A DNA stretch of 64,000 nucleotides, taken from assembly GCF_900078545.1 (NCBI RefSeq), contig NZ_FLLS01000002.1, positions 434,001-498,000 of the forward strand, read 5' to 3'. The notes beneath the pieces were generated by a model that was not told the origin of the DNA, made no database searches, and saw only the letters and a program-made list of their open reading frames with translations. Source of the stretch: Olegusella massiliensis. Its GTDB lineage: Bacteria; Actinomycetota; Coriobacteriia; Coriobacteriales; Atopobiaceae. How positions within the stretch are numbered: the first letter of the stretch is position 1; every line of letters begins with the position of its first letter. The position numbers were made by a program, and so were the translations under genes. Positions 1 through 64,000 of the stretch are shown here, one piece after another.

Positions 1-145
1 GGCTATGTTCCACATCAAGATCTTCAGCGGTAAGCTCAGTACTCACGCTTCGTGAAGAACTCATGCTTTCCATACCAAAAGGAGCGGCGTTGCCGTGGGC
101 ATCGTCCGCAAAGAGATCATCAGCATCTGCTTCCCATACTGCCAT
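1..145 (-). CDS. ruvB: Holliday junction helicase RuvB (N-terminal part only)
   Basis: The frame opens with ATG at 143-145, three bases after the ruvA stop, and runs off the left edge of the window, so only the first 48 codons are present. The visible residues are acidic (start MAVWEADADDLFAD) and reach TAEDLDVEHS, which fits the loose N-terminal segment that precedes the conserved core of RuvB. RuvB is the AAA+ motor that drives branch migration together with RuvA. No Walker motif is inside the window, so the call rests on position directly behind ruvC-ruvA and on the short N-terminal match. Confidence 0.8.
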   Translation of the reverse strand, partial: MAVWEADADDLFADDAHGNAAPFGMESMSSSRSVSTELTAEDLDVEHS

Positions 146-148
146 GGT

Positions 149-781
149 CTACACTCCCCTCCCCAAACGCTTGAGGGCATATTCAAGCGCTGCTTCTACC
201 GAAGAGGTGGCACTGTCGCAGCCATCAAGGGCGAGTTCGGCCTCCTGAGGCGTAAAGCCCATGGAAAGCAACGCTTCACTTGCTTCGGTTTTGACATCGC
301 GTATGGCCGAAGGAGACGATAGTTGATTATTTGTTGTTGCAGATTCAAGACCTACCAAGCTACGAAGCTCCGCATCTTTGGCAAAAACATCCTGCAACTC
401 TACAAGTAATCTTTGAGCCTTCTTTTTGCCTACGCCAGGCACCGTAGCTGCACGATTGGCATCCTGAGTTGCAACAACCGTTGCAAGGGTCGCAGGAGTA
501 AAGGTTGAAAGCACTGAAAGAGCGAGTTTGGGGCCCACACCCGAAATCGCCACCAAGCGATCAAAAAGCGAACGCTCCTGGCGATTGGCAAAACCATAGA
601 GCTCCATCGCATCCTCACGTACCACCATGCGTGTCAACAGCGTAACGCCAGCTTCGCCTACCGCAGGAAGTGTGGCGGCAGTATGCGCCGAAATGCCCAG
701 CTCATAGCCGACACCCGCCACATCAAGAATTGCATGCGTTGGCAAAACCTCTATGAGGGTACCCGTGAGCTGAACAATCAT
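149..781 (-). CDS. ruvA: Holliday junction DNA helicase subunit RuvA
   Basis: 210 residues, the usual RuvA length. RuvA binds four-way junctions as a tetramer and loads the RuvB motor. Visible: the N-terminal OB-fold (starts MIVQLTGTL), two helix-hairpin-helix motifs at about residues 75-90 (GVGPK at 81-85) and 110-125 (GVGKK at 116-120), a flexible linker rich in Ser/Asn/Thr, and a C-terminal RuvB-binding helical domain from about residue 165. The start overlaps the end of ruvC by ATGA, indicating translational coupling, and ruvB begins three bases after its stop. Expression should follow the SOS-type promoter in front of ruvC. Confidence 0.97.
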   Translation of the reverse strand: MIVQLTGTLIEVLPTHAILDVAGVGYELGISAHTAATLPAVGEAGVTLLTRMVVREDAMELYGFANRQERSLFDRLVAISGVGPKLALSVLSTFTPATLATVVATQDANRAATVPGVGKKKAQRLLVELQDVFAKDAELRSLVGLESATTNNQLSSPSAIRDVKTEASEALLSMGFTPQEAELALDGCDSATSSVEAALEYALKRLGRGV

Positions 782-1452
782 GAGCGAGCCTTCCTCGATG
801 TGTGTACGCTATCTCGAGTGGAAATACGACTTGTTCTGCTGCTGGGCAGCTGCCCTGCCTGAGCACGAGAAGCGGTTGCCGCCGCAGTAACCTCACGCGC
901 CTCTGCTGCTGCCTGATCTCGACTGGCAATTTCTGCTTCGCGAAGAGCATCAGCTGCTGCCATGCGACGTGTTGCACGCTGGGTACGTACCAACAGGGCA
1001 TGACAAACTGCCGCAGCAAGCGCATCTGCTGCATGGTCGGGATGCGGATCATGATCTAGTGCCAAAATATTGCGCACCATAAAAATAACCTGATACTTGT
1101 CAGCACTTCCTGTGCCTACCACAGCTTGCTTTATCTGCATGGGAGTGTACTCGCCAACTTCAAGTCCTGCTCGAGAACAAGCAACGATTGCTGCTCCTCG
1201 GGCTTGAGCTGTAGCAATAGCAGAACGCTCGTTTTCACCAAAGAAAATCTTCTCAATGGCAAGCTGACTGGGGTGATACTGATTAATCACATCGCTTATC
1301 TCGTTAAATATGCTACCCAGACGATGATCAATGGACTCTGTAGGACGCGTCGTCACACATCCATAGGCTCTCGCGCGACAAGTATTGCCACGAGCCTCAA
1401 TCACACCCCAACCAGTATGGGCAAGACCTGGGTCAATGCCAAGTACAATCAT
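778..1452 (-). CDS. ruvC: Crossover junction endodeoxyribonuclease RuvC
   Basis: 224 residues from the ATG at 1452, which has a GAGGCGG Shine-Dalgarno and begins the family N-terminus MIVLGIDPG. A TTG 12 codons upstream is possible but lacks such a site. RuvC is the resolvase that nicks Holliday junctions. Catalytic residues seen: D7, E67 (LAIEKIFFG), then H140 and D143 in DHAADAL; the third position is His rather than the Asp of E. coli, as known in the Thermus enzyme. The core ends near residue 160 and is followed by about 60 residues of low-complexity Ala/Arg/Ser-rich sequence not needed in other RuvC proteins. First gene of ruvCAB. Confidence 0.96.
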   Translation of the reverse strand: MIVLGIDPGLAHTGWGVIEARGNTCRARAYGCVTTRPTESIDHRLGSIFNEISDVINQYHPSQLAIEKIFFGENERSAIATAQARGAAIVACSRAGLEVGEYTPMQIKQAVVGTGSADKYQVIFMVRNILALDHDPHPDHAADALAAAVCHALLVRTQRATRRMAAADALREAEIASRDQAAAEAREVTAAATASRAQAGQLPSSRTSRISTRDSVHTSRKARS

Positions 1453-1491
1453 GTTTTGTACCGCCTCTTTGCTCGCCTGCCCACACAAATA

Positions 1492-1505
1492 AGAACACTC
1501 GTTCT
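1492..1505 (-). promoter_or_regulatory. LexA/SOS box upstream of ruvC
   Basis: The palindrome AGAAC-ACTC-GTTCT contains GAAC-N4-GTTC, the core of the SOS box used by LexA in Gram-positive bacteria including Actinobacteria. It lies immediately downstream of the predicted -10 of the ruvC promoter, where bound LexA would block transcription start. Seen directly in sequence; the regulator is inferred. Confidence 0.85.
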
Positions 1506-1533
1506 ATCATATCCCAAATGAGGACATACGCAA
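1506..1533 (-). promoter_or_regulatory. Sigma70-type promoter of ruvCAB
   Basis: Reading leftward: -35 TTGCGT (1528-1533), a 16-base spacer, -10 TATGAT (1506-1511), with the SOS box directly after it and the ruvC ATG about 54 bases beyond the -10. Good match to the housekeeping consensus. Confidence 0.7.
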
Positions 1534-1650
1534 GACCGAGTCATTCTCACCGAGCTAGCAAGTACGCCTTGCCCCTTAGGTGCATCTGAACATGCGTGCA
1601 GCCAAACCAAACTGAGCAATAACGCAACTTAAAGGTTGGCTGGTGGACCT

Positions 1651-3723
1651 TTAGTTTTCGGAAAAGGGGCTAAAACCGTTTCCTGCAAAGCCGCCAAAAC
1701 CCATATGGCCCTCAGCATCGGCAACAATATGTCCATCGGCGTTGTCGGGATTTACCAAGCCAAAGCCTTTCATGTAATCCATGAGATTGGCCATATTCTG
1801 CCGACTATTTTCAGGCTTTTTTGAAATATCGAGCGATCCAAAACTGAAATCAGCGTTTTGCTCTGCTTGTTTTTCTGGGTCAAATACCGAAATCTGTGCA
1901 CCATTCAGCAAATCTGAGAGTGCATCTACAAAGGGATTGTTTGCCTCGACATCCTGCAGACCCGCCTCAAACGAAGCAAGCAACTCCTGTGCCAAAACAG
2001 AGAGCTCTTTGCTACCCGGCAATAGCTTTTTACGATCTGTCCTATCGTACCAAGCCAGGTCAAAGGGTCTTCGAGCATCTGTAAGACTACGTGTACTCGC
2101 GCGCAACACCACTCCTGCATTGCTTCTTGCCAAAGCATGCGCATGAAAAGCAGCCACTGCCGCTTCGATGAGCGCAGACATCCCTTGTGAGCGCTGAATA
2201 TCAGACGGGGTACGTTCCCACTCGATATACATGCTTAAGATTAAATCAAGCTGCCGCACTTGATCCTCAAAATCAATGGGTACATCGTTGAATATATCGC
2301 TCTCAAGCAGTTCAGGTAGATCACAACGAGCAAGCGATACATCTGAGAAGACCGGTGAGCTTGCATTGCGTGTGCGCGCCATCTCTAGCACGTCTGTGCG
2401 ATAAAGATCACCCAAAGGAAGGATATCTGCCGCAGCGCTCAAACCATCTGCCTCAAGGGCAAGCCACGTTTTATCACAAGAAGACAACAGGAGAGCATGA
2501 AGCTGACGCGCAAGCTGACGAGCTTCTGCGGCAATCACATCGCGCTCGGCAGCAAGGGCACCAAGACGCTCGTCAACTCCTGCAGAATCCTGCAGCGAAA
2601 CCGCGCTTGCTTGGACAAGACGAGGATTACGCTCATGCAGATTGATATGCAAATTTGCGGCGAGTTGGCGCATAGCCAGTACTCTTTGTGCGGCCGAACG
2701 CGGACGAGCGAGCGATTCTCCCCTGCCACCACTACGCAAGGCAGGCGTGCCTTCCAACGGTGTCGCCAACAGAGCATGCACGTGCATGGGACCCAACGCA
2801 TCGCTCGCAAGGGTAGCCAAAACGGCAGAGCTCAGCGTGCCATCAAGAGTAAGCACCACATCTTGCATACCTTGAGCTACGACAAAATCTTTCAAAGTAA
2901 GCGAAAGCGCCTGCCAACAAAAAGCGCTTCGGTCATAGGGAACAGGCTTGGGAACATCTTGCTTGGGACCTTCAGACTGTGGACCAATCTCAGCTACTAA
3001 CAGCGCTTCTTCAAATGAAGGAGCTATTGCCACCGCTTGGCCATCAGGAGCTAATACAAAACTACCACCCGTACAAACGGCATCATCTGAGCCACCAAGC
3101 GAACCTAATGCGATAAGCCAAGATTTCGTATCTCGCACATCTTGGGTATAGCGATTGTCAGGCAATCCTGCTGCCAACACCGAATTGCTATCATTCGCCG
3201 CATATGTCTGAGAGGAAAAATAGATAATAGCGTTGATGTCATAATCCAAGCTTGCCAACTCATCGAGCTTGTCAGGAGTCATTACCAGTGCAAATTTGAT
3301 ACCTTCCATATCAAAGGTAGGAATACTGGTTTCACCACTCAAAAGCTCTACGCCATTGGCCATAGCTGCCATGACATCACCGCCCATAGAGCGTGTCAAA
3401 TTTGTCAGGCGCAGAGGCATGACCTCGCCATTTGCAATTAAGAAGATCTCTTCTACAGACTCATAAGCCGAAAGCGATGCCAAAGGCAAGAGGCAGGGGC
3501 AGGCTAGCTTATCGACAAGACTTGACAACATATCTGACAAATCGATAAGCAGACCCTCTTGGTCTACGTAGGGTACAGGACACATACCCACAAGCGTAGA
3601 CAAGGGGAAGATGAGCAGTTCTACACCCTGTCGGGCGGCCTGTTCGCTATATGCAATAATGCGCTCGCCCGTGCGAGAGAAATCTCCCGCACGGGCGCTA
3701 AGTTGCGCGATACCAATCTTCAC
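1651..3723 (-). CDS. Degenerate glutamine-dependent NAD synthetase-like protein
   Basis: 690 residues from GTG at 3723 (AGGTG six bases upstream); another GTG at 3732 is possible. The protein has the two-domain plan of glutamine-dependent NAD synthetase: an N-terminal nitrilase-like amidase region (starts VKIGIAQLSARAGDF) and a C-terminal NadE-like region from about residue 270. Key residues are missing. The nitrilase Glu (FPE in active enzymes) is FPL, the ICED cysteine region reads VMTPD, and the ATP PP-loop SGGxDS is replaced by LDGTLSS. Other NadE landmarks survive in weakened form, for example PLGDLYRTDVLEMAR and a late VPIDFEDQVRQLD segment. The tail is rich in Gly, Phe and Asn. About 20 bases behind desulfoferrodoxin and probably co-transcribed. 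Probably a non-catalytic or repurposed paralogue; function unknown. Confidence 0.75.
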   Translation of the reverse strand: MKIGIAQLSARAGDFSRTGERIIAYSEQAARQGVELLIFPLSTLVGMCPVPYVDQEGLLIDLSDMLSSLVDKLACPCLLPLASLSAYESVEEIFLIANGEVMPLRLTNLTRSMGGDVMAAMANGVELLSGETSIPTFDMEGIKFALVMTPDKLDELASLDYDINAIIYFSSQTYAANDSNSVLAAGLPDNRYTQDVRDTKSWLIALGSLGGSDDAVCTGGSFVLAPDGQAVAIAPSFEEALLVAEIGPQSEGPKQDVPKPVPYDRSAFCWQALSLTLKDFVVAQGMQDVVLTLDGTLSSAVLATLASDALGPMHVHALLATPLEGTPALRSGGRGESLARPRSAAQRVLAMRQLAANLHINLHERNPRLVQASAVSLQDSAGVDERLGALAAERDVIAAEARQLARQLHALLLSSCDKTWLALEADGLSAAADILPLGDLYRTDVLEMARTRNASSPVFSDVSLARCDLPELLESDIFNDVPIDFEDQVRQLDLILSMYIEWERTPSDIQRSQGMSALIEAAVAAFHAHALARSNAGVVLRASTRSLTDARRPFDLAWYDRTDRKKLLPGSKELSVLAQELLASFEAGLQDVEANNPFVDALSDLLNGAQISVFDPEKQAEQNADFSFGSLDISKKPENSRQNMANLMDYMKGFGLVNPDNADGHIVADAEGHMGFGGFAGNGFSPFSEN

Positions 3724-3742
3724 GCGTAACACCTAACTGAGC

Positions 3743-4135
3743 TTAGAGCTCAACTTCAGCTTTCCACAGACCATGAAGGTTGCAATAAGCATAAACGGTA
3801 GCACCCTTAGCGCAGCACTTGCCAAACTGAGCCTCAGGCTTGTCACCAGGCTTGAGATAGCGCACAAAGAGTTTATCCTCAGCAGCAAGGGCAATCCACT
3901 CGATGTAATGCTCCTCAAGGGAAGGATGCTCAACAGCACCAACCTTTACAAGGATATGCTTGCCATCTTCGGCCTCAACAACCACAGGAACGTGCTTCTC
4001 AGCAGCAGCGTCAACAGAACCAGCTACAAGGCTCTCCATGGGCTCGCCACAGCAAGAAGGATCACAGCCGCCCTTCTTGAGCAAAGCAACCATAGTGCCA
4101 CAGGTATTGCAGCGATAGAAAGTAGGCTCGGCCAT
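3743..4135 (-). CDS. dfx: Desulfoferrodoxin (class II superoxide reductase)
   Basis: 130 residues from the ATG at 4135, preceded by AGGAGAGAGG. The enzyme reduces superoxide to hydrogen peroxide in the cytoplasm of anaerobes without releasing oxygen. The N-terminal rubredoxin-like iron centre is complete (C9, C12, C28, C29, spacing CX2C-X15-CC). The catalytic centre II ligands are visible as conserved histidines (KHVPVV, KHILV, EHP, EEHYIEWI) and the C-terminal YAYCNLHGLW containing the Cys and last His. Length matches the two-iron type. The NadE-like gene follows closely, suggesting a two-gene operon. Confidence 0.96.
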   Translation of the reverse strand: MAEPTFYRCNTCGTMVALLKKGGCDPSCCGEPMESLVAGSVDAAAEKHVPVVVEAEDGKHILVKVGAVEHPSLEEHYIEWIALAAEDKLFVRYLKPGDKPEAQFGKCCAKGATVYAYCNLHGLWKAEVEL

Positions 4136-4333
4136 AACTTTTCCTCTCTCCTTACGACGCCTCATCGCGTCGTATATCCATTGTGGCACATCCCCAATAA
4201 ATAACACAGACATTCGCAAATTAACGCAAGTCCAACGGGTTACACACGTCCAACAACATGCGACGCTTTGATATGCACCGCACAAGAGGGGCGTGCAGGT
4301 TTACTTCGATACGGTACGTAGTGCACGGCGCTC

Positions 4334-7300
4334 CTAGGCAAAAACAATGCTTCCTTCGGGATCAACGAGATCCTTGAGCTCTGCCATCAGCATCATGCTG
4401 CGCGCATCCACCGTTGTAGGCAACTCCATGCGCAACGTATTGCCTGAACTTTCCTGGACAAGCAACTCCACGCGATCAAGGCCCGCATAGCGCGACAGAA
4501 TGTCATGCAATCTCTGCATACGGTCGTAACTCAGAACACTCGGTGTCATGTGCAGCTCAATGACCTTGGGGCGGTTTGATGACGTGGTGAGCTCTAGTCC
4601 CTCAATAGAACTGCAGATAATTTGATCACCACGATCTGAGCGCTCAAGCTTACCCGAGATTTTGACAAAGATATCGTTTGCGGAGCTACCCATCTCAGCA
4701 TCAACTTCACCTGCAAGGATGGCAGCCGATTTCTTATACAGCTTGGGGAAGACGACCAACGTAATTTCGCCTTCCATATCTTCTAAGGTCACAATCGCCA
4801 TGGGATCACCGTTTTTGGTGGTCTTCTTTTGCACAGAGGTCACCATACCGGCAAGGCGAATTTGCTTATCCTCTGCCACTTTGTGACGCTCAATCATGCC
4901 ACCTGTCATGGGATCAGGTACTTCTTCGGTCTCATTGAGCTCGCCGATGGTGTAGTCGCGTACTTTGGAGAGTGCATACTCATACGGACGCAGGGGATGA
5001 TCCGAAACATAAAGCCCTAGCACTTCATGCTCGTTATGAAGCTTGTCGCTACGTTCCCACTCCACCCCATCGGGTTGGGGTGCTTCATCGACAAAACCAG
5101 AGTCTTCTACATCGCCAAACATATCAAAAAGACTGCTCTGACCTGCAGCTCGATCCTTTTGACGACGCGCGGCAACATCAAGGATATTTTCTGGATTGTT
5201 TTTGTCGACCATAATCATCAACTGACGACGCGGATATCCCGTAGAGTCAAAGGCACCGCTTTTGATAAGCGCTTCAACAACACGACGATTTGCCGAGGAA
5301 CCATCAACACGGTCAACAAAATCGTTGAGATGCTTGAAAGGTCCACCCTTCTCACGCTCGGCCATGATAAGCTCAGCTACACCTTCGCCAACGCCGCGGA
5401 TACCGGCAAAGCCAAAGCGAACACCTGCAGGAGTTGCCGTAAAGTCACGACCTGATTCATTGATATCAGGCGGCAAAATCTGAATACCCTCGTGGCGACA
5501 GGCGGTAACGTAGTGGACAATCTTGTCTGTCTTGCCCATGTAGCTGGTGAGCACCGATGCCATAAATTCACGCGGGAAATATGCTTTGAGCCAAGCTGTC
5601 TGCATAACAAGAATGGCATAGCCTGCAGAGTGAGATTTATTGAACGCATAGGAAGCAAATTCAAGAACGTCGTCCCAAATACGCTGAGCGGTCGCACGCT
5701 CGTAACCATTTTCGACGGCGCCGTTCATCCAATGGTCGTAGGTAGTCTCATCTTTACCATTATCCCAATGGAATTCGGTACTGGTGAGCAACTTAATTTT
5801 CTTTTTTGCCACAGGTTTGCGGATGCGGGAGTCAGACTCACCAGCGGAAAAGCCCGACATCTTGACCGAAATCTGCATGACCTGTTCTTGATACACGATT
5901 GTGCCGTAAGTCTCGTCCAAAATTTCCGAAAGACGATCGTCATAAAAGACGATGGGCTCGCGTCCATTCATGCGGTTGATATAGCTGGTAACCATACCAG
6001 CACCTAAGGGACCCGGACGATACAGGGCAATCAATGCAACAATTTGCTTGTATTCTTTGGGCTGCATATTTTTAATGGTGGCTGTCATACCTGCAGACTC
6101 TACTTGGAACACTCCCGCTGTGGCACCCGAGCCTAGCAACTCATAGATCTTGGGGTCGGTAAAAGGAATCTTGTCCACATCAATATCCACGCAGGTAGCA
6201 CCAGGCTTAATGCATCCACGCACAAGTTCGGGCATACGTTCGATATCAGAGGCATGAGGGTAGCTCGCGCGAATATTCGCGAGGGTTTTTGAAATAACGG
6301 TCAAGGTACGCAGACCCAAAAAGTCCATCTTGAGCAGACCCATATCGGCAACCGAGTGACCCTCGTACTGGGTAATCTCAACGCCACCTTTGGTATCAAG
6401 TTTGGTCGGCACATGATCGTTAACGGGTGTCGGTGCAATCAAAACAGCACACGCATGCACCCCTTCACCTCGGGTGAGACCCTCAATAGAAAGCGCTGCA
6501 TCAATAATGCGATGCGCGTCGGCATCCTTCTCGTACGCCTCGGAAAAGTCGGGTGAAAACTGATCTGGTTTATTTTCATTTTTTTCAAGCGCATTTTGCA
6601 AGGCAAGCTTAGGGTCGTTGGAAAGCATCTTGGACAGGCGCTGACCCTGCCACACAGGAAATCCCAGCACACGCGCAGCATCGTTGATTGCTTGCTTGGC
6701 CTTGATGGTTGAGTAGGTAATAACGTGGCAGACACGCTCGGATCCATAAAGTTCTCGGACGTGCTGAATGACTTCTAGGCGCCGCTCATCGTCGAAGTCC
6801 ATATCAATATCGGGCATTTCGGAGCGCTGAGGTGACAAAAATCTCTCGAACATCAGGCCATTTTCTAGGGGATCAAAAGCGGTGATGTTCATTGCATATG
6901 CAACAATAGCGCCAGCTGCACTGCCTCGACCAGGGCCTACACCAATACCATTGGTTTTGGCCCACATGACATATTCCTGCACAATAAGAAAGTAGTCAGC
7001 AAAACCCTTATCACAAATGATTTTGTACTCGTACTCAAAACGCTCTTGAATATTGATGCCATTAATCTCACGGGTACGCCAGTCGGGTCCATAGTGTTGC
7101 TCAAGACCTTTTTCGCATTCGGCGTGGAAACGTTCCTCAGAAGTCTCCCCCTCTGCCAAACCAGGAAACTTAGGCAAGTACATACTTGACCAGTCAAGTT
7201 CAAACTGACACTTTTCCGCAATCTCAAGCGTCGTATCACAGGCTTCAGGAATCCACGAGAAGAGAGCGCGCATCTCTTCTTCGCTCTTCATGTAAAACTC

Positions 7301-8227
7301 GCTACCTTCCATATGTAGACGACCAGAATCATCGATATGACTAGCGGTACCGATGCAGCTCATAATGTCTTGAGTCGGCGCATCCTCGCGGGTAAGGTAA
7401 TGGAAGTCGTTGGTAGCAACCACCTTGATGCCGAGCTTTTGTGCCAGCGCAACGAGACGCTCATCAAGCGTACGGTCGGTCCATCCACCACGGAAATTGA
7501 GACCGTGGTCTTGAATCTCAATATAGAAGTCATCGCCAAAAATGCGTTGATATTCGCGAGCCCATCGCTCTGCTTCATCAATATTTCCATCGATAATATT
7601 TTGGGGAATGATGCCTTGTACGCAGGCAGACTGGCAGATGATGCCTTCGTGATATTTTTTGAGCATACCCAAGGTAGTACGAGGCTTGTAATACATCATC
7701 TCATTGGCAGCTTGGGACATCATCTTCATCAGATTGACGTAGCCCGTCTCGTTTTTTGCAAGTAAAATAAGGTGATAGCGCTTTTGATTGGGTTTGTGCT
7801 CAATTTGGTCGTCCGTGATGAAGTAAGCCTCGCAACCAAAGATAGGCTTGACCACAGGCGTAGGACGATTTGCTTCAACAGCGCTCAGGTCGCCACCTGT
7901 GGACTCCCAGATAGCAACATCGCTTTCCCATTGCGCATGCACACGATCGTGAGGTGCCGCATCCCCTGCATCGGGCTCAGGTTCGTCAAGCTTCCAAGAT
8001 TTTTTGAAACACTCAACATCGTGTTTCCATTGCTTCATGTCCGCCGCAGCATCGTTGTACCTGCGGCATTCGAGGTCAAGGTTGGGCACGCCAAACATAT
8101 ACCCGTGATCGGTCAGAGACACGGCAGGCATCCCAAGGTCAACGGCACGCTTAACCATATCAGGTATGCGCGTGGCTCCATCAAGTACCGAAAAGTCAGA
8201 GTGGCTATGTAAGTGTACAAAGGCCAT
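4334..8227 (-). CDS. dnaE: DNA polymerase III alpha subunit DnaE
   Basis: 1297 residues from the ATG at 8227 (GGGAGAG upstream); a TTG 11 codons earlier is less likely because the family begins at MAFVHLHSHSD. This is the replicative polymerase catalytic subunit. Order: PHP domain (HLHSHSDFSVLDG, residues about 5-17), palm with PDIDMDFDDERR at about 472-483 carrying the two catalytic aspartates, the third Asp in LLKMDFLGL, fingers, HhH region and a C-terminal OB-fold and tau-binding region. It is longer than typical DnaE1, mainly from about 60 extra acidic residues inserted in the PHP domain (about 60-124) and a shorter insert after KKKIKLL. Gene stands alone, leftward, with addA behind it at the other side of a 167-base gap. 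Confidence 0.97.
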   Translation of the reverse strand: MAFVHLHSHSDFSVLDGATRIPDMVKRAVDLGMPAVSLTDHGYMFGVPNLDLECRRYNDAAADMKQWKHDVECFKKSWKLDEPEPDAGDAAPHDRVHAQWESDVAIWESTGGDLSAVEANRPTPVVKPIFGCEAYFITDDQIEHKPNQKRYHLILLAKNETGYVNLMKMMSQAANEMMYYKPRTTLGMLKKYHEGIICQSACVQGIIPQNIIDGNIDEAERWAREYQRIFGDDFYIEIQDHGLNFRGGWTDRTLDERLVALAQKLGIKVVATNDFHYLTREDAPTQDIMSCIGTASHIDDSGRLHMEGSEFYMKSEEEMRALFSWIPEACDTTLEIAEKCQFELDWSSMYLPKFPGLAEGETSEERFHAECEKGLEQHYGPDWRTREINGINIQERFEYEYKIICDKGFADYFLIVQEYVMWAKTNGIGVGPGRGSAAGAIVAYAMNITAFDPLENGLMFERFLSPQRSEMPDIDMDFDDERRLEVIQHVRELYGSERVCHVITYSTIKAKQAINDAARVLGFPVWQGQRLSKMLSNDPKLALQNALEKNENKPDQFSPDFSEAYEKDADAHRIIDAALSIEGLTRGEGVHACAVLIAPTPVNDHVPTKLDTKGGVEITQYEGHSVADMGLLKMDFLGLRTLTVISKTLANIRASYPHASDIERMPELVRGCIKPGATCVDIDVDKIPFTDPKIYELLGSGATAGVFQVESAGMTATIKNMQPKEYKQIVALIALYRPGPLGAGMVTSYINRMNGREPIVFYDDRLSEILDETYGTIVYQEQVMQISVKMSGFSAGESDSRIRKPVAKKKIKLLTSTEFHWDNGKDETTYDHWMNGAVENGYERATAQRIWDDVLEFASYAFNKSHSAGYAILVMQTAWLKAYFPREFMASVLTSYMGKTDKIVHYVTACRHEGIQILPPDINESGRDFTATPAGVRFGFAGIRGVGEGVAELIMAEREKGGPFKHLNDFVDRVDGSSANRRVVEALIKSGAFDSTGYPRRQLMIMVDKNNPENILDVAARRQKDRAAGQSSLFDMFGDVEDSGFVDEAPQPDGVEWERSDKLHNEHEVLGLYVSDHPLRPYEYALSKVRDYTIGELNETEEVPDPMTGGMIERHKVAEDKQIRLAGMVTSVQKKTTKNGDPMAIVTLEDMEGEITLVVFPKLYKKSAAILAGEVDAEMGSSANDIFVKISGKLERSDRGDQIICSSIEGLELTTSSNRPKVIELHMTPSVLSYDRMQRLHDILSRYAGLDRVELLVQESSGNTLRMELPTTVDARSMMLMAELKDLVDPEGSIVFA

Positions 8228-8394
8228 ACGTGTACTCTCCCTTGTGCGCGGAATGGACAAGGCGCACTAAAAAACTCCGCGCGCCTACGCATGCCACAAG
8301 ACACCTGTCCTATCCGCATCTCTTGCTGTCTTTGTTTTCTGCTATCAATTCTAACGTAGCAAACGGACATCACTGAGAGCTAACAATCTCTTCT

Positions 8395-11300
8395 CTATGC
8401 ATGAAAATCGTAGCGTACAACATATGGTTGGTCTGTCTTGTCATCTCCCAAAAGCTCACCCGCATCAAGCTCAACACAGACAAAAGCGCAGGTCACCGCT
8501 GTAAAGCCTTGATTTATGAGCACGCTAGCATAGAGGCGCGCTTGGGTTTTGTGATGTTCATAAATTTCAGCAGGTGTAAGGTTTTTATCGCCTGTTTTAT
8601 AGTCAACAAGCAGTGCTTCTGTGGAGCCAGGGTTGGTACAAAGCAGGTCAATGGCACCTTCAATATAGTCACCAAAACGCTCAGTACCCTTGGGTGCTGG
8701 CGCAAAAAAGGGCAACTCCGCGTGGAGAATTTTGTACTGCAATGCCTCAGCGCGAATATCTGAGTGGGTCCAGCGCTGTAAGGCTGTCTGTAGACGCAAT
8801 TCAGCACGACTCGACAGATGCCAATAGATAGACATGTGCTCTAGTTGCTCATCCGAAGGGACACATCCTGTCTCAATCATAGTCTGAGCAAGCTCATGAA
8901 AAGCAGAGCCTAAATTGGTCGCACGATCGGCATCGGCGTATTCGCCTGCCTCATCTTCCTCACTGAGCTGCGGCACCCGAGGCTTTGTTGGAGCATTATC
9001 GTTATGCTGTAATGCTTCATCCTCGAGTACAGCCTTCATCGACGAAAAACTAAAAACTCCTTGACGGGGGCGCCACGTACTCAGCTGCGCTGCAATTTCA
9101 GTCTCGCGTTGATACAGTACAAAATCACTATCTGGCATGCCATTGTCCTGCATGCTCGTCTCAGCAGCACCCGTCCCAAGCACCAGCAAATCCGTAGGAA
9201 CAGGAGCGATAAGTTCTGCGTCAAAGCCCGCCATACTGCCCGCAGATGACAGCTCGAGTACAACAGGATCGCCCTTGGGAACCTTCTGTTGGCAGACCTC
9301 CACTACGCGAAGCAAAGCATCAGCACTTCCCCCATAGTTAAGGCTCTGCTCGCCTATTGCAGGCATATCAGAACCAACAAGTGCCCGCATAGTCCCAGCA
9401 GCAAGCGTCGAACTTATACCTGCTTTGCTAGAAGCACAACTTATTCCTAGGACAACTGCTTCTTGTGCACGAGTCAACGCAACGTAGAGCAGGCGTGCTT
9501 TTTCTTCTTTGCTCCGCTCGTCTTCAAGCTGTTTAAGTGCTAAATAAGTCTCTACAATCGTTGCGCTCTCTGAGCCTTTCCAACTGCTGCTGTTATCCAC
9601 CTGCACCTTTGCGACTAAACTTGAGCAATCTTTGGGACAAATCACGCAGGCTTGTACGTTTTGAGAAGAAGTATTTGATGACCTATCAGTGGCATTCAAA
9701 CTACCTGCAAGAATGTTCGTATCGCTACGAGGGTTTGACCAACATTCGGCTACTGCCACAACGGGAAACTCAAGGCCCTTAGAGGCATGAATGGTCATTA
9801 CTTGAATGGTACCTGCCTCCCCTCCTGCAAAAGATGCGGGAGGAATTTTTGCAAGATTGAGCCAGCGATTAAATTCCGCTGCAGCTCGGGCAGGCCCCAG
9901 CCCCAGCTCCTCGGTAAGATCGCGAATATAGCGCACAGCGGCTAAAACATTTGCAGCGCGTGCCATGCCTTGAGCCCCTTGGTGGGAAAGACGAGCAAGC
10001 CAACCAGAATCGCGCACCACCTGTAGACAAACATCGGCAACTGACTTGTGTGCCAAATCCGCAAGCGCTTGACTAAGCACCGCATGAGCCACCTTGAGAC
10101 GCTCAGAAGTTTGCACGCTTCCAAAAAACTTCATATCCTCAAGACCACGGTCAATCTGTCGCTTTGTAGGAGCATCTAGTTTTTCTTGAGGGCGTGTGCC
10201 CAACATGCAGAAATCATCTGCATCCAGGGCAAAGACTTCACTGGAGAGCAGCGGAAATAGGCCTGACTGAGTATCTCCAGGATTTGCCAAGGTATAGAGC
10301 AGAGCGCACATAACCTGGACCTCGGAAGTCGAGTTAAAGCTAGAGCCTCCAGTCACCACACACTCAAGTCCACGGGCCCGCAGGGCATCGATGTAGTTTG
10401 CCGCATGAGAGCTTGTTCCCAAAAGCAGAGCCATATCCCCTGCACTTGTACCTGCCGCAGCGTACTGTGCTAGTCGATCTGCAATCTGAGCAGCAAGAGT
10501 TGCTGCCTGAAATTGTGTTGTTCGTCCTGATTGACCAGGGCCTGCAACTGCTTCGATAGCTACACGCGGAAGAGATTGCGCCGCATACGTATCTTCTCGC
10601 TCGGGATTAGCATCAAGATGCATATAGCCACCCAGGATGCCACCTGCAAGCGTGCCATCTATCGTGGGCACACCCCCGCAAATACGCTCTACAAGATTAA
10701 GAATATCTGCATGGCTGCGGTAGTTTGTCTGCAGTCGCACATGCGAATCTGTTGGGAGCGCAGCCCCATGTTTGAAAAACACCTCAACATCTGCTCCGCG
10801 GAAACGATAAATCGACTGCTGAGCATCACCTACCGTACAGAGGTGCTCAGCATCCTTGCCAGCAAGCATACCAATAAGTTCTAATTGAGTCTCATCGGTA
10901 TCCTGAAACTCATCAACCATGACGAGGCGAAAACGCTGTGCATAGTCAGCCGCCACTTCGGGGTGCTTGCGTACTGCCTGTAAAGCCATATGGATAAGAT
11001 CGTCATTGTCCAGTAGCGACTGCTCATGCTTGAGACCTGTATAGCGCTCATCTACTTGACGCGCTAGTTGCAAAATTGCACTGCCAAATCTGCCAGCCTG
11101 AACAAAGGCAAGCTCTGCGCGCGCAAGTGCCAAAGCAGACACAACATCTGGCTGAATATCAGCAATAGTTTTGCTTGAGCGTGGTACCGAAACGCTCGTT
11201 AGCACCGCTTCGATTTCGTCGCGTGTTGAACGCGTAGGGCCCTCAAGTACCAGTCCATGCAGAAGCTCAAGCGATGTCTGAACAGTCTGCGCCGCCTTTG

Positions 11301-12003
11301 GTGTGAGCTTACGAGACCCCAACTCTTCAAAAGCTGTGAGCAGACGTGCCACCGAGCAATATATTGTTTTGGCACCCTCTTCACCCACAAGCACAAGGTC
11401 ATCAAAACCATGGAGGCAACGACGAGCAGCGGCAATCATGCTGGTAACAAGATCAAGAACCCCGCTTGCACGACCTCCGTCAAATATGCGCCCATAGCCA
11501 TAAAAAGAAAAAAGTTCAGAAAACTCGCCTCGGCGATAGGCACCTCCCACAACCTCTTCGAGTGCGCTGCCTTTGAGTTCATCAGCCTGGTTTTCCGTGC
11601 ATTGGCTAAAGTTTGGATCAATTCCCAAATCCAGCGCATGCTGATGCAAAATACGCGAACACATGCCATGAATGGTCGAAATCCAAGCACCATCAACGGC
11701 AAGCGCTGCTTCACGCATATGTGGATCGTAAGCTCCAGCGGCTCGTAGAGTTTTGCGCACACGCTCACGAATCTCTCGCGCAGCAGCCTCGGTAAAGGTA
11801 ATGACAAGCACCTGATCGAGACTGTCTAAATATGCTTTGCCGCACGCACCAGAACCAGGACTGAGTGCCCAAGCAATGCGCTGGGTCAGGGTAAACGTCT
11901 TGCCTGAGCCTGCTCCTGCCTCAACAAAAAGCGGACGCTCAAGCGTTTGAGCAATGGTGAGTTGGTCCTTATTGAGTCCTGCAAGAAACTCCAATTCAGC
12001 CAC
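8395..12003 (-). CDS. addA: AddA: ATP-dependent helicase/nuclease subunit A
   Basis: 1202 residues, GTG start that overlaps the addB stop by one base. AddA is the UvrD-like motor and nuclease of the complex that resects double-strand breaks to a Chi-like site for RecA loading. Visible: Walker A AGAGSGKT at 29-36, Walker B/DEXQ motif LVMVDEFQDTDETQ, the UvrD C-terminal motif MTIHASKGLEFPVV, the motif VI region LLYVALTRAQEAVV, and a C-terminal RecB-type nuclease with GAIDLLC and LLVDYKTGDK containing the Asp and Lys of the active site. Full length for the family. Partner addB is directly upstream. Confidence 0.95.
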   Translation of the reverse strand: MAELEFLAGLNKDQLTIAQTLERPLFVEAGAGSGKTFTLTQRIAWALSPGSGACGKAYLDSLDQVLVITFTEAAAREIRERVRKTLRAAGAYDPHMREAALAVDGAWISTIHGMCSRILHQHALDLGIDPNFSQCTENQADELKGSALEEVVGGAYRRGEFSELFSFYGYGRIFDGGRASGVLDLVTSMIAAARRCLHGFDDLVLVGEEGAKTIYCSVARLLTAFEELGSRKLTPKAAQTVQTSLELLHGLVLEGPTRSTRDEIEAVLTSVSVPRSSKTIADIQPDVVSALALARAELAFVQAGRFGSAILQLARQVDERYTGLKHEQSLLDNDDLIHMALQAVRKHPEVAADYAQRFRLVMVDEFQDTDETQLELIGMLAGKDAEHLCTVGDAQQSIYRFRGADVEVFFKHGAALPTDSHVRLQTNYRSHADILNLVERICGGVPTIDGTLAGGILGGYMHLDANPEREDTYAAQSLPRVAIEAVAGPGQSGRTTQFQAATLAAQIADRLAQYAAAGTSAGDMALLLGTSSHAANYIDALRARGLECVVTGGSSFNSTSEVQVMCALLYTLANPGDTQSGLFPLLSSEVFALDADDFCMLGTRPQEKLDAPTKRQIDRGLEDMKFFGSVQTSERLKVAHAVLSQALADLAHKSVADVCLQVVRDSGWLARLSHQGAQGMARAANVLAAVRYIRDLTEELGLGPARAAAEFNRWLNLAKIPPASFAGGEAGTIQVMTIHASKGLEFPVVAVAECWSNPRSDTNILAGSLNATDRSSNTSSQNVQACVICPKDCSSLVAKVQVDNSSSWKGSESATIVETYLALKQLEDERSKEEKARLLYVALTRAQEAVVLGISCASSKAGISSTLAAGTMRALVGSDMPAIGEQSLNYGGSADALLRVVEVCQQKVPKGDPVVLELSSAGSMAGFDAELIAPVPTDLLVLGTGAAETSMQDNGMPDSDFVLYQRETEIAAQLSTWRPRQGVFSFSSMKAVLEDEALQHNDNAPTKPRVPQLSEEDEAGEYADADRATNLGSAFHELAQTMIETGCVPSDEQLEHMSIYWHLSSRAELRLQTALQRWTHSDIRAEALQYKILHAELPFFAPAPKGTERFGDYIEGAIDLLCTNPGSTEALLVDYKTGDKNLTPAEIYEHHKTQARLYASVLINQGFTAVTCAFVCVELDAGELLGDDKTDQPYVVRYDFHA

Positions 12004-15000
12004 TATGAGCGCCTCTTTTCACAATTCAGCACAGGACACCACTGGCATGAAATTTCATCAAGTGGGTTTGCCTCAATTATTCCTGCGCGAAGTTCTGCAA
12101 TACGTGGTGCAATAGCTTCTTCACAAGCATCAAGCAGCCCATCAAGACCCGTATCTCCGTCCCAGTTGCTACCTGCCGCTTTTGCCTGCTCACGACGACC
12201 AAAGTCGTCAGTAGGATCCACACACACAGCAGCTGCGCGAGCCTTTGAAAGGTCTTGCCCATAGATGCGTTCTGCTTGATTGGCATCCACTGCCCCTGCC
12301 AAAGCATGGTCATCACGGGTACAGAGATACACTGCCCCAACCACATGCAACTCAGGATGAGCACGACGTACTACCTGCGCATATATCAGCGATTGCACAC
12401 GCCTCAGCTCTTTGAGCGTATCGCCTAGATCGTGGGGTTTGTTGGCAAAGGCATCATATTCTTTGGTAAAACCATTTACCCCTTTGTGTTTATAGTCAAT
12501 AACCACTGCCAAGCCATGCGCATCGACATCCACGCGATCAATCGTACCTACCAAACGTGCCCCAGCATACTCAATAAGCTCATCACCACGCCCAAAGCTC
12601 CACTCAAATTGCTTGGGCTCATAACCCAAAAACAAAGTTGATTCATAGTCAAGCAAGGAGTGAAGATCCTCACTGAGGCGGTCAAGTTGTGCGCGTTCAC
12701 GCGGTCCATGTGGAATCAATGCCTGTTGCTCAACCGTATTGCCACCGCGCAACAGGTATTGGTGGCGATAATGCTCAGCACACACTTCGCCAAGCAATTC
12801 ATGGGCACGCTGCAAGCCTCCTGTTGTATGGACGCTGACTCCTTCCTCAGAAAGCCGTCCATGTGTCAACTCAAGTACGCGATGGGCAAAAGTTCCCATT
12901 TCCGCAGGTCCAAAACCTGCATCCGCATCAGATAGACGCAACCTTCGAAGGCTAAACCACTTATAAGGACACTCAAGATAGGTTTCTATCTGCGATGCCG
13001 ATAATAATGGCAGCTCATGAGAGCTCAACATCCGTCCCTCATTTGGCACAATCACAAAGGGCGTGAGTGTGGGCGAAATCTTACCCGCAGGGGTTGGAGT
13101 ATCAATTGTTCTCTGATGGGGGTTTTCGCCCGACCAAGCAAGGTTTTGCTGTATCTCGGTTTCAAAACGTTCTCCTACAAACTTATTACCAAAGACTTTC
13201 TTTGCAGACTCAAGGAACTTCTCTGGCTTATCGGACCCTTCAACCCCATAACAGCTAAGCAGTTCTACCAACATTACGGCAGAATAGGCATCCTTCCCAT
13301 CTGCTGTTTTTAAGCACCGCTCAAGCAGCAACTGCTTGCGTGGCAGTGCTAACAATGCAGCAAATTGTGCACGCGCGTAAGCAATAGGGTCTGGTGCTTC
13401 TTCTATATGTAGGCGTTCTGCAAGTGAGGCTGCAAGGGAGGGATCGCGCGGAATACTTGTTTCGACAGAAGTAAGACCGCAAAGTACCAAGGCATCAGTA
13501 GAAGATGCTGGAAGACAAGCAGCCGCAGTCGGAGACAAAATATGCACGAGACAAGGGGAACTTTGGTCTTGCACATCGGCGGTCTGCTCTGTTATAGCCT
13601 CCTCATTCCAACGCAAAATGACTTGATTCGACAAGAGTAGTTGTTGAAGGAGACTTCCATATTCATCCAGAGAAATTGCTGCGGGCTTAGCTTGCGCTGT
13701 TACTACACCCAGCTCTTCTAGGCACATTGCAGCTGACATCAATGCAGCTACAACGGCCTTTTGCTCGGAGATGCTTTTTTTAAAAGCGCGTTTAGGACCT
13801 GTTGTCGCTTTGCGAGTGACCTCGATACCTTCCAGCAGGTGCGCTGCAGCAACTTTAGTACGACCTCTGAGCAATTCACGAGTAGCAAGTGCTGTTGCAC
13901 GCGAGCTTTTCTTTTCTGACTGCAAATCTACCAAAACCTGAGCTGGCGTTAGTAATCGATTGTTACGCCAACTGCGATCTAGACGACGAGCTGATTCTGC
14001 AGGTACCTGCGAAAGCCCTGACATCAAAAAATCAGATAGTCCACGCGGCGGCCACCAATCCATATTTCCCAACGTAACTTGGGTGCCCTCCGCTGTTTTT
14101 TCAGGCGCAGGCCAGTTTTGTGCTAGAGCGTTTAAGTGCAAAATGCTTGCAAAGTATGCGAGGAAAGCCTGACCTGCTGGCATATCTGCAAATGCGATTT
14201 TTTGCTCAGTGCGCAGGGTAAAACCACGTGCCAGTAGCTTTTGTGAAAGCTCCCGACTTGCGCGGCTGACATCCGAAGTACATACAACGATATCCTTGCA
14301 ACCTGTCTGCGCAAGCTTTTTGATATGACGGGCCAGAGCCTCTGACTCAGCCAGAGGTCCTGCACAAAGCAACAATTCCACTGCACCTGTCGGCTGCAAC
14401 CGCTCTGTTTCTGCAACAAATAGAGAGCGCAAAAGGACATCAAGCTCAACAGGACGCTCTTTTCCAAGAGGATGAATACTCTCTGGAGTATCTACCGTAA
14501 TGAGGCGTAAAGGCGTATTGCCTGCCTGTGCTTCTTGTTGCAGCTGTGCTATCAATTGGCGTGATACATCACAAGCAGGACTTTTACTTTCGTACATGAT
14601 GCAATTCACAGATGATAACTCTGCCAGATCGCAGAGCAGCTTCCGCAGAGCACGCGTCATGCTCATCATTCCTGTTACAACAAACACAGGCATGGCCACC
14701 TCATGCTGCGCCAGCAAGGTAGGAAGCGCTACCATAGCCTCAGTTTCTTCAATGAGCTTGGCCTTATGAATAAGCTCGCGATACTCCTCCACCAGCCCAA
14801 CGAAGTCCTTTTCTGCTTGGGTGAGCTGGAATGTTGTCTTGTCTGGTTGGAGCCATGCGATATTTGCTGCTGCAAAGTCGGCAAGTAAATTCACCATACC
14901 TGCCAAGGGTTCACCCTCGCTATGATGCTGGAGCACACGACGCGCAAAAAACCTGCGTTTCATAGAATCAATAAGGTGACGTCCATCACCCCAAACTTCC

Positions 15001-15212
15001 CAGCGCTCCTCTACCCAAGCTGTGGCTGTTGTACAGTCAACACCCAAGCAAATGCCCTGCTTAGAAAGGCTTTTTTGTGCCTGGAGTGCCTGGTTAAAGC
15101 TAGGACACAACAGTACTACTCTGCCCGTATGCTCAAGTCCCTGACGCAAGATATCAAGAGTTGCGCTACTAACCAGCTGCCGCTCTTCCGTCGAAACGAT
15201 GCATAGCGCCAT
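12003..15212 (-). CDS. addB: AddB-type nuclease subunit
   Basis: 1069 residues from the ATG at 15212, with GGAGG at ideal spacing; the reading frame is open 45 codons further upstream but without family resemblance. AddB is the second nuclease and recognition subunit of AddAB. The C-terminal nuclease shows ETYLECPYKWFSLRR, TIDRVDVDAHGLAVVIDYKHKG, and a final SCQWCPVLNCEKR. The Cys of YLEC plus the three late Cys match the iron-sulfur cluster that ties the AddB/Cas4 nuclease fold together. The N-terminus lacks the GxGKT Walker A found in Bacillus AddB, so the helicase-like half is probably ATP-independent, as in RexB. Overlaps addA by one base. Confidence 0.88.
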   Translation of the reverse strand: MALCIVSTEERQLVSSATLDILRQGLEHTGRVVLLCPSFNQALQAQKSLSKQGICLGVDCTTATAWVEERWEVWGDGRHLIDSMKRRFFARRVLQHHSEGEPLAGMVNLLADFAAANIAWLQPDKTTFQLTQAEKDFVGLVEEYRELIHKAKLIEETEAMVALPTLLAQHEVAMPVFVVTGMMSMTRALRKLLCDLAELSSVNCIMYESKSPACDVSRQLIAQLQQEAQAGNTPLRLITVDTPESIHPLGKERPVELDVLLRSLFVAETERLQPTGAVELLLCAGPLAESEALARHIKKLAQTGCKDIVVCTSDVSRASRELSQKLLARGFTLRTEQKIAFADMPAGQAFLAYFASILHLNALAQNWPAPEKTAEGTQVTLGNMDWWPPRGLSDFLMSGLSQVPAESARRLDRSWRNNRLLTPAQVLVDLQSEKKSSRATALATRELLRGRTKVAAAHLLEGIEVTRKATTGPKRAFKKSISEQKAVVAALMSAAMCLEELGVVTAQAKPAAISLDEYGSLLQQLLLSNQVILRWNEEAITEQTADVQDQSSPCLVHILSPTAAACLPASSTDALVLCGLTSVETSIPRDPSLAASLAERLHIEEAPDPIAYARAQFAALLALPRKQLLLERCLKTADGKDAYSAVMLVELLSCYGVEGSDKPEKFLESAKKVFGNKFVGERFETEIQQNLAWSGENPHQRTIDTPTPAGKISPTLTPFVIVPNEGRMLSSHELPLLSASQIETYLECPYKWFSLRRLRLSDADAGFGPAEMGTFAHRVLELTHGRLSEEGVSVHTTGGLQRAHELLGEVCAEHYRHQYLLRGGNTVEQQALIPHGPRERAQLDRLSEDLHSLLDYESTLFLGYEPKQFEWSFGRGDELIEYAGARLVGTIDRVDVDAHGLAVVIDYKHKGVNGFTKEYDAFANKPHDLGDTLKELRRVQSLIYAQVVRRAHPELHVVGAVYLCTRDDHALAGAVDANQAERIYGQDLSKARAAAVCVDPTDDFGRREQAKAAGSNWDGDTGLDGLLDACEEAIAPRIAELRAGIIEANPLDEISCQWCPVLNCEKRRS

Positions 15213-15318
15213 GTTGCCTCCAAAACCAATACTGCACATATCATCCTGGCTGCATGAGCCAAACTGGATGTGAAAAATTTGCTCATATGTATGGTAGCGT
15301 GCCTGCAGGACAACAAAA

Positions 15319-15624
15319 CTACTGCTTTGCTTCGTCAAGCCGTTCAAGTACTAAACGATATCCACCTGCCATGCCATTAAGACATTTTGATACCCGGCTC
15401 ACGGTGGTAGAACTTGCGCCAGTTGTCTGCGATACTTCGATGTATGACGAGCCTGCGCGTAGCATACGCGCCACCTCAAGTCTACGTGCAAACTCTTCTA
15501 TCTCACGTGGACTCAAAAGATCCGAAAGAAATGCTCGCACTTCCTGGGGCGAACTCAGCTGACAAAATGCAGAATAAAGCTGATTTTGCCACAACTGGAT
15601 ATCTTGCTCACGACGTCCGACCAT
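15319..15624 (-). CDS. TrpR/YerC-family transcriptional repressor
   Basis: 101 residues, ATG at 15624 with GGAGG eight bases upstream. The whole protein matches the YerC/YecD branch of the Trp repressor superfamily: an N-terminal helix (REQDIQLWQNQLYSAFCQL), then LSPREIEEFARRLEVARML and a helix-turn-helix SSYIEVSQTTGASSTTVSRV. TrpR itself is rare outside proteobacteria and YerC ligands are not established. It sits 106 bases upstream of addB in the same direction. A CTTTAG-TATC-CTAAAG palindrome 30 bases upstream of its start is a natural autoregulatory operator candidate. Confidence 0.88.
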   Translation of the reverse strand: MVGRREQDIQLWQNQLYSAFCQLSSPQEVRAFLSDLLSPREIEEFARRLEVARMLRAGSSYIEVSQTTGASSTTVSRVSKCLNGMAGGYRLVLERLDEAKQ

Positions 15625-15653
15625 CGGTATCGCCTCCGAAGAGTAGTGATTGG

Positions 15654-15669
15654 CTTTAGTATCCTAAAG
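15654..15669. promoter_or_regulatory. Palindrome, candidate operator of the YerC-type repressor
   Basis: CTTTAG-TATC-CTAAAG, a perfect 6-base inverted repeat with a 4-base centre in the divergent intergenic region. TrpR-family operators are palindromes with CTAG-like half sites, so autoregulation is plausible but unproven. Confidence 0.45.
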
Positions 15670-15797
15670 TATCGCATTGTCGGTATGTTTGGTGTGTAAA
15701 ATGGGGAATACTATTCTCATAACCGTTTGGGGTAACAGCAATAACTACCCCTATGTGCTATGCCTGCAGGCGTAGCACGAGTTTGAAAGGTAGCATC

Positions 15798-16157
15798 ATG
15801 AGTTTTATTGGAACTTGGCTTGTCACAACCGTCGCAACAATGGCTGCGGTTTATTTGGTACCCGGCATCAAACCTGTAGGCGGCAACTGGGGCGCAGCTA
15901 TGATGACAGCATTGGCGCTAGCATTGGTCAATGCCCTCGTTAAGCCTACGATGCAGTTCTTATCTTTCCCTATTACATTTTTAACGCTGGGACTTTTTAG
16001 CTTAGTCATCAATGCATTGATGCTAGAGTTGGCGGCTTATCTCGCTCGTGAGGTCTTTGGTACAGGAATTGCTATTTCCGGCTTTGGATCAGCTTTTATA
16101 GGCGCCATTATCATTTCAATTGTGTCATCTATCTTGGGTGCCGTCGTCGCAGGATAA
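15798..16157 (+). CDS. Small four-helix membrane protein of the phage-holin IV / YvlD family
   Basis: 119 residues from ATG at 15798 with GAAAGG upstream; the frame is open 15 codons earlier without a better site. About four hydrophobic helices: residues 4-22, 31-50, 55-80 and 90-118. The segments ALVNALVKPTMQFLSFPITFLTLGLF and a Gly/Ala-rich last helix are typical of the mycobacterial-type 4-TMS holin superfamily (YvlD relatives), which is chromosomal and not tied to prophage. No lysis genes are nearby. Function unknown; members are often linked to envelope stress. Monocistronic and divergent from the YerC-type gene. Confidence 0.82.
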   Translation: MSFIGTWLVTTVATMAAVYLVPGIKPVGGNWGAAMMTALALALVNALVKPTMQFLSFPITFLTLGLFSLVINALMLELAAYLAREVFGTGIAISGFGSAFIGAIIISIVSSILGAVVAG

Positions 16158-16191
16158 CGTATTACCTTTACAGGATAACGTGTTGCCTCTC
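16150..16191. repeat. Tandem 21-base duplication after the holin-like gene
   Basis: CAGGATAACGTATTACC (from 16150) is repeated as CAGGATAACGTGTTGCC (from 16171), spaced 21 bases. The first copy includes the last codon and stop of the upstream gene, so this looks like a local duplication. Confidence 0.7.
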
Positions 16192-16220
16192 CCCGCCTAG
16201 ATACGATCAGGGAGAGGCAA
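16183..16220. terminator. Strong hairpin between convergent genes
   Basis: Perfect 11-base inverted repeat TTGCCTCTCCC / GGGAGAGGCAA with a 16-base loop, between a rightward and a leftward gene. There is no T-run on either side, so it may act as a bidirectional or factor-assisted terminator or as a mRNA 3' end stabiliser. Confidence 0.55.
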
Positions 16221-16269
16221 TGAGTGCCTAACTATCTCGAGACTTGCAGTGCTTACAGATACGGGACTT

Positions 16270-16542
16270 TTACGCCAAACAAAAATAGATGGCAAGGGCT
16301 AAAGACAGTATCATTATCACCGCCCAAATCACAAGAGCCCACTTGCGTCCCATATGACTTTCAACATATATCTGAGCCGCAGCAAAAAGCGCATCTATGA
16401 TCGAACCTACAATGCACAGCGTTGTATATGGCGTGTGCAGAGGAATGCTGAGAGTAGTCCAGATAAGGCCCACAGCTATCCATATCCAAAAGAGCCTTTT
16501 GCCTATCTGAGACCAATCTTTTGTGACTTGTGCCTTATCCAT
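16270..16542 (-). CDS. Small hypothetical membrane protein
   Basis: 90 residues from ATG at 16542; an in-frame TTG 19 codons upstream would give a longer form. Three hydrophobic segments: residues about 15-32, 36-55 and 68-88, with a short charged N-terminus (MDKAQVTKDWSQIGKRLF). No motif recognised. It stands alone, convergent with the holin-like gene. The upstream 330 bases hold no other gene. Confidence 0.6.
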   Translation of the reverse strand: MDKAQVTKDWSQIGKRLFWIWIAVGLIWTTLSIPLHTPYTTLCIVGSIIDALFAAAQIYVESHMGRKWALVIWAVIMILSLALAIYFCLA

Positions 16543-16872
16543 AACGTCACCGACGTACCTTTTAAATAGGTTTTCTCTTTTAATCGGATATTTTATCAAT
16601 GTGGAAGCATTTTTGGTCGGAACGCGAATAAATTTGGCTCGACTGGGCTAAAAGTTTTAACTATTCAGTGATTGACTCTTTCTTAAGTATCTTTTCAGTA
16701 ATCCGCTGTTCCTCGAGAAAATAATCGAGAGAAGTTTTACATATCCCCCACGCCGCAGCCGCGACGACGAGTCAAACTATGCAAGCAATGCGGGCTTGCC
16801 GAATCCTTCAGATAGAAAAAGAGATTAAGCAGAGAATAGCGCAAAAATACCTATATCTACCAGCGCAAATAT
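16543..16872. other. Intergenic stretch without recognised content
   Basis: 330 bases between two leftward membrane-protein genes. No reading frame with a credible start and no clear terminator or RNA gene. It should contain the promoter of the downstream small membrane protein, but I cannot pick it. Confidence 0.5.
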
Positions 16873-17340
16873 CTACTCTTCGTCCTCTCCCCTATCATAG
16901 TCATCATACATCACTGCCTCTTCGTATTCGCGTTCGCGCACAAAATGCATGCTGAGCAGCATGGCAAGAGCCGATGACAATACGGGCCATATCAAGGCGG
17001 CAAGATACAGAGGGTCAAAATTATTAATAATGCTTGGGCCCCAACATGCTGCCATCGCAACTGCAACAATCGCAGTACAAAATCCCACTAAACGATGTCC
17101 ATAATCAGAGGTATACCACACCAATGTCTGAGCTGCGATTCCTGTGCCCAAGCCAAAAGGTACGCTATACAACGTGCTAAAAGGAATCAAGAAAAAGATG
17201 TACCACCACGCATAGGGCATGCCACCTTTTGGGAGCACATAGCCAAGAATAACCAAGCCAATCAAGACGGCGTATGCCACCCAAACTGGTTTCAGTCGCC
17301 ACAGTCGCGCGCCGAGACCCTCGTATGCGTCTCCTGCCAT
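16873..17340 (-). CDS. Hypothetical four- to five-helix membrane protein with acidic tail
   Basis: 155 residues, ATG at 17340 with GGAGAAGG upstream. Hydrophobic helices lie at about 19-37, 43-62, 64-78, 84-102 and 108-128. The N-terminus is soluble (MAGDAYEGLGARLWRL) and the C-terminus is strongly acidic (YDDYDRGEDEE). Aromatic-rich loops (YAWWYIFF) are notable. No family recognised. It is separated from the histidine kinase gene by about 230 bases, so probably has its own promoter. Confidence 0.7.
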   Translation of the reverse strand: MAGDAYEGLGARLWRLKPVWVAYAVLIGLVILGYVLPKGGMPYAWWYIFFLIPFSTLYSVPFGLGTGIAAQTLVWYTSDYGHRLVGFCTAIVAVAMAACWGPSIINNFDPLYLAALIWPVLSSALAMLLSMHFVREREYEEAVMYDDYDRGEDEE

Positions 17341-17570
17341 GTGCCTTCTCCTGCTCCTTGTCGAAGTCTCCTCTATCCTAACTCAGATTTGCATAAGAAA
17401 TGTGCTCACTCTGCCCAACAAATGCAGCAGTATCAAAAATCTGTCGAAGACCTACTTCATCAAGCAAAACTTCCCGTTGACCACCCTACTGAGCAAGCAA
17501 TACCCCAGAGCAAGCTCGCAACTTCGCCGTGGCCATCAGTACCATGTCACTCCAGTGAGATTGTGGCACT

Positions 17571-19028
17571 TTAGCTTATGGCAGGAAAACTTATCGTTAT
17601 CGTAGTGCCAAAGCCTACGGTAGACTCCAGAGAAATTTTGCCGTGATGGACTGCAGAAGCATGCTTTACAATCGCAAGACCTAAACCAGTACCGCCTGTT
17701 TCACGGGCACGACTCGTATCTACGCGATAGAATCGAGCAAAAATCTTTTGCGTATCCTCAGCAGGAATGCCAATACCCGTATCTGCAACCGTGATAAACG
17801 GGACGGCCTGAGCGTCGCTATTCTGATTTTCGCTTACATCAGGCTGTGCAACACCACAAGAAACTGATACAGATCCTTCCGGGCGGTTATAGCGAATCGC
17901 ATTTGCTATGAGGTTATTTATCAACTCATCTAATAAGCGAGGGTACCCTTGGATAATAACGCTGGAACCCTTAAGGGAAAGGCTCACACCCTTGCTCTCG
18001 GCAGAGGCTTCTAGACGCACCAACACATCAGCAGCAATGGAATACAAATCGCAAGGTTCAGCGGTTCCGAGCAGTGACAAATCCCCTGAACGTTCGCTTT
18101 CATCAAGTCTTGACAGGGTGAGAATATCGTTTACCAGCACAAGCAAGCGATCTGCATCTCCACGAATACGATGAGCAAAACCTGGGATATCCTCAGGAGG
18201 CACCAAGCCACTTTCAACGAGCTCTGCTGCACCAGAAATCGATGCGATAGGAGTCTTGAGCTCATGTGTGACATTTGAACTGTACTGCTGCCGAATCTCT
18301 GCTGCTTCGCGTAGCTCTTGGAGCTGCTGATGAATTTCATCTTGCTGATCGCTCAGCCTTTGAGTCAAAGGCTCGAGCTCTCGATAGGGAGATCCGGCTT
18401 TCAAATCCCCCAAATCCATAGCAAGGATAGGCCTCGTAAGCCAACGTGAAAAAAGGCGAGCTGCGACAATACAAGCAACAGCAAGAACTGCAAACACTAC
18501 CCCCAAAGGAACAACATCTTGAGTCAAAAATCGAGAGACATTCGCTTCGTCTTCGGCAAGACGCACAACACGCCCATCACGCATGCGTTTAGCATGATAA
18601 AGACTGACATAACCTGCGGTGTCACTTGCTCGCTCAGAACTTGCAAAACCCTGCTTTAAAGCCTGAACAACTTCTGGCCTATTAGCATGATTGGGTAAAT
18701 CTGCCACATCAAATTCGTTGTCATAAAGCACGGTGCCATCAGCCGCAATGAGCGTGATGCGTGCGCCGCCCAAATCTAATCCCGAAAGCAGACGGGTTTC
18801 TTCATCAATAAACTCGGTGTTGTTTTCAGACAACGGCAATTTTTTAAGCAAATTATCTTGCTCTTCGAGAGCAGAGACTACCAATCCACACCCACGCTCA
18901 AGATCTGCGTGGCCATCATTGATGGATGACTCATAGAACACAAAGGCACTTACGGTGGCAGCCAAAACTACCGCCATCAGCGAAGTCGCAAGAAGTACCC
19001 CATATATTCTATGAAACAAACTCTTCAC
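17571..19028 (-). CDS. phoR: Sensor histidine kinase, PhoR type
   Basis: 485 residues, GTG start overlapping the response regulator stop by one base. Membrane topology: helix about 9-31, an extracytoplasmic sensor of about 140 residues, helix about 173-193, then a HAMP-like region. Kinase core: H-box SSNVTHELKTPI with the phospho-accepting His, N-box LINNLIANAIRYN, G1 VADTGIGIP, G2 GGTGLGLAIVKH. Adjacent to phoU and pst, so most likely the phosphate-limitation sensor, with PstSCAB-PhoU providing the signal. Last gene of the pst-phoU-phoBR series. Confidence 0.9.
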   Translation of the reverse strand: MKSLFHRIYGVLLATSLMAVVLAATVSAFVFYESSINDGHADLERGCGLVVSALEEQDNLLKKLPLSENNTEFIDEETRLLSGLDLGGARITLIAADGTVLYDNEFDVADLPNHANRPEVVQALKQGFASSERASDTAGYVSLYHAKRMRDGRVVRLAEDEANVSRFLTQDVVPLGVVFAVLAVACIVAARLFSRWLTRPILAMDLGDLKAGSPYRELEPLTQRLSDQQDEIHQQLQELREAAEIRQQYSSNVTHELKTPIASISGAAELVESGLVPPEDIPGFAHRIRGDADRLLVLVNDILTLSRLDESERSGDLSLLGTAEPCDLYSIAADVLVRLEASAESKGVSLSLKGSSVIIQGYPRLLDELINNLIANAIRYNRPEGSVSVSCGVAQPDVSENQNSDAQAVPFITVADTGIGIPAEDTQKIFARFYRVDTSRARETGGTGLGLAIVKHASAVHHGKISLESTVGFGTTITISFPAIS

Positions 19029-19723
19029 TAATCCAGCTTTCTTGCGGTATCACAAAGGCGGTATCCCACCCCACGCATAGTCTCGATAAGACCTGATTGC
19101 GCCCCCAGTTTTGCGCGAATCTGCTGTACGTGCACGTCTACCGTACGACTTCCCCCGTCAAAATCCCAGCCCCACACACGTCTCAACAGTTCTTCGCGCG
19201 AAAAAACAACTCCTGGATCATGCGCAAGAAAGCAGAGCAAATCAAACTCTCGCATCGTTAAATCAAGGTGCTTACCTGCAATTTGTACATCTCTTTTAGA
19301 AGGAAAAACCACCAAAGGCCCGACTTCAATTTTTTCGTCTAACTGCTCATGGGAACTACTACGGACACGCCGCAATAACGCCCGTACACGGCTTACCATC
19401 TCAAGCATCCCAAATGGCTTAGTGAGATAGTCGTCAGCGCCCATATCAAGCGCTCTGACTGTATCTAATTCTGTATCTTTTGCCGTCAGCATCATTACAG
19501 CTACATGAGACATACCTGCAGTTTGCCGAATACGATGCAAAATACTTAGTCCATCAGACCCAGGGAGCATTATGTCAAGCAAAACCACATCGGGAACGCG
19601 CTGAGCACAGGCGCGGCGAAACGAAATATCATCGAGAAAGCCTTCGGCTTCGATGCCAGATTGTTTCAGAGCATAAATAGTGAGTTCGCGGATGTTTTTG
19701 TCATCTTCAACGTAATAGACCAT
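19028..19723 (-). CDS. phoB: OmpR/PhoB-family response regulator
   Basis: 231 residues. Receiver domain 1-115 with acidic pair EDD, phospho-accepting Asp in VLLDIMLPG, switch Thr in MMLTAKD and the conserved Lys in LTKPF. The C-terminal winged helix-turn-helix shows LTMREFDLLCFLA and a recognition helix region VDVHVQQIRAKL. The start has only a weak Shine-Dalgarno (GGA). It lies 87 bases behind phoU and overlaps the kinase gene, making this the phosphate regulator (PhoB in proteobacterial, PhoP in Gram-positive naming). Confidence 0.92.
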   Translation of the reverse strand: MVYYVEDDKNIRELTIYALKQSGIEAEGFLDDISFRRACAQRVPDVVLLDIMLPGSDGLSILHRIRQTAGMSHVAVMMLTAKDTELDTVRALDMGADDYLTKPFGMLEMVSRVRALLRRVRSSSHEQLDEKIEVGPLVVFPSKRDVQIAGKHLDLTMREFDLLCFLAHDPGVVFSREELLRRVWGWDFDGGSRTVDVHVQQIRAKLGAQSGLIETMRGVGYRLCDTARKLD

Positions 19724-19810
19724 TATCCATAACCATTCATCCGTAAAACCCTTACCACCTATATGCTCTTAGCATCCTGCCATCTGCATACTATGACAAC
19801 GTGCATCTAT

Positions 19811-20530
19811 CTACCCGCGCAGCGTAGAATCAGCATCTTTGCCCTCATCTTCAAAAAGAATATCAGTTACTTGTCCTAAACCTCTGCGATGCCTGCCAGT
19901 TGCTCTAAATATTGCCCAAGAGGCAATGCGTTTTGCGTGGTCTCCGATACGCTCGAAGTATTTGGCAATCATCAACAGCTCGGGTAGATAGCTTGCTGAT
20001 GAGGTTTTCGAACGAATGAGTTCAACGATATCGTGCTCGCACTGGGCATACAGTTCGTTGATCTGTTGATCTGAGGCGATGACTGACTCTGCAACAGCAA
20101 CATCCGATGTTTGAAAGGCATCAACCGCTGATACCACCATATGCGAGGTAAGCTCTGCCATATTCTCTATAGGCTCGGCAATGCAAGCTGCAATATTACT
20201 GGGCATCTCGTGCACTAAAAATGCAATATCTCGACTCATTGAATCGACGCGTGAAATGTCGGATACTACGCGAAAACTTGCCGTGACAAAACGCAAATCA
20301 TCACCAATAAGCGGCTGCTGGAGAAGCAGTACATCCAAACAGCTACTCTCGATGTCACTTCTCAGTTTTTCTCCTTTTTTCGCAGCAGCCAAAATCATTT
20401 CGCTCGCCTCGCTATCACCACAAAAGGCCTCATCAGTGAGCCTGATGTTTTTCGCCGTCAGCTTCGTATACCTAGAGAGGAGCTGCAAAATTTGATCGAG
20501 TTGCTCAGTAAGAACAGTACGAGTAATCAT
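19811..20530 (-). CDS. phoU: Phosphate signalling protein PhoU
   Basis: 239 residues, start overlapping the pstB stop by one base (TAATG). PhoU is the cytoplasmic negative regulator that links PstSCAB to the PhoR kinase. The two PhoU helical repeats are visible: the first includes DDLRFVTASFRVVSDISRVDS and the second ELLMIAKYFERIGDHAKRIASW; both end in the metal-binding E/DxxRxxD-type helices. A Lys/Arg-rich loop and short acidic tail follow. Length is normal. Confidence 0.95.
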   Translation of the reverse strand: MITRTVLTEQLDQILQLLSRYTKLTAKNIRLTDEAFCGDSEASEMILAAAKKGEKLRSDIESSCLDVLLLQQPLIGDDLRFVTASFRVVSDISRVDSMSRDIAFLVHEMPSNIAACIAEPIENMAELTSHMVVSAVDAFQTSDVAVAESVIASDQQINELYAQCEHDIVELIRSKTSSASYLPELLMIAKYFERIGDHAKRIASWAIFRATGRHRRGLGQVTDILFEDEGKDADSTLRG

Positions 20531-21312
20531 TAGCTAAACCTTCCTGAAAGATACTCTTGTGTACGGCGCTGCTGCGGGTTGGCAAAAATTTCGCGTGTGG
20601 TAGACATTTCTATAAGCTCACCTAGATAGAAAAAAGCCGTATTGTCAGCAACGCGGGTTGCTTGCTGCATATTGTGGGTCACTACAACGACAGTATGGTC
20701 CCCAGCCATTTTGAGCATAAGTTCCTCAATTACTGCAGTAGAAAGGGGATCAAGAGCAGACGTTGGCTCATCCATCAAAATAATGTCTGGATTGGTTGCC
20801 AGTGCTCGAGCGATGCACAAGCGCTGTTGCTGTCCACCAGACAAACCAAGGCCATTTTGATTGAGCTTATCTTTTACTTCATCCCAAAGAGCAGCTTCAG
20901 AAAGTGCTTTTTCACAGATTTCATCACCTTCCGAGCGGCTAATATGGCGAGCGCGGGCAGGGCCATATAAGACATTTTCACGAATAGAAAAAGGGAAAGG
21001 ATTGGGCTTTTGAAAAACCATGCCTACCTGGGTACGCAGATACAGTGCGTCCATCGCAAAGATGTCCTGCTCCCCCATTTTCATGCTTCCCTCAATTTTG
21101 ATGCCCTCAACAAAATCACTCATACGATTGAAACAGCGTAGAAGCGTTGATTTGCCACAGCCGGAAGGTCCAATAAATGCCATGATTTTGTGTTTAGGGA
21201 TATCAAGGTTGATATGCTTGAGCGCTTGAAAAGCCCCCTGGTCATACCACAAATTAAAATCCCTCATCTGTATTGCACTAGACGCTGAGGAATCTGTATG
21301 TATCGCAGACAT
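20530..21312 (-). CDS. pstB: Phosphate ABC transporter ATPase PstB (second copy)
   Basis: 260 residues. Walker A GPSGCGKST at about 48-56, Q-loop VFQKPNPFPF, signature LSGGQQQRLCIARALA, Walker B ILMDEPTSALDP, H-loop VVVVTHNMQQA. Features of PstB such as NPFPFSIRENV and the FYLGELIE C-terminal stretch are present. Powers phosphate import through PstCA. A second, related PstB is encoded immediately upstream and the two genes overlap by one base. Confidence 0.95.
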   Translation of the reverse strand: MSAIHTDSSASSAIQMRDFNLWYDQGAFQALKHINLDIPKHKIMAFIGPSGCGKSTLLRCFNRMSDFVEGIKIEGSMKMGEQDIFAMDALYLRTQVGMVFQKPNPFPFSIRENVLYGPARARHISRSEGDEICEKALSEAALWDEVKDKLNQNGLGLSGGQQQRLCIARALATNPDIILMDEPTSALDPLSTAVIEELMLKMAGDHTVVVVTHNMQQATRVADNTAFFYLGELIEMSTTREIFANPQQRRTQEYLSGRFS

Positions 21313-22103
21313 TAGCCAAACCTTCCTGTCAGATAATCCACAAGCCGCTGATCGGAAGGATCCGAGAAAATCTGTTTTGTCGTTCCGGTTTCGACCATAT
21401 CGCCCAAATAAAAAAAGGCAGTACGGTCAGAAATACGCGTTGCTTGTTCCATATTGTGTGTAACAATTGCGGCGCAAATTCCCGAGTCGGCAATTTGACG
21501 AATAGATTCCTCTACAACAAACGTACTGATGGGATCGAGAGCAGAACACGGCTCATCAAACAAAATCACATCTGGTTTCATGGCAAGCGTGCGTGCAATA
21601 CAAAGACGCTGCTGCTGGCCACCCGAAAGGGCATAAGCGGAGCGTCCTAACTTGTCTTTTACCTCATCCCAAAGCGCTGCTTGACGAAGACTTTTTTCTA
21701 CAAGCTCATCTGCGTCACTATGGTTGGCTATCAAGCCATGACGGCGCGGGGCAAACAAGATATTGTCTCTAATTGATTTGTGAAAAGGCGTAGGCTGCTG
21801 AAAAACCATGCCAATAGAGCGACGAAGCTGGAATACATCCTCACTTGGCGTATTAATATTGCGCCCGTGATAGAAAATTTCTCCGTCAATTTTGCAACAA
21901 GGAATTTCTCGGTTCATCAGGTTGAGTGCACGTAAAAAAGTCGATTTTCCACAGCCAGATGGGCCAATAAGTGCAGTAACTTCCTGAGCAGAAAACTTGA
22001 GCGAGGTCGCATGCAAAGCCTCATGGGTCAAGTCATAGGTGACCGTAACATCACGAGTTTCTAAGAGCGCTTGAGATTGTTTTTCATTCATGGATGTCTT
22101 CAT
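21312..22103 (-). CDS. pstB: Phosphate ABC transporter ATPase PstB (first copy)
   Basis: 263 residues, ATG overlapping the pstA stop (ATGA); a second ATG four codons in is an alternative start. Walker A GPSGCGKST, signature LSGGQQQRLCIARTLA, Walker B ILFDEPCSALDP, H-loop AIVTHNMEQA. It carries the PstB fingerprints (TPFHKSIRDNI, FYLGDMVE). Clearly homologous to the neighbouring copy but different through much of its length, so the duplication is not recent. Cys in DEPCSALDP is common in PstB proteins. Confidence 0.95.
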   Translation of the reverse strand: MKTSMNEKQSQALLETRDVTVTYDLTHEALHATSLKFSAQEVTALIGPSGCGKSTFLRALNLMNREIPCCKIDGEIFYHGRNINTPSEDVFQLRRSIGMVFQQPTPFHKSIRDNILFAPRRHGLIANHSDADELVEKSLRQAALWDEVKDKLGRSAYALSGGQQQRLCIARTLAMKPDVILFDEPCSALDPISTFVVEESIRQIADSGICAAIVTHNMEQATRISDRTAFFYLGDMVETGTTKQIFSDPSDQRLVDYLTGRFG

Positions 22104-23053
22104 TCACCAGTGGTTTTTCGTACAAGCAAACGACCAATGAGGCGTGCTGCAATATTAAAGAAGAGAATACAAATAAGAAGAACTGCTGCTGTACCCCACG
22201 CAATTTGATCGTTACCTGGTGTAGGCTCCATGCGCAATTTGTAAATATGCACAGCAAGAGTTTCTGCTTGCCTAAATACATTCCAAGGATTGCGAAGAGA
22301 GGCCAGATTGACACTGCGGAAGTTAAGCATGGCAGGTGCCGCTCCAGAAGTAAAAATCAACGCCGCAGCCTCACCAAAAACTCGACCAGCGCTAATTACC
22401 ACACCTGTCACAATCGCTGGCATTGCCGTTGGAAGCAGCACATGACAGGTAGTCTCCCAACGCGTCAGCCCCATAGCAAGGCTAGCATCACGTTGTACCG
22501 TAGGCACAGCTTCGAGAGCTTGCTGGATGACGCGAACCAAAATAGGAATGTTAAACATCGTAAGAGCAAGCGCGCCAGAAAGTATCGATACGCCCCAGCC
22601 ACAATACGCAACAAAGAAAATCGAGCCAAACATGCCAACCACAATTGAGGGAAAGCTTGAAAGCGCCTCGATTGCTGTTTTTACAACAAAAGTCAGCCTG
22701 TTGTTCGGAGCATATTCGACTAAAAAGATTGCTGCACCCAAAGAGATGGGAAGCGAAATAATAAGCGTCCAAAGCAACATATAAAAAGAGTCAAAAAGCT
22801 CAAAGGAGATACCCGGATTTACCCGATCGAGTGGTGAGTTGGTAAGAAAACCAGGGCGAAGCACCACAGGGATACCCTGTACAACAATGTAGATGACAAT
22901 ACCGGCAAGCAACGCCAATACAAACGCAACAATTGCGGTAAGTATGACTGTCGCGAGACGATCCTGACGAACTACACGTCGAACATGTGTTGAGCTTGTA
23001 GCTGATGGCATATTTATCTGTTTTTCTGGATTGGGAAGAGAGCTGTTATCCAT
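22100..23053 (-). CDS. pstA: Phosphate ABC transporter permease PstA
   Basis: 317 residues from ATG at 23053, inside the end of pstC (8-base overlap); the longer frame lacks a site. Six membrane helices, the first at about 40-65, and the EAA-type cytoplasmic loop QALEAVPTVQRDASLAMGL that docks on PstB. The C-terminal part FGEAAALIFTSG is typical. Forms the membrane channel with PstC. Confidence 0.95.
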   Translation of the reverse strand: MDNSSLPNPEKQINMPSATSSTHVRRVVRQDRLATVILTAIVAFVLALLAGIVIYIVVQGIPVVLRPGFLTNSPLDRVNPGISFELFDSFYMLLWTLIISLPISLGAAIFLVEYAPNNRLTFVVKTAIEALSSFPSIVVGMFGSIFFVAYCGWGVSILSGALALTMFNIPILVRVIQQALEAVPTVQRDASLAMGLTRWETTCHVLLPTAMPAIVTGVVISAGRVFGEAAALIFTSGAAPAMLNFRSVNLASLRNPWNVFRQAETLAVHIYKLRMEPTPGNDQIAWGTAAVLLICILFFNIAARLIGRLLVRKTTGE

Positions 23054-24044
23054 GCCTGACCTTGCCCTTCTTCTCAATTAAATGAATAAGCAAAATGAAG
23101 AATAGTGACATGGCTAAAAGCAGCATGCCAAGTGACCACAATGCGTGGTAAGGCACCGAGCCTGTCGTGGCATTTGCAAAACCTGACGTTAACGCTGTGG
23201 TAAGGGTTGCTGCTGGACTAAAGAGCGATGTTGGCATCGCACGCTCAACACCACCGATGACAAATTGCACAGCAAGAGTCTCGCCGAATGCACGGGTCAT
23301 TCCCATAATGACTGCTGTCATAATTCCAGGAGTTGCGCTGCGCAACACAACATGACGTACTGTCTGCCAACGTGTGCACCCAAGTGCATACGAACCCTCA
23401 CGATAGGAAAGCGGCACAGCTGCCAGGGCATCAATAGTCAAGGTAGTAACGGTAGGTAATATCATGACTGCCAAAACGATTGCACCAGACAAAATACCGG
23501 CGCCTGTACCTGCTAGTTTCCCAAATAACATGCGCATGCTTGAATTGACTACAGCAAGGCCCAACAAGCCATACACAACCGAGGGGATGCCTACGAGTAG
23601 CTCTACCAAGGGCTGAAATACCTTACGACCAAAGCTCGGCTGGATTTCAACGACAAAAATTGCCGAGCCAATAGCAATTGGCAGGGTAAAGAGCGTCGAC
23701 AGCAACGTAACCGAAAAAGAACCCACAATAAGAGAGGCAGCACCAAAGTACCCCCTATCGATTATCCAGTGGGCGCTTGTGAGGAAGGTGCCAAAGTCAA
23801 CTCCATCATGCAAGAAAGTCATAAGTCCTTGACTAAATACCATGATGATGAGAGCGAACATGACAAGGGTTACAAGAGCAACGCAAAAACTCGTTAGGCC
23901 AAGACCTATCCACTCAAGCTTACGTTTTGCGAGACGGTGGCCAGCTACAGCAGTAGGGCAGGCGCCCCTTTCTTGGGAAGAGGCGCTGCCTATATCTACT
24001 ATGTTGGCGCAGTCTTTTTGTATGACTTTAGGCTGCACTGACAT
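23046..24044 (-). CDS. pstC: Phosphate ABC transporter permease PstC
   Basis: 332 residues from ATG at 24044 with AAAGGG five bases upstream, overlapping the pstS 3' end by 17 bases. Six membrane helices; PstC landmarks PLVELLVGIPSVVYGLLGL, LTIDALAAVPLSYREGSYALG (the PstB-docking loop) and TRAFGETLAVQFVIG. A soluble, poorly conserved N-terminal 45 residues precede the first helix. Partner of PstA. Confidence 0.94.
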   Translation of the reverse strand: MSVQPKVIQKDCANIVDIGSASSQERGACPTAVAGHRLAKRKLEWIGLGLTSFCVALVTLVMFALIIMVFSQGLMTFLHDGVDFGTFLTSAHWIIDRGYFGAASLIVGSFSVTLLSTLFTLPIAIGSAIFVVEIQPSFGRKVFQPLVELLVGIPSVVYGLLGLAVVNSSMRMLFGKLAGTGAGILSGAIVLAVMILPTVTTLTIDALAAVPLSYREGSYALGCTRWQTVRHVVLRSATPGIMTAVIMGMTRAFGETLAVQFVIGGVERAMPTSLFSPAATLTTALTSGFANATTGSVPYHALWSLGMLLLAMSLFFILLIHLIEKKGKVRHG

Positions 24045-24981
24045 TGCCCTTTGCATCCTTCTTTACTTGCATAGAGGTAATAGGAATAAAGCCTTCAGAC
24101 TCTACGAGGCTACTCTGAACCTCATCTGAAAGAAGGTAGTCAACAAAGGCCTGGGTCGTTGCATCAACATCAGTTGAACAATAGAGGTGTTCATAAGCCC
24201 AAATACCAAAGTCTCCTGAGCAGACATTCTCATTTGTAGGCTTGTTGCCATCAACAGCTAAAGCCTTGAATTTGCTGTCATCAAAATATGAGAAGGCAAG
24301 GTAGGAAATAGAACCCTCGGTTTGTGAGACTTTTTCAACGACGGTACCAGAGGAATCTTCTTCAGCTGCGGGTACAAAATCAGTGGGAACTGCTTGCCCC
24401 TGGAGGACTGCCGACTCAAAAGTTGCACGTGTACCAGAGCCTGCTTTGCGGTTGATTACCTGAATCGTGCCAGCACTGCCACCAACTTCAGACCAATTGG
24501 TAATTTTTCCCGTAAAAATGCCGCGTAGCTGCTCGACACTGATGTTATCAATATCGACCTTGGCGTTTACTACAGGGCCAATGCCTACCACGCACAGTTG
24601 ATTATCCTTGAGCTTCTTTGCGTCTTCTGGCTCAAGCTTCTCTTCTGCAAAAACATCAGAGCGGCCAAGCTGCGCCTTACCATCCTTAACATCAGAAAGG
24701 CCCTGACCTGATCCGCCACCACCAATGGTAATGGTGACTTCTTCATTTTCCATCATAAAGTTATTTGCTGCCGCTTCAATGAGACCCTGAAAAGAAGTAG
24801 CACCCGTGCAGTTGACTGTCCCAGACAAATTAGAGGAAGCATTTGCTCCAGAACCAGCAGCAGAACCTGCTGGGGAGTTTGTTCCACATGCAGTGAGGCC
24901 AAGACCACTGGCCGCAGCAATTGCTGCAATACTGCCGAAAACTCCAAAGACCTGACGCCGAGACATATCTTGTTGTAACAT
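24028..24981 (-). CDS. pstS: Phosphate-binding lipoprotein PstS
   Basis: 317 residues from ATG at 24981 with GGAGG five bases upstream. The N-terminus combines a twin-arginine pair (SRRQVFG, R8-R9), a hydrophobic stretch and a lipobox LTAC at 29-32, so it is likely exported by Tat and lipidated at C32. A Gly/Ser/Ala linker follows, then the type II binding-protein fold with phosphate-contact segments CTGATSFQGL, GGGGSGQGL and KAGSGTRATFES. First gene of the pst operon. The extracytoplasmic protein captures phosphate for PstCA. Confidence 0.95.
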   Translation of the reverse strand: MLQQDMSRRQVFGVFGSIAAIAAASGLGLTACGTNSPAGSAAGSGANASSNLSGTVNCTGATSFQGLIEAAANNFMMENEEVTITIGGGGSGQGLSDVKDGKAQLGRSDVFAEEKLEPEDAKKLKDNQLCVVGIGPVVNAKVDIDNISVEQLRGIFTGKITNWSEVGGSAGTIQVINRKAGSGTRATFESAVLQGQAVPTDFVPAAEEDSSGTVVEKVSQTEGSISYLAFSYFDDSKFKALAVDGNKPTNENVCSGDFGIWAYEHLYCSTDVDATTQAFVDYLLSDEVQSSLVESEGFIPITSMQVKKDAKGNVSAA

Positions 24982-25317
24982 GTTTCCTCCAAAGGAATCG
25001 AAAGGACACGACACATAAATACAAAAGTTCATGTCGTGCTACCGCACATCCTATGGGGAAATCCACGAACAAATGAGCTCAAAGACAGCTGTTTACGTAC
25101 AGCTGAAGAAGGCTTACAGGGAGCTTATATTGCTTGCTTTACTCGCAGGATATTTGCAGGGCTTCTTATAAAGGCGCTAATGAGGCAAAACTAACGCAAT
25201 TCACTCCACATGTGATGGATGCAGTAGCTTGTTTGGATACTACGCATACGTGAAGTCAAAGGGCAGGGCAGCAGTTTAGAAAGGGTGATTACAACTCTAA
25301 GTAGGCACCAACGCACA
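24982..25317. promoter_or_regulatory. pst operon upstream region
   Basis: 336 bases between the antitoxin-like gene and pstS. It contains CAGCTGT-6 bases-ACAGCTG (25086-25105), a perfect 7-base inverted repeat about 105 bases upstream of the pstS start; because CAGCTG is palindromic this is also a near-direct repeat. It could be the phosphate regulator's operator. A TATAAG -10-like hexamer is seen near 25165, without a convincing -35. No gene is visible. Confidence 0.45.
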
Positions 25318-25518
25318 CTAGCTCGCATTGCCCATTCCCCCATCTCGAGACTCCGCTGCCAAGATTTCAAACGGGAAAGTCCCAGCACGATTAAAAGCCG
25401 ATATAAACATACGAATAGCGTTAGAGGGTGTAGTGCCGATACTCTCTGTGACCTCGAAAAAGCGATCCTTCTCGTCAGGCATAACCTTGGCGACGATAGG
25501 TGTCATCTTCTCTTTCAC
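25318..25518 (-). CDS. DinJ/RelB-family antitoxin, apparently without a toxin partner
   Basis: 66 residues from GTG at 25518 (AGAGG five bases upstream); ATG at 25506 is the alternative and fits the family start better. The core IGTTPSNAIRMFISAFNRAG followed by TFPFEI matches the ribbon-helix-helix DNA-binding fold and the LPF motif of DinJ/RelB antitoxins. The short Gly/Asp tail is where toxin contacts would be. Downstream, in the 336 bases before pstS, I find no YafQ/RelE-like toxin. It may be an orphan antitoxin, a remnant, or a regulator acting on a distant toxin. Confidence 0.7.
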   Translation of the reverse strand: MKEKMTPIVAKVMPDEKDRFFEVTESIGTTPSNAIRMFISAFNRAGTFPFEILAAESRDGGMGNAS

Positions 25519-25681
25519 GAGGGCCTCTTTGCTACGTTTATGGTATGACTTGGTATGTTTTTGTTTTACCCACGACACAGAATAGCAGATAGTTGGATTG
25601 ACGCAAGTAAATTATTTTGCTTTGGCAAACTTTGTCGATGAGAGGCATGTTAGCGAGCGTGATTGGTAGTACCTAGCAGGA

Positions 25682-25712
25682 CAAAAACCCCGCCGGCACA
25701 AGGCCAACGGGG
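25682..25712 (-). terminator. Rho-independent terminator of pfkA
   Basis: Leftward reading gives a 10-pair stem CCCCGTTGGC/GCCGGCGGGG (two G-U pairs), a 5-base loop and a run of five T (25683-25687). It lies about 130 bases after the pfkA stop. Confidence 0.85.
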
Positions 25713-25837
25713 CTGAAGTGTTATTTAATATAATCCCGCGCACAGCATGCTTGCAGCAAAAAGTACTTGTCAACGCAATGTACCTACAGTGCCAACATGT
25801 CTGCTAACGCAACGTATTTGCCAAAGCAGTACAGTAA

Positions 25838-26917
25838 CTACTCATCACCGAAGGAAACGCCCAGTTCACGCGCCTCGCGCACCAGATCGCTCTCGGGGTC
25901 AACATACTTGAGCTTGCCAGCAATATCGGCCAGTGGCACTTTTTTCATCTTGCCTGCCACCTGTGCAACCAGAAAACCATACTCACCTTTAACCAATGCA
26001 TGTCCCGCGACCGCACCGCACTGGGAAGCAAAAATACGATCCTGCGCATCAGGCGTACCGCCACGCTGAGTATGGCCCGGAATAGCTACACGCGTCTCGC
26101 GGCCCGTACGCAACTCAATCTCGCGCGCAAGCGCATAGGCAACAGAAGGATCAGTCCTCTGGGCAAGAACCTCCTTGTATTCTTTTTTGTTGAGCATCTT
26201 TTCACCCTTGGTGATAGCACCTTCGGCCACCACAACAATGGCAAAACGCCCGCCCATTTTTTCGCGCTTCTCAATGGCCGCAACAACGTTATCCAGATCA
26301 TAGGGAATCTCAGGAATCAAAATAACGTCAGCTCCGCCTGCAACACCTGCGTACAGGGGAATCCAGCCAACCTTATGGCCCATAATCTCGATAACAAAGA
26401 CACGTCCATGTGAGCTTGCCGTGGTCTTGATATCATCAATTGCTTTGGTTGCAATATCGATAGCCGAGGGAAAACCAAAGGTCATATCAGTGCCCCAGGT
26501 GTCGTTATCAATCGTCTTTGGCAGACCGATAACATGCAGGCCTTCCTCATTCAGCAGGTTTGCTGTCTTGAGCGAGCCATTACCACCCAGTACGCACAGG
26601 TAATCAAGCCGCAGTTTTTTGTAAGTCTGCTTCATGGCCTCAACCTTGTTAAGACCATTTTCATCAGGTTCACGAATCAGCTTAAACGGTGTACGACTTG
26701 TGCCCAAAATGGTGCCACCCGTCGTCAGCAGACCGCTCACATCATGCCACGTGAGTTTGCGATACTGGCCATACATCAACCCACGATAGCCATCGAGAAA
26801 GCCATAAAACTCGACTGGATTTTTGCATCCGTTGCTAACCGTACGCACAATAGCGCGCATCGTAGCATTCAACGCTTGGCAATCACCACCGCTAGTAAGT
26901 ATACCGACTCGAAGCAT
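25838..26917 (-). CDS. pfkA: 6-phosphofructokinase
   Basis: 359 residues, ATG at 26917 with AGAGGGAAGAGG upstream. Catalyses phosphorylation of fructose 6-phosphate, the committed step of glycolysis. Phosphate-donor motifs: LTSGGDCQALNA near the start, GGNGS at 111-115, LPKTIDND at 132-139 with the catalytic Asp, MGHKVGW, and IPGHTQRGGTPD. Gly at 114 suggests ATP use, while Lys 134 and the PKTIDND form are typical of pyrophosphate-linked or mixed-substrate enzymes, and Asn replaces the usual Asp in GGDG. The 359-residue length also fits the mixed-substrate group. Its own terminator lies downstream. Confidence 0.94.
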   Translation of the reverse strand: MLRVGILTSGGDCQALNATMRAIVRTVSNGCKNPVEFYGFLDGYRGLMYGQYRKLTWHDVSGLLTTGGTILGTSRTPFKLIREPDENGLNKVEAMKQTYKKLRLDYLCVLGGNGSLKTANLLNEEGLHVIGLPKTIDNDTWGTDMTFGFPSAIDIATKAIDDIKTTASSHGRVFVIEIMGHKVGWIPLYAGVAGGADVILIPEIPYDLDNVVAAIEKREKMGGRFAIVVVAEGAITKGEKMLNKKEYKEVLAQRTDPSVAYALAREIELRTGRETRVAIPGHTQRGGTPDAQDRIFASQCGAVAGHALVKGEYGFLVAQVAGKMKKVPLADIAGKLKYVDPESDLVREARELGVSFGDE

Positions 26918-27031
26918 ATGGTCCTCTTCCCTCTCGCAGCGCTGTTACGGTCTTTTTTGCTGGTACCGACTTATAAACTCAGAATAGCCGTAGCTCTATT
27001 GTACGCCACCGATAAGCCAGACAAGCAAAAC

Positions 27032-27949
27032 TTAGTGCACAAGTAAGAAGTACGTTACTACAGCCGCACCCAGTATAATTCGATACCAACCAAAGGGCTT
27101 GAAATTGTGCTTTTTGACAAAGGACATCAAGAAACGAATCGCAAGCAAAGACACCACAAAAGCAACGACACAGCCAACTAACAACAGCGTTAACTCATGT
27201 AAAACAAAGCTATTGCCTTTGAGGAAAAACTTCACCAAGCGCAAGGCGCTGGCACCCACCATTACGGGCACTGCTAAAAAGAAGGTAAACTCCGCTGCAA
27301 CCGTGCGCGAGCAACCCAAAAGCAGGCCGCCAATGATGGTCGAGCCCGAGCGTGAGGTACCTGGCACAATCGAAAGAATCTGGAAAATGCCAATGCCTAT
27401 CGCCGTCAACCAAGGCATATGACGCACATCCGTCACACGCGCATCGGCATCAGCAAGCTCACTAGGATTGTCTGTCACAGGTACCGCCATATGACGAGCA
27501 GAACTTCCCCGAGCAACCAACTGCTGGGCACGGCTATCGCGGCGAGACTCAATCACAATAAAAGCAACACCATAGACAATAAGTGCAGCGGCAATCACAA
27601 AAGGACTGCCTAGATGAGCTTCCATCCAGTCGTCCAACGGGATACCAATTGCAGCTGCAGGAATACAAGCAACGATAATCTGTGCCCAAAGCCGCCACGT
27701 ATCACGGCGTTCATCGGGGCTTTTCTTACCCGAAAAGGGATTGAGTGCATGGAAGAAAAGTACGCAAACCGCCAGGATTGCCCCCAGCTGAATGACTACC
27801 AAAAACATATCCCAAAAATCTTTAGATACATTGAGCTTGACGAATTGGTCGAGCAACAGCATATGACCCGTTGATGAAATGGGTAACCACTCAGTAATGC
27901 CTTCTACTAAACCAAAAAGTACCGCTTTGAGCAGTTCAATCATATCCAT
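27032..27949 (-). CDS. uppP: Undecaprenyl-diphosphatase UppP (BacA)
   Basis: 305 residues from ATG at 27949 (GGGGGTG upstream); ATG two codons later is also possible. This membrane enzyme recycles undecaprenyl diphosphate for peptidoglycan synthesis and confers bacitracin resistance. Signature motifs are complete: GLVEGITEWLPISSTGH near the N-terminus and PGTSRSGSTIIGGL in the second half, carrying catalytic Glu, Ser and Arg residues. About eight hydrophobic helices. A hydrophilic loop of about 45 residues (ESRRDSRAQQ onward) separates the halves, longer than in E. coli. Upstream of pfkA transcript start on the same strand, likely separate unit. Confidence 0.96.
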   Translation of the reverse strand: MDMIELLKAVLFGLVEGITEWLPISSTGHMLLLDQFVKLNVSKDFWDMFLVVIQLGAILAVCVLFFHALNPFSGKKSPDERRDTWRLWAQIIVACIPAAAIGIPLDDWMEAHLGSPFVIAAALIVYGVAFIVIESRRDSRAQQLVARGSSARHMAVPVTDNPSELADADARVTDVRHMPWLTAIGIGIFQILSIVPGTSRSGSTIIGGLLLGCSRTVAAEFTFFLAVPVMVGASALRLVKFFLKGNSFVLHELTLLLVGCVVAFVVSLLAIRFLMSFVKKHNFKPFGWYRIILGAAVVTYFLLVH

Positions 27950-28234
27950 GGGTACACCCCCGCTAGTTTTAACTGCCAATACGTCTTGCTACTACAGACG
28001 GCCCGCCATGACGAACACAACCACAGATACCACGCACGCACAGACCGCAGACACTTTGCTTGCCTATCTTTGCGTACCAATGTAGGACAACACGCCCACC
28101 ATCCGCCTGCCCCTCACAAACTGCTACGGAAAAACACCGACCGCCTACCGTCTAGAGCATCCACAAGCAAACTTATCATCTGACAGCTGGGTAAACTCTA
28201 GTTAGTAGATACTCTACGGAAAGCAGGGATTACG

Positions 28235-28687
28235 ATGACAAAGACTTACTCTGACCTCGGTTATGACAAGATTTTTGTAGCACTTGATGGGAGTGATCTG
28301 CAATATAAGGTGCTCGATCGTGCAATCACAACGGCAGCAAACGACAACGCAGAACTCTACATCGGTCATGTCATTGACTCAACCGCATTAGAAACTACAG
28401 GGGTTTATCCATCGGGCCTCATTTCCGCCCTTGAAGAGGATTTCCGCAATTCTATCGCCGAGCAAATCGCCAAGGCACAAGCAGAGCCCAACATCAAAAA
28501 AGTCGCGCTTATTGTCAAAGCGGGGCGTATCCGCGAAACACTTAAAGATGAAATGCTTGATGAAATCAACCCTGATTTAGTGGTATGCGGCGCGCGCGGA
28601 CTGTCGCCAATCAAATATGCTCTGCTTGGCTCGATTTCGACCTTTTTGATTAGAACCGCAAAGGTTGACACTCTTGTGGTGAAGTAG
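28235..28687 (+). CDS. Universal stress protein (UspA family)
   Basis: 150 residues with AGGGATTACG upstream of the ATG. Single Usp domain: N-terminal KIFVALDGSDLQYKVLDRA and the ATP-binding motif GARGLSPIKYALLGSIS, of the G-2X-G-9X-G(S/T) type, so it is of the nucleotide-binding group. The C-terminus VDTLVVK is characteristic. Probably cytoplasmic, dimeric. Monocistronic; a strong hairpin follows. Confidence 0.93.
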   Translation: MTKTYSDLGYDKIFVALDGSDLQYKVLDRAITTAANDNAELYIGHVIDSTALETTGVYPSGLISALEEDFRNSIAEQIAKAQAEPNIKKVALIVKAGRIRETLKDEMLDEINPDLVVCGARGLSPIKYALLGSISTFLIRTAKVDTLVVK

Positions 28688-28709
28688 CACCTAAGCTTAA
28701 CGTGCCTCA

Positions 28710-28751
28710 AGCCCTGCAAGCCGCGCGACCTCGTGTGCTCCTTGCAGGGCT
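28710..28751. terminator. Hairpin between convergent usp and EamA genes
   Basis: Perfect 11-base inverted repeat AGCCCTGCAAG / CTTGCAGGGCT with a 20-base loop, just after the usp stop and just before the EamA gene end. No clear T-run; probable bidirectional terminator. Confidence 0.6.
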
Positions 28752-28759
28752 ATATACAG

Positions 28760-29707
28760 CTATACAGTCAGAAATACGGTAATGATAATTAAAGCAAAGC
28801 CCAGCAGCTCTGCTCCAGAAAAAGTTGCACCAAGAAAAACAACTGATGTAATGGTTGCCACCACAGGCTCGGAAGTTGCAAGCAACGAGCCTCGCACCGA
28901 GCCGACTTCTTTGACGCCTTGCAGGTAGAGGCCATAAGCACCAAAAGTACCTATGACCACGGAAAACACAACGGCCAACCAGCCAAGCCAGTCAAGTGTA
29001 GGCATATTTTCCCAGGGACGCACATAAGCCGAAAGCAGCACTCCTGCCATCAAAAAAGACAAACCATTGACCACAAAATTACCCCAGCGATGCATCATGT
29101 GTGCGGGCAAAATAGCCAAAATAGCAGCGGCAACAGCACAAATTAGACCCCAAATAAGACCTTCAGGCTGCAGATTCATCTGAGTTGGCACACCTGCGGT
29201 TGCCACCAAATACGTACCCATAAGTGCAAGAAATAGACCCAGCGCTTCACGTTTGCGCGGCTTGCGGGGTGTAACCACACACACATACACCAGCACCATG
29301 GGCATCTCTAGCGACTGCAACACCGTCGCTGTACCCGAATCAGTCCAATCAATTGCCTCGAGATAAGCTACCTGAGAAAAAATAATGCCGCCCAGCGCCA
29401 CAAGCAAAATTGCCCAGAGATCACGCGGACTATGCAGGGCATCTATCAGGCGACGACGATTACGCAACAGCGCTACAGCCAAAAAAAGCCAGCACGCAGT
29501 CAGCTCACGTACACAAGCCAACCACAGGGGGTCAACGTTATAGGCATCCATTAAAAACTTGGATACAGTACCGTTTGCGCCCCACAGTGCGCCTCCAAGC
29601 AGCGTAATAAAAATACCGCGCAACAATGCGCGTCCTGTAGGATCAGGAGTCGGCGCTTCAATCTTTCCTGAAGGCGTCGATTGACGTTGAGGTTCAAGCA
29701 TGGGCAT
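28760..29707 (-). CDS. EamA-family (DMT superfamily) transporter
   Basis: 315 residues from ATG at 29707; ATG at 29701 is equally possible and neither has a strong Shine-Dalgarno. Ten hydrophobic helices in two EamA repeats: the first from GIFITLLGGALWGANGTVSKF, the second from EGLIWGLICAVAAAILAILPA, ending with GSVRGSLLATSEPVVATITSV. These are drug/metabolite exporters; substrate cannot be inferred. The -10 hexamer TATAAT at 29721-29726 puts the transcript start only a few bases before the start codon. Divergent from the M16C peptidase gene. Confidence 0.9.
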   Translation of the reverse strand: MPMLEPQRQSTPSGKIEAPTPDPTGRALLRGIFITLLGGALWGANGTVSKFLMDAYNVDPLWLACVRELTACWLFLAVALLRNRRRLIDALHSPRDLWAILLVALGGIIFSQVAYLEAIDWTDSGTATVLQSLEMPMVLVYVCVVTPRKPRKREALGLFLALMGTYLVATAGVPTQMNLQPEGLIWGLICAVAAAILAILPAHMMHRWGNFVVNGLSFLMAGVLLSAYVRPWENMPTLDWLGWLAVVFSVVIGTFGAYGLYLQGVKEVGSVRGSLLATSEPVVATITSVVFLGATFSGAELLGFALIIITVFLTV

Positions 29708-29720
29708 CTCATCTCTGGGT

Positions 29721-29726
29721 ATTATA
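29721..29726 (-). promoter_or_regulatory. -10 element of the EamA gene
   Basis: TATAAT on the minus strand, about 13 bases upstream of the first candidate ATG. No good -35 at 16-18 bases. If used, the leader would be only about 5-13 bases long. Confidence 0.5.
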
Positions 29727-29782
29727 AATAAGTGCACAAAACCTAAAGCACAATAGCACCAATACACTGCTTGGAGGACCTC

Positions 29783-32749
29783 ATGCAAAAGGATAAGAAG
29801 GATTTCACTATTCCCGACCCCAAACTAGCGGTTGGCAGCAAACATTCGGGCTTTAGTGTCACCGCAATTCATCCTATCTCCGAACTCTCAGCTACTGGCT
29901 ATGAGCTGCGCCATGACGCGAGCGGCGCCCGTGCGCTCTGGCTTGCCTGCAACGATGTCAACAAGTCATTTGCCATCAGTTTCAAAACGCCACCCGCTAA
30001 TGACACGGGTGTTTTTCATATCCTTGAGCATTCAGTGTTGTGTGGTTCGGATCGTTTTCCTGTCAAGGAGCCGTTCGTCAATTTAATCAAGACGAGCATG
30101 CAGACCTTCCTAAACGCAATGACTTTTCCCGACAAAACCATGTATCCTGTTGCGTCCACTAACGAGCGCGATCTCGAAAATCTTATGGATGTTTATCTGG
30201 ATGCCGTGCTACATCCTGCCATCTACCAGCGTCCACGCATTTTTGAGCAGGAAGGCTGGCACTACGAACTTGCCGGCGAAGGTGACGATGCTCAGCTTAT
30301 GTATAACGGCGTTGTCTTTAACGAGATGAAAGGCGCCTTCTCAGATCCCGATGAAATTGTATTTGATCAGGTCAGTCGTGCACTCTTCCCCGATACTCCC
30401 TACCGTTTTGTCTCTGGCGGAGATCCACACTCTATCCCTCAGCTCAGCTACGAGCAGTTTATCGACACCCATGCGCGTCACTACAATCTCGCTAACAGCT
30501 ACACCATTTTGTATGGTGATCTTGATATTGAGCGCGAACTTGCCTTCATCAACAAGCGTTTTGAGCAAGCTGTTGACCGCGGTGTTGGCAAGCCCAACGC
30601 ACTGCCAATGCAAGCCCCCATCCAAGCAGGACTTTCTCAAGTCAAGATGGCAACAGCCCCTGAGAATGCCTCTGTCGCACTGGCATACGTGTTTGCCACT
30701 GCTGATGAGCGCACACGTGTGCTAGCAGCAGATGTATTACTTGACACCTTGGCGGGCTCCAATGAGGCTCCACTTAAGCGCGCTGTACTCGAAGCGGGTC
30801 TGGGTCAAGACTTTAATGCCACACTCATTGATGCCGAACTACAACCGCAGGTTATCTTCCAACTCAAGGGGGCAAAGCCAGGTGTGGCCAAGCAGTTCCG
30901 TGAGCTTGTTGAACATACCTGTGCGCGTCTCGTTGCTGATGGCATCGAGCGCGAACGCCTTGAGGCCTCGCTTGCTCAGGCAGAATTTAATCTACGCGAA
31001 GGCGATTGGGGCGTCTACGCTGACGGTGTTGCCCTGTCAATGCAAGTAATGTCGAGCTGGCTTTACAACGACGACAACCCTGTGGCATATCTTTATTACG
31101 AAGACGCGCTCGCACATCTCAAGGATGCAGTCAAAACAGGCGGCTTTGAACAGCTACTTGATGAAATGGTTGTTCATTCCCAGCATTCCTGCGCTGTAGA
31201 GTTGATACCCACCGACGAAGGTGCGGCAGATGCAGAGGCGGCAGAGCTGGCCAAGTTGCGCGCACAGATGTCTGATGATCAGTTAGCGGCCATTGCTGAC
31301 GAGGTAGCAGTTCTTCGTGCTGAACAGGAAGCGCCGGATGCTCCCGAAGATATTGCACTTTTGCCACGCCTACACGTTTCGGATATCAAAGACGCACCCG
31401 AAGAAACGCCAGCTACGCTGGATGAAACAGCGCCTTTGCCCTGCTATGCCTATGATTTAGATACTCACGGCATCGATTACGTCTGGCACTACTTTGATTT
31501 ACGGCGTTTTAGCTTTGATGAGCTGCCCTACGTGAGTATGCTCACGGATTTGCTTGGTAAACTCGACACCACAGAGCATGACGCTTCGGCGCTGGACATG
31601 CTTATCGAGCGCGAATTAGGCTTTTTGAGCTTTAGCGTCGAAGCCTATGGCCGAGATGAAGATTCAAGCTTTGTGCACCCGCTGCTGGTTGTGCGCGCTT
31701 CTGCCTTGGCAGACAAAACGGCGGCTCTTGCAACGCTTCCTGCTGAGGTCTGGGGCAAGACCCTCTACACCGATACGGATCGTATCTACAACTTGCTCGT
31801 GCAGCACCGTATTGCGATGGAGCAAAACTTCATTGGCGCCGGTCACCGTGCTGCAATGGCAGCACTTGCAACTCACTACTCGGCAGCTGCAAAAGCAACT
31901 GCACAAATGGGTGGTGTGGAGTACTACCTTTTCCTCAAAGATTTGCTTGCCCACTGGGACGAACGCAAAGACGCCCTCATAGACATTCTTATCGATATCG
32001 CGCAGCGTATATTTACTGCAGATGAGATGAGCGTCAGCTTTGCTGGTAGCACCGATAGCTATAAACGTTTTTGGGATTTGGGCGGCACGCTCGGTCTTAG
32101 AAAAGCTGGCAAGCAAACCGCTACGCATCAGCTAGAAATCGCACTTCCAGACCCAGACAAACCAATGCGCCAGGGCTATATCATTCCTTCCGACGTGTGT
32201 TATGTGGGTGAAGCGCAGCCGCGCTCTATGGCAGATAGCTGCAGCTTGGGCGCTTGGATGGTAGCTTCGCGGGCACTTTCGTTTGACTATCTATGGAACG
32301 AAGTCCGCGTCAAGGGAGGAGCCTATGGCACTGGGTTCCAACGTAACAGCGCAGGCGTGAGCCAGTTCTGGTCTTACCGTGACCCTGATATTGATGGCAC
32401 CATTGTGCGCTACGAGGGCGCGAGTTCCTGGCTTGCTCAATGGAGCGGTGGTGAAGACGAGCTGGAAGGTTACATCGTCTCCAGTGTCGCCACCCATGAC
32501 ACGCCGCTCAAGCCTCGCCAGATTGCACGTCGTCAAGATTCGCAGAGATTCGCTGGCAAGCCGCACGGTTGGCGCTGTGATGTGCGCAAGCAAATGTTGG
32601 CCACCACAGCCGAAGATTTGCGTGCGATGGCAGCATCCTTACGTGAGTTGCATAATCGCCGCAGCATTGTAGTCTTTGGTGGCAAAGACAAACTCAAGGA
32701 GTCACAACTGAATCTAACCCTCACCCAGCTGATGGATGAAGCAAACTAG
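29783..32749 (+). CDS. M16C zinc metallopeptidase (presequence protease/falcilysin type)
   Basis: 988 residues from ATG at 29783, with GGAGG seven bases upstream. Inverted zinc motif HILEH at 79-83 (His, Glu, His) and a further Glu in NEMKGAF about 95 residues on complete the site; the NLIKTSMQTFLNAMTFPDKT segment is diagnostic of the PreP/Cym1 branch. Four M16 domains with a long central linker (acidic, EEAPDAPEDIA region). The C-terminal RVKGGAYGTGF segment holds the substrate-anchoring Arg/Tyr region. These cytoplasmic enzymes degrade free peptides. Single gene followed by a hairpin. Confidence 0.95.
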   Translation: MQKDKKDFTIPDPKLAVGSKHSGFSVTAIHPISELSATGYELRHDASGARALWLACNDVNKSFAISFKTPPANDTGVFHILEHSVLCGSDRFPVKEPFVNLIKTSMQTFLNAMTFPDKTMYPVASTNERDLENLMDVYLDAVLHPAIYQRPRIFEQEGWHYELAGEGDDAQLMYNGVVFNEMKGAFSDPDEIVFDQVSRALFPDTPYRFVSGGDPHSIPQLSYEQFIDTHARHYNLANSYTILYGDLDIERELAFINKRFEQAVDRGVGKPNALPMQAPIQAGLSQVKMATAPENASVALAYVFATADERTRVLAADVLLDTLAGSNEAPLKRAVLEAGLGQDFNATLIDAELQPQVIFQLKGAKPGVAKQFRELVEHTCARLVADGIERERLEASLAQAEFNLREGDWGVYADGVALSMQVMSSWLYNDDNPVAYLYYEDALAHLKDAVKTGGFEQLLDEMVVHSQHSCAVELIPTDEGAADAEAAELAKLRAQMSDDQLAAIADEVAVLRAEQEAPDAPEDIALLPRLHVSDIKDAPEETPATLDETAPLPCYAYDLDTHGIDYVWHYFDLRRFSFDELPYVSMLTDLLGKLDTTEHDASALDMLIERELGFLSFSVEAYGRDEDSSFVHPLLVVRASALADKTAALATLPAEVWGKTLYTDTDRIYNLLVQHRIAMEQNFIGAGHRAAMAALATHYSAAAKATAQMGGVEYYLFLKDLLAHWDERKDALIDILIDIAQRIFTADEMSVSFAGSTDSYKRFWDLGGTLGLRKAGKQTATHQLEIALPDPDKPMRQGYIIPSDVCYVGEAQPRSMADSCSLGAWMVASRALSFDYLWNEVRVKGGAYGTGFQRNSAGVSQFWSYRDPDIDGTIVRYEGASSWLAQWSGGEDELEGYIVSSVATHDTPLKPRQIARRQDSQRFAGKPHGWRCDVRKQMLATTAEDLRAMAASLRELHNRRSIVVFGGKDKLKESQLNLTLTQLMDEAN

Positions 32750-32849
32750 CCGCTGTCCTGCTTTACCGCATGGCATTGTTGCTTTGCTGCGTTTTGTGTT
32801 TGTCCTGCCGTGTTAGCGAGCTTTGGCATCGTATTTTGTACCTTTATCG

Positions 32850-32892
32850 AGCCTCTGTGGGTATTTCAGCAAATGCTGCCCCCACAGAGGCT
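32850..32892 (+). terminator. Hairpin downstream of the M16C gene
   Basis: Perfect 12-base inverted repeat AGCCTCTGTGGG / CCCACAGAGGCT with an inner CAGCA-AA-TGCTG hairpin (32867-32878). Followed by CTCTCTGT rather than a T-run. It separates the peptidase gene from the leader of the next operon. Confidence 0.65.
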
Positions 32893-32917
32893 CTCTCTGT
32901 CATAAAATTAACCTGTA

Positions 32918-33002
32918 TGAGCCACCTGTAAGGGGGCATTTGGCTCAGGTCTCGACGGTTTTTAGCGAGACACAGACGGGATGTCGGGTTTTGCTCGGCA
33001 TC
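32918..33002 (+). promoter_or_regulatory. Structured 5' leader of the NifU-like/GGGtGRT operon
   Basis: Three consecutive hairpins end 9 bases before the Shine-Dalgarno: TGAGCCA/TGGCTCA (32918-32924 with 32941-32947), GTCTCG/CGAGAC (32949-32954 with 32966-32971), and a 9-pair stem GATGTCGGG/CTCGGCATC (32980-32988 with 32994-33002, G-U pairs included). It matches no riboswitch class I can recall. Probably regulatory or an mRNA-stabilising leader. Confidence 0.5.
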
Positions 33003-33026
33003 GTCGGCGTTGGAGAGGAGTGCTAT

Positions 33027-33719
33027 ATGCAGTATTCAGCGGACGTGGAGAGGATGTGCCCTGTTGCCAAGGGTGCATACCATGGTCCTGCCCCAATTCC
33101 TGAGGAGGGAAAGTGGGTTCAGGCCAAGAAAATTGAGGATATCTCTGGCTATACGCACGGTGTTGGTTGGTGTGCACCCCAGCAGGGTGCTTGCAAGCTC
33201 TCGCTTAATGTCAAGGCGGGCGTTATTGAAGAATGTCTACTCGAGACCGTCGGCTGCTCAGGCATGACCCATTCTGCTGCTATGGCTGCCGAAATTCTTC
33301 CCAAGAAGACTATTCTTGAGGCTCTCAACACCGACCTTGTCTGCGACGCTATCAACGTTGCTATGCGCGAGCTTTTCTTGCAGATTGTCTATGGTCGTAC
33401 TCAGACTGCTTTCTCCGAGGATGGTCTGCCTATCGGCGCTGGCATCGACGATCTTGGCAAAGGCCTGCGCTCCATGGTGGGTACCACTTATGGCACCGCA
33501 GCCAAGGGTCCCCGTTATCTTGAGCTGACCCAGGGTTATATCACCCACATCGCCCTCAACGAGAAGGACGAGATCATCGGCTTTGAGTTCGTCAACCTCG
33601 GCAAGTTCATGGATGACGTCAAGGCTGGCACCGATGCAAACGAGGCGCTCGAAAAGGCAAAGGGCCGCTATGGTCAGTGGGACGCGCCCGCCAAGGTCAT
33701 CGACCCCCGTGCCGAGTAA
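33027..33719 (+). CDS. NifU-like iron-sulfur cluster scaffold protein (GGGtGRT partner)
   Basis: 230 residues from ATG at 33027 with GGAGAGGAG at ideal spacing; the frame is open for 68 more codons upstream, but that overlaps the leader hairpins and is not protein-like. The region GACKLSLNVKAGVIEECL plus ETVGCSGMTHSAAMAAEIL matches the NifU/IscU fold, with Cys at 49, 56, 70, 77 and 106 available for cluster assembly; C11 lies in the conserved-looking MCPVAKGAYH start. It is longer than IscU, with a C-terminal extension ending in KAKGRYGQWDAPAK. Always seen by me next to GGGtGRT proteins; target of the assembled cluster unknown. Strong codon bias suggests high expression. Confidence 0.85.
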   Translation: MQYSADVERMCPVAKGAYHGPAPIPEEGKWVQAKKIEDISGYTHGVGWCAPQQGACKLSLNVKAGVIEECLLETVGCSGMTHSAAMAAEILPKKTILEALNTDLVCDAINVAMRELFLQIVYGRTQTAFSEDGLPIGAGIDDLGKGLRSMVGTTYGTAAKGPRYLELTQGYITHIALNEKDEIIGFEFVNLGKFMDDVKAGTDANEALEKAKGRYGQWDAPAKVIDPRAE

Positions 33720-33747
33720 CTTGGGGAAAGAAAAGGAGGCACGTCTT

Positions 33748-34749
33748 ATGGCAGTCACATTTGAAGGTTACGAGCGCCGCATCGCAAAGATTACCAAGGT
33801 GCTCGATAGTTATGGTATTTCCAGTCTCGAAGAGGCTGAAAAAATTTGTCTGGACAAGGGCATCGATGCTCGCAAAATTATCTTTGATGTTCAGTCAATC
33901 GCATTTGAAAACGCCGCATGGGCATACGTTGCAGGCTGCGCAATCGCAATCAAGAAGGGTTGCACAACCGCATCTGATGCAGCTGCCGCTATTGGTGAAG
34001 GCCTGCAGGCATTCTGCGTTCCTGGCTCTGTAGCAGAAGATCGTAAGGTTGGTTTGGGCCACGGCAACCTCGGAGCTATGCTTTTGGGCGAGGATACCGA
34101 GTGCTTTGCATTCCTCGCAGGTCATGAGTCTTTTGCTGCTGCTGAGGGCGCCATCGGCATCGCAAACAACGCCAACAAGGCCCGCAAGAAGCCGCTGCGC
34201 GTTATCCTCAACGGCCTTGGCAAGGACGCCGCACAGATTATCGCTCGCATTAACGGCTTTACCTATGTTCAGACCCAGTTTGATTACTTCACCGGTGAGC
34301 TGACCGTGGTCGAGACCACCAAGTACTCCGATGGTCCTCGCGCTGCTGTTAATTGCTACGGTGCTGACGACGTCCGTGAGGGTGTCGCTATCATGTGGCA
34401 TGAAAACGTTGATATTTCGATTACCGGCAATTCCACCAATCCTACTCGCTTCCAGCACCCCGTCGCAGGCACCTATTTTAAGGAGCGCGTCCTTGCTGGC
34501 AAGAAGTACTTCTCTGTTGCATCTGGTGGCGGCACGGGTCGTACCCTGCATCCCGACAACATGGGTGCAGGTCCTGCTTCCTATGGCATGACCGACACCA
34601 TGGGTCGCATGCACTCATCGGCACAATTTGCTGGCTCGAGCTCCGTACCCGCCCACGTTGACATGATGGGCCTTATCGGCATGGGCAACAATCCCATGGT
34701 TGGCGCTACCGTCGCGTGCGCTGTCGCCGTTGAGCAGGCTATGGCGTAA
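33748..34749 (+). CDS. GGGtGRT protein
   Basis: 333 residues from ATG at 33748, with AAAGGAGG eight bases upstream, 28 bases behind the NifU-like gene. Named for its motif, present here as GGGTGRT at 260-266 within FSVASGGGTGRTLHPD. Other conserved-looking blocks: AYVAGCAIAIKKGC (56-72), VGLGHGNLGAMLLGEDTECF (101-120), NGLGKDAAQIIARINGF and a C-terminal AHVDMMGLIGMGNNPMVGA. The family is common in anaerobes and uncharacterised; the partner suggests iron-sulfur cluster chemistry. A strong terminator follows, so the two genes form a complete operon. Confidence 0.93.
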   Translation: MAVTFEGYERRIAKITKVLDSYGISSLEEAEKICLDKGIDARKIIFDVQSIAFENAAWAYVAGCAIAIKKGCTTASDAAAAIGEGLQAFCVPGSVAEDRKVGLGHGNLGAMLLGEDTECFAFLAGHESFAAAEGAIGIANNANKARKKPLRVILNGLGKDAAQIIARINGFTYVQTQFDYFTGELTVVETTKYSDGPRAAVNCYGADDVREGVAIMWHENVDISITGNSTNPTRFQHPVAGTYFKERVLAGKKYFSVASGGGTGRTLHPDNMGAGPASYGMTDTMGRMHSSAQFAGSSSVPAHVDMMGLIGMGNNPMVGATVACAVAVEQAMA

Positions 34750-34802
34750 GCTTTGGCTCTGCGCCTAGCAACACACAGGACAGCTACGTTTACGTCCTCA
34801 TA

Positions 34803-34835
34803 CCCTCGCAGGCAAATGCCTGCGAGGGCATTTTG
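34803..34835 (+). terminator. Rho-independent terminator of the GGGtGRT operon
   Basis: Perfect 12-base stem CCCTCGCAGGCA / TGCCTGCGAGGG (34803-34814 with 34817-34828), 2-base apparent loop, followed by CATTTTGT. Confidence 0.85.
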
Positions 34836-34918
34836 TACTCGCATCATCTTGGGTGCGCTTACTTTTTCGTACATCAACCATTCTCATGCGTGATTTTCAC
34901 GCCTAGATAATCGTAACT

Positions 34919-35137
34919 TTAACCGTGGGTGTATTTTGTAGCAGCGTGGAGCATGTTGATCTCACGTAGTTCAAGTTTTCCTTCGATATAGGGTTTATAC
35001 ATCGCTTCAACCGAGCCAACACCCATCGAACAGCCACTACAATTTTCGCAAGAGCTATCGTCACAAAATGACAAGCCTCGCGCCACGATGGCCCTGCGCT
35101 CCTCGGGAGTCGTATCCTTAATCAGCACACTTTTCAT
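34919..35137 (-). CDS. Small Cys-rich conserved protein
   Basis: 72 residues, AAGGGGGATTG Shine-Dalgarno before ATG at 35137. A Cys cluster CDDSSCENCSGCSMG (residues 25-39) with four Cys could bind a metal or cluster, followed by MYKPYIEGKLELREINMLH. I recall this type of protein as a widely conserved family in Firmicutes and anaerobic Actinobacteria without an experimentally known role. It begins 23 bases after the DUF262 stop and may be co-transcribed with it. Confidence 0.75.
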   Translation of the reverse strand: MKSVLIKDTTPEERRAIVARGLSFCDDSSCENCSGCSMGVGSVEAMYKPYIEGKLELREINMLHAATKYTHG

Positions 35138-35160
35138 GACAATCCCCCTTAAAACCGCAG

Positions 35161-36690
35161 TTAAAGACTTCGCCGATAGATTGCGCGTGTCGCCTCACTT
35201 AGCTGAGGATATACCCAGCGCACAGGCGCCTTATCCCCCGCCTGCAAAGCCAAACCGATTGCTGTTGTCGCATCCCAATCATCCGCCTTACGCAACGCAA
35301 GCGCACGGCAAAACTCATCATCAGCAGGAAAGCGCAGAGAGCTACTCTCTTCATTAAGTAGGTAGCTGGCATAAGCCACGACAAAGTCGCCACCAACCGC
35401 GCGCACACCTTCAAGACGAGCAATCAACTGCGAAAAGAATTTTTTCATACCTTCTGACGAACAATTACAGACAAGGCGCCTCATCAAATACGACTCCGTG
35501 ATACGCAAAGACTTCTCAAACACTGCGGCGTCAATATCCTGCTGATCGTAGGCGTCGTGGAAAAACAGCAGCAAAGGGTTAACTTCCGCTTGATCAAGCT
35601 TGCGCAAATCCGTTAATGCAGCATCAATTTCAGGTCGCGGATCGCAGTCTTCCATTACCTGTCCTTGGGTGATGTGCACATAAGAGCGCACGGTGCGACG
35701 CAGTTGATTAATCAGAGTGATAATGGCATTGCCGCTGCTATATCCCCCGTCACGTACATAGCGTTTGAACGCGGCATAGATATCTGAGCGCTCAAATGTT
35801 TGAGGGGCACAGCTAGCAGTTAGCCAATCGTGCAAGAAGTTCTCAAAAAGTTTTGCGTCATTATCCGTATCGAGTGACTGCTCAATCGGTTGCCAAAAAC
35901 TGCGATAAAGCGATTCTTGACTCTCAATCGGAGCTGACATCAAAATAAAGTTGCGCACAAGATCGGCCGATGACAAATCTTTACCCGTAGAGTTCATCGA
36001 CTCAAACACCAGCTGCGGATTGTCCTGACCTTCGGTGAGTGCAATAGATGCTACCTGTAGCTGCTGAATTCCCAGCCAGATACTATTGATATCCACATGT
36101 TCTAGCTGACGCTCAAAATAAGCAAGATTTTCCAACAGATGATGGGAACCCTGAGCACTTATCGCCTTATGAGCTTCAGGAGCACTGTCACTCTCAAGAG
36201 CGTCAATTAAAGCTTGGAACAACTCACGGTCGCCTTTGGAAAGCGTCAACTTGTAGTGATCGTGACCATCACGATGTTTGTTGGTGAGATAGCCATCATC
36301 CAAGATTTCTTGAGCAGAAAAGCTTAAGGAAGCAGAGCGCTCGGGATGGCGATGCGCATAACGTGCCAGAGCCACAAACACCAGCATCAAGGTGGTGACT
36401 CGCTGCTGGCCATCAATGAGCAGCCGCGACTCGACACCCGAGGTGGAAACTGCCCCATCCTGCACCCATACAATTGAACCCGTAAAGTGGCTTGGCGACA
36501 TCAGAGTGCGTCCACCATATTCACTACGAAGCCGCACGTCTTTTGCCGTGCGTCCTACGGTCACTATATCGTCCCAAAGCTGTGCACACTCGCGTAGCCC
36601 CCACGTATACGGCCGCTGATATACCGGCACAACAAAACGCAGATTAACAGGGGTAACGAGCCCGACAATAGTCGCGGTATCCGCATGCAT
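35161..36690 (-). CDS. DUF262 (GmrS-like) protein without a nuclease domain
   Basis: 509 residues, ATG at 36690 with AAGGAAG upstream. The N-terminal domain carries the DUF262/ParB-like motifs VPVYQRPYTW (21-30) and LLIDGQQRVTTLML (about 90-103), and FESMNSTGKDLSSADLVRNF. In GmrSD-type IV restriction systems this domain binds and hydrolyses nucleotides, and a C-terminal DUF1524 His-Asn-His nuclease (often on the same chain) cuts modified DNA. Here the last 150 residues show no HxxP or other nuclease motif and the next gene is unrelated. Role is therefore unclear: a defence protein with a separate nuclease, or a derived form. Confidence 0.8.
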   Translation of the reverse strand: MHADTATIVGLVTPVNLRFVVPVYQRPYTWGLRECAQLWDDIVTVGRTAKDVRLRSEYGGRTLMSPSHFTGSIVWVQDGAVSTSGVESRLLIDGQQRVTTLMLVFVALARYAHRHPERSASLSFSAQEILDDGYLTNKHRDGHDHYKLTLSKGDRELFQALIDALESDSAPEAHKAISAQGSHHLLENLAYFERQLEHVDINSIWLGIQQLQVASIALTEGQDNPQLVFESMNSTGKDLSSADLVRNFILMSAPIESQESLYRSFWQPIEQSLDTDNDAKLFENFLHDWLTASCAPQTFERSDIYAAFKRYVRDGGYSSGNAIITLINQLRRTVRSYVHITQGQVMEDCDPRPEIDAALTDLRKLDQAEVNPLLLFFHDAYDQQDIDAAVFEKSLRITESYLMRRLVCNCSSEGMKKFFSQLIARLEGVRAVGGDFVVAYASYLLNEESSSLRFPADDEFCRALALRKADDWDATTAIGLALQAGDKAPVRWVYPQLSEATRAIYRRSL

Positions 36691-37097
36691 ACTTTGCTTC
36701 CTTACCTATACGAACAGCATGCTACCAAAACATATTTCAGCAGCACATTCAGTCTAGCAGTCAACATAGCCATGAAACGCGTCTATTCCTCACGCATCTT
36801 TCCTGGAGGCGACTTACAAAATAAATATTTTTGGCCTATCTACAAACACAACAAGAGGCCATTCTCTCAGTCACTTCTGATCTACAGAGACACTATTGGT
36901 TGTGGTAGGCCTGTATGCGGTCACAATATATCGGTGAGTGGGCATGCAAAAACTTTTTTTCTTACAATGCTCATGCAATATTTATATGAATCGCAGCACG
37001 AGAAAAGTTTTCGTCACGCGTCTAGCTGGGGTTCCAGAGCTTTTCAACCGCTTTTCTTCAAACTATCAACATTTGATTTCAGTATTTTGGGAATTAT

Positions 37098-37113
37098 CCA
37101 CATTATATAGTGT
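37098..37113 (+). promoter_or_regulatory. NrdR box 1 of nrdD
   Basis: CCACATTATATAGTGT agrees with the NrdR consensus acaCwAtATaTwGtgt at 14 of 16 positions, including all of the right half. NrdR is the ATP-cone repressor of ribonucleotide reductase genes. Confidence 0.8.
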
Positions 37114-37129
37114 AGATTGTCAATCAGAT

Positions 37130-37145
37130 ACCCAATAGATTGTGT
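37130..37145 (+). promoter_or_regulatory. NrdR box 2 of nrdD
   Basis: ACCCAATAGATTGTGT matches the NrdR consensus at 14 of 16 positions. Its centre is 32 bases from box 1, the usual three-helical-turn spacing of paired NrdR sites. It touches the putative -10. Confidence 0.8.
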
Positions 37146-37217
37146 ATACTAGAATCTCAGATTATTTACTCAGGCAAAAAGCGTGAATATAGCGCGCCGT
37201 TCAGCAAGGAGTGAAGC

Positions 37218-39446
37218 ATGAAAATTATCAAGCGCAATGGTAGTGAAGTTGCCTTTGACCTCTCAAAAATTACCAATGCCATCCTTGCTGCAAACAAAGA
37301 AGTACCTGCCGATGAGCGTCTCAGCGACCGTGAGGTTCAGTTTGCTTCTCTCAACGTTGAGGAAGAATGCAAACAGCTTGCTCACACCGTCTCCGTCGAG
37401 GAGATTCAGGACTTTGTTGAGGATCAGCTGATGAAGCTTGATCGTTTCTCTGTCGCCCGTAAGTACATCATTTATCGCTATGTACAAAATCTCAAGCGTC
37501 AAAAGAACACTACCGATGACCGTATTTTGACTTTGATTGATTCCAACAATGAGGAAGCCAAGCAGGAAAACTCCAACAAGAATCCTAGTGTTGTCTCTGT
37601 TCAGCGTGACTACATGGCAGGCGAGGTTTCTCGCGACCTCACCGATCGCAAACTGTTGCCCGAAGACGTTGTCAAAGCCCACCAAGAAGGCATCATTCAC
37701 TTCCACGACTCTGACTATTACGCGCAGCGCATGCACAACTGCGACCTCGTCAATCTTGACGATATGCTGCAAAACGGTACGGTGATTTCGGGCACTATGA
37801 TTGAAAAGCCACATTCCTTCTCGACGGCTTGCAACATTGCAACCCAGATTATTGCCCAGGTTGCTAGTTGCCAATATGGCGGCCAGTCAATCTCGCTAGA
37901 GCACCTTGCTCCCTTTGTTGATATCTCCCGCAAAAAGATCCGTCGCTCAGTCTATGCCGAGATGGAATCTGTCGGGTTTGATGCGTCAGATGAGCAAATC
38001 GAAATTATGGTCGAAAAGCGTCTCCACGATGAGATTGCCCGCGGCGTTCAGACCATCCAATACCAGGTAGTCACCCTGATGACCACCAATGGTCAGGCCC
38101 CCTTCATCACTGTCTTTATGTATTTAGGTGAAGCGCGCGATGAGCAGACCAAAAAAGACCTTGCGCTCATCATCGAAGAGACACTGCGTCAGCGCTATCA
38201 AGGCGTCCGCAACGAAGCAGGTGTCTGGATTACGCCTGCCTTCCCTAAGCTTATCTATGTACTTGAAGAGGACAACGTTCGTGAGGGTACACCCTACTTC
38301 TATCTCACCAAACTGGCAGCCAAATGCACCGCAAAGCGTATGGTGCCCGACTACATCTCCGAAAAGAAGATGAAGGAATATAAGCTCTCCACTGGTGAGA
38401 CCGAAGGCAACGGCGATTGCTATACCTGCATGGGTTGCCGTTCCTTCTTGACACCTGACCGCAGCGCTAACGGTGGCTATGACAACATCTCACGTGCAAA
38501 GAACTACGTCCCGGGAAAGCCCAAGTACTATGGACGTTTCAACCAAGGTGTTGTGACCATCAACCTTCCTGATGTCGCTCTTTCCTCTGGTGGCGACATG
38601 GACAAGTTCTGGAAGATTTTTGATGAGCGCCTAGACCTCTGCCACAAGGGTCTGCGTTGCCGTCATGATCGCCTCGTGGGCACACTTTCTGATGCAGCTC
38701 CTATTCTTTGGCAGTATGGCGCACTCGCCCGTCTTAACAAGGGTGAGGCCATCGACAAGCTGCTTTATAGTGGCTACTCCACCATCTCGCTGGGTTACGC
38801 AGGACTTTATGAGTGCGTAAAGTTCATGACTGGTCGCAGCCACACCGATCCTGAGGCAAAACCCTTTGCTCTACAGGTTATGCAACATATGAACGATCGC
38901 TGTACTGAGTGGAAGGCTGCCGAGGATATTGACTACAGTCTTTACGGTACGCCTATCGAGTCCACCACCTATAAGTTTGCTAAGTGCCTACAGCGCCGTT
39001 GGGGCATCATCCCTGGCATTACGGACAAGGGCTATATCACCAACAGCTATCACGTCCATGTAGGCGAAAAGATTGATGCTTTTACCAAGCTCCAGTTTGA
39101 AAGCGAATTCCAGCGTCTATCCCCTGGTGGTGCTATCAGCTACGTTGAGGTTCCCAATATGCAGGACAACCTTGAGGCTGTTATTGCCGTTATGCAGTTC
39201 ATCTATGACAACATTATGTATGCCGAGCTTAATACCAAAAGCGATTATTGCCAGGTTTGTGGCTATGACGGAGAAATTCAGATTGTCACCGATGATGATG
39301 GCAAGCTCGTGTGGGAATGCCCCAACTGCCACAACCACAATCAGGACAAGATGAACGTGGCACGTCGTACCTGCGGCTATATTGGCACCCAGTTCTGGAA
39401 CCAAGGCCGTACACAGGAGATTAAGGATCGCGTGTTGCACCTCTAA
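37218..39446 (+). CDS. nrdD: Anaerobic ribonucleoside-triphosphate reductase NrdD
   Basis: 742 residues, AAGGAG upstream of the ATG. Class III enzyme that makes deoxynucleotides without oxygen. N-terminal ATP-cone (MKIIKRNGSEVAFDLSKI onward, about 1-95) for allosteric control; catalytic ten-stranded barrel; a C-terminal zinc site with CQVC and CPNC; and the glycyl radical box RTCGYIG near the end, close to NQGR. Formate-type cysteines in CYTCMGCR are in the middle region. Length is normal. Activated by NrdG, encoded 3.5 kb away in the same direction. Confidence 0.97.
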   Translation: MKIIKRNGSEVAFDLSKITNAILAANKEVPADERLSDREVQFASLNVEEECKQLAHTVSVEEIQDFVEDQLMKLDRFSVARKYIIYRYVQNLKRQKNTTDDRILTLIDSNNEEAKQENSNKNPSVVSVQRDYMAGEVSRDLTDRKLLPEDVVKAHQEGIIHFHDSDYYAQRMHNCDLVNLDDMLQNGTVISGTMIEKPHSFSTACNIATQIIAQVASCQYGGQSISLEHLAPFVDISRKKIRRSVYAEMESVGFDASDEQIEIMVEKRLHDEIARGVQTIQYQVVTLMTTNGQAPFITVFMYLGEARDEQTKKDLALIIEETLRQRYQGVRNEAGVWITPAFPKLIYVLEEDNVREGTPYFYLTKLAAKCTAKRMVPDYISEKKMKEYKLSTGETEGNGDCYTCMGCRSFLTPDRSANGGYDNISRAKNYVPGKPKYYGRFNQGVVTINLPDVALSSGGDMDKFWKIFDERLDLCHKGLRCRHDRLVGTLSDAAPILWQYGALARLNKGEAIDKLLYSGYSTISLGYAGLYECVKFMTGRSHTDPEAKPFALQVMQHMNDRCTEWKAAEDIDYSLYGTPIESTTYKFAKCLQRRWGIIPGITDKGYITNSYHVHVGEKIDAFTKLQFESEFQRLSPGGAISYVEVPNMQDNLEAVIAVMQFIYDNIMYAELNTKSDYCQVCGYDGEIQIVTDDDGKLVWECPNCHNHNQDKMNVARRTCGYIGTQFWNQGRTQEIKDRVLHL

Positions 39447-39502
39447 AGCATGACGCACTGTCTGTCTGCTACTACGTTCGGTTATCCACCTGCACGACTC
39501 GA

Positions 39503-39534
39503 AGCCAGGAAAGCTTTGCTTGCCTGGCTTTTTT
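39503..39534 (+). terminator. Rho-independent terminator of nrdD
   Basis: Stem AGCCAGG..CCTGGCT (39503-39509 with 39523-39529), extended inside by AAGC/GCTT, followed by six T. Confidence 0.88.
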
Positions 39535-39543
39535 CATCATCTT

Positions 39544-39571
39544 AGATGGAAGCGGCTTGCCGCTTCCATCT
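39544..39571. terminator. Second perfect hairpin in the convergent nrdD/kinase junction
   Basis: AGATGGAAGCGGC-TT-GCCGCTTCCATCT, a 13-base perfect inverted repeat directly after the nrdD terminator and 40 bases before the end of the leftward kinase gene. No T-run; likely ends the kinase transcript. Confidence 0.6.
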
Positions 39572-39611
39572 CATCAAACAGGCCAAGAGCCCATACCCGC
39601 GCTACTAAAAG

Positions 39612-40988
39612 CTACTCCGTACGAGATTCACTGCCGGTGGAACTAGCAGACGCCGCAGGAGAAGCAACAAGCGCATGAGAGCTGTCGCTAGTTGTGGCTG
39701 CACTGGGAAAGTGAAGTGTCACTGAAAACAGATCTGCATCTATTGCAAGTTTCAAACTTCCACCTTGGAGTTCCATCAGGCTCTGAGCAATCGACAGACC
39801 CAAGCCCGAGCCTTCAGTCGTACGTGAAGCGTCTCCCCGCACAAAGCGCTCCAGCAGTTCTTCCGCACTGATATTCAGCTGCGTTGCAGAGATGTTCTTG
39901 CAGCTAATTTCTACTCCCCCCTCAGCTGAAGGTTGAGCGCTGAAATAGGCCCTCGTTCCTGCCATGGCATACTTGGACACGTTGCTAAGGATGTTGTCAA
40001 AGATGCGGCCCATCTGCCTGCCATCGGCATTAATCATCAGTGGCTCATCAGAAGTAGTGCATATCAGCTGAATGTTCTGCTTGTTCAGGCGCTCTGTCCA
40101 CTCACCACCCGCCTGTGCTACCAGCACAGAAGCATCGAGCGGCGCCAGTGCAACTGAGATATTGCCTGTTTGTGCCTTTGAAGCCTCGATCAAATCCTCA
40201 ATGAGCTTCCTTAGGCGCACAGACTGGCGAGCGAGCACATCAGAGCATTCCTCAAGCTTGTCTTCATCGCGACCCTCTGGAGCAATAGCAAGCTCAGCAG
40301 AAAGCAGATCAGCATAGTTGATTACCGAAGTCAGCGGTGTCTTGAGATCATGGCTCACATTGGCAATAAGCTCAGTACGGAGACGCTCGGCGCGCACCTT
40401 ATCCTGCTCGGCATCAAGGCTCAAGCGCAAAGCGTTAGCCCGCTCATCTGCAGCCACAGAGCTCACGTGCGCCAATCTGTTGATATCGCTTGCAAGCTCG
40501 CGAAGACCACCACGCATCAAACTTTCATCCACCTGCGCTGTAAAATCGCCAGCAGCCAGACACTTAATTGTTTTGCCTATATCATCAAGACGGGCTTGGC
40601 GCTCACCCAGCATCACAAAGCTTAAAGAACACAGCGCTAACACCAGCAACGCAACAAAAAGACCCGAGGATACGCAAAACAGTACTACGGCTATGACTGC
40701 TACATATCCCAGAGCCCAGCGCCAAAGGTATGACCAAGCGCTTTTAATGTCGTCAGCCATCTCCCAATGCTTTGCCACAAAGAGCATAAAGAGCACGAGT
40801 GCACAATCAAGGGTGCAAATAACGTAATAGCTCTCAGGAAAAGTGGTCATACCGTGTGTCGCATAGACAAAAAAGGCATGAACCAGAGGAACCAACAAAA
40901 AGCTGCTGATAACTGCCAAAATGCACATGAGCCAAACCCAAAGAGCGCCAGCGTGCTCATTGGGGATTTGCTGGTTGTTGCGCTTCAT
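39612..40988 (-). CDS. Membrane sensor histidine kinase
   Basis: 458 residues from ATG at 40988, overlapping the response regulator stop by ATGA. Four hydrophobic helices in the first 130 residues with only short loops between them, so the sensor sits in or near the membrane; a coiled region follows. Kinase core: H-box LIANVSHDLKTPLTSVINYA, N-box IFDNILSNVSKYA and G2 GSGLGLSIAQS; the G1 box is weak (ISCKNISA instead of DxGxG). The C-terminal 30 residues are Ser/Ala/Thr-rich and disordered. Signal unknown; co-transcribed with its regulator. Resembles VanS/ResE-type kinases of Gram-positives. Confidence 0.88.
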   Translation of the reverse strand: MKRNNQQIPNEHAGALWVWLMCILAVISSFLLVPLVHAFFVYATHGMTTFPESYYVICTLDCALVLFMLFVAKHWEMADDIKSAWSYLWRWALGYVAVIAVVLFCVSSGLFVALLVLALCSLSFVMLGERQARLDDIGKTIKCLAAGDFTAQVDESLMRGGLRELASDINRLAHVSSVAADERANALRLSLDAEQDKVRAERLRTELIANVSHDLKTPLTSVINYADLLSAELAIAPEGRDEDKLEECSDVLARQSVRLRKLIEDLIEASKAQTGNISVALAPLDASVLVAQAGGEWTERLNKQNIQLICTTSDEPLMINADGRQMGRIFDNILSNVSKYAMAGTRAYFSAQPSAEGGVEISCKNISATQLNISAEELLERFVRGDASRTTEGSGLGLSIAQSLMELQGGSLKLAIDADLFSVTLHFPSAATTSDSSHALVASPAASASSTGSESRTE

Positions 40989-41704
40989 CGTGCGCCTCCC
41001 ATCTTGTAGCCGCGGCCCCAAACCACCATGAGATAGCGAGGCTCGGCAGGGTTAATCTCTATTTTTTCTCGCAGATGACGCACGTGAACAGCAACGGTAT
41101 TTTCACAGCCATACGAAGGTGCGCCCCAGACTGCCTCGTAGATTGCAGCTGGGCTGTAGACACGTCCAGGATGCTTCATGAGAAAATGGCAGATGTCATA
41201 TTCTTTGGGCGTAAGCGCAACCGCTTCGCCATCTACGCTAACTTTTTTTGCAGCATCATTGAGTTCGATACCGCCAAGCACAAGTGTGCTGGCAGCCTCC
41301 TCTTCCTGAGGATTGGCGGCACCGAGCCGCTTGTATCGGCGCAGTGCACTACGTACGCGCGCCAATAACTCTGCAGGTACAAAAGGCTTGGTGACATAAT
41401 CATCCGCACCCAAATCAAGACCGAGCACCTTATCTGCGTCCTCACTTTTTGCGGTGAGCATAATCACCGGAACATTGCTGAGCTTGCGGATTTGTACCAA
41501 TGCCGCCGGACCATCCATCACGGGCATCATCACATCAAGCAAAACCAAATCGATGGGACGGCTGTCTTCAATCCCCTGCTCTACCGTTGCGACAGCTTGC
41601 TTGCCGTCATAGGCACAAAGCAGCTCATAGTCGGAATTTTGCAGATAAATCTTGAGTGCACCAACAATATCATGATCATCATCTACCAGAAGAATGCGAT
41701 ACAT
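40985..41704 (-). CDS. OmpR-family response regulator
   Basis: 239 residues. Receiver with acidic VDDDHD, phospho-Asp in VLLDVMMPVMDG, Thr in VIMLTAKS and Lys in YVTKPF. C-terminal winged helix with LTPKEYDICHFLM and the recognition region NTVAVHVRHLREKIE. VanR-like. It sits 122 bases behind the C39-type peptidase gene on the same strand, so the three genes may form one loose unit. Confidence 0.93.
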   Translation of the reverse strand: MYRILLVDDDHDIVGALKIYLQNSDYELLCAYDGKQAVATVEQGIEDSRPIDLVLLDVMMPVMDGPAALVQIRKLSNVPVIMLTAKSEDADKVLGLDLGADDYVTKPFVPAELLARVRSALRRYKRLGAANPQEEEAASTLVLGGIELNDAAKKVSVDGEAVALTPKEYDICHFLMKHPGRVYSPAAIYEAVWGAPSYGCENTVAVHVRHLREKIEINPAEPRYLMVVWGRGYKMGGAR

Positions 41705-41826
41705 CTGAACTCTTTCTCACATAGACCTTTATATTTCAATGCAACGTTGCAGCAGAACAGGTGAAATACGAACAAGATTATTCTCTCATGAGGATATATG
41801 AGGTAACAGGCGAAAAGTTCTGCTTG

Positions 41827-42678
41827 TTAGACTTGACTTTTGCGCAGGACCCAGAGATTTTGAATCTGACCTTCAAGCTCGTCATAGGTCCAAATTTTAT
41901 TGGAGCGTTCTTTGCTATTGGGATCACGCACAACGATACCATCTTCCTTAAGACCAGCGAGAACAATAAAATGACCAGTCTTGGTAAAATCACCCTGCCC
42001 CATGATGCAAATAATGGGGTTGCCTGCTTCAAGATTTGCCTTAACACGTGCCTCTTGCAGGGGAATCTCGGTCACATCTAAACCTAATTTTCGAGCGCCC
42101 TGAGACATCAACGCCCATGCACTACCCTCTCCATCGACTGCATAACCCTGAGCTGTTGCAAACTCGCCCATCGCAAGAGGCGACATCGATGTGTCCCCCG
42201 TAAGATAGATATATGCCATTGATAAACAGCTAGGACCACAACCAGAAAGCGCAAAAAACTGACCAGCATAGTTGGTATAGCCCCAGCGCTCATCCCACTG
42301 CAAGAAGAGCGGAACCATGGAACTGTGAGCGTATTCCGAAAGATCAATAGTTGGATGATCATTGTGGTGTTTATCGTAGTCCAAAACAAATTGGCGTGCT
42401 TCGGGATTGCGTTCAAAAAGACTGACAAGCTCGGCAGGAGTAGTCTTGGAAGGGCGCTGCCAGGGCAGCAGGCCCTGTTGAAAACAGATAGCCCCAAGGA
42501 ACGTAAGAGTAAGGAAAAAAAGAATGATAACGCGCTTGAACCAGCCACGATGACGATGTCGGCGGTGCGCACGGCGCTGATACGACCGAAGTGTTGAGGC
42601 ACTGCGGCTATAGCGAGTTACGCCACCTCTATAGACTACATCATTTTGAGATACCGACCCTTCGCAGATAGCTTCCAT
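41827..42678 (-). CDS. Membrane-anchored C39-like cysteine peptidase
   Basis: 283 residues, AAGGAGG upstream of ATG at 42678. An Arg/His-rich cytoplasmic N-terminus (RRAHRRHRHRG) precedes one membrane helix at about 48-66, so the catalytic domain is outside. The peptidase_C39_2 triad is visible as C147 in LSGCGPSCLSMAY, H236 in GHFIVLAG and D252 in VRDPNS. The WDERWGYTNY segment before the Cys is typical of this family. Possible roles are wall or peptide processing; substrate unknown. Divergent from nrdG and upstream of a two-component system. Confidence 0.88.
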   Translation of the reverse strand: MEAICEGSVSQNDVVYRGGVTRYSRSASTLRSYQRRAHRRHRHRGWFKRVIILFFLTLTFLGAICFQQGLLPWQRPSKTTPAELVSLFERNPEARQFVLDYDKHHNDHPTIDLSEYAHSSMVPLFLQWDERWGYTNYAGQFFALSGCGPSCLSMAYIYLTGDTSMSPLAMGEFATAQGYAVDGEGSAWALMSQGARKLGLDVTEIPLQEARVKANLEAGNPIICIMGQGDFTKTGHFIVLAGLKEDGIVVRDPNSKERSNKIWTYDELEGQIQNLWVLRKSQV

Positions 42679-42753
42679 ATGCCCTCCTTTCTTGGCTTAC
42701 GGCATTTCACGACAGGGTTGTATTGCTTGAGCACATTATCTTCTGACCACCCT

Positions 42754-42791
42754 TTAAGGAACCAGAAGCAAAATTCGAAAGATTTCCTTAA
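42754..42791. other. Inverted repeat in the C39/nrdG intergenic region
   Basis: TTAAGGAA (42754-42761) and TTCCTTAA (42784-42791) form a perfect 8-base inverted repeat; a competing CTTCTG/CAGAAG pair overlaps it. Could be a transcription-factor site for either divergent gene. Confidence 0.35.
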
Positions 42792-42885
42792 CTTCAGGCA
42801 TTCAAATTGGTCTGACAAATCAAAGGACTACATTGCAAAGACATTGAGCCCTATGCCCAGGCAACGTCAAAAGAATTATTACAAA

Positions 42886-42901
42886 ACACATCATCTAGTA
42901 G
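42886..42901 (+). promoter_or_regulatory. NrdR-like box 1 of nrdG
   Basis: ACACATCATCTAGTAG matches the NrdR consensus acaCwAtATaTwGtgt at 11 of 16 positions. Weak alone; strengthened by the second box exactly 32 bases on. Confidence 0.55.
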
Positions 42902-42917
42902 GTATAAATCAGTTTTG

Positions 42918-42933
42918 GGTCTATACTTTGTGG
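42918..42933 (+). promoter_or_regulatory. NrdR-like box 2 and -10 of nrdG
   Basis: GGTCTATACTTTGTGG matches the NrdR consensus at 10 of 16 positions (8 of 10 in the core) and includes TATACT (42922-42927), the same -10-like hexamer as in front of nrdD. Centre-to-centre distance to box 1 is 32 bases. Confidence 0.55.
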
Positions 42934-42960
42934 CTGGTGACGACTGAGGCAGGAGAGCAT

Positions 42961-43557
42961 ATGAATTACGCTACTATCAAATACTGCGATATTGCCAACG
43001 GTATTGGCGTAAGAACAACGCTGTTTGTATCTGGCTGCCGTCGCGCCTGTCCGTTTTGCTTTAATCCTGAGGCTTGGTCTTTTGAATATGGCAATCCATT
43101 TGATGAGGCAGTGCAGCAGCAGATTATCGATAGCCTCAAGCCAGACTATATCCAAGGCCTCACCCTCTTGGGGGGCGAGCCCTTCGAACCAGCCAATCAA
43201 CGTGGTTTGGTAGGTTTTCTTGAGCGCGTGCGCCGCGAATGTCCACGCAAGACTATCTGGTCATATTCAGGCTTTACGTGGGAAGAAATTATGGGTGAAG
43301 ACACGCCGCACCCTCCCTATGACAAGCTGGGGATCTCGCCGGTAACCGAGGTGACTGAGCGTTTTGTTTCTTGCTTGGATGTGCTAGTAGACGGACCATT
43401 TGTCCAAGCAAAAAAAGATATTACCCTCCGTTTTCGCGGCTCTTCTAATCAAAGACTCATTGATGTACCCGCAACTCTTGCTGCACGAAAAACTGACCCC
43501 GCTCATCCTCTTATCCTCTGGAAAGATGAACCTCTCTTTTCCACACACACGATGTAG
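42961..43557 (+). CDS. nrdG: Anaerobic ribonucleotide reductase activase NrdG
   Basis: 198 residues from ATG at 42961, with AGGAGAG upstream; the frame is open 105 codons earlier but that part is not protein-like. Radical-SAM enzyme that installs the glycyl radical on NrdD. The cluster motif is C26-X3-C30-X2-C33 (CRRACPFC), followed by LTLLGGEPF for SAM binding. Slightly longer than E. coli NrdG, including a C-terminal extension. In most genomes it directly follows nrdD; here a leftward three-gene block lies between them. Confidence 0.95.
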   Translation: MNYATIKYCDIANGIGVRTTLFVSGCRRACPFCFNPEAWSFEYGNPFDEAVQQQIIDSLKPDYIQGLTLLGGEPFEPANQRGLVGFLERVRRECPRKTIWSYSGFTWEEIMGEDTPHPPYDKLGISPVTEVTERFVSCLDVLVDGPFVQAKKDITLRFRGSSNQRLIDVPATLAARKTDPAHPLILWKDEPLFSTHTM

Positions 43558-43579
43558 CCTGGTGGAATTTATATAAAGC

Positions 43580-43618
43580 AAGAAGTGCGCTGGCAAACCG
43601 TCGGCGCACTTCTTTGTT
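43580..43618. terminator. Bidirectional terminator between nrdG and the DUF4179 gene
   Basis: Perfect 11-base stem AAGAAGTGCGC / GCGCACTTCTT (43580-43590 with 43604-43614) with T-rich sequence after it in both directions. Confidence 0.75.
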
Positions 43619-43677
43619 ACAAACAGTTGTGTTACGAACAACGGGCGATTATGCGTAACGTTGTGGTTTTGCTTGAC

Positions 43678-44823
43678 CTATGCAAAGGGAATGACCGTAT
43701 TGCCTACTTTGACACAAGCAACATCATTCACGTCAATGATTTGAGGAAGCCAGAGAGAAGTCTTGACCCGCTGCTTATCAGCGTTGCGATCAATCACACC
43801 ACCACCATTGCTCTTAAATTTAATAACCTGTCCATCAACCATCGTCAATTCAATAGGCATCTCGAGATAGCTGGTCTGTTGAGCGCTCATCTTGTCGGGA
43901 GCTTTGCCACTAGGTACATTGCTAAAATCATCCATACGGTCATCGGTGGTGAACTCAAGACTCAACGCCACAGGAGACAAGCTACCAGAGCAAAGCTCAG
44001 CGGTATGACCGTTGTAGGTAAACTTACTTGCCTTTTTGAGATTGTGACCCGTATTCTCATAATCCATCTTGAAGTGCAAATCCCACGTACCTTTTTGCAC
44101 CGTAGTCCTGTCCGCGCCTTCACCCGTGCGAGTAAGGTCTTTAAGGTGAACATCCATCGTGGCTCCAGTAAGCTTGCCGTCCGTTGCCATCTGTACGACA
44201 TACTGGATGGAGTTATCGCTGGGATCTGCATCGTAGAAATAGGAAGAACCGTATTGTCCGTACACTACAGGTTCAAGCGTTACCAAACCCGTACTGAGAT
44301 CCGTGTTGTCCTCCTCAAAGCCTAAAGGCAGCTGACCGTAGTTGTTAGGCTTGATGTCAAAGGCACTACCGTCATCTTTACTCAGTGAAAACACAATAGC
44401 GTAACAGCTGTCATCGCCAATAATGGAGTCAGCGGTAACGGTCATGCCATTGTTGCTCACTGAGGCACCGATAGGCCGACCAATCTTGTTGACAATCTCG
44501 GTCTTTACCTCTTTTCCAAAGAGTTGAGCTGCGGCAAGGGAGGGATTAATACGGACGATGCCTGTAGCAACAGCAACGCCAGTGCCTGCGATAAGAAGTG
44601 CAGCTACGGAAGCAGCAGCGACCGCAAGGCGTGGCAAGGCATGGGACTTTTTCTTAAAGGGAATCACGTTACTTTTCACTTTCTGCGCAAAATTCTGCTG
44701 GAAATCCAGCGACGTGCGCTGTTCAATCTGCTCTGCTTGAGCGACAAGACGCTCTGCCATCTGAGTCTTTGCAGTCTCAGAGAATTTCAACTCGTCCATA
44801 GATGTGCGGAACTGGGTACTCAT
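43678..44823 (-). CDS. DUF4179-type anti-sigma-like membrane protein
   Basis: 381 residues, ATG overlapping the sigma factor stop by ATGA. Cytoplasmic N-terminus of about 65 residues (helical, MDELKFSETAKTQMAERLV), one membrane helix at about 67-86 and a large extracytoplasmic beta-rich domain (DUF4179 plus a second domain). In Firmicutes such proteins are encoded next to sigma-70-like factors and are thought to act as their membrane regulators, so binding of the sigma factor by the N-terminal tail is the natural inference. The repeated acidic loops may bind metal or wall components; the sensed signal is unknown. Confidence 0.8.
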   Translation of the reverse strand: MSTQFRTSMDELKFSETAKTQMAERLVAQAEQIEQRTSLDFQQNFAQKVKSNVIPFKKKSHALPRLAVAAASVAALLIAGTGVAVATGIVRINPSLAAAQLFGKEVKTEIVNKIGRPIGASVSNNGMTVTADSIIGDDSCYAIVFSLSKDDGSAFDIKPNNYGQLPLGFEEDNTDLSTGLVTLEPVVYGQYGSSYFYDADPSDNSIQYVVQMATDGKLTGATMDVHLKDLTRTGEGADRTTVQKGTWDLHFKMDYENTGHNLKKASKFTYNGHTAELCSGSLSPVALSLEFTTDDRMDDFSNVPSGKAPDKMSAQQTSYLEMPIELTMVDGQVIKFKSNGGGVIDRNADKQRVKTSLWLPQIIDVNDVACVKVGNTVIPFA

Positions 44824-45350
44824 CGTGCATCCCCCTCTAAAAGCTTGCGTAGGCGGCGGCGCCCACGGCTAAGACGAGCCGTAACTGCGGCTTCACCGCT
44901 TTCGGTCATCTCTGCAATCTGACGTGCAGAAAGGTTCTCGTAGTAGTACAGGTAAATTGCCATGCGCCACGCTGGTGGCAGTTGTTGAAGCTGGGCTAAC
45001 ACATTGCTGGAAGCGGGGCTTTGCTCGATATATTCGGGGGCTGCGATATCCCATCCTATGGATTCACGCTTGGCCTCGAGAGAATCAACGCGCGAATACC
45101 GAGCACTTTTGAGCTGATCTTTGCAGGCATTAATGGTGACCCTGATAACCCACGCACGTTCGTGTTCAGAATCCATAAATGCCTGGTCACGTCGATAACG
45201 CAACAGCAGCTTGAGCAAGACGTCCTGACAAATATCCTCCGCATCTGCTATCTGACCCAAATAACTTGCAGCAAGGCGAAGTATAAGGTCAGCATATAAA
45301 TCCACCAAGCGGCGAGCCTCAATGCTAGACATTTCATACTCTTCGGGCAT
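44820..45350 (-). CDS. ECF-type RNA polymerase sigma factor
   Basis: 176 residues from ATG at 45350 with AAGGAGGG upstream; an open stretch of 40 codons before it has no family match. Region 2: LVDLYADLILRLAASYLG, then DAEDICQDVLLKLLLRY and AWVIRVTINACKDQL. Region 4: LQQLPPAWRMAIYLYYYENL followed by SARQIAEMTESGEAAVTARL as the -35-reading helix-turn-helix. Drives expression of an unknown regulon, probably including itself. Co-translated with its DUF4179 partner. Confidence 0.9.
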   Translation of the reverse strand: MPEEYEMSSIEARRLVDLYADLILRLAASYLGQIADAEDICQDVLLKLLLRYRRDQAFMDSEHERAWVIRVTINACKDQLKSARYSRVDSLEAKRESIGWDIAAPEYIEQSPASSNVLAQLQQLPPAWRMAIYLYYYENLSARQIAEMTESGEAAVTARLSRGRRRLRKLLEGDAR

Positions 45351-45484
45351 CTCATCCCTCCTTTCGCATCTTGTCGTTGTAGGCTGCGCATCCTCACTGC
45401 ATATACGAACGTACAGCGAAAAGCTGACACCAATCTCATAAAAACAGCACCATTTAGTTCTGCTGCGCACCTGAGAAAATGAGT

Positions 45485-45516
45485 GAGTTGCTATATTTTC
45501 GAGTTGCTATATGTTC
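45485..45516. repeat. Two tandem 16-base repeats upstream of the sigma gene
   Basis: GAGTTGCTATATTTTC (45485-45500) is followed directly by GAGTTGCTATATGTTC (45501-45516), one mismatch. Located between the kinase gene end and the sigma factor promoter region, so possibly a direct-repeat binding site. Confidence 0.6.
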
Positions 45517-45523
45517 CTTATGA

Positions 45524-46546
45524 CTAATCATTAATAAATAAGCTTGCGGTGAATCCCTCTTCCCACTTTGAATCTACTTCAAGCTGGATATGAATATCAT
45601 CTGCAAGCTGTTTTGCTAAATAGAGCCCCATACCGGTGGATTTCTTTCGTAGCTCACCGGAATCGCCAGAAAATCCCCGTTCAAAGAGGTACGGGAGATC
45701 GCATTCTTTTACGCCCTGGCCATTATCGGAAATCCGCAGCAACACTCCGTTTTCGCGTCCTCTGGCTTCTCTTGTTGCAAGAAAAGAAAGAACAGGCAAC
45801 GCTCCGGCATACTTGATTGAGTTGCTCACCAGTTGGCGGAGGATAAATTCCAGAGCTCTCGGATCCGTGAACACGCGAACGTCCAAAGTCACGGGATCAT
45901 AACTCAGCTGAAACCCTTTTTCTCTCAACGATGACCCATAGTCCGCAAGGACTTCCTCAACACAGCCCAACAGAGAGATGTCTTGGAACAAGTAGTCCTT
46001 CTTCTTGCTCTTTATGCGGTGGTAAAAAAGAATTTGGGAAACATAGCGCTGTGTTTCATTGCAGATATAGTCCAGTTTGAAAAAGAGTTCCGGCGGAATA
46101 GTTCCATCGTCATTATCAAGAATCATCGTGAGCAGCGAAAGGGGTAATTTTATCTCGTGCGCCCATGTTTCTACGTAGTCCTCATAGTCTTGTTGCTCTC
46201 TCATGCTCTGCTGAATCAATTCGTTCTTCTGCTGAAAGCTATTGAAAAGCTTCTTTAGAACCTCTTCTTTTTCTGCACCATACAAGTCGTAGAGGCTATC
46301 GAGGTTCTCTGCTGAGCTTGGGTCGTCCAAATAGCGCAGCAGGACTTTTTCTTTTTGCTTTTCTTTTCTCATCAGAAGGAGACAAATGGCGATAAAAAAG
46401 ACAAGGGTCGCCAAGACAATCAAGCCCATCAAAGCAGTCAAGGCTTCAATATCTGCCATCCAAAGAAGAAAGATGCAGAATCCATCGACCGCTAAAATCG
46501 TCAGTAGCCACGGAAGATAGGGCTTGATGTGCTTGAGTTCACGCAT
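45524..46546 (-). CDS. BceS-type intramembrane-sensing histidine kinase
   Basis: 340 residues from ATG at 46546 (AAGGATG upstream), overlapping the response regulator by 8 bases; ATG at 46555 is too close to any Shine-Dalgarno. Two membrane helices (about 9-28 and 35-58) with almost no extracellular loop, the layout of intramembrane-sensing kinases. H-box VETWAHEIKLPLSLL, N-box LRQLVSNSIKYA, G1 ISDNGQGV, G2 STGMGLYLAKQLA. In Bce modules this kinase does not sense the drug alone but reports transporter flux. Last gene of the unit. Confidence 0.92.
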   Translation of the reverse strand: MRELKHIKPYLPWLLTILAVDGFCIFLLWMADIEALTALMGLIVLATLVFFIAICLLLMRKEKQKEKVLLRYLDDPSSAENLDSLYDLYGAEKEEVLKKLFNSFQQKNELIQQSMREQQDYEDYVETWAHEIKLPLSLLTMILDNDDGTIPPELFFKLDYICNETQRYVSQILFYHRIKSKKKDYLFQDISLLGCVEEVLADYGSSLREKGFQLSYDPVTLDVRVFTDPRALEFILRQLVSNSIKYAGALPVLSFLATREARGRENGVLLRISDNGQGVKECDLPYLFERGFSGDSGELRKKSTGMGLYLAKQLADDIHIQLEVDSKWEEGFTASLFIND

Positions 46547-47222
46547 CTTGGTCATCCTTCACCAAGGTATACCCTCTGCCTTGAATATACTGGATATGCT
46601 GAGGAATTCCCAAGTCTTTTAACCTCTTTTTCAGACGCGTAATATTCACGTGGAGCGCATTTTCATCGATATACTCCGTCGTTCCCCACAGTGATTGCGA
46701 TAGCTCCTTTTTGCTTAGATAAGGCGTCTCTGCCAAAAGAAAGCTTTCTAGAAGCTTTCCTTGGTTTCCTGGCAAAACCACAGACTGGTCGTTGAAATAC
46801 AGCGTATACGTATGGCGATCGAGGAGGAACTGCTCGCCTTCAAGCAGGTTTTTTCTTCCCTCATAGCGCTTCAATACATTAGAAATCCTTGCAAGCAGTC
46901 TTTCTTTTCGGAAGGGCTTGGTAAGGTACTCGTCTGCACCCAAATCAAGAGCTTGCAGCTCGTCTTGCAACTGATCTCTGGAGGTAAGCACAAGAACAGG
47001 GATGGTGCTCTTTTTCTTGAGAGTCCGACAAATCTGGAAGCCATTTTCCCCAGGAAGATTTATATCAAGCAGAACTAAGTCCGGCGAAAGGCATAGCAAC
47101 TGATCGGACACACCGTGAAAGTCTTGGATACATTCGACCACATAGTCTGCTGCCTGTAGCATGGTCTCAAGTTCCCTGCGAATCATAGGCTCATCTTCGA
47201 CAATTGCAATGCGTTTCGCCAT
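46539..47222 (-). CDS. BceR-type response regulator
   Basis: 227 residues. Receiver: IVEDEPMIRREL, phospho-Asp in VLLDINLPGENG, LVLTSRD, Lys in YLTKPFRKERL. C-terminal winged helix with LSKKELSQSLWGTTEYIDENALHVNITRLKKRL. The sequence is of Firmicutes BceR type. Begins 17 bases after the permease stop. Expected to activate the operon that starts at the ATPase gene, through the TTACA/TGTAA site upstream. Confidence 0.92.
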   Translation of the reverse strand: MAKRIAIVEDEPMIRRELETMLQAADYVVECIQDFHGVSDQLLCLSPDLVLLDINLPGENGFQICRTLKKKSTIPVLVLTSRDQLQDELQALDLGADEYLTKPFRKERLLARISNVLKRYEGRKNLLEGEQFLLDRHTYTLYFNDQSVVLPGNQGKLLESFLLAETPYLSKKELSQSLWGTTEYIDENALHVNITRLKKRLKDLGIPQHIQYIQGRGYTLVKDDQDA

Positions 47223-47239
47223 AGACTTCAGTCCCTCGC

Positions 47240-49291
47240 CTATTCCTCCCGAGCTGGCTTCATCAGTGTCCAGAGGTATTGACTACTGCTCTGCTTTACT
47301 ACCCTGATATAGATTGCTTCTACAATAGCAATGAGCACAAGGATGATGGCAACAATGATAAGGAGTTTTCCGCTCTGCTCGCGATATGAATATGGAAGTA
47401 TCCCTTGGAAGAGCGTTTTGGTTCCAAATGCAGCATTTAAGAGTGCCACAAAAATCGGAATCCCAAAGTAGCCATTAATCTGGGCATTTGCCGCACGACA
47501 CAAGGTCTTGTAATCTGCACCCAAATGAATTAGTGACTGATACCTCCGGTGTGCCTTTTGTTGCTCCATCAAAAACTGAATGCCGATGATGGTGTTTCCA
47601 ATAATCAAGAAGATTGTTGCCAAATAGAGCGTGAGATATGCCGATGAGACGATGTAGAAAATCTGCCTACCAGCATTTTGAATATAGCTTTCATAGGAAA
47701 GGCCAGTTCCTGCCAACTGAGTGTTGATGTCAGAAATCGCCATCATCAACCCTTTTTCCTCCACGAGCTTGGACTGCAGGACGCCTCCGAGATAGCTACT
47801 GTACTCCCCTGCCGTCAGCTGATCAAAAAGCTCATCTGGCACTATCCAAGCAAAGGCAATATTGATGATGCGATCTGTCACAAAATTTGTCTGCTGGACA
47901 GCGGGATCAATCGAATAGTTCACACCCGCAATCGACACCGTCGCGCCGCCTTTTAATAGTTTGCTGAAACTCTGTACGACTTTTGTATTGTCAAATAAAA
48001 CGGTTCCCAGGTACAAACCAAGCTGGTGGTCCCCCAGCTCGAGCGGCTTTTTCCCCGCGGCTTTGAGCAGCTCATTATAGCCACTTTCAGATATCAGATT
48101 GTCATCACCACTCACAGAGGACATCAGGGTGACAAACTGCTGGTCATCCATCTGAGACACCAAGGCATTGAGCGCTGAAGGGTCAATGGGGGACCTGTCA
48201 CCGCTGCTCTGATAGGCGCTTCCCAGCTTGATCTCCATCAGAGCCTGGAAGGACCCGTCCAACCCCTTTGAGGCAAGGGTCTGACGAATGTCCTGCACGC
48301 CCATTGTCTCATTGGGCCAGAAGGTGTAGTCCAGTACGTGGTCGTCCTCTTGAATGTACTGAGATGCTACTGCACTGCCATATCCTGCCAGGCAAAAGGC
48401 AGAAAACAGGAGAAGCGAGCAAATCGCCAGCAAGGTGGAGCGAGAAACGATTCCTTCCTGTATTTGGCGGAAATTGAAATCGTGTAGTTTCTTCTTTTTT
48501 GAGTGCTTCATCACCCATTCAATGCCAAAACGCAGTGCATAGAACAGAAGAATGGTGCCAAGCGTGCCACTAAAAAGAACAAGGAACATGAATATGAGAT
48601 TTTCCCACATATGCTCAGAAAGACCCAAATAATAAGCAAGACCAAGACACCCCACTGAGGATATGAAAGCAATAAAGCATGCTTTCTGATTGATTTGTTT
48701 TTTTGCTCCGACAGGCTCAAAGAAAAGTAGCTCACCGATTTCTTTGCTTACCGCGCGCTTGCTGAGAACCAGTATTGCCAGCAATTTCACCAGGGAAAAG
48801 CCTATAACGGTAAAAAGAATCGCAGAGAAGGACAGGGTAAAACGATGTCCCACGATTCCGATGCCAATGAGCTTTACCGTTACGAGACTGATAGCTTCAG
48901 ACAGAATCACCGCAATCGGAAGTCCAATGGCAAGCGCAATCAAACTGTCCCTGACATCCTCCATCAAAATCATGCGAAACAACGTTTTGCGTTTCATCCC
49001 CAGAGTCAGATACACGCCAAACTCATGACTCCTTCTTTCCATCTGTATACTGGACGCAAAATAAACCAGCATCAGCAAAATGAAAAGGGTAAAGACATAA
49101 AACAGGGGCACCATGGCCAAGAGGCGATTGACCGCATCGCTTTCCATTTTTGTCAAAAAGCTAATGACGTCCTGATGCGAGAGGGACAAGATGATATAAA
49201 AAGAGATAACCGACAAGACCATTGAACTAAAGTAGAGCGCGTTGTTCTTTCGATTCCTCTGGCTATTTCGAGCAACTAGCTTAGAAAACAT
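47240..49291 (-). CDS. BceB-type FtsX-like permease
   Basis: 683 residues from ATG at 49291, spaced eight bases from GGAGGTG; GTG three codons earlier overlaps that site. Ten membrane helices: one at the N-terminus, three more in the first FtsX domain, then after about 280-500 a large extracytoplasmic domain (YIQEDDHVLDYTFWP onward) that contacts the peptide, and the last four helices. MERRSHEFGVYLTLGMKRKTLFRMI is the FtsX-family coupling region. Removes or shields target lipids from cell-wall antibiotics such as bacitracin. Overlaps the ATPase gene by 11 bases. Confidence 0.92.
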   Translation of the reverse strand: MFSKLVARNSQRNRKNNALYFSSMVLSVISFYIILSLSHQDVISFLTKMESDAVNRLLAMVPLFYVFTLFILLMLVYFASSIQMERRSHEFGVYLTLGMKRKTLFRMILMEDVRDSLIALAIGLPIAVILSEAISLVTVKLIGIGIVGHRFTLSFSAILFTVIGFSLVKLLAILVLSKRAVSKEIGELLFFEPVGAKKQINQKACFIAFISSVGCLGLAYYLGLSEHMWENLIFMFLVLFSGTLGTILLFYALRFGIEWVMKHSKKKKLHDFNFRQIQEGIVSRSTLLAICSLLLFSAFCLAGYGSAVASQYIQEDDHVLDYTFWPNETMGVQDIRQTLASKGLDGSFQALMEIKLGSAYQSSGDRSPIDPSALNALVSQMDDQQFVTLMSSVSGDDNLISESGYNELLKAAGKKPLELGDHQLGLYLGTVLFDNTKVVQSFSKLLKGGATVSIAGVNYSIDPAVQQTNFVTDRIINIAFAWIVPDELFDQLTAGEYSSYLGGVLQSKLVEEKGLMMAISDINTQLAGTGLSYESYIQNAGRQIFYIVSSAYLTLYLATIFLIIGNTIIGIQFLMEQQKAHRRYQSLIHLGADYKTLCRAANAQINGYFGIPIFVALLNAAFGTKTLFQGILPYSYREQSGKLLIIVAIILVLIAIVEAIYIRVVKQSSSQYLWTLMKPAREE

Positions 49292-50051
49292 ACGGTTCAC
49301 CTCCCAGTCCCGCCATAACCTTTAGAATCCTCTGATAAAAATCTTCCTGAGACTCTCTGGGCTTGTCTCGCCTAAGCTCGTGATAGAGCTTGCCGTCCTG
49401 GATAAAGAGGATACGGCTGCAAAAACTGGCAGAGGCGCTGTCATGAGTCACCATGAGGATGGTGGTCTGAAAATCGCTATTCATCTGGGTAAGTTTTTCC
49501 ATGAGGGTGCGCGCGTTCTTTGAATCAAGTGCGCCGGTTGGCTCATCGGCAAAGACGATTTCTGGATCCAAAATCAAGGCACGCGCCGCCGCCACTCTCT
49601 GCTTTTGCCCGCCAGACATCTGTGAGGGGAACTTATCCATCACTGAGCTGATATCCAGGTACTCTGCCAGCGTCTGCAGGCGCTTCATACTCTCCTGCTC
49701 GGGGATTTCATGAAGGGAGAGCGGAAGCAGAATATTTTCTTGTGCCGTGAGATTATCCAGAAGCTCAAAATTCTGGAAGAGATAGCCTGTCTTGTTTCCT
49801 CGGTAATCAGAAAGTGCATCTGCATTGAATGTAGCGATATTCGTACCGTTGAGGGTAATGGTGCCTGCGCTCGGTTTTACGATGGTCGCTAGGCAATTAA
49901 GAAGCGTGGACTTTCCCGATCCACTACTGCCCATGATGCCCAAAAACTCTCCTGGCATAATCTCGAAGGAGACTCCATCGAGGGCCTTGGTCACCGAGGA
50001 GCCCTTTCCATAATACTTTTTTAGACTTTCAACCTGTAAAATAGCGTTCAT
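49281..50051 (-). CDS. BceA-type ABC transporter ATPase
   Basis: 256 residues from ATG at 50051 with AGGAGG ten bases upstream; an in-frame start eight codons earlier lies inside that site. MacB/LolD-like ATPase: Walker A GSSGSGKST at 41-49, signature QMSGGQKQRVAAARAL, Walker B IVFADEPTGALDS, H-loop MVTHDSAS. The C-terminal extension (HELRRDKPRESQEDFYQRI) is typical for BceA. First gene of the Bce module. Its Shine-Dalgarno lies partly in a long hairpin, see separate entry. Confidence 0.93.
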   Translation of the reverse strand: MNAILQVESLKKYYGKGSSVTKALDGVSFEIMPGEFLGIMGSSGSGKSTLLNCLATIVKPSAGTITLNGTNIATFNADALSDYRGNKTGYLFQNFELLDNLTAQENILLPLSLHEIPEQESMKRLQTLAEYLDISSVMDKFPSQMSGGQKQRVAAARALILDPEIVFADEPTGALDSKNARTLMEKLTQMNSDFQTTILMVTHDSASASFCSRILFIQDGKLYHELRRDKPRESQEDFYQRILKVMAGLGGEPYVF

Positions 50052-50054
50052 GAT

Positions 50055-50098
50055 ATTTGCACCTCCTGGCTTCATTGTAAAAAGCTATAGGTGCAAAT
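50055..50098 (-). promoter_or_regulatory. Leader hairpin overlapping the Shine-Dalgarno of the Bce operon
   Basis: Perfect 10-base inverted repeat ATTTGCACCT / AGGTGCAAAT (50055-50064 with 50089-50098). The loop contains a further GGCTT/AAGCT pairing. The AGGAGG Shine-Dalgarno (50062-50067) reaches three bases into the stem, so folding would restrict ribosome access. Confidence 0.6.
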
Positions 50099-50103
50099 AG
50101 AAC

Positions 50104-50118
50104 TTACAGCTGATGTAA
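50104..50118 (-). promoter_or_regulatory. BceR-like operator
   Basis: TTACA-GCTGA-TGTAA, a perfect 5-base inverted repeat with a 5-base centre, about 55 bases upstream of the ATPase start. It closely resembles the TnACA-N4-TGTAA repeats bound by BceR-type regulators of Bacillus, except for one extra central base. Confidence 0.6.
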
Positions 50119-50412
50119 TGTTCACGCCTCAAGAAGGCATTCAGCGACCTTCTTGTCCCGCGCAAAAGCACACAGAACCAGGCTGGCGGCCCATAAAAAC
50201 AGGCTGCCACAGAGGGTTCAAACTGCAAAGTTTCAAACTACAAATGGTTCAAACTTCGGACTGCCCGTCCACAAAAACCACCGCAGTCCCAAACATCTGG
50301 TCAGATTTTCAAAAAACTCGAAAAACGAACCATCTGTGCTCATAGGTGCCGAAAAATGAACCATCTATGGGAACTTCGCTTTTTAGCATACAGGCGACCC
50401 GCAGCGAGAAAG

Positions 50413-51294
50413 TTAGCGAGGCTCACCCCAGTAGAAGAGGGCTACGGTACCAGGTCCTGTGTGCACGCCAATAGTGCTGCCGATATTGCTGTACTGAACC
50501 TTGCCATTCATCTTGAGGAACACTTCCTCAATCACGTCGCCCACCATATGTGCATCCTCAAGACACTCACTGTTGGAAATAAAAACTTTATCGCTGTAGT
50601 TGAGGCCACCTAAAGCACGCTCTTTCATGATTTCAACAACGCGATTAGCTGCACGTTTTTTGGTACGAACCTTTTCGACCACAGCCAGTGAACCATCGTG
50701 TGCCACATTCATCACAGGGCAAATCTTGAGCATGCCACCCACAAGACCTGCTGCCTTAGAGATACGCCCACCACGGATAAAGAAGGTCAAATCGGTGGAG
50801 AAGAACCAATGATTGAGCTCGAGTTTGTGCTTTTCGGCCCACGCCACCAACTCATCGGCACTCATGCCCTCATCACGCAAGTCGGCTAGTTTGTCAACAA
50901 GCAGACCATAACCCGCAGAGGCCGCAAGGCTATCCACAATATAAATCTTGCGCTCGGGATATTGTTCAGCAAGCAAATCTCGCGCAGTCACCGCAGAGTT
51001 GTAGGTACCTGAAATTCCCGAGCTCAAAGTGAGGTGCACAACATCTTTTCCAGCCTCAAGCGTTGGCTTAAACAAATCAACGTAGCCACCCACACTTACC
51101 TGCGATGTATGCGCTTCGGAACCCGCCAAGATCTTGGCATACAGCTCGGCAGGGGGCAGACTCTCACCAAAGTCATCCTTGCCATCTACCCCATCTATAT
51201 GGAAATTAAAATATGCATACGAAATAGTGCGCCTATCAAGATACTCGCGTGGAAGGTCGACGGTAGAGCAGCAGCTCAGCACATATGAAGCCAT
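50413..51294 (-). CDS. DegV-family fatty-acid-binding protein
   Basis: 293 residues, ATG at 51294 with only a weak GGTG upstream. DegV fold: N-terminal SYVLSCCSTVDLPREYL, the lipid-pocket segments EAHTSQVSVGGYVD and HLTLSSGISGTYNSA, IVDSLAASAGYGLLV, FFIRGGRISK and the end IGVHTGPGTVALFYWG. These proteins bind a fatty acyl chain, and FakB-type members present it to the kinase FakA; no fakA is nearby. Leftward, separate from NudC. Confidence 0.93.
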   Translation of the reverse strand: MASYVLSCCSTVDLPREYLDRRTISYAYFNFHIDGVDGKDDFGESLPPAELYAKILAGSEAHTSQVSVGGYVDLFKPTLEAGKDVVHLTLSSGISGTYNSAVTARDLLAEQYPERKIYIVDSLAASAGYGLLVDKLADLRDEGMSADELVAWAEKHKLELNHWFFSTDLTFFIRGGRISKAAGLVGGMLKICPVMNVAHDGSLAVVEKVRTKKRAANRVVEIMKERALGGLNYSDKVFISNSECLEDAHMVGDVIEEVFLKMNGKVQYSNIGSTIGVHTGPGTVALFYWGEPR

Positions 51295-51429
51295 ATTTGC
51301 ACCACTTTCCTGATGGGGACGTTCTTATCCTACTACCGATTGCTCATAAACATAAAAAAATTCAGAGGGTGAAGCTAACGTAACTTATTCCAAGAGTATG
51401 ACCAAACTTGTTGAGCCGCCAACAAGCGC

Positions 51430-52359
51430 TTATGGGGCATAAGGATTGAATCCCTGCGCAAATGCAGAAATCATCAGATTGGTAAGGCTTGAAGTATCGC
51501 GGCGCGGCATGGGAATTTCGTCTCGATGCAGCCATACGGCACTGCGTAACTCACCATGATCCACCGTCACATCATCTCTTGTGGCCTCACACCAGTAGCC
51601 CACCAAGATAGAAGATGAGAAAGGCCAAGGTTGTCCACGCCAATAACGCAGTTTGCTCACCTCAAGCCCAACCTCTTCCTTAGTCTCACGTAGCACTGTT
51701 TGCTCAAAACTTTCACCCACCTCGGTATAACCTGCAACCAATGCATAATTGTCGTAGCGATAGTGTGCGCGAGCATATTTTGTCAGCAATAAACGCTCAT
51801 GACTTTGGTCAAGAATCCCCACAATAACGCCTGGATTGATGCGCGGATAAATCACATTTCCGCAGGCAGGACATACTATCTCGCGGCTTTTTGGGGCAAG
51901 CTCGGTAGGATAGCCACACGCTCCGCAAAAACGATTGTTCCGATACCAAGTTGCCAGTTGATGACCCGTAATTGCGGCAAAGGCCAACCAGCGCGGAGAA
52001 GCAAAGCGTAATTCACGAATACTTTCCCAAGAAAAGCGCGGGGAAGAAAAGCCTTCAGCAGCACCGGCTTCAGACATGAGCACCTCTGCTGCATCCGCAG
52101 CACGGGCAAGAAAAAAGTCCTGCTCATCAACTGAAAAGAGGTAGACCAAATCTAATTCGGCGGCACTACAAGAAAAATCAGAAAAGCGTGGTAGTTCCAG
52201 ATTGCCTCCCAAACGAACGCCTGAGTTATCTTGGGATTTCTCGCCCGTCAGATAACAGAAAATCTCGATAGCGCGGCAACACAAAACAATGCTTTGTGCC
52301 TGAGGCTCTTTGGGTACATAACGATTGGAAAAGGCATGCTTGCCAATATCTTGAATCAT
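51430..52359 (-). CDS. nudC: NAD(+) diphosphatase / NADH pyrophosphatase NudC
   Basis: 309 residues, AGAGG before ATG at 52359. Zinc ribbon RFCGACG...IVCPACG (four Cys) in the middle, then a Nudix box GYTEVGESFEQTVLRETKEE followed by VGL, and the NudC-specific GQPWPFSSSILVGY. Cleaves NADH or NAD(+), and in other bacteria removes NAD caps from RNA. The N-terminal 130 residues form the usual NudC-specific domain. Ten bases behind DUF554, so likely in one operon with DUF554 and the L,D-transpeptidase. Confidence 0.94.
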   Translation of the reverse strand: MIQDIGKHAFSNRYVPKEPQAQSIVLCCRAIEIFCYLTGEKSQDNSGVRLGGNLELPRFSDFSCSAAELDLVYLFSVDEQDFFLARAADAAEVLMSEAGAAEGFSSPRFSWESIRELRFASPRWLAFAAITGHQLATWYRNNRFCGACGYPTELAPKSREIVCPACGNVIYPRINPGVIVGILDQSHERLLLTKYARAHYRYDNYALVAGYTEVGESFEQTVLRETKEEVGLEVSKLRYWRGQPWPFSSSILVGYWCEATRDDVTVDHGELRSAVWLHRDEIPMPRRDTSSLTNLMISAFAQGFNPYAP

Positions 52360-52368
52360 GAGCTACCT

Positions 52369-53088
52369 CTAAACCAAGGGCAGTAAGTTCACTAAGGGAA
52401 CAAGCACGATGGGCAAAAAACATGCCGGCAAAAAATCTGCCACCTTAAGCTGGGTGATACCCAGCAGATTAGTGCCAACTGCCAACAATAAGAGTGACCC
52501 CGTAACCGACATCTCGGCAATGACCGCCTGTGTGAGCAAGGGTGCAATCAAACTAGCTGTGAGGGAGAGGAGGCCTTCATACACAAATAAGGAAAGCGCC
52601 ACAAAGGGCACGCCAACACCCATTGATGCTGCCATGGGAATGCAAACTACAAGGTCAATGATGCCCTTTGCAATAAGGGTACTGTGATCCAGCGATAAAC
52701 CCGACGCAAGAGATCCCACAATTGCCATCGCACCTGTACAGCAAAATAAGGTCGCATTGACAAAACCTACAGAAAAGCTTCCAAGCTGGCCGTCTGTGGG
52801 CAGCACTTTGTCCAGCCGCGCCTGCACACAATCGCCCAGGCGATGTACCGCAGCGTCAATCCCTAACATCCACCCGATTACGCCACCCAATGCCACAGCC
52901 AGCGTCACTACAACGATAGTGCCGCCCTTAGCTGCCATGCCTTGCACTGCAACCAAAACTACACACAAGCCCTGACCCTTGAGCAAGAAGTCTCCCAAAT
53001 CATTGGATACGTGACTCTTAAATGCCAGACCAATCAAAGCTCCTACCAGCGCTTCTATGCCATTAAGCAGCGCTCCTAGCACAATCAT
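52369..53088 (-). CDS. DUF554 (YdfK-type) membrane protein
   Basis: 239 residues, start overlapping the L,D-transpeptidase stop by ATGA. Seven or so hydrophobic helices; characteristic N-terminus VLGALLNGIEALVGALIGLAFK and the GFVNATLFCCTGAMAIVGSLASGL and VGTNLLGI blocks of the family. Function unknown. Middle gene between the transpeptidase and nudC. Confidence 0.92.
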   Translation of the reverse strand: MIVLGALLNGIEALVGALIGLAFKSHVSNDLGDFLLKGQGLCVVLVAVQGMAAKGGTIVVVTLAVALGGVIGWMLGIDAAVHRLGDCVQARLDKVLPTDGQLGSFSVGFVNATLFCCTGAMAIVGSLASGLSLDHSTLIAKGIIDLVVCIPMAASMGVGVPFVALSLFVYEGLLSLTASLIAPLLTQAVIAEMSVTGSLLLLAVGTNLLGITQLKVADFLPACFLPIVLVPLVNLLPLV

Positions 53089-54128
53089 GCTGCGTCTCCC
53101 TCTTTGGTATAGTGCTTCAGCGCTTTTTCTGCCTCATCGGAACGGATTGCGGTACCCGTACGAAACGTCTCTTTCCAAGGATTTGCTTCGCTGGGGTCAG
53201 TAGGATCAAAACCACGGAAGGTAGCACTTGAAGGATTATCATCGTTTTCGTCAAGCGCAATCGTGCCAGGCTTGCCCATCGGGCCAGGATGATCTGCATC
53301 ATCATAAAAAACTACGGGAGTTCCGAGCGGGCAGTTGTCATAAATCCATTTGGCATCGCAAACTTGCAAACGCACACAACCCAGGGAAGCTGCGCTGCCC
53401 TGCTTATTAAATTCTTGATATTCCAAGTCATTTTCATGTTCAGACAGATAAGGAACGCTGTGGAACAAAATGTCACCGTCAATACGGGTTGCATACTGAC
53501 CGAATACATCCTGAAACAACGCTGCCCAGCGATAACGCTCGGGCGTATGAAAATAGCCCAGTGGCGTATAGGTACCCGTTGCACACACCATTGCCATGTA
53601 GGGCTGTGTGTAGTTATTATCAGCATCTAACGTCAGTACCGTGAGCGTATTGGCAGCGCGATTGATAGCAATCATATACGGCGCAGTTTTACCCTCAGCA
53701 TCCTTTTGCGCACGATACGAAAAGCTCTCCGCATTGGAAAAATCTTCCCAAGAGGCGCAGTTATGCGCAATATGTTGCATGAGCTTTTTGCCAAGCTTTG
53801 CATAATCAAGAGGGTCGGTCAGCTGACTTGGAGCCTTACCCGTACAGTTAAGCGAGGCGCGTTTACGCACCGTCTCAATACGCTTTTCGGCAGCACTGAG
53901 TTGTTTGTCCTGAGATGCAGATGAAGCAGAGCCTACGCCCAGACGTGACGTACTCCCCTGCCTACATTCTCTTACGCAAGCAAAAGCCACGGACACCACA
54001 ACTGCCAATACAGTGCAGATCACACCGCCCACAATGCGACGATGCTGCTGGCGGCGTCGTGCCGCCTCACGGTGCTGTCGGCGCAATTCGCACCGTTCGG
54101 CGTAGCTCTGTTGGCTATTTCTTGGCAT
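53085..54128 (-). CDS. YkuD-type L,D-transpeptidase
   Basis: 347 residues, GAAGGG before ATG at 54128. A basic N-terminus (RRQHREAARRRQQHRR), then a membrane or signal helix at about 33-50. The YkuD domain has the LFHSVPYL His and the catalytic Cys in ASLGCVRLQ; the usual SHGC/SxGC form here has Leu in the His position. Such enzymes crosslink or anchor peptidoglycan stems. A Cys-poor mid-region of about 90 residues precedes the domain. First gene of the DUF554-nudC series. Confidence 0.9.
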   Translation of the reverse strand: MPRNSQQSYAERCELRRQHREAARRRQQHRRIVGGVICTVLAVVVSVAFACVRECRQGSTSRLGVGSASSASQDKQLSAAEKRIETVRKRASLNCTGKAPSQLTDPLDYAKLGKKLMQHIAHNCASWEDFSNAESFSYRAQKDAEGKTAPYMIAINRAANTLTVLTLDADNNYTQPYMAMVCATGTYTPLGYFHTPERYRWAALFQDVFGQYATRIDGDILFHSVPYLSEHENDLEYQEFNKQGSAASLGCVRLQVCDAKWIYDNCPLGTPVVFYDDADHPGPMGKPGTIALDENDDNPSSATFRGFDPTDPSEANPWKETFRTGTAIRSDEAEKALKHYTKEGDAA

Positions 54129-54166
54129 ACTGCCCTTCTTTATACTTGCGCGCTAACCAACCTACC

Positions 54167-57100
54167 CTAACCCAACAAATCAATGAGGTCTTCGCGGGCA
54201 AGCGATGCAAGACCCATGCCGCCACCCGTACCCACTATCGCATCTGCAAGGTCGGCCTTTTTGGCTTGCAAAGCAACAATACGCTCCTCAATGGTACCTT
54301 TGCATATGACCTTATAGACGGTCACATCACTGCGTTGGCCAATGCGATGAGCACGGTCAGTTGCTTGATCTTCAGCAGCAACATTCCACCAAGGATCAGC
54401 ATGAATTACTACCTGGGCGCCCACCAAGTTAAGGCCTGTTCCGCCCGCACGTAAAGAAATCAAAAAAACCGGCGTATCATCACGGTTAAACTCCCCCACA
54501 AGACGTATGCGTTCATCTTTGGGAGTTGACCCCGTTAGTTCAAAAAAGCTCACCTGCTCTTTGTCAAGTTTATCTGCAATCAGACTCAAAAAGCTTGTGA
54601 ACTGAGAAAACACCAATAACTTGGCCCCTGCATCAATAGAGGTGGATATCAAATCCCAAATCATATCTATCTTGCAGCTGTCGCCTCTATAATCGTCATA
54701 CACCAGTCGAGGATCACAGCAGAGTTGGCGAAGACGCATGAGTTCAGTCAAAACCTGCATCTTTTTCTTGTTCCAGCCCGCATCGCTTTGCTTTTCTAAC
54801 GAAAGACGAAGCGCTTGTTCATGTGCATGGTAGAGCTTGCTTTGTTCGTCTTCCATACGAGCAAAAATGGGCGTCTCAAGTTTATCAGGCAGATCAAGCA
54901 AAACCTCGCGTTTAAGACGTCGCAAGATGAAAGGCCCAACTGCTGCCTTGAGTCGAGCAGCAGTCTCTGCATCTCCTGCCACAATTGGCTGCTCATAGCG
55001 CTCACGAAAACGCTCATAACTGCCCAAGAGTCCAGGCATTAGAAAATCAAAAATGCTCCAAAGCTCAGACAGGCGGTTTTCAACAGGGGTGCCCGTCAAC
55101 GCAAAACGATGGCGAGCTTTGAGCGTCTTGACCGCTCGCGCTGCCAGGGTTTGATGGTTTTTGACATACTGAGCCTCATCCAAAATCACGCATTGAAACG
55201 TCTCGTCTACGTAGTCTTCGATATCACGTCTCAGCAGGTCATAGCTGGTAATAAGGACCTCATGACCCATCTCATGACGCTGCATAAACCTCTGCTGAGC
55301 TGTGCCTGCCACTACAGCAATATCCATATCTGGTGCAAATTTTTCAAATTCTTCTTGCCAGTTATAAACCAACGAAGCAGGACAAACTACAAGACTTCTC
55401 CCCCGTCCACGGCGTGCAAGCAACAACGAAATCATCTGCACTGTTTTGCCTAGGCCCATCTCATCAGCAAGGATGCCGCCAAATCCCATATCAGAAAGGG
55501 CAGAGAGCCACTGAAATCCCCTCAGTTGATAGGGGCGCAGCGTCTGCGCCAAAGCCGCAGGCGCAACATAGGTCGCCGGATTGATATTTTCAAAATCCTC
55601 TATCCACTGCTCAAAGGATTGGTCTTTGTCCTCCTCATGCAAAATACTATTAAGGAGAAACGCCTTGTACGAAGGCAACTCCACATTACCTGTGCCCAAC
55701 TGTCCAGCGGATATTCCTAGTTCATCCACCAGTGCGGCAGCTTCAGATAAATCCAAGTGAGAAATGTCCAAAAGACTCCCGTCGCACAGGCGATGGTAAC
55801 TTTTGCGTTTGCGATAGCTAGCAAGCAGAGCATACAGTTCAGAGAGAGGCAGATCGTCAGCCGAAACAGAGAGACGAATCAACCCCGAATCCACCGTTGC
55901 ACCCCAATGAATAACGGGGCGCGCAAAAGAGATGAGTTGATCAAAAGCAGGAGTTGTATGTAGCTCTCCTGCAACACGCATGCGCCCAAGGCCCGAAAAC
56001 ACCAAACGCGCCAAAGCCTCTGTATCTCGTGAGGACAAAGTCCACGCAGCATCGTGAACAACGGCGGCAACATTAGGCACAAAATAGCGCGAGGCCAACT
56101 GACGTGCCGAAGCCTCTGCAACAAGATCGCGACGCAAATCGCGATCACTATCGGGACGAGCAGGATACAACGGTACTTTTTGGTCACCATAACACGCAAT
56201 AATAGCAAGCGTTACTAAACCATTGACGTGGTCAAGAAGAAATATCAACTCACAAGCGACCGGTTTAAGTGCCTCAAGCGCAGCAGGAGCTGTGGTACCG
56301 AGGTTTTTTTGAAGCTGCGGCAAGACGGTCGCCGCAAAGCGAGGAGCATCTTCAGCGGAAAGACTAAGCCTAGATTCGGAGCTGCAATACACCGTCTGGA
56401 TAAAATCCTTGAGCTCAAAGATACGCGGAGAACAAATGAGGAGCTTGTCATTTTGTAAGGCATAGGCATGCTGTTCGGAAACAAAAAAGCCTAGTCCGCT
56501 ATCAGAGCGTACCAGCTCATAGGTACCATCACCCGTATCTTTTACTTCTAGCTGCACATCAGGGTCGCCTTCCTCTACAAGGAAGTTACGCAATTCGCCT
56601 GCTTGAGCCCTGCTTGTCCCCGCTTCATAATCGCGTTCAATAAGCAGATCGAGTGATCTTCCTTTATGCAAAGCAATAAACTCGTCAAGCTCAGGAGCAG
56701 ATAAGCGCAGCTCACGTGCGGTACTTGCACCACTTCTCGCACCCACTCCACCGTAATAGCGACCATACACACGCTCTGCCGCATAACTGCGGCGATTTTG
56801 AACGGCACGAACTAACCACTGCACTAAGTCCCAGGAATCGGGCTCAAAAGCCGTCTCATCATGAACAGCAGTCAGCTTTTTGCCATAGCTGACAACATTG
56901 GCAGCCCGTACATCATCAACAAAGTCACCGAGATTTTTGACTACATACCCTCCGCGCGACCCCGAAATATGAAAACGAACAAACATCTCGCCTGAGGTCA
57001 GAGATGTTACCAATGTAGGCTTAAGCTGCAAAGTTGCAGGAGGTTCCACTGGTCCTGCTGATACAACAGGTAAATTGCGCTGATTGCGATCAAGGAAATT

Positions 57101-57460
57101 TGCCACAGGCGCCGAAGTTGCCACATGCTTAGTTTCGTCATGACCCTCATAGAGATTGGGGCGTTCAATATAATCGAGACCCAAAGCAATTGCATGCTTG
57201 CAGGGACCCGAAAACCTATGAGCAGCAGGACAATCACAGCTATAGTCCAGCAGCTGATCTGCTGCTTCATCGACCAAAATTTTGGTCTCATAATAGTCAA
57301 CATAACCTGAGCTACTTTCCACCAAAGCAGCAATATCAGTTGTTTTATCTCGATATCTGCAAGCACGGGCAGAGAATGTTTTAGGTGAACTCGCAATCAT
57401 GCTCCCACGCTCAAACACAGCAGGTCTGACTTCTTTTTTAAGTGCTGCTTGTGTAAGCAT
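54167..57460 (-). CDS. SWIM zinc-finger SNF2-family helicase
   Basis: 1097 residues, ATG at 57460 with GGAAGGGG upstream. N-terminal SWIM finger CDCPAAHRFSGPCKHAIAL (CxC...CxH, about 77-95), a long middle SNF2-associated region, then the DExx motor: motif I ILADEMGLGKTVQMISLL, II VILDEAQYVKN, III TGTPVENRLSELWSIFDF, and motifs V/VI LISLRAGGTGLNLV and DRAHRIGQRSDVTVYKVI. ATP-dependent DNA translocase, role in the cell unknown; members of this group are common in Firmicutes and Actinobacteria. Stands alone behind the murI gene (about 190-base gap). Confidence 0.93.
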   Translation of the reverse strand: MLTQAALKKEVRPAVFERGSMIASSPKTFSARACRYRDKTTDIAALVESSSGYVDYYETKILVDEAADQLLDYSCDCPAAHRFSGPCKHAIALGLDYIERPNLYEGHDETKHVATSAPVANFLDRNQRNLPVVSAGPVEPPATLQLKPTLVTSLTSGEMFVRFHISGSRGGYVVKNLGDFVDDVRAANVVSYGKKLTAVHDETAFEPDSWDLVQWLVRAVQNRRSYAAERVYGRYYGGVGARSGASTARELRLSAPELDEFIALHKGRSLDLLIERDYEAGTSRAQAGELRNFLVEEGDPDVQLEVKDTGDGTYELVRSDSGLGFFVSEQHAYALQNDKLLICSPRIFELKDFIQTVYCSSESRLSLSAEDAPRFAATVLPQLQKNLGTTAPAALEALKPVACELIFLLDHVNGLVTLAIIACYGDQKVPLYPARPDSDRDLRRDLVAEASARQLASRYFVPNVAAVVHDAAWTLSSRDTEALARLVFSGLGRMRVAGELHTTPAFDQLISFARPVIHWGATVDSGLIRLSVSADDLPLSELYALLASYRKRKSYHRLCDGSLLDISHLDLSEAAALVDELGISAGQLGTGNVELPSYKAFLLNSILHEEDKDQSFEQWIEDFENINPATYVAPAALAQTLRPYQLRGFQWLSALSDMGFGGILADEMGLGKTVQMISLLLARRGRGRSLVVCPASLVYNWQEEFEKFAPDMDIAVVAGTAQQRFMQRHEMGHEVLITSYDLLRRDIEDYVDETFQCVILDEAQYVKNHQTLAARAVKTLKARHRFALTGTPVENRLSELWSIFDFLMPGLLGSYERFRERYEQPIVAGDAETAARLKAAVGPFILRRLKREVLLDLPDKLETPIFARMEDEQSKLYHAHEQALRLSLEKQSDAGWNKKKMQVLTELMRLRQLCCDPRLVYDDYRGDSCKIDMIWDLISTSIDAGAKLLVFSQFTSFLSLIADKLDKEQVSFFELTGSTPKDERIRLVGEFNRDDTPVFLISLRAGGTGLNLVGAQVVIHADPWWNVAAEDQATDRAHRIGQRSDVTVYKVICKGTIEERIVALQAKKADLADAIVGTGGGMGLASLAREDLIDLLG

Positions 57461-57647
57461 TGCGCGTCACCCCTTCCTTAAAAAAGCATATGCCAAGTTA
57501 CCTCTGCCCTCTTTATGCCTGCTCACGGCAGAACAACAGCAAAAGGCTGAACTATTAGTATATCCCCGTGATTTATATGGGATACGCCTAGTTAGGGTGA
57601 GTTATGCAAAATCTGCAGCTAAAACGTAGGAAAAGGGCGTAGGGGCA

Positions 57648-58418
57648 CTAGTACAGAGGCGCTTCTTCAAAAAACCAACGATAAAGTTTTGCTTGTTCGG
57701 GAGTATCAAGACTGGATTTCAATTGGACATTACCTAGATGGTTTCCCTTATTAAGCAGACCGCGCATTTCAAGCAGATGTCTCGTCTGCCGCGCAGTACC
57801 TGCTGCGCCATCAAAGAAACGCACCTCCCCTAGGACATCACGAATTTGTTTTGTCACAAAGGGATAATGTGTACAGCCCAACACCACACCATCAATTTGG
57901 CCTGCCCAGCACCCAATCAACGATTCGAGCAGCGCATGCAGATCGGCATCATCAAGATGACCTTTTTCTATCCGCGTTGCCAAACCTGCACAAGGCGCCT
58001 CAATAACTTCTGCCGTACTATGGCAGTCTTTTTTAAGCTGCTGATACTTGTCCAAACGCAGAGTCACAGGCGTTGCCATCACCAAAATGCGCCCCTGAGG
58101 CAGCACCTCGCAAGCAGGCTTGAGCGCGGGCTCCACACCCACAATAGGCATATCGTATTCATTGCGCAGCGCCTTAGCAGCGGCACTCGTGGCAGTATTG
58201 CAGGCAATTACGACCGCTTTTGCCCCATTTTCCACCATCTGGGCAATGATGTGGCGTGTGAGGGTACGCACTTCTTCATCAGTTTTTTCACCATAAGGAT
58301 TATGTGCGGAGTCGCCAAAGAAGCAAAAATCCTCGCAAGGCAGCTCGCGCACAAGCTTGCGCAGGATGCTAATACCACCCACGCCCGAATCAAGCACTCC
58401 AATAAAGTCCTTTGCCAC
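57648..58418 (-). CDS. murI: Glutamate racemase MurI
   Basis: 256 residues, GTG start with GGAGGTGATTGG upstream. Makes D-glutamate for peptidoglycan. Motifs: VLDSGVGGISIL (8-19), FFGDSAHNPYGEKT, first catalytic Cys C73 in IACNTATSAA, and the second in VLGCTHYPF. Divergent from the FKBP gene. Length is normal. Confidence 0.96.
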   Translation of the reverse strand: MAKDFIGVLDSGVGGISILRKLVRELPCEDFCFFGDSAHNPYGEKTDEEVRTLTRHIIAQMVENGAKAVVIACNTATSAAAKALRNEYDMPIVGVEPALKPACEVLPQGRILVMATPVTLRLDKYQQLKKDCHSTAEVIEAPCAGLATRIEKGHLDDADLHALLESLIGCWAGQIDGVVLGCTHYPFVTKQIRDVLGEVRFFDGAAGTARQTRHLLEMRGLLNKGNHLGNVQLKSSLDTPEQAKLYRWFFEEAPLY

Positions 58419-58582
58419 CCAATCACCTCCACATATTCATAACCAACTACCGTCGTCAGTGGCAGCCATTCTGTTTGACAGTTAGAATCCATACCGCACG
58501 ACAATAGCACCTAAAGCAAATCTGTAGGTCACAACTATACACGCAGACGGGCAAACGGATACAGACCCGAAGGTGGGAGACT

Positions 58583-59011
58583 ATGAGCAACGCAGGTAAA
58601 AAGGTCAAGGTTCACTATGTGGGCACATTGGATGACGGTACAAAATTTGATTCTTCACGCGACCGCGGAGAGGCGCTCGCTTTTGTGTGCATGGCAGGTC
58701 AGATGATTAAGGGTTTTGACGCTGCCGTCAACGAAATGGAAATTGGCGAAATTCGCAATGTTCATATTCCTGCGGCTGAAGCCTACGGTCCCCGTCGTTT
58801 AGAGCTGGTACAGACCTTCCCCATTGCAGGTCTGCCGGGTGCCGAAAACCTCAAGGTTGGTATGCATCTGTCGCTAGGTTCGCAATCTGGTGTCGCCTAT
58901 CCTGCCGTAGTGAGTGCTATGGATAAAGAAACCATCACCTTTGATATGAATCATGAAATGGCTGGTAAGGACCTCAATTTTGAAATCGAACTGCTTGAGA
59001 TTGAGGACTAA
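58583..59011 (+). CDS. FKBP-type peptidyl-prolyl isomerase (SlyD-like)
   Basis: 142 residues, GGTGGGAG before the ATG. N-terminal FKBP part KVHYVGTLDDGTKFDSSRDR and MIKGFDAAVNEM with the IF (chaperone) insert region AYGPRRLELVQTFPI, then a return to the FKBP fold NFEIELLEIED. Lacks the metal-binding His-rich tail of E. coli SlyD. Cytoplasmic folding helper. Its stop overlaps the next start (TAATG), so it is translated together with the Pth2 gene. Confidence 0.92.
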   Translation: MSNAGKKVKVHYVGTLDDGTKFDSSRDRGEALAFVCMAGQMIKGFDAAVNEMEIGEIRNVHIPAAEAYGPRRLELVQTFPIAGLPGAENLKVGMHLSLGSQSGVAYPAVVSAMDKETITFDMNHEMAGKDLNFEIELLEIED

Positions 59012-59472
59012 TGGCTACTGAGGAAAGTTTGTCTTCGTACAAATCCAAGCAACTCATTGTCATGCGCCGCGACCTCAAGATGCGCAAAGGCAAAATTGCA
59101 GCTCAAGCAGGTCATGCTTGCGTCGAAGCCGTGTTGATGGCACTTGCCCGCGAAAATCGTCTCCAAGATGTATACCTCAACGTAGACGAGACGGAAACGC
59201 CTTGTTGGGCAGACCTTGATGATGCAGGTGAGCCATCGGCATTAACTGACTGGTTTCGCTTTGGCGTAGCCAAGGTCTGCGTCTATGTTGATTCAGAAGA
59301 AGAGTTACTCGAGATCGCACATCAAGGCCGTGAACAGGGATTTTTGGTATCACTCATTCGCGATGCAGGACTCACAGAGTTCCACGGCGAGGCAACGTAT
59401 ACCTGCCTTGCCTTTGAGCCCCTTCGCGCATCCGACATAGACCCCATCACAGGCACGCTTCCCCTTTATTAA
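59011..59472 (+). CDS. Peptidyl-tRNA hydrolase, Pth2 (archaeal/eukaryal) type
   Basis: 153 residues. The pattern LIVMRRDLKMRKGKIAAQAG followed by HACVEA is diagnostic of the Pth2 fold; later FGVAKVCVYVDSEEELLEIA, the loop LIRDAGLTEFHGEATYTCLA, and a C-terminus PITGTLPLY in place of the usual short end. Frees tRNA from stalled peptidyl-tRNA. Most bacteria rely on the unrelated Pth1; whether this organism also has one cannot be seen here. The C-terminal active-site segment is longer than in archaeal Pth2. Confidence 0.88.
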   Translation: MATEESLSSYKSKQLIVMRRDLKMRKGKIAAQAGHACVEAVLMALARENRLQDVYLNVDETETPCWADLDDAGEPSALTDWFRFGVAKVCVYVDSEEELLEIAHQGREQGFLVSLIRDAGLTEFHGEATYTCLAFEPLRASDIDPITGTLPLY

Positions 59473-59582
59473 GCGCGGTACCAAAACAAAATAGCACTCT
59501 GCGACACGCAACGCACAAAAGACTCCTTGCGCCATGCGCTGCTGCTCTTTGTGAGGCACAGATGCGCGTCGCAAGCTACTAC

Positions 59583-61097
59583 TTAATCGTTTTGGTTGGA
59601 GCTTCCGGCATCGCGATGGCGACGACGGTTTACGCGCTTGCGAGGCTGAGGAGTCTGCTGCGTATTAGAATTTCCCTTGTTGTTAGACTTGCGACCGGCA
59701 CCAAAGCCGCCCTGGGGCTTGCTCGTCTGCCGATCAGCTGCTCCGCCACGATCACCCGGACGGCGCCTGAGACGACGGTTAGTTCCACTGCTCTCAGAAG
59801 TCGAATGATACTGCTTGGCATTTATCCTTGTTTGTGGCTGTGCCTCCACACCCTCAGCCTTGTGATGACGACGACGCCTGCGGGGAGCTTCTGTCTGTGA
59901 CGCAATAACATTTTGCTCGCTATCTTTTTTCTTTGAAGCAAGACGTCCAGCAGTAGGGTGACCCTGAGCAGAACGCCCATTTTGAGTTTCAGCTACTTCC
60001 TGAATTCTGTGGCGACGGCGACGCGGCTGAGCTGTTTTTTTCTCCGCTGCGACAGGCTTTGCTTCAAGCTCATTTTTCTTTTCAGCAGAACGCGGGTGAG
60101 CTTTCTGTGACACAAAAATGTCACTTTCATCAAAGTCCTGCTCATCTGCGTCAGCGCCATATTGGCGATCCAGTTCGGCTAGAGCCATTTGTACATCGGG
60201 AGAACTGAGCTTTTCCAAAATATCGCGCGTTACCGTATCGGGGCGGCAAGGACAATTAAGCTCTTCGCTCTTTTTGACCGCAGCATCTGACGTGGTCATA
60301 TCAGCGAGCTTGATGTGGATAGTCTTGCCATTTTCAAGACGCATCGCCAGTTCTTCTTTGGGCGTGTTGTACTCGACAATCTTTGCCTTACCCAGCGGTG
60401 TATCAATAATGGCATTACGCTTGGGTGCACGCTGCTTAAAGTCACGATATGCTTCAAACTCATAGCGCAAACAGCACATCAAGCGGCCACAGGCACCTGA
60501 AATTTTGGCAGAGTTCAGCAGCAGATCCTGCTCTTTTGCCATACGAATCGACACAGGCTCAAACTGATGCCCAAAGCGAGCACAGCATAGCTCTTGGCCA
60601 CAGTGGCCATAGCCACCTACCAGCGCTGCTTCCTCGCGTACGCCAATTTGGCGCATATCGATACGACAATGCAGTTCATGGGACAGGTCACGTACAAGCT
60701 GGCGGAAATCTACGCGCTCATCAGCTGAAAAATAGCAAACTGCCTTGGTTCCGTCAAAGGTGTATTCCACTCCAACGGGCTTCATGTCTAGACCGTCTTC
60801 TTTGGCTAGACGACGAAAGATGGGTAGCGCGCGCTCGGCATCCTCGGCGAGCTCGTCTGCTCGAACAAGATCTTCCTCTGTTGCAACACGAATAACCGCC
60901 CGCAAGGGTGTATCGCCAATAATTTCGTGCAAATCGGCATCAGAATAATCCTGAGCGTCAGCTGTTGTAAGTCCAATTTCAAGTCCACGTTCAGTCTCGC
61001 AGACTACATGGTCGCCCTCGATAGCCTCGCTCTGGCGAGGATCAAAAAGCAAATCACAGCTTGCATAGCGAAACTTTACCGGGATCGCGGTGGGCAT
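59583..61097 (-). CDS. ricT: PSP1-domain protein, RicT (YaaT) type
   Basis: 504 residues, AAGGAGG before ATG at 61097, overlapping the holB 3' end by 22 bases. The first 300 residues form the PSP1 core: CETERGLEIG, RVDFRQLVRDLSHELHCRI, and Cys-rich YGHCGQELCCARF and SGACGRLMCCLRYE. In Bacillus, RicT acts with RicA and RicF in an iron-sulfur complex controlling RNase Y and sporulation or competence. The C-terminal 190 residues are a basic, Arg/Gln/Asn-rich disordered tail, longer than in Bacillus and probably RNA-binding. Synteny tmk-holB-ricT is as in Firmicutes. Confidence 0.9.
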   Translation of the reverse strand: MPTAIPVKFRYASCDLLFDPRQSEAIEGDHVVCETERGLEIGLTTADAQDYSDADLHEIIGDTPLRAVIRVATEEDLVRADELAEDAERALPIFRRLAKEDGLDMKPVGVEYTFDGTKAVCYFSADERVDFRQLVRDLSHELHCRIDMRQIGVREEAALVGGYGHCGQELCCARFGHQFEPVSIRMAKEQDLLLNSAKISGACGRLMCCLRYEFEAYRDFKQRAPKRNAIIDTPLGKAKIVEYNTPKEELAMRLENGKTIHIKLADMTTSDAAVKKSEELNCPCRPDTVTRDILEKLSSPDVQMALAELDRQYGADADEQDFDESDIFVSQKAHPRSAEKKNELEAKPVAAEKKTAQPRRRRHRIQEVAETQNGRSAQGHPTAGRLASKKKDSEQNVIASQTEAPRRRRRHHKAEGVEAQPQTRINAKQYHSTSESSGTNRRLRRRPGDRGGAADRQTSKPQGGFGAGRKSNNKGNSNTQQTPQPRKRVNRRRHRDAGSSNQND

Positions 61098-62251
61098 ATG
61101 AGCGCCTCCTTGATGCGCAAAAGCATGGCCTCAATGGCCAGCTGAGGTGTGACATTGTGAGAAAGGTCATCCGCTGCATGATTGAGAGCGTCAAGCGCAG
61201 CAAAAACACCTTCAGTGCCACATGCGCTGGCAAGTTGCTCAACCACATCAGCTACATCGCTATTGACGATGTCCTGACCAACCCCCTCCGAACGCAGCAA
61301 AACGTCCCGAAAAACAGACGATAGAGCTGCAAGCATTTCCATAATACCTGAACGAGCTTGAGCAGTTTGTTCGCGCTTATCTGCATCGTCAAGCCGATGA
61401 ATAGCCGAGGTGCTTAAATATTCTTTGCGAATAGCGATACGTTCTTTCTCTGTTTCAGTCAGCGTACTGTTCTCTTTTTTGGAAGACTTTTTGATAAGAG
61501 AAATACCTGCTGCCTCAACAAACGTCTGAGCAGCAAGCAAAATATCCCAATCGTCTAGCTGGGCTAATTGCGCCAGCGTGTGTATCGCAAGCGTACGTGC
61601 TTCCCAACGCTTGGAAGACGAAAGTAGCTCTGCCGCCTTTGAAGGCGTCTGTGCAATCGAAAGAGCAATACGTGCATCAACAGCATCAGCAGCGGTCTGT
61701 GACTGAATAAGTGCACAAGCGTCCTGCTCACTCGCCACATGAAAGAATACCTGCTGGCAGCGCGAGGCAATGGTGGGCAAAAGCTGATCGACCGAGCGCG
61801 CAATCAGAATAAAGACCACATCTGATGGTGGCTCTTCGATAGTTTTGAGCAGGGCGTTTGCTGCGACACCACCAAGTTTGCCCGCCTCATGCAAAATATA
61901 AACTTTGCGCTGGGCTCGCACGGGGGTCATCGCGGCCTGCGCCGTCAGCTCGCGCGCTTGTGACACCAAATATCCCATCGCACTTTCAGGTTTCATGACT
62001 TGTACATCAGGGTGCGTACCATGTGCCACGCGCTGACACTCCTGACACGTACCGTCTCCCCCACAAGGACAGACGACGCACTGCGCCAAGGCCAGCGCCG
62101 CTTCCGTTTTACCCGAACCCGCAGGACCCACAAACAAATACGCATGCGATACATACTCATGTGATACGGCAAAAGCAAGAAAATCTCGCACCTGGATATT
62201 CCATTGAATTTGTTGTAAAGCCGGAGGTAGTGGGGATGCAAACTCACTCAT
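61076..62251 (-). CDS. holB: DNA polymerase III subunit delta'
   Basis: 391 residues, GGAGG before ATG at 62251, overlapping tmk by 8 bases. AAA+ clamp-loader subunit. Walker A GPAGSGKTE at about 42-50, followed by the zinc module with Cys at 58, 61, 63, 69 and 72, and VYILHEAGKLGGVAANALLKTIEEPPSD containing the Walker B-like and sensor 1 regions. Followed by a collar domain. Works with DnaX and HolA. A second ATG-rich frame is not needed. Confidence 0.92.
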   Translation of the reverse strand: MSEFASPLPPALQQIQWNIQVRDFLAFAVSHEYVSHAYLFVGPAGSGKTEAALALAQCVVCPCGGDGTCQECQRVAHGTHPDVQVMKPESAMGYLVSQARELTAQAAMTPVRAQRKVYILHEAGKLGGVAANALLKTIEEPPSDVVFILIARSVDQLLPTIASRCQQVFFHVASEQDACALIQSQTAADAVDARIALSIAQTPSKAAELLSSSKRWEARTLAIHTLAQLAQLDDWDILLAAQTFVEAAGISLIKKSSKKENSTLTETEKERIAIRKEYLSTSAIHRLDDADKREQTAQARSGIMEMLAALSSVFRDVLLRSEGVGQDIVNSDVADVVEQLASACGTEGVFAALDALNHAADDLSHNVTPQLAIEAMLLRIKEALICPPRSR

Positions 62252-62885
62252 CTCTTGCCTCCGCCAACGGGGGAAGCAAATCTGCTAAAGCCCTACACAC
62301 GCGGGCAAAGACCTCTTCTGGGCTGCCGGTGGCATCCACAAGTTTGACACGTTTGGGCTCTTCTTTTGCAAGCCTTACGTACGCAGAACGCACGCGCTGC
62401 TGAAACTCTAAACCTGCCGCCTCCATGCGATCAACGCCCGTTGCAGTTGCGCGGGCAAAGGATTGTTCAACGGGCATGTCTAACACCAGCGTCCTGTTGG
62501 GCTTGCGCCCAAGACTACCCAGTGTATTAGCCTGACGCACCAATGAATCCAAAAGTCCTCGACCACCCGCTTGATAAGCGTACGTCGAATCAAAAAAGCG
62601 ATCACAAAGTACTAAGGTATCCGCAGCCAACGCGGGCTCAATTACCTCGTGTACCAACTGCGCACGCGAGGCTTCATAGAGCAACAATTCGCACTCAGAG
62701 CACATACCCGCATTTGCTGTATCCAACAACAACGTACGAATCTTTTCGGAAACCTTCGTCCCACCCGGTTCGCGTAGACGGCATACGCTATACCCAGCCT
62801 CAAGAAGAGCAGTGTTCAAGCGCGTGGTCTGCGTTGTCTTACCGCAGCCATCGGGACCTTCAAGCGTTATGAACAAGCCGCTCAT
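62244..62885 (-). CDS. tmk: Thymidylate kinase
   Basis: 213 residues, TAGGAG before the ATG. Phosphorylates dTMP for DNA synthesis. P-loop EGPDGCGKTTQ (about 9-19), DR(X) motif LCDRFFDSTYAYQ and the LREPGGTKVSEKIR segment. Eleven bases after the topA stop, so in the same operon. Confidence 0.96.
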   Translation of the reverse strand: MSGLFITLEGPDGCGKTTQTTRLNTALLEAGYSVCRLREPGGTKVSEKIRTLLLDTANAGMCSECELLLYEASRAQLVHEVIEPALAADTLVLCDRFFDSTYAYQAGGRGLLDSLVRQANTLGSLGRKPNRTLVLDMPVEQSFARATATGVDRMEAAGLEFQQRVRSAYVRLAKEEPKRVKLVDATGSPEEVFARVCRALADLLPPLAEARDE

Positions 62886-62896
62886 GCGACCATCTC

Positions 62897-64000
62897 CTAG
62901 CTCTTGCGTGAGGCTGTCTTTTTGCTGCTTGCCTTCTTAGTGCTGGCCTTCTTACTGCTCGTCTTGCGTGTGGAGCTCGCCTTGCGCCCAGCAGAACGCC
63001 CACGAGTCGTGGGTTTCTTTTCCTTGCTCGGACAATCCATGTTGACACAAATCTTCCAAGGACCCCGCTGGGTATTGACCACCACCATCGGTGCGCCGCA
63101 GTCAGGACACGTCTCACCCGTTGCCTCAAGCTTACCGCGCTGTGGCAAGGGATAGCTCGTACCGCAGATATCATAGTTGCTGCAGCGAATAAAACGTTTG
63201 CCCGTACGCTCAGATTTATGCGCCACCAAATCACCCTGGCGACCAGCCTCCGCGCACGCCTTGCACTTTCCCACCACCAGATCGGGCTCAACATTGGTAG
63301 GACAAGCAGGATTAACGCACGTTTCAAAGACGCGTTGACGGAAGGGATGCACCTTAACGCGGGGAGCTCCACATTCTGGGCAGATGCCTGCATCACCCTC
63401 AAGCGGCTCAATGCGACCCGTTGGCACAGGATAGGTAACATCACAATCAGGCCAGCCCATGCAGCCAATAAAGCTGCCGCGAGTCTTTGCCGAGTGCTTC
63501 ATCACAAGATCGCGACCACACTTAGGACAAGTACCCACCTTGGCATCAGCGGTCACGGCATCCGAAATACGGTCACCCAAATCATCTTTGTGCTCAATCA
63601 GCTCGTCCATCATGCTGGCAAGAAGCGCCCGCGAATGCATAACAACCTGATCTTGTGACTTACTGCCTTCGGCCACCTGAGTCATATCACCTTCGAGCTC
63701 AGCGGTCATATCGGGAGTTGTAATGTGTGGAGCATACTGCGACAAAGCGTCAACGACCGCCATGCCGAGCTGGCTTGGCTCTACAGGATCATTTTTGAGA
63801 TAGCGCACATCATAGAGACGCTGAATAATCGATGCGCGCGTGGATTTGGTACCCAGACCGCGTTTTTCCATCTCCTGAATGAGTTTGCCTTGACTATATC
63901 GCGCAGGAGGCTCGGTTTGCTTGTGATCCTTATTCATGCTCGCAAGCGACAACACATCCCCCTCAGCAAGACTGGGTAACTGCTCGTCTTTGCGCAGACC
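62897..64000 (-). CDS. topA: DNA topoisomerase I (C-terminal part)
   Basis: The window holds the last 367 residues; the catalytic Tyr domain is beyond the right edge. Visible: LPSLAEGDVLSL, PPARYSQGKLIQEMEKRGLG plus TKSTRASIIQ, a type IA topoisomerase block, then four Cys4 zinc ribbons (CPKCG...CMGWPDC, CPECG...CVNPAC, CKAC...CSNYDIC, CPDCG...CVNMDC) and a final 40-residue Lys/Ser/Thr-rich tail with KKASTKK repeats. Relaxes negatively supercoiled DNA. The RGLGTKSTRA motif resembles archaeal-type topoisomerase I more than the E. coli form. First gene of topA-tmk-holB-ricT. Confidence 0.9.
   Translation of the reverse strand, partial: GLRKDEQLPSLAEGDVLSLASMNKDHKQTEPPARYSQGKLIQEMEKRGLGTKSTRASIIQRLYDVRYLKNDPVEPSQLGMAVVDALSQYAPHITTPDMTAELEGDMTQVAEGSKSQDQVVMHSRALLASMMDELIEHKDDLGDRISDAVTADAKVGTCPKCGRDLVMKHSAKTRGSFIGCMGWPDCDVTYPVPTGRIEPLEGDAGICPECGAPRVKVHPFRQRVFETCVNPACPTNVEPDLVVGKCKACAEAGRQGDLVAHKSERTGKRFIRCSNYDICGTSYPLPQRGKLEATGETCPDCGAPMVVVNTQRGPWKICVNMDCPSKEKKPTTRGRSAGRKASSTRKTSSKKASTKKASSKKTASRKS

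What the first reader, a model, noticed from the sequence alone, without database searches (positions are those of the whole stretch)
33027..34749. Uncharacterised NifU-like plus GGGtGRT operon
A modified NifU-type scaffold with at least six Cys is paired with the GGGtGRT protein, with strong ribosome sites and its own terminator. The role of the pair is undescribed; the combination suggests a dedicated cluster assembly or delivery unit in anaerobes.
Basis: partly seen in the sequence, partly recalled or inferred. Interest (0 to 1): 0.75.

Follow-up and report, generated by a model that had tools for sequence, protein, structure and literature searches.

The report
Iron-linked NifU-like/GGGtGRT protein pair
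Two neighbouring genes, a reshaped iron-sulfur scaffold protein and a protein of unknown function called GGGtGRT, are inherited together in many gut anaerobes and made when iron is plentiful, so they probably form one abundant iron-sulfur complex whose job is still unknown.

Summary
In detail: a 230-aa NifU-like gene (33027-33719) and a 333-aa GGGtGRT gene (33748-34749) form a two-gene unit. The pairing is close to absolute: 86 of 86 loci; in 424 genomes 105 of 107 GGGtGRT carriers have the NifU-like gene, the two exceptions lie at contig ends, and none has it alone. Published data show both up with iron in C. pasteurianum and down 11-13-fold without it in B. thetaiotaomicron. The NifU-like N-terminal part has the IscU fold and conserved Cys, but 70 of 70 members lack the CGD Asp, the HC His and the LPPVK chaperone site (SufU lacks the last two as well). 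SUF genes lie elsewhere in the genome. I favour a permanent cluster-holding subunit of a two-protein complex over a delivery unit (0.37); iron binding is untested. GGGtGRT models as a helical plus Rossmann-like protein without a clear solved relative. By the way: the 3' end of the GGGtGRT gene is a recurrent landing site for elements with integrases, defence and toxin genes (copies downstream in 10 of 65 loci against 11 of 821 control gene ends).

The parts
32849..32893 (+). 13-bp perfect inverted repeat after the upstream peptidase gene (terminator-like boundary)
   Evidence: sequence
32903..32908 (+). TAAAAT, a -10-like hexamer recurring at a similar distance in many related leaders (inferred promoter)
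   Evidence: by eye; the sigma-70 scan did not report it
33012..33020 (+). ribosome binding site GGAGAGGAG of the NifU-like gene
   Evidence: AGAGGAG kept in 23 of 23 aligned leaders
33027..33719 (+). NifU-like gene: IscU-fold domain (residues about 38-128; Cys 49, 56, 77, 106) plus a C-terminal alpha/beta domain (about 150-230) of unassigned fold
33733..33739 (+). ribosome binding site AAGGAGG of the GGGtGRT gene
33748..34749 (+). GGGtGRT gene (PF14057): helical N-terminal part (1-113) and Rossmann-like part (114-330)
34525..34545 (+). codons of the signature GGGTGRT (residues 260-266), in a loop after a strand, low model confidence
34600..34749 (+). 3' end of the GGGtGRT gene: attachment-site-like stretch in relatives; no second copy here
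   Evidence: last 39 bases found once in the window with up to 3 mismatches
34803..34828 (+). terminator-like hairpin (11 pairs, 9 G-C) after the operon

Best explanation
The two genes encode the two subunits of one abundant cytosolic iron-sulfur complex. The NifU-like protein is an IscU-fold protein turned from a transient scaffold into a permanent cluster-holding subunit: it keeps the cluster-pocket cysteines but has lost parts that scaffolds use to release clusters. GGGtGRT, with its Rossmann-like domain and near-invariant loops (GHGN, GHES, NGLGKD, TGNSTNPTRFQH, SGGGTGRTLHPDN, GRMH, SVPAHV), is the catalytic or substrate-binding subunit and may complete the cluster site with its one invariant Cys (119) and invariant His. 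The complex is made when iron is plentiful and dropped when iron is scarce; its cluster would be loaded by the host's general SUF or ISC machinery. Shown: strict linkage, IscU fold (predicted), Cys conservation, loss of CGD, HC and LPPVK, published iron response. Inferred: cluster binding, complex formation, catalytic role. The reaction is unknown.
For: Linkage: 86 of 86 loci; 105 of 107 carriers in 424 genomes, the two exceptions at contig ends. IscU fold over residues 38-128: Foldseek best hit IscU E 9.9e-4; the first 19 rows of the structural second look are all IscU/ISCU/NifU, Z 5.7-6.2. Cys 49, 77, 106 in 70 of 70, 56 in 69 of 70. CGD, LPPVK-like and HCS each 0 of 70, against 6 of 6 in canonical relatives that I picked from strong PF01592 matches. 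Replacing that Asp stabilises clusters in Azotobacter IscU and fission yeast Isu1 (PMC3789972, passage); LPPVK is the Hsp70 site linked to release (PMC6205161, passage). Iron response: BT0173-74 down 11-12.8-fold, a ferritin and a rubrerythrin gene 2.7-3-fold (PMC10434189, passages); in C. pasteurianum with iron, early phase, GGGtGRT 7.1-fold and the NifU-like 2.4- and 3.7-fold higher (PMC5395762, section 11). The canonical isc NifU of C. difficile rises in low iron (PMC6311696, passages). Abundance: codon bias rank 1 (GGGtGRT) and 6 (NifU-like) of 46 mechanically chosen window ORFs; high expression in the chicken caecum (PMC11204068, passages). SUF genes (B, D, S, U seen) lie apart at G000 C2, about 1355370-1359925.
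Against: I found no measurement of iron, cluster or complex. IscU Z scores of 5.7-6.2 lie in the range the tool calls common, and Foldseek's superpositions are loose (TMq about 0.3); the fold claim rests on agreement with the sequence profiles. GGGtGRT has only one invariant Cys. It has no close solved relative, so 'enzyme' rests on its conservation alone, and the signature loop is the least certain part of the model (pLDDT under 50 at 261-277). D39A favours the disordered state in human ISCU. The C. difficile contrast is across species, and in its fur mutant the isc NifU transcript falls (log2 -2.97). Abundance and iron response fit a store as well. The neighbour clustering gave no hint of a reaction.
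Confidence: 0.37

Rival explanations
1. Client-specific delivery unit: the NifU-like protein builds or carries a cluster and passes it to GGGtGRT or to other oxygen-sensitive enzymes.
Against: CGD, HC and LPPVK absent in 70 of 70; relatives of SufD, SufS or SufU found beside the pair in only 3 of 86 loci, within the DNA held (chaperone genes were not searched); abundance seems more than a catalytic carrier needs; iron response opposite to a canonical isc NifU in another species.
Confidence: 0.2
2. Iron or iron-sulfur store: the pair buffers iron (and sulfide) in the reduced cytoplasm of anaerobes, working like ferritin or the archaeal IssA thioferrate particle without being related to them.
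For: Abundant, higher with iron, falls more than a ferritin gene when iron is removed; six invariant His and several invariant Asp and Glu in GGGtGRT; an iron-sulfur store exists in an anaerobe (IssA, PMC5524996, abstract).
Against: The very high invariance of GGGtGRT (mean column identity 81% over 62 rows) looks like an active site rather than a mineral surface; no ferritin or IssA-type Pfam family in the window pair or in the relatives scanned.
Confidence: 0.2
3. Sulfur or zinc chemistry: the NifU-like protein is a SufU-like sulfur-transfer protein and GGGtGRT a sulfur-handling enzyme; iron only regulates them.
For: SufU has the same fold class and, like this family, no LPPVK and no HC (2 of 2); Cys 49 and 56 sit close together in one loop.
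Against: SufU keeps CGD (2 of 2), this family does not (0 of 70); SufS relatives beside the pair in only 3 of 86 loci; expression tracks iron; a SufU is already present in the own genome.
Confidence: 0.15

Closest known systems
IscU / NifU N-terminal domain (PF01592), the Fe-S scaffold
   Same: Best structural matches over residues 38-128; GC motif with Cys 77 aligned to the second scaffold Cys; Cys 106 at the head of the last helix; Cys 49 and 56 in the first loop.
   Different: No CGD, no HCS, no LPPVK-like motif in 70 of 70 members; second to third Cys 29 instead of 44 residues apart (window protein against the first canonical row); extra C-terminal domain; below the Pfam and NCBIfam cut-offs.
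GGGtGRT family PF14057
   Same: Full-length member, 630.9 bits.
   Different: Nothing distinctive in this copy. No function and no solved relative by sequence in the searches made.
SufU (zinc-dependent sulfur transfer, SUF system)
   Same: Same fold class; also without LPPVK and HC.
   Different: SufU has CGD; the own genome's SufU is a separate 144-aa protein among suf genes.
IssA / ferritin iron stores
   Same: Iron-linked expression and high abundance (analogy only).
   Different: No sequence kinship in the Pfam scans.

Membership tests
GGGtGRT (PF14057) | score above the curated cut-off over the whole profile | tested here: met
   630.9 bits against 27, profile 1-327
GGGtGRT (PF14057) | signature GGGtGRT | tested here: met
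   residues 260-266 GGGTGRT, invariant over the 66 rows of A3
IscU/NifU_N scaffold (PF01592) | score above Pfam or NCBIfam cut-off | tested here: not met
   15.5 against 22 bits; NifU_clost 19.6 against 187.9. Several relatives in other genomes reach 22-27 bits
IscU/NifU_N scaffold (PF01592) | IscU fold | tested here: met
   Foldseek IscU first, E 9.9e-4; first 19 rows of the second look all IscU/ISCU/NifU, Z 5.7-6.2; predicted model, with sequence support
IscU/NifU_N scaffold (PF01592) | three cluster cysteines | tested here: inconclusive
   Cys 77 aligns exactly; Cys 106 by position before the last helix; the first ligand may be Cys 49 or Cys 56. All are conserved, binding untested
IscU/NifU_N scaffold (PF01592) | CGD and HC motifs | tested here: not met
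   CGD 0 of 70, HCS 0 of 70, against 6 of 6 each in canonical relatives; SufU has CGD but no HCS (2 of 2)
IscU/NifU_N scaffold (PF01592) | LPPVK-type chaperone site | tested here: not met
   0 of 70 against 6 of 6; absent in SufU too (2 of 2)
IscU/NifU_N scaffold (PF01592) | assembles and transfers Fe-S clusters | not testable with these tools
   needs biochemistry
Iron stores (ferritin, IssA) | ferritin or IssA-type domain | tested here: not met
   no such Pfam family in the window pair, nor among the families listed for 70 and 62 relatives
Tubulin/FtsZ superfamily | tubulin fold with GGGTG(T/S)G loop | tested here: inconclusive
   tubulin Z 8.7, FtsZ Z 8.2 among many unrelated Rossmann-type rows of similar Z; the motif likeness is recalled

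The most novel reading that the evidence does not exclude
An IscU scaffold fold has been recruited as a permanent cluster-bearing subunit of an abundant, previously unrecognised two-protein iron-sulfur enzyme found in anaerobes of eight phyla, and it has been booked in databases and metaproteomes as a nitrogen-fixation protein.
Probability: 0.31. Interest if true: 0.8.

Novelty: new variant of a known kind. Interest (0 to 1): 0.6.

Why it matters
GGGtGRT occurs in 35 of 60 Coriobacteriales, 54 of 118 Clostridia and 18 of 99 Bacteroidales genomes sampled, responds to iron and is abundant in gut and rumen proteomes, yet has no known function. [quoted passage not shown] In three gut Bacteroidales genomes checked with PF01592, the pair's protein is the only match (G060, G068) or there is none at E 0.001 (G062), so that reading is probably a naming artefact (inference). 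A cluster test on the purified pair is simple and could give a function to a protein present in much of the gut flora. Separately, the 3' end of the gene is a widely used landing site for integrative elements with defence genes; none of the passages on GGGtGRT that I read in nine papers mentions this.

Tried and rejected
Rfam on the whole window (0 matches) and loosely on the leader (four matches, all below their gathering scores): no known riboswitch. Leaders of relatives fold into hairpins before the ribosome site (25 folded), but an alignment of 15 gave no consensus pair, so no RNA element is claimed.

Phage carriage: six 'phage' records matched GGGtGRT. I fetched four and read three (L171-L173): they hold chromosomal housekeeping genes, judged by eye from ORF starts, so I rejected phage carriage; L170 was not read and two records were not fetched.

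Distant homologue: one Pseudomonadota genome gave a 19.9-bit match, below the cut-off. The region is a threonine synthase by eye; taken as chance. A likeness of GGGTGRT to the tubulin/FtsZ glycine loop was considered; the structural scores are generic.

Neighbourhood: the clustering let antisense ORFs win in GC-rich loci (inferred), so pairing was counted with tblastn instead. Besides those and the pair, its largest group was an ABC ATPase type (by eye) in 13 of 86 loci. The small Cys-rich gene next door (34919-35137) is not beside the pair in the relatives whose places I could compare, except perhaps G001, where both genes lie at contig ends. Viral-contig scan with the NifU-like protein: no relative.

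Oxygen: in 148 Bacteroidota genomes COX1 occurs in 140 and GGGtGRT only in the seed genome, which lacks COX1. This is confounded by phylogeny, so I use it only as a bias.

Full report
OBSERVATION. The NifU-like gene runs 33027-33719 (230 aa) and GGGtGRT 33748-34749 (333 aa), 28 bases apart on the + strand, each with a strong ribosome site. A perfect 13-bp inverted repeat follows the upstream gene (32849-32893; the gene is an M16-type peptidase by eye) and an 11-pair hairpin follows the operon (34803-34828), so the pair looks like its own transcription unit. The scan found no more terminator-like sites than shuffles (2 against 2.7), so the terminator is plausible rather than proven.

WHAT THE PROTEINS ARE. 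GGGtGRT is a full PF14057 member. No relative with a solved structure was found by sequence. The NifU-like protein is a distant IscU/NifU relative: under the Pfam cut-off on its own, but supported by the family (70 of 70 members hit NifU_N at E up to 0.1; PDB NifU E 5e-5), by profile-profile comparison with six canonical proteins (E 6e-8), and by the model. The AlphaFold2 model (pLDDT 78.5) matches IscU over residues 38-128: Foldseek puts IscU first (E 9.9e-4, TMq 0.31), and the first 19 rows of the VIA second look are all IscU, ISCU or NifU (Z 5.7-6.2, a range the tool calls common). A well-modelled C-terminal domain (about 150-230, pLDDT blocks 84-95) was barely tested by these searches.

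A MODIFIED SCAFFOLD. Over 70 relatives Cys 49, 77, 106 and His 19, 44, 82 are invariant and Cys 56 is kept in 69. Six canonical scaffolds, picked from strong PF01592 matches, carry CGD, HCS and an LPPVK-type motif in 6 of 6; the NifU-like family carries none of these in 70 of 70, and its second-to-third Cys distance is 29 instead of 44 residues. Replacing the Asp of CGD stabilises clusters in Azotobacter IscU and fission yeast Isu1, though in human ISCU it favours disorder (PMC3789972, passages). LPPVK is the Hsp70 site linked to release (PMC6205161, passages). Against this: two SufU proteins, including the own genome's, keep CGD but lack LPPVK and HC, so those two losses alone do not exclude a transfer role. 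The host has suf genes elsewhere (SufD, S, U by tblastn; SufB and an Rrf2-type regulator by eye; SufC lies outside the stretch fetched, if present).

LINKAGE. All 80, and 6 of 6 plasmid-collection loci, have the NifU-like gene upstream on the same strand (86 of 86; 84 with aligned ends within 400 bases). The 30 loci do too. The plasmid collection gives the same 10 records for both proteins. By genome: order of the window (Coriobacteriales by likeness to named loci) 35 GGGtGRT and 34 NifU-like of 60; Clostridia 54 and 54 of 118, identical sets; Bacteroidales 18 and 17 of 99; wider Bacteroidota 1 and 1 of 148, the seed genome, also in the Bacteroidales set. Counting the seed once: 424 genomes, 107 with GGGtGRT, 105 with both, none with the NifU-like alone. 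I counted as NifU-like only matches over 60 bits; the 19-32-bit matches look like ordinary SufU/IscU. Both exceptions (G011, G356) lie at a contig end. One counted Bacteroidales genome, G423, has broken copies of both. In Pseudomonadota 9 of 299 genomes carry GGGtGRT over the cut-off; six of the nine were examined and all six have the NifU-like gene adjacent (five, the seed as L051). Named hosts fall in eight NCBI phyla: Actinomycetota, Bacteroidota, Bacillota, Pseudomonadota, Lentisphaerota, Thermodesulfobacteriota, Verrucomicrobiota and Spirochaetota (Treponema; phylum recalled). Pairwise distances of the two proteins correlate at r 0.745 over 79 loci, 0 of 1000 permutations reaching it, which shared ancestry alone would also give.

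IRON AND ABUNDANCE. In B. thetaiotaomicron BT0173-74 fall 11-12.8-fold under dipyridyl; a ferritin and a rubrerythrin gene fall 2.7-3-fold (PMC10434189, passages). In C. pasteurianum GGGtGRT is 7.1-fold (early) and 2.2-fold (late), and the NifU-like 2.4- and 3.7-fold (early, two spots) and 1.6- and 2.9-fold (late), higher with iron (PMC5395762, section 11). In C. difficile the canonical isc NifU rises at low iron (log2 0.83 transcript, 3.83 protein), the opposite direction, though in another species, and its transcript falls in a fur mutant (PMC6311696, passages). GGGtGRT is highly expressed in the chicken caecum (PMC11204068, passages). A GGGtGRT and a NifU-N-terminal protein are both reported lower in two human gut metaproteomes (PMC12014591, with neighbouring locus tags; PMC13041051; passages). 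Among 46 mechanically chosen window ORFs GGGtGRT has the lowest effective codon number (40.4) and the NifU-like ranks sixth (45.0).

GGGtGRT STRUCTURE. The model is good overall (pLDDT 84.5, pTM 0.84): a helical part 1-113 and a Rossmann-like part 114-330. The signature loop 261-277 is under pLDDT 50. Foldseek finds nothing with E under 0.001; the second look gives tubulin, FtsZ, glycosyltransferase, epimerase and dehydrogenase rows at Z 6.9-8.7, about what the tool's note calls typical without a true match, and it barely tested residues 1-113. Only Cys 119 is invariant among Cys, with six invariant His.

MECHANISM. I commit to a permanent two-protein iron-sulfur complex (0.37; 0.40 before the SufU check). 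The cysteines are kept, CGD and the release site are gone, both proteins look abundant, are always together and are higher when iron is rich. Steps shown: linkage, predicted fold, residue pattern, published iron response. Steps inferred: cluster, complex, catalysis. A store (0.20) and a delivery unit (0.20) remain open, sulfur chemistry too (0.15, raised from 0.12).

A LANDING SITE. Searches showed extra matches to only the last 28-56 positions of GGGtGRT: downstream of the intact gene on the same strand in six genomes (G060, G061, G234, G235, G319, G333) and on another contig in a seventh (G313). Of 65 named loci with at least 1500 bases downstream, 10 hold a second copy of the gene's last 27-150 bases, 8 of them running to the stop codon. 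Gene 5' ends gave 0 of 65, and 3' ends of other ORFs 11 of 821 (Fisher p 4e-7; loci are related, so the p value is optimistic). In the six genomes with a downstream copy, three intervals begin with a tyrosine integrase right after the gene (G060, G235, G234); in the other three I saw none by eye, with only some ORFs scanned. Cargo in these and other loci includes a bSEFIR protein, a type III restriction pair, a GajB-like helicase, AAA_14/DUF4143 proteins, an RNase-type toxin with barstar, a nucleotidyltransferase/HepT-like pair and prophage tail genes. The window copy has no such repeat.

LIMITS. Of the nine papers that name GGGtGRT I read passages, and for PMC5395762 one section; no supplement was read. 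One of them (PMC9942572) lists the protein in a bit-score comparison of putative factors in Clostridium innocuum, not as expression. No bench data on either protein's chemistry turned up in the searches made. The plasmid and genome collections are samples; the 80 loci are the closest to a mainly coriobacterial query.

Noticed in passing
GGGtGRT 3' ends: L163/L164 (Bacteroides fluxus), L165, L166, L073, L083, L094, L099, L114 and others: The 3' end of the GGGtGRT gene is a recurrent integration site: displaced copies of its last 27-178 bases lie about 0.1-24 kb downstream, in three cases with a tyrosine integrase directly after the gene, with defence, toxin or prophage cargo.
   Followed up: partly
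window 34919-35137, - strand: 72-aa Cys-rich protein just over the cut-off for the NuoF 4Fe-4S region (PF10589, 25.8 against 23.5 bits); matches in 15 of 40 relatives, not seen beside the pair there except perhaps in G001, where both lie at contig ends.
   Followed up: partly
window 35161-36690, - strand: Solitary GmrSD N-terminal (DUF262-type) protein, PADLOC Orf5 E 1e-88: probable defence gene a few hundred bases downstream of the operon.
   Followed up: no
leaders of the pair in Coriobacteriales, window about 32909-33011: Sequence-diverse leaders of about 60-125 bases tend to fold into a hairpin shortly before the ribosome site (by eye); no consensus structure was obtained.
   Followed up: partly
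L036, L039, L041 (Collinsella): The pair lies a few kb after sufD-sufS-sufU in these three of 86 loci.
   Followed up: partly
PMC6043501: A rumen metaproteome lists 'nitrogen-fixing protein NifU' among its most abundant families and speaks of nitrogen fixing proteins; it is probably this pair's NifU-like protein (inference).
   Followed up: partly
L032, 4791-4982 +: In Parabacteroides distasonis a 63-aa hypothetical gene sits between the two genes, and TlpA and OsmC genes lie upstream.
   Followed up: no
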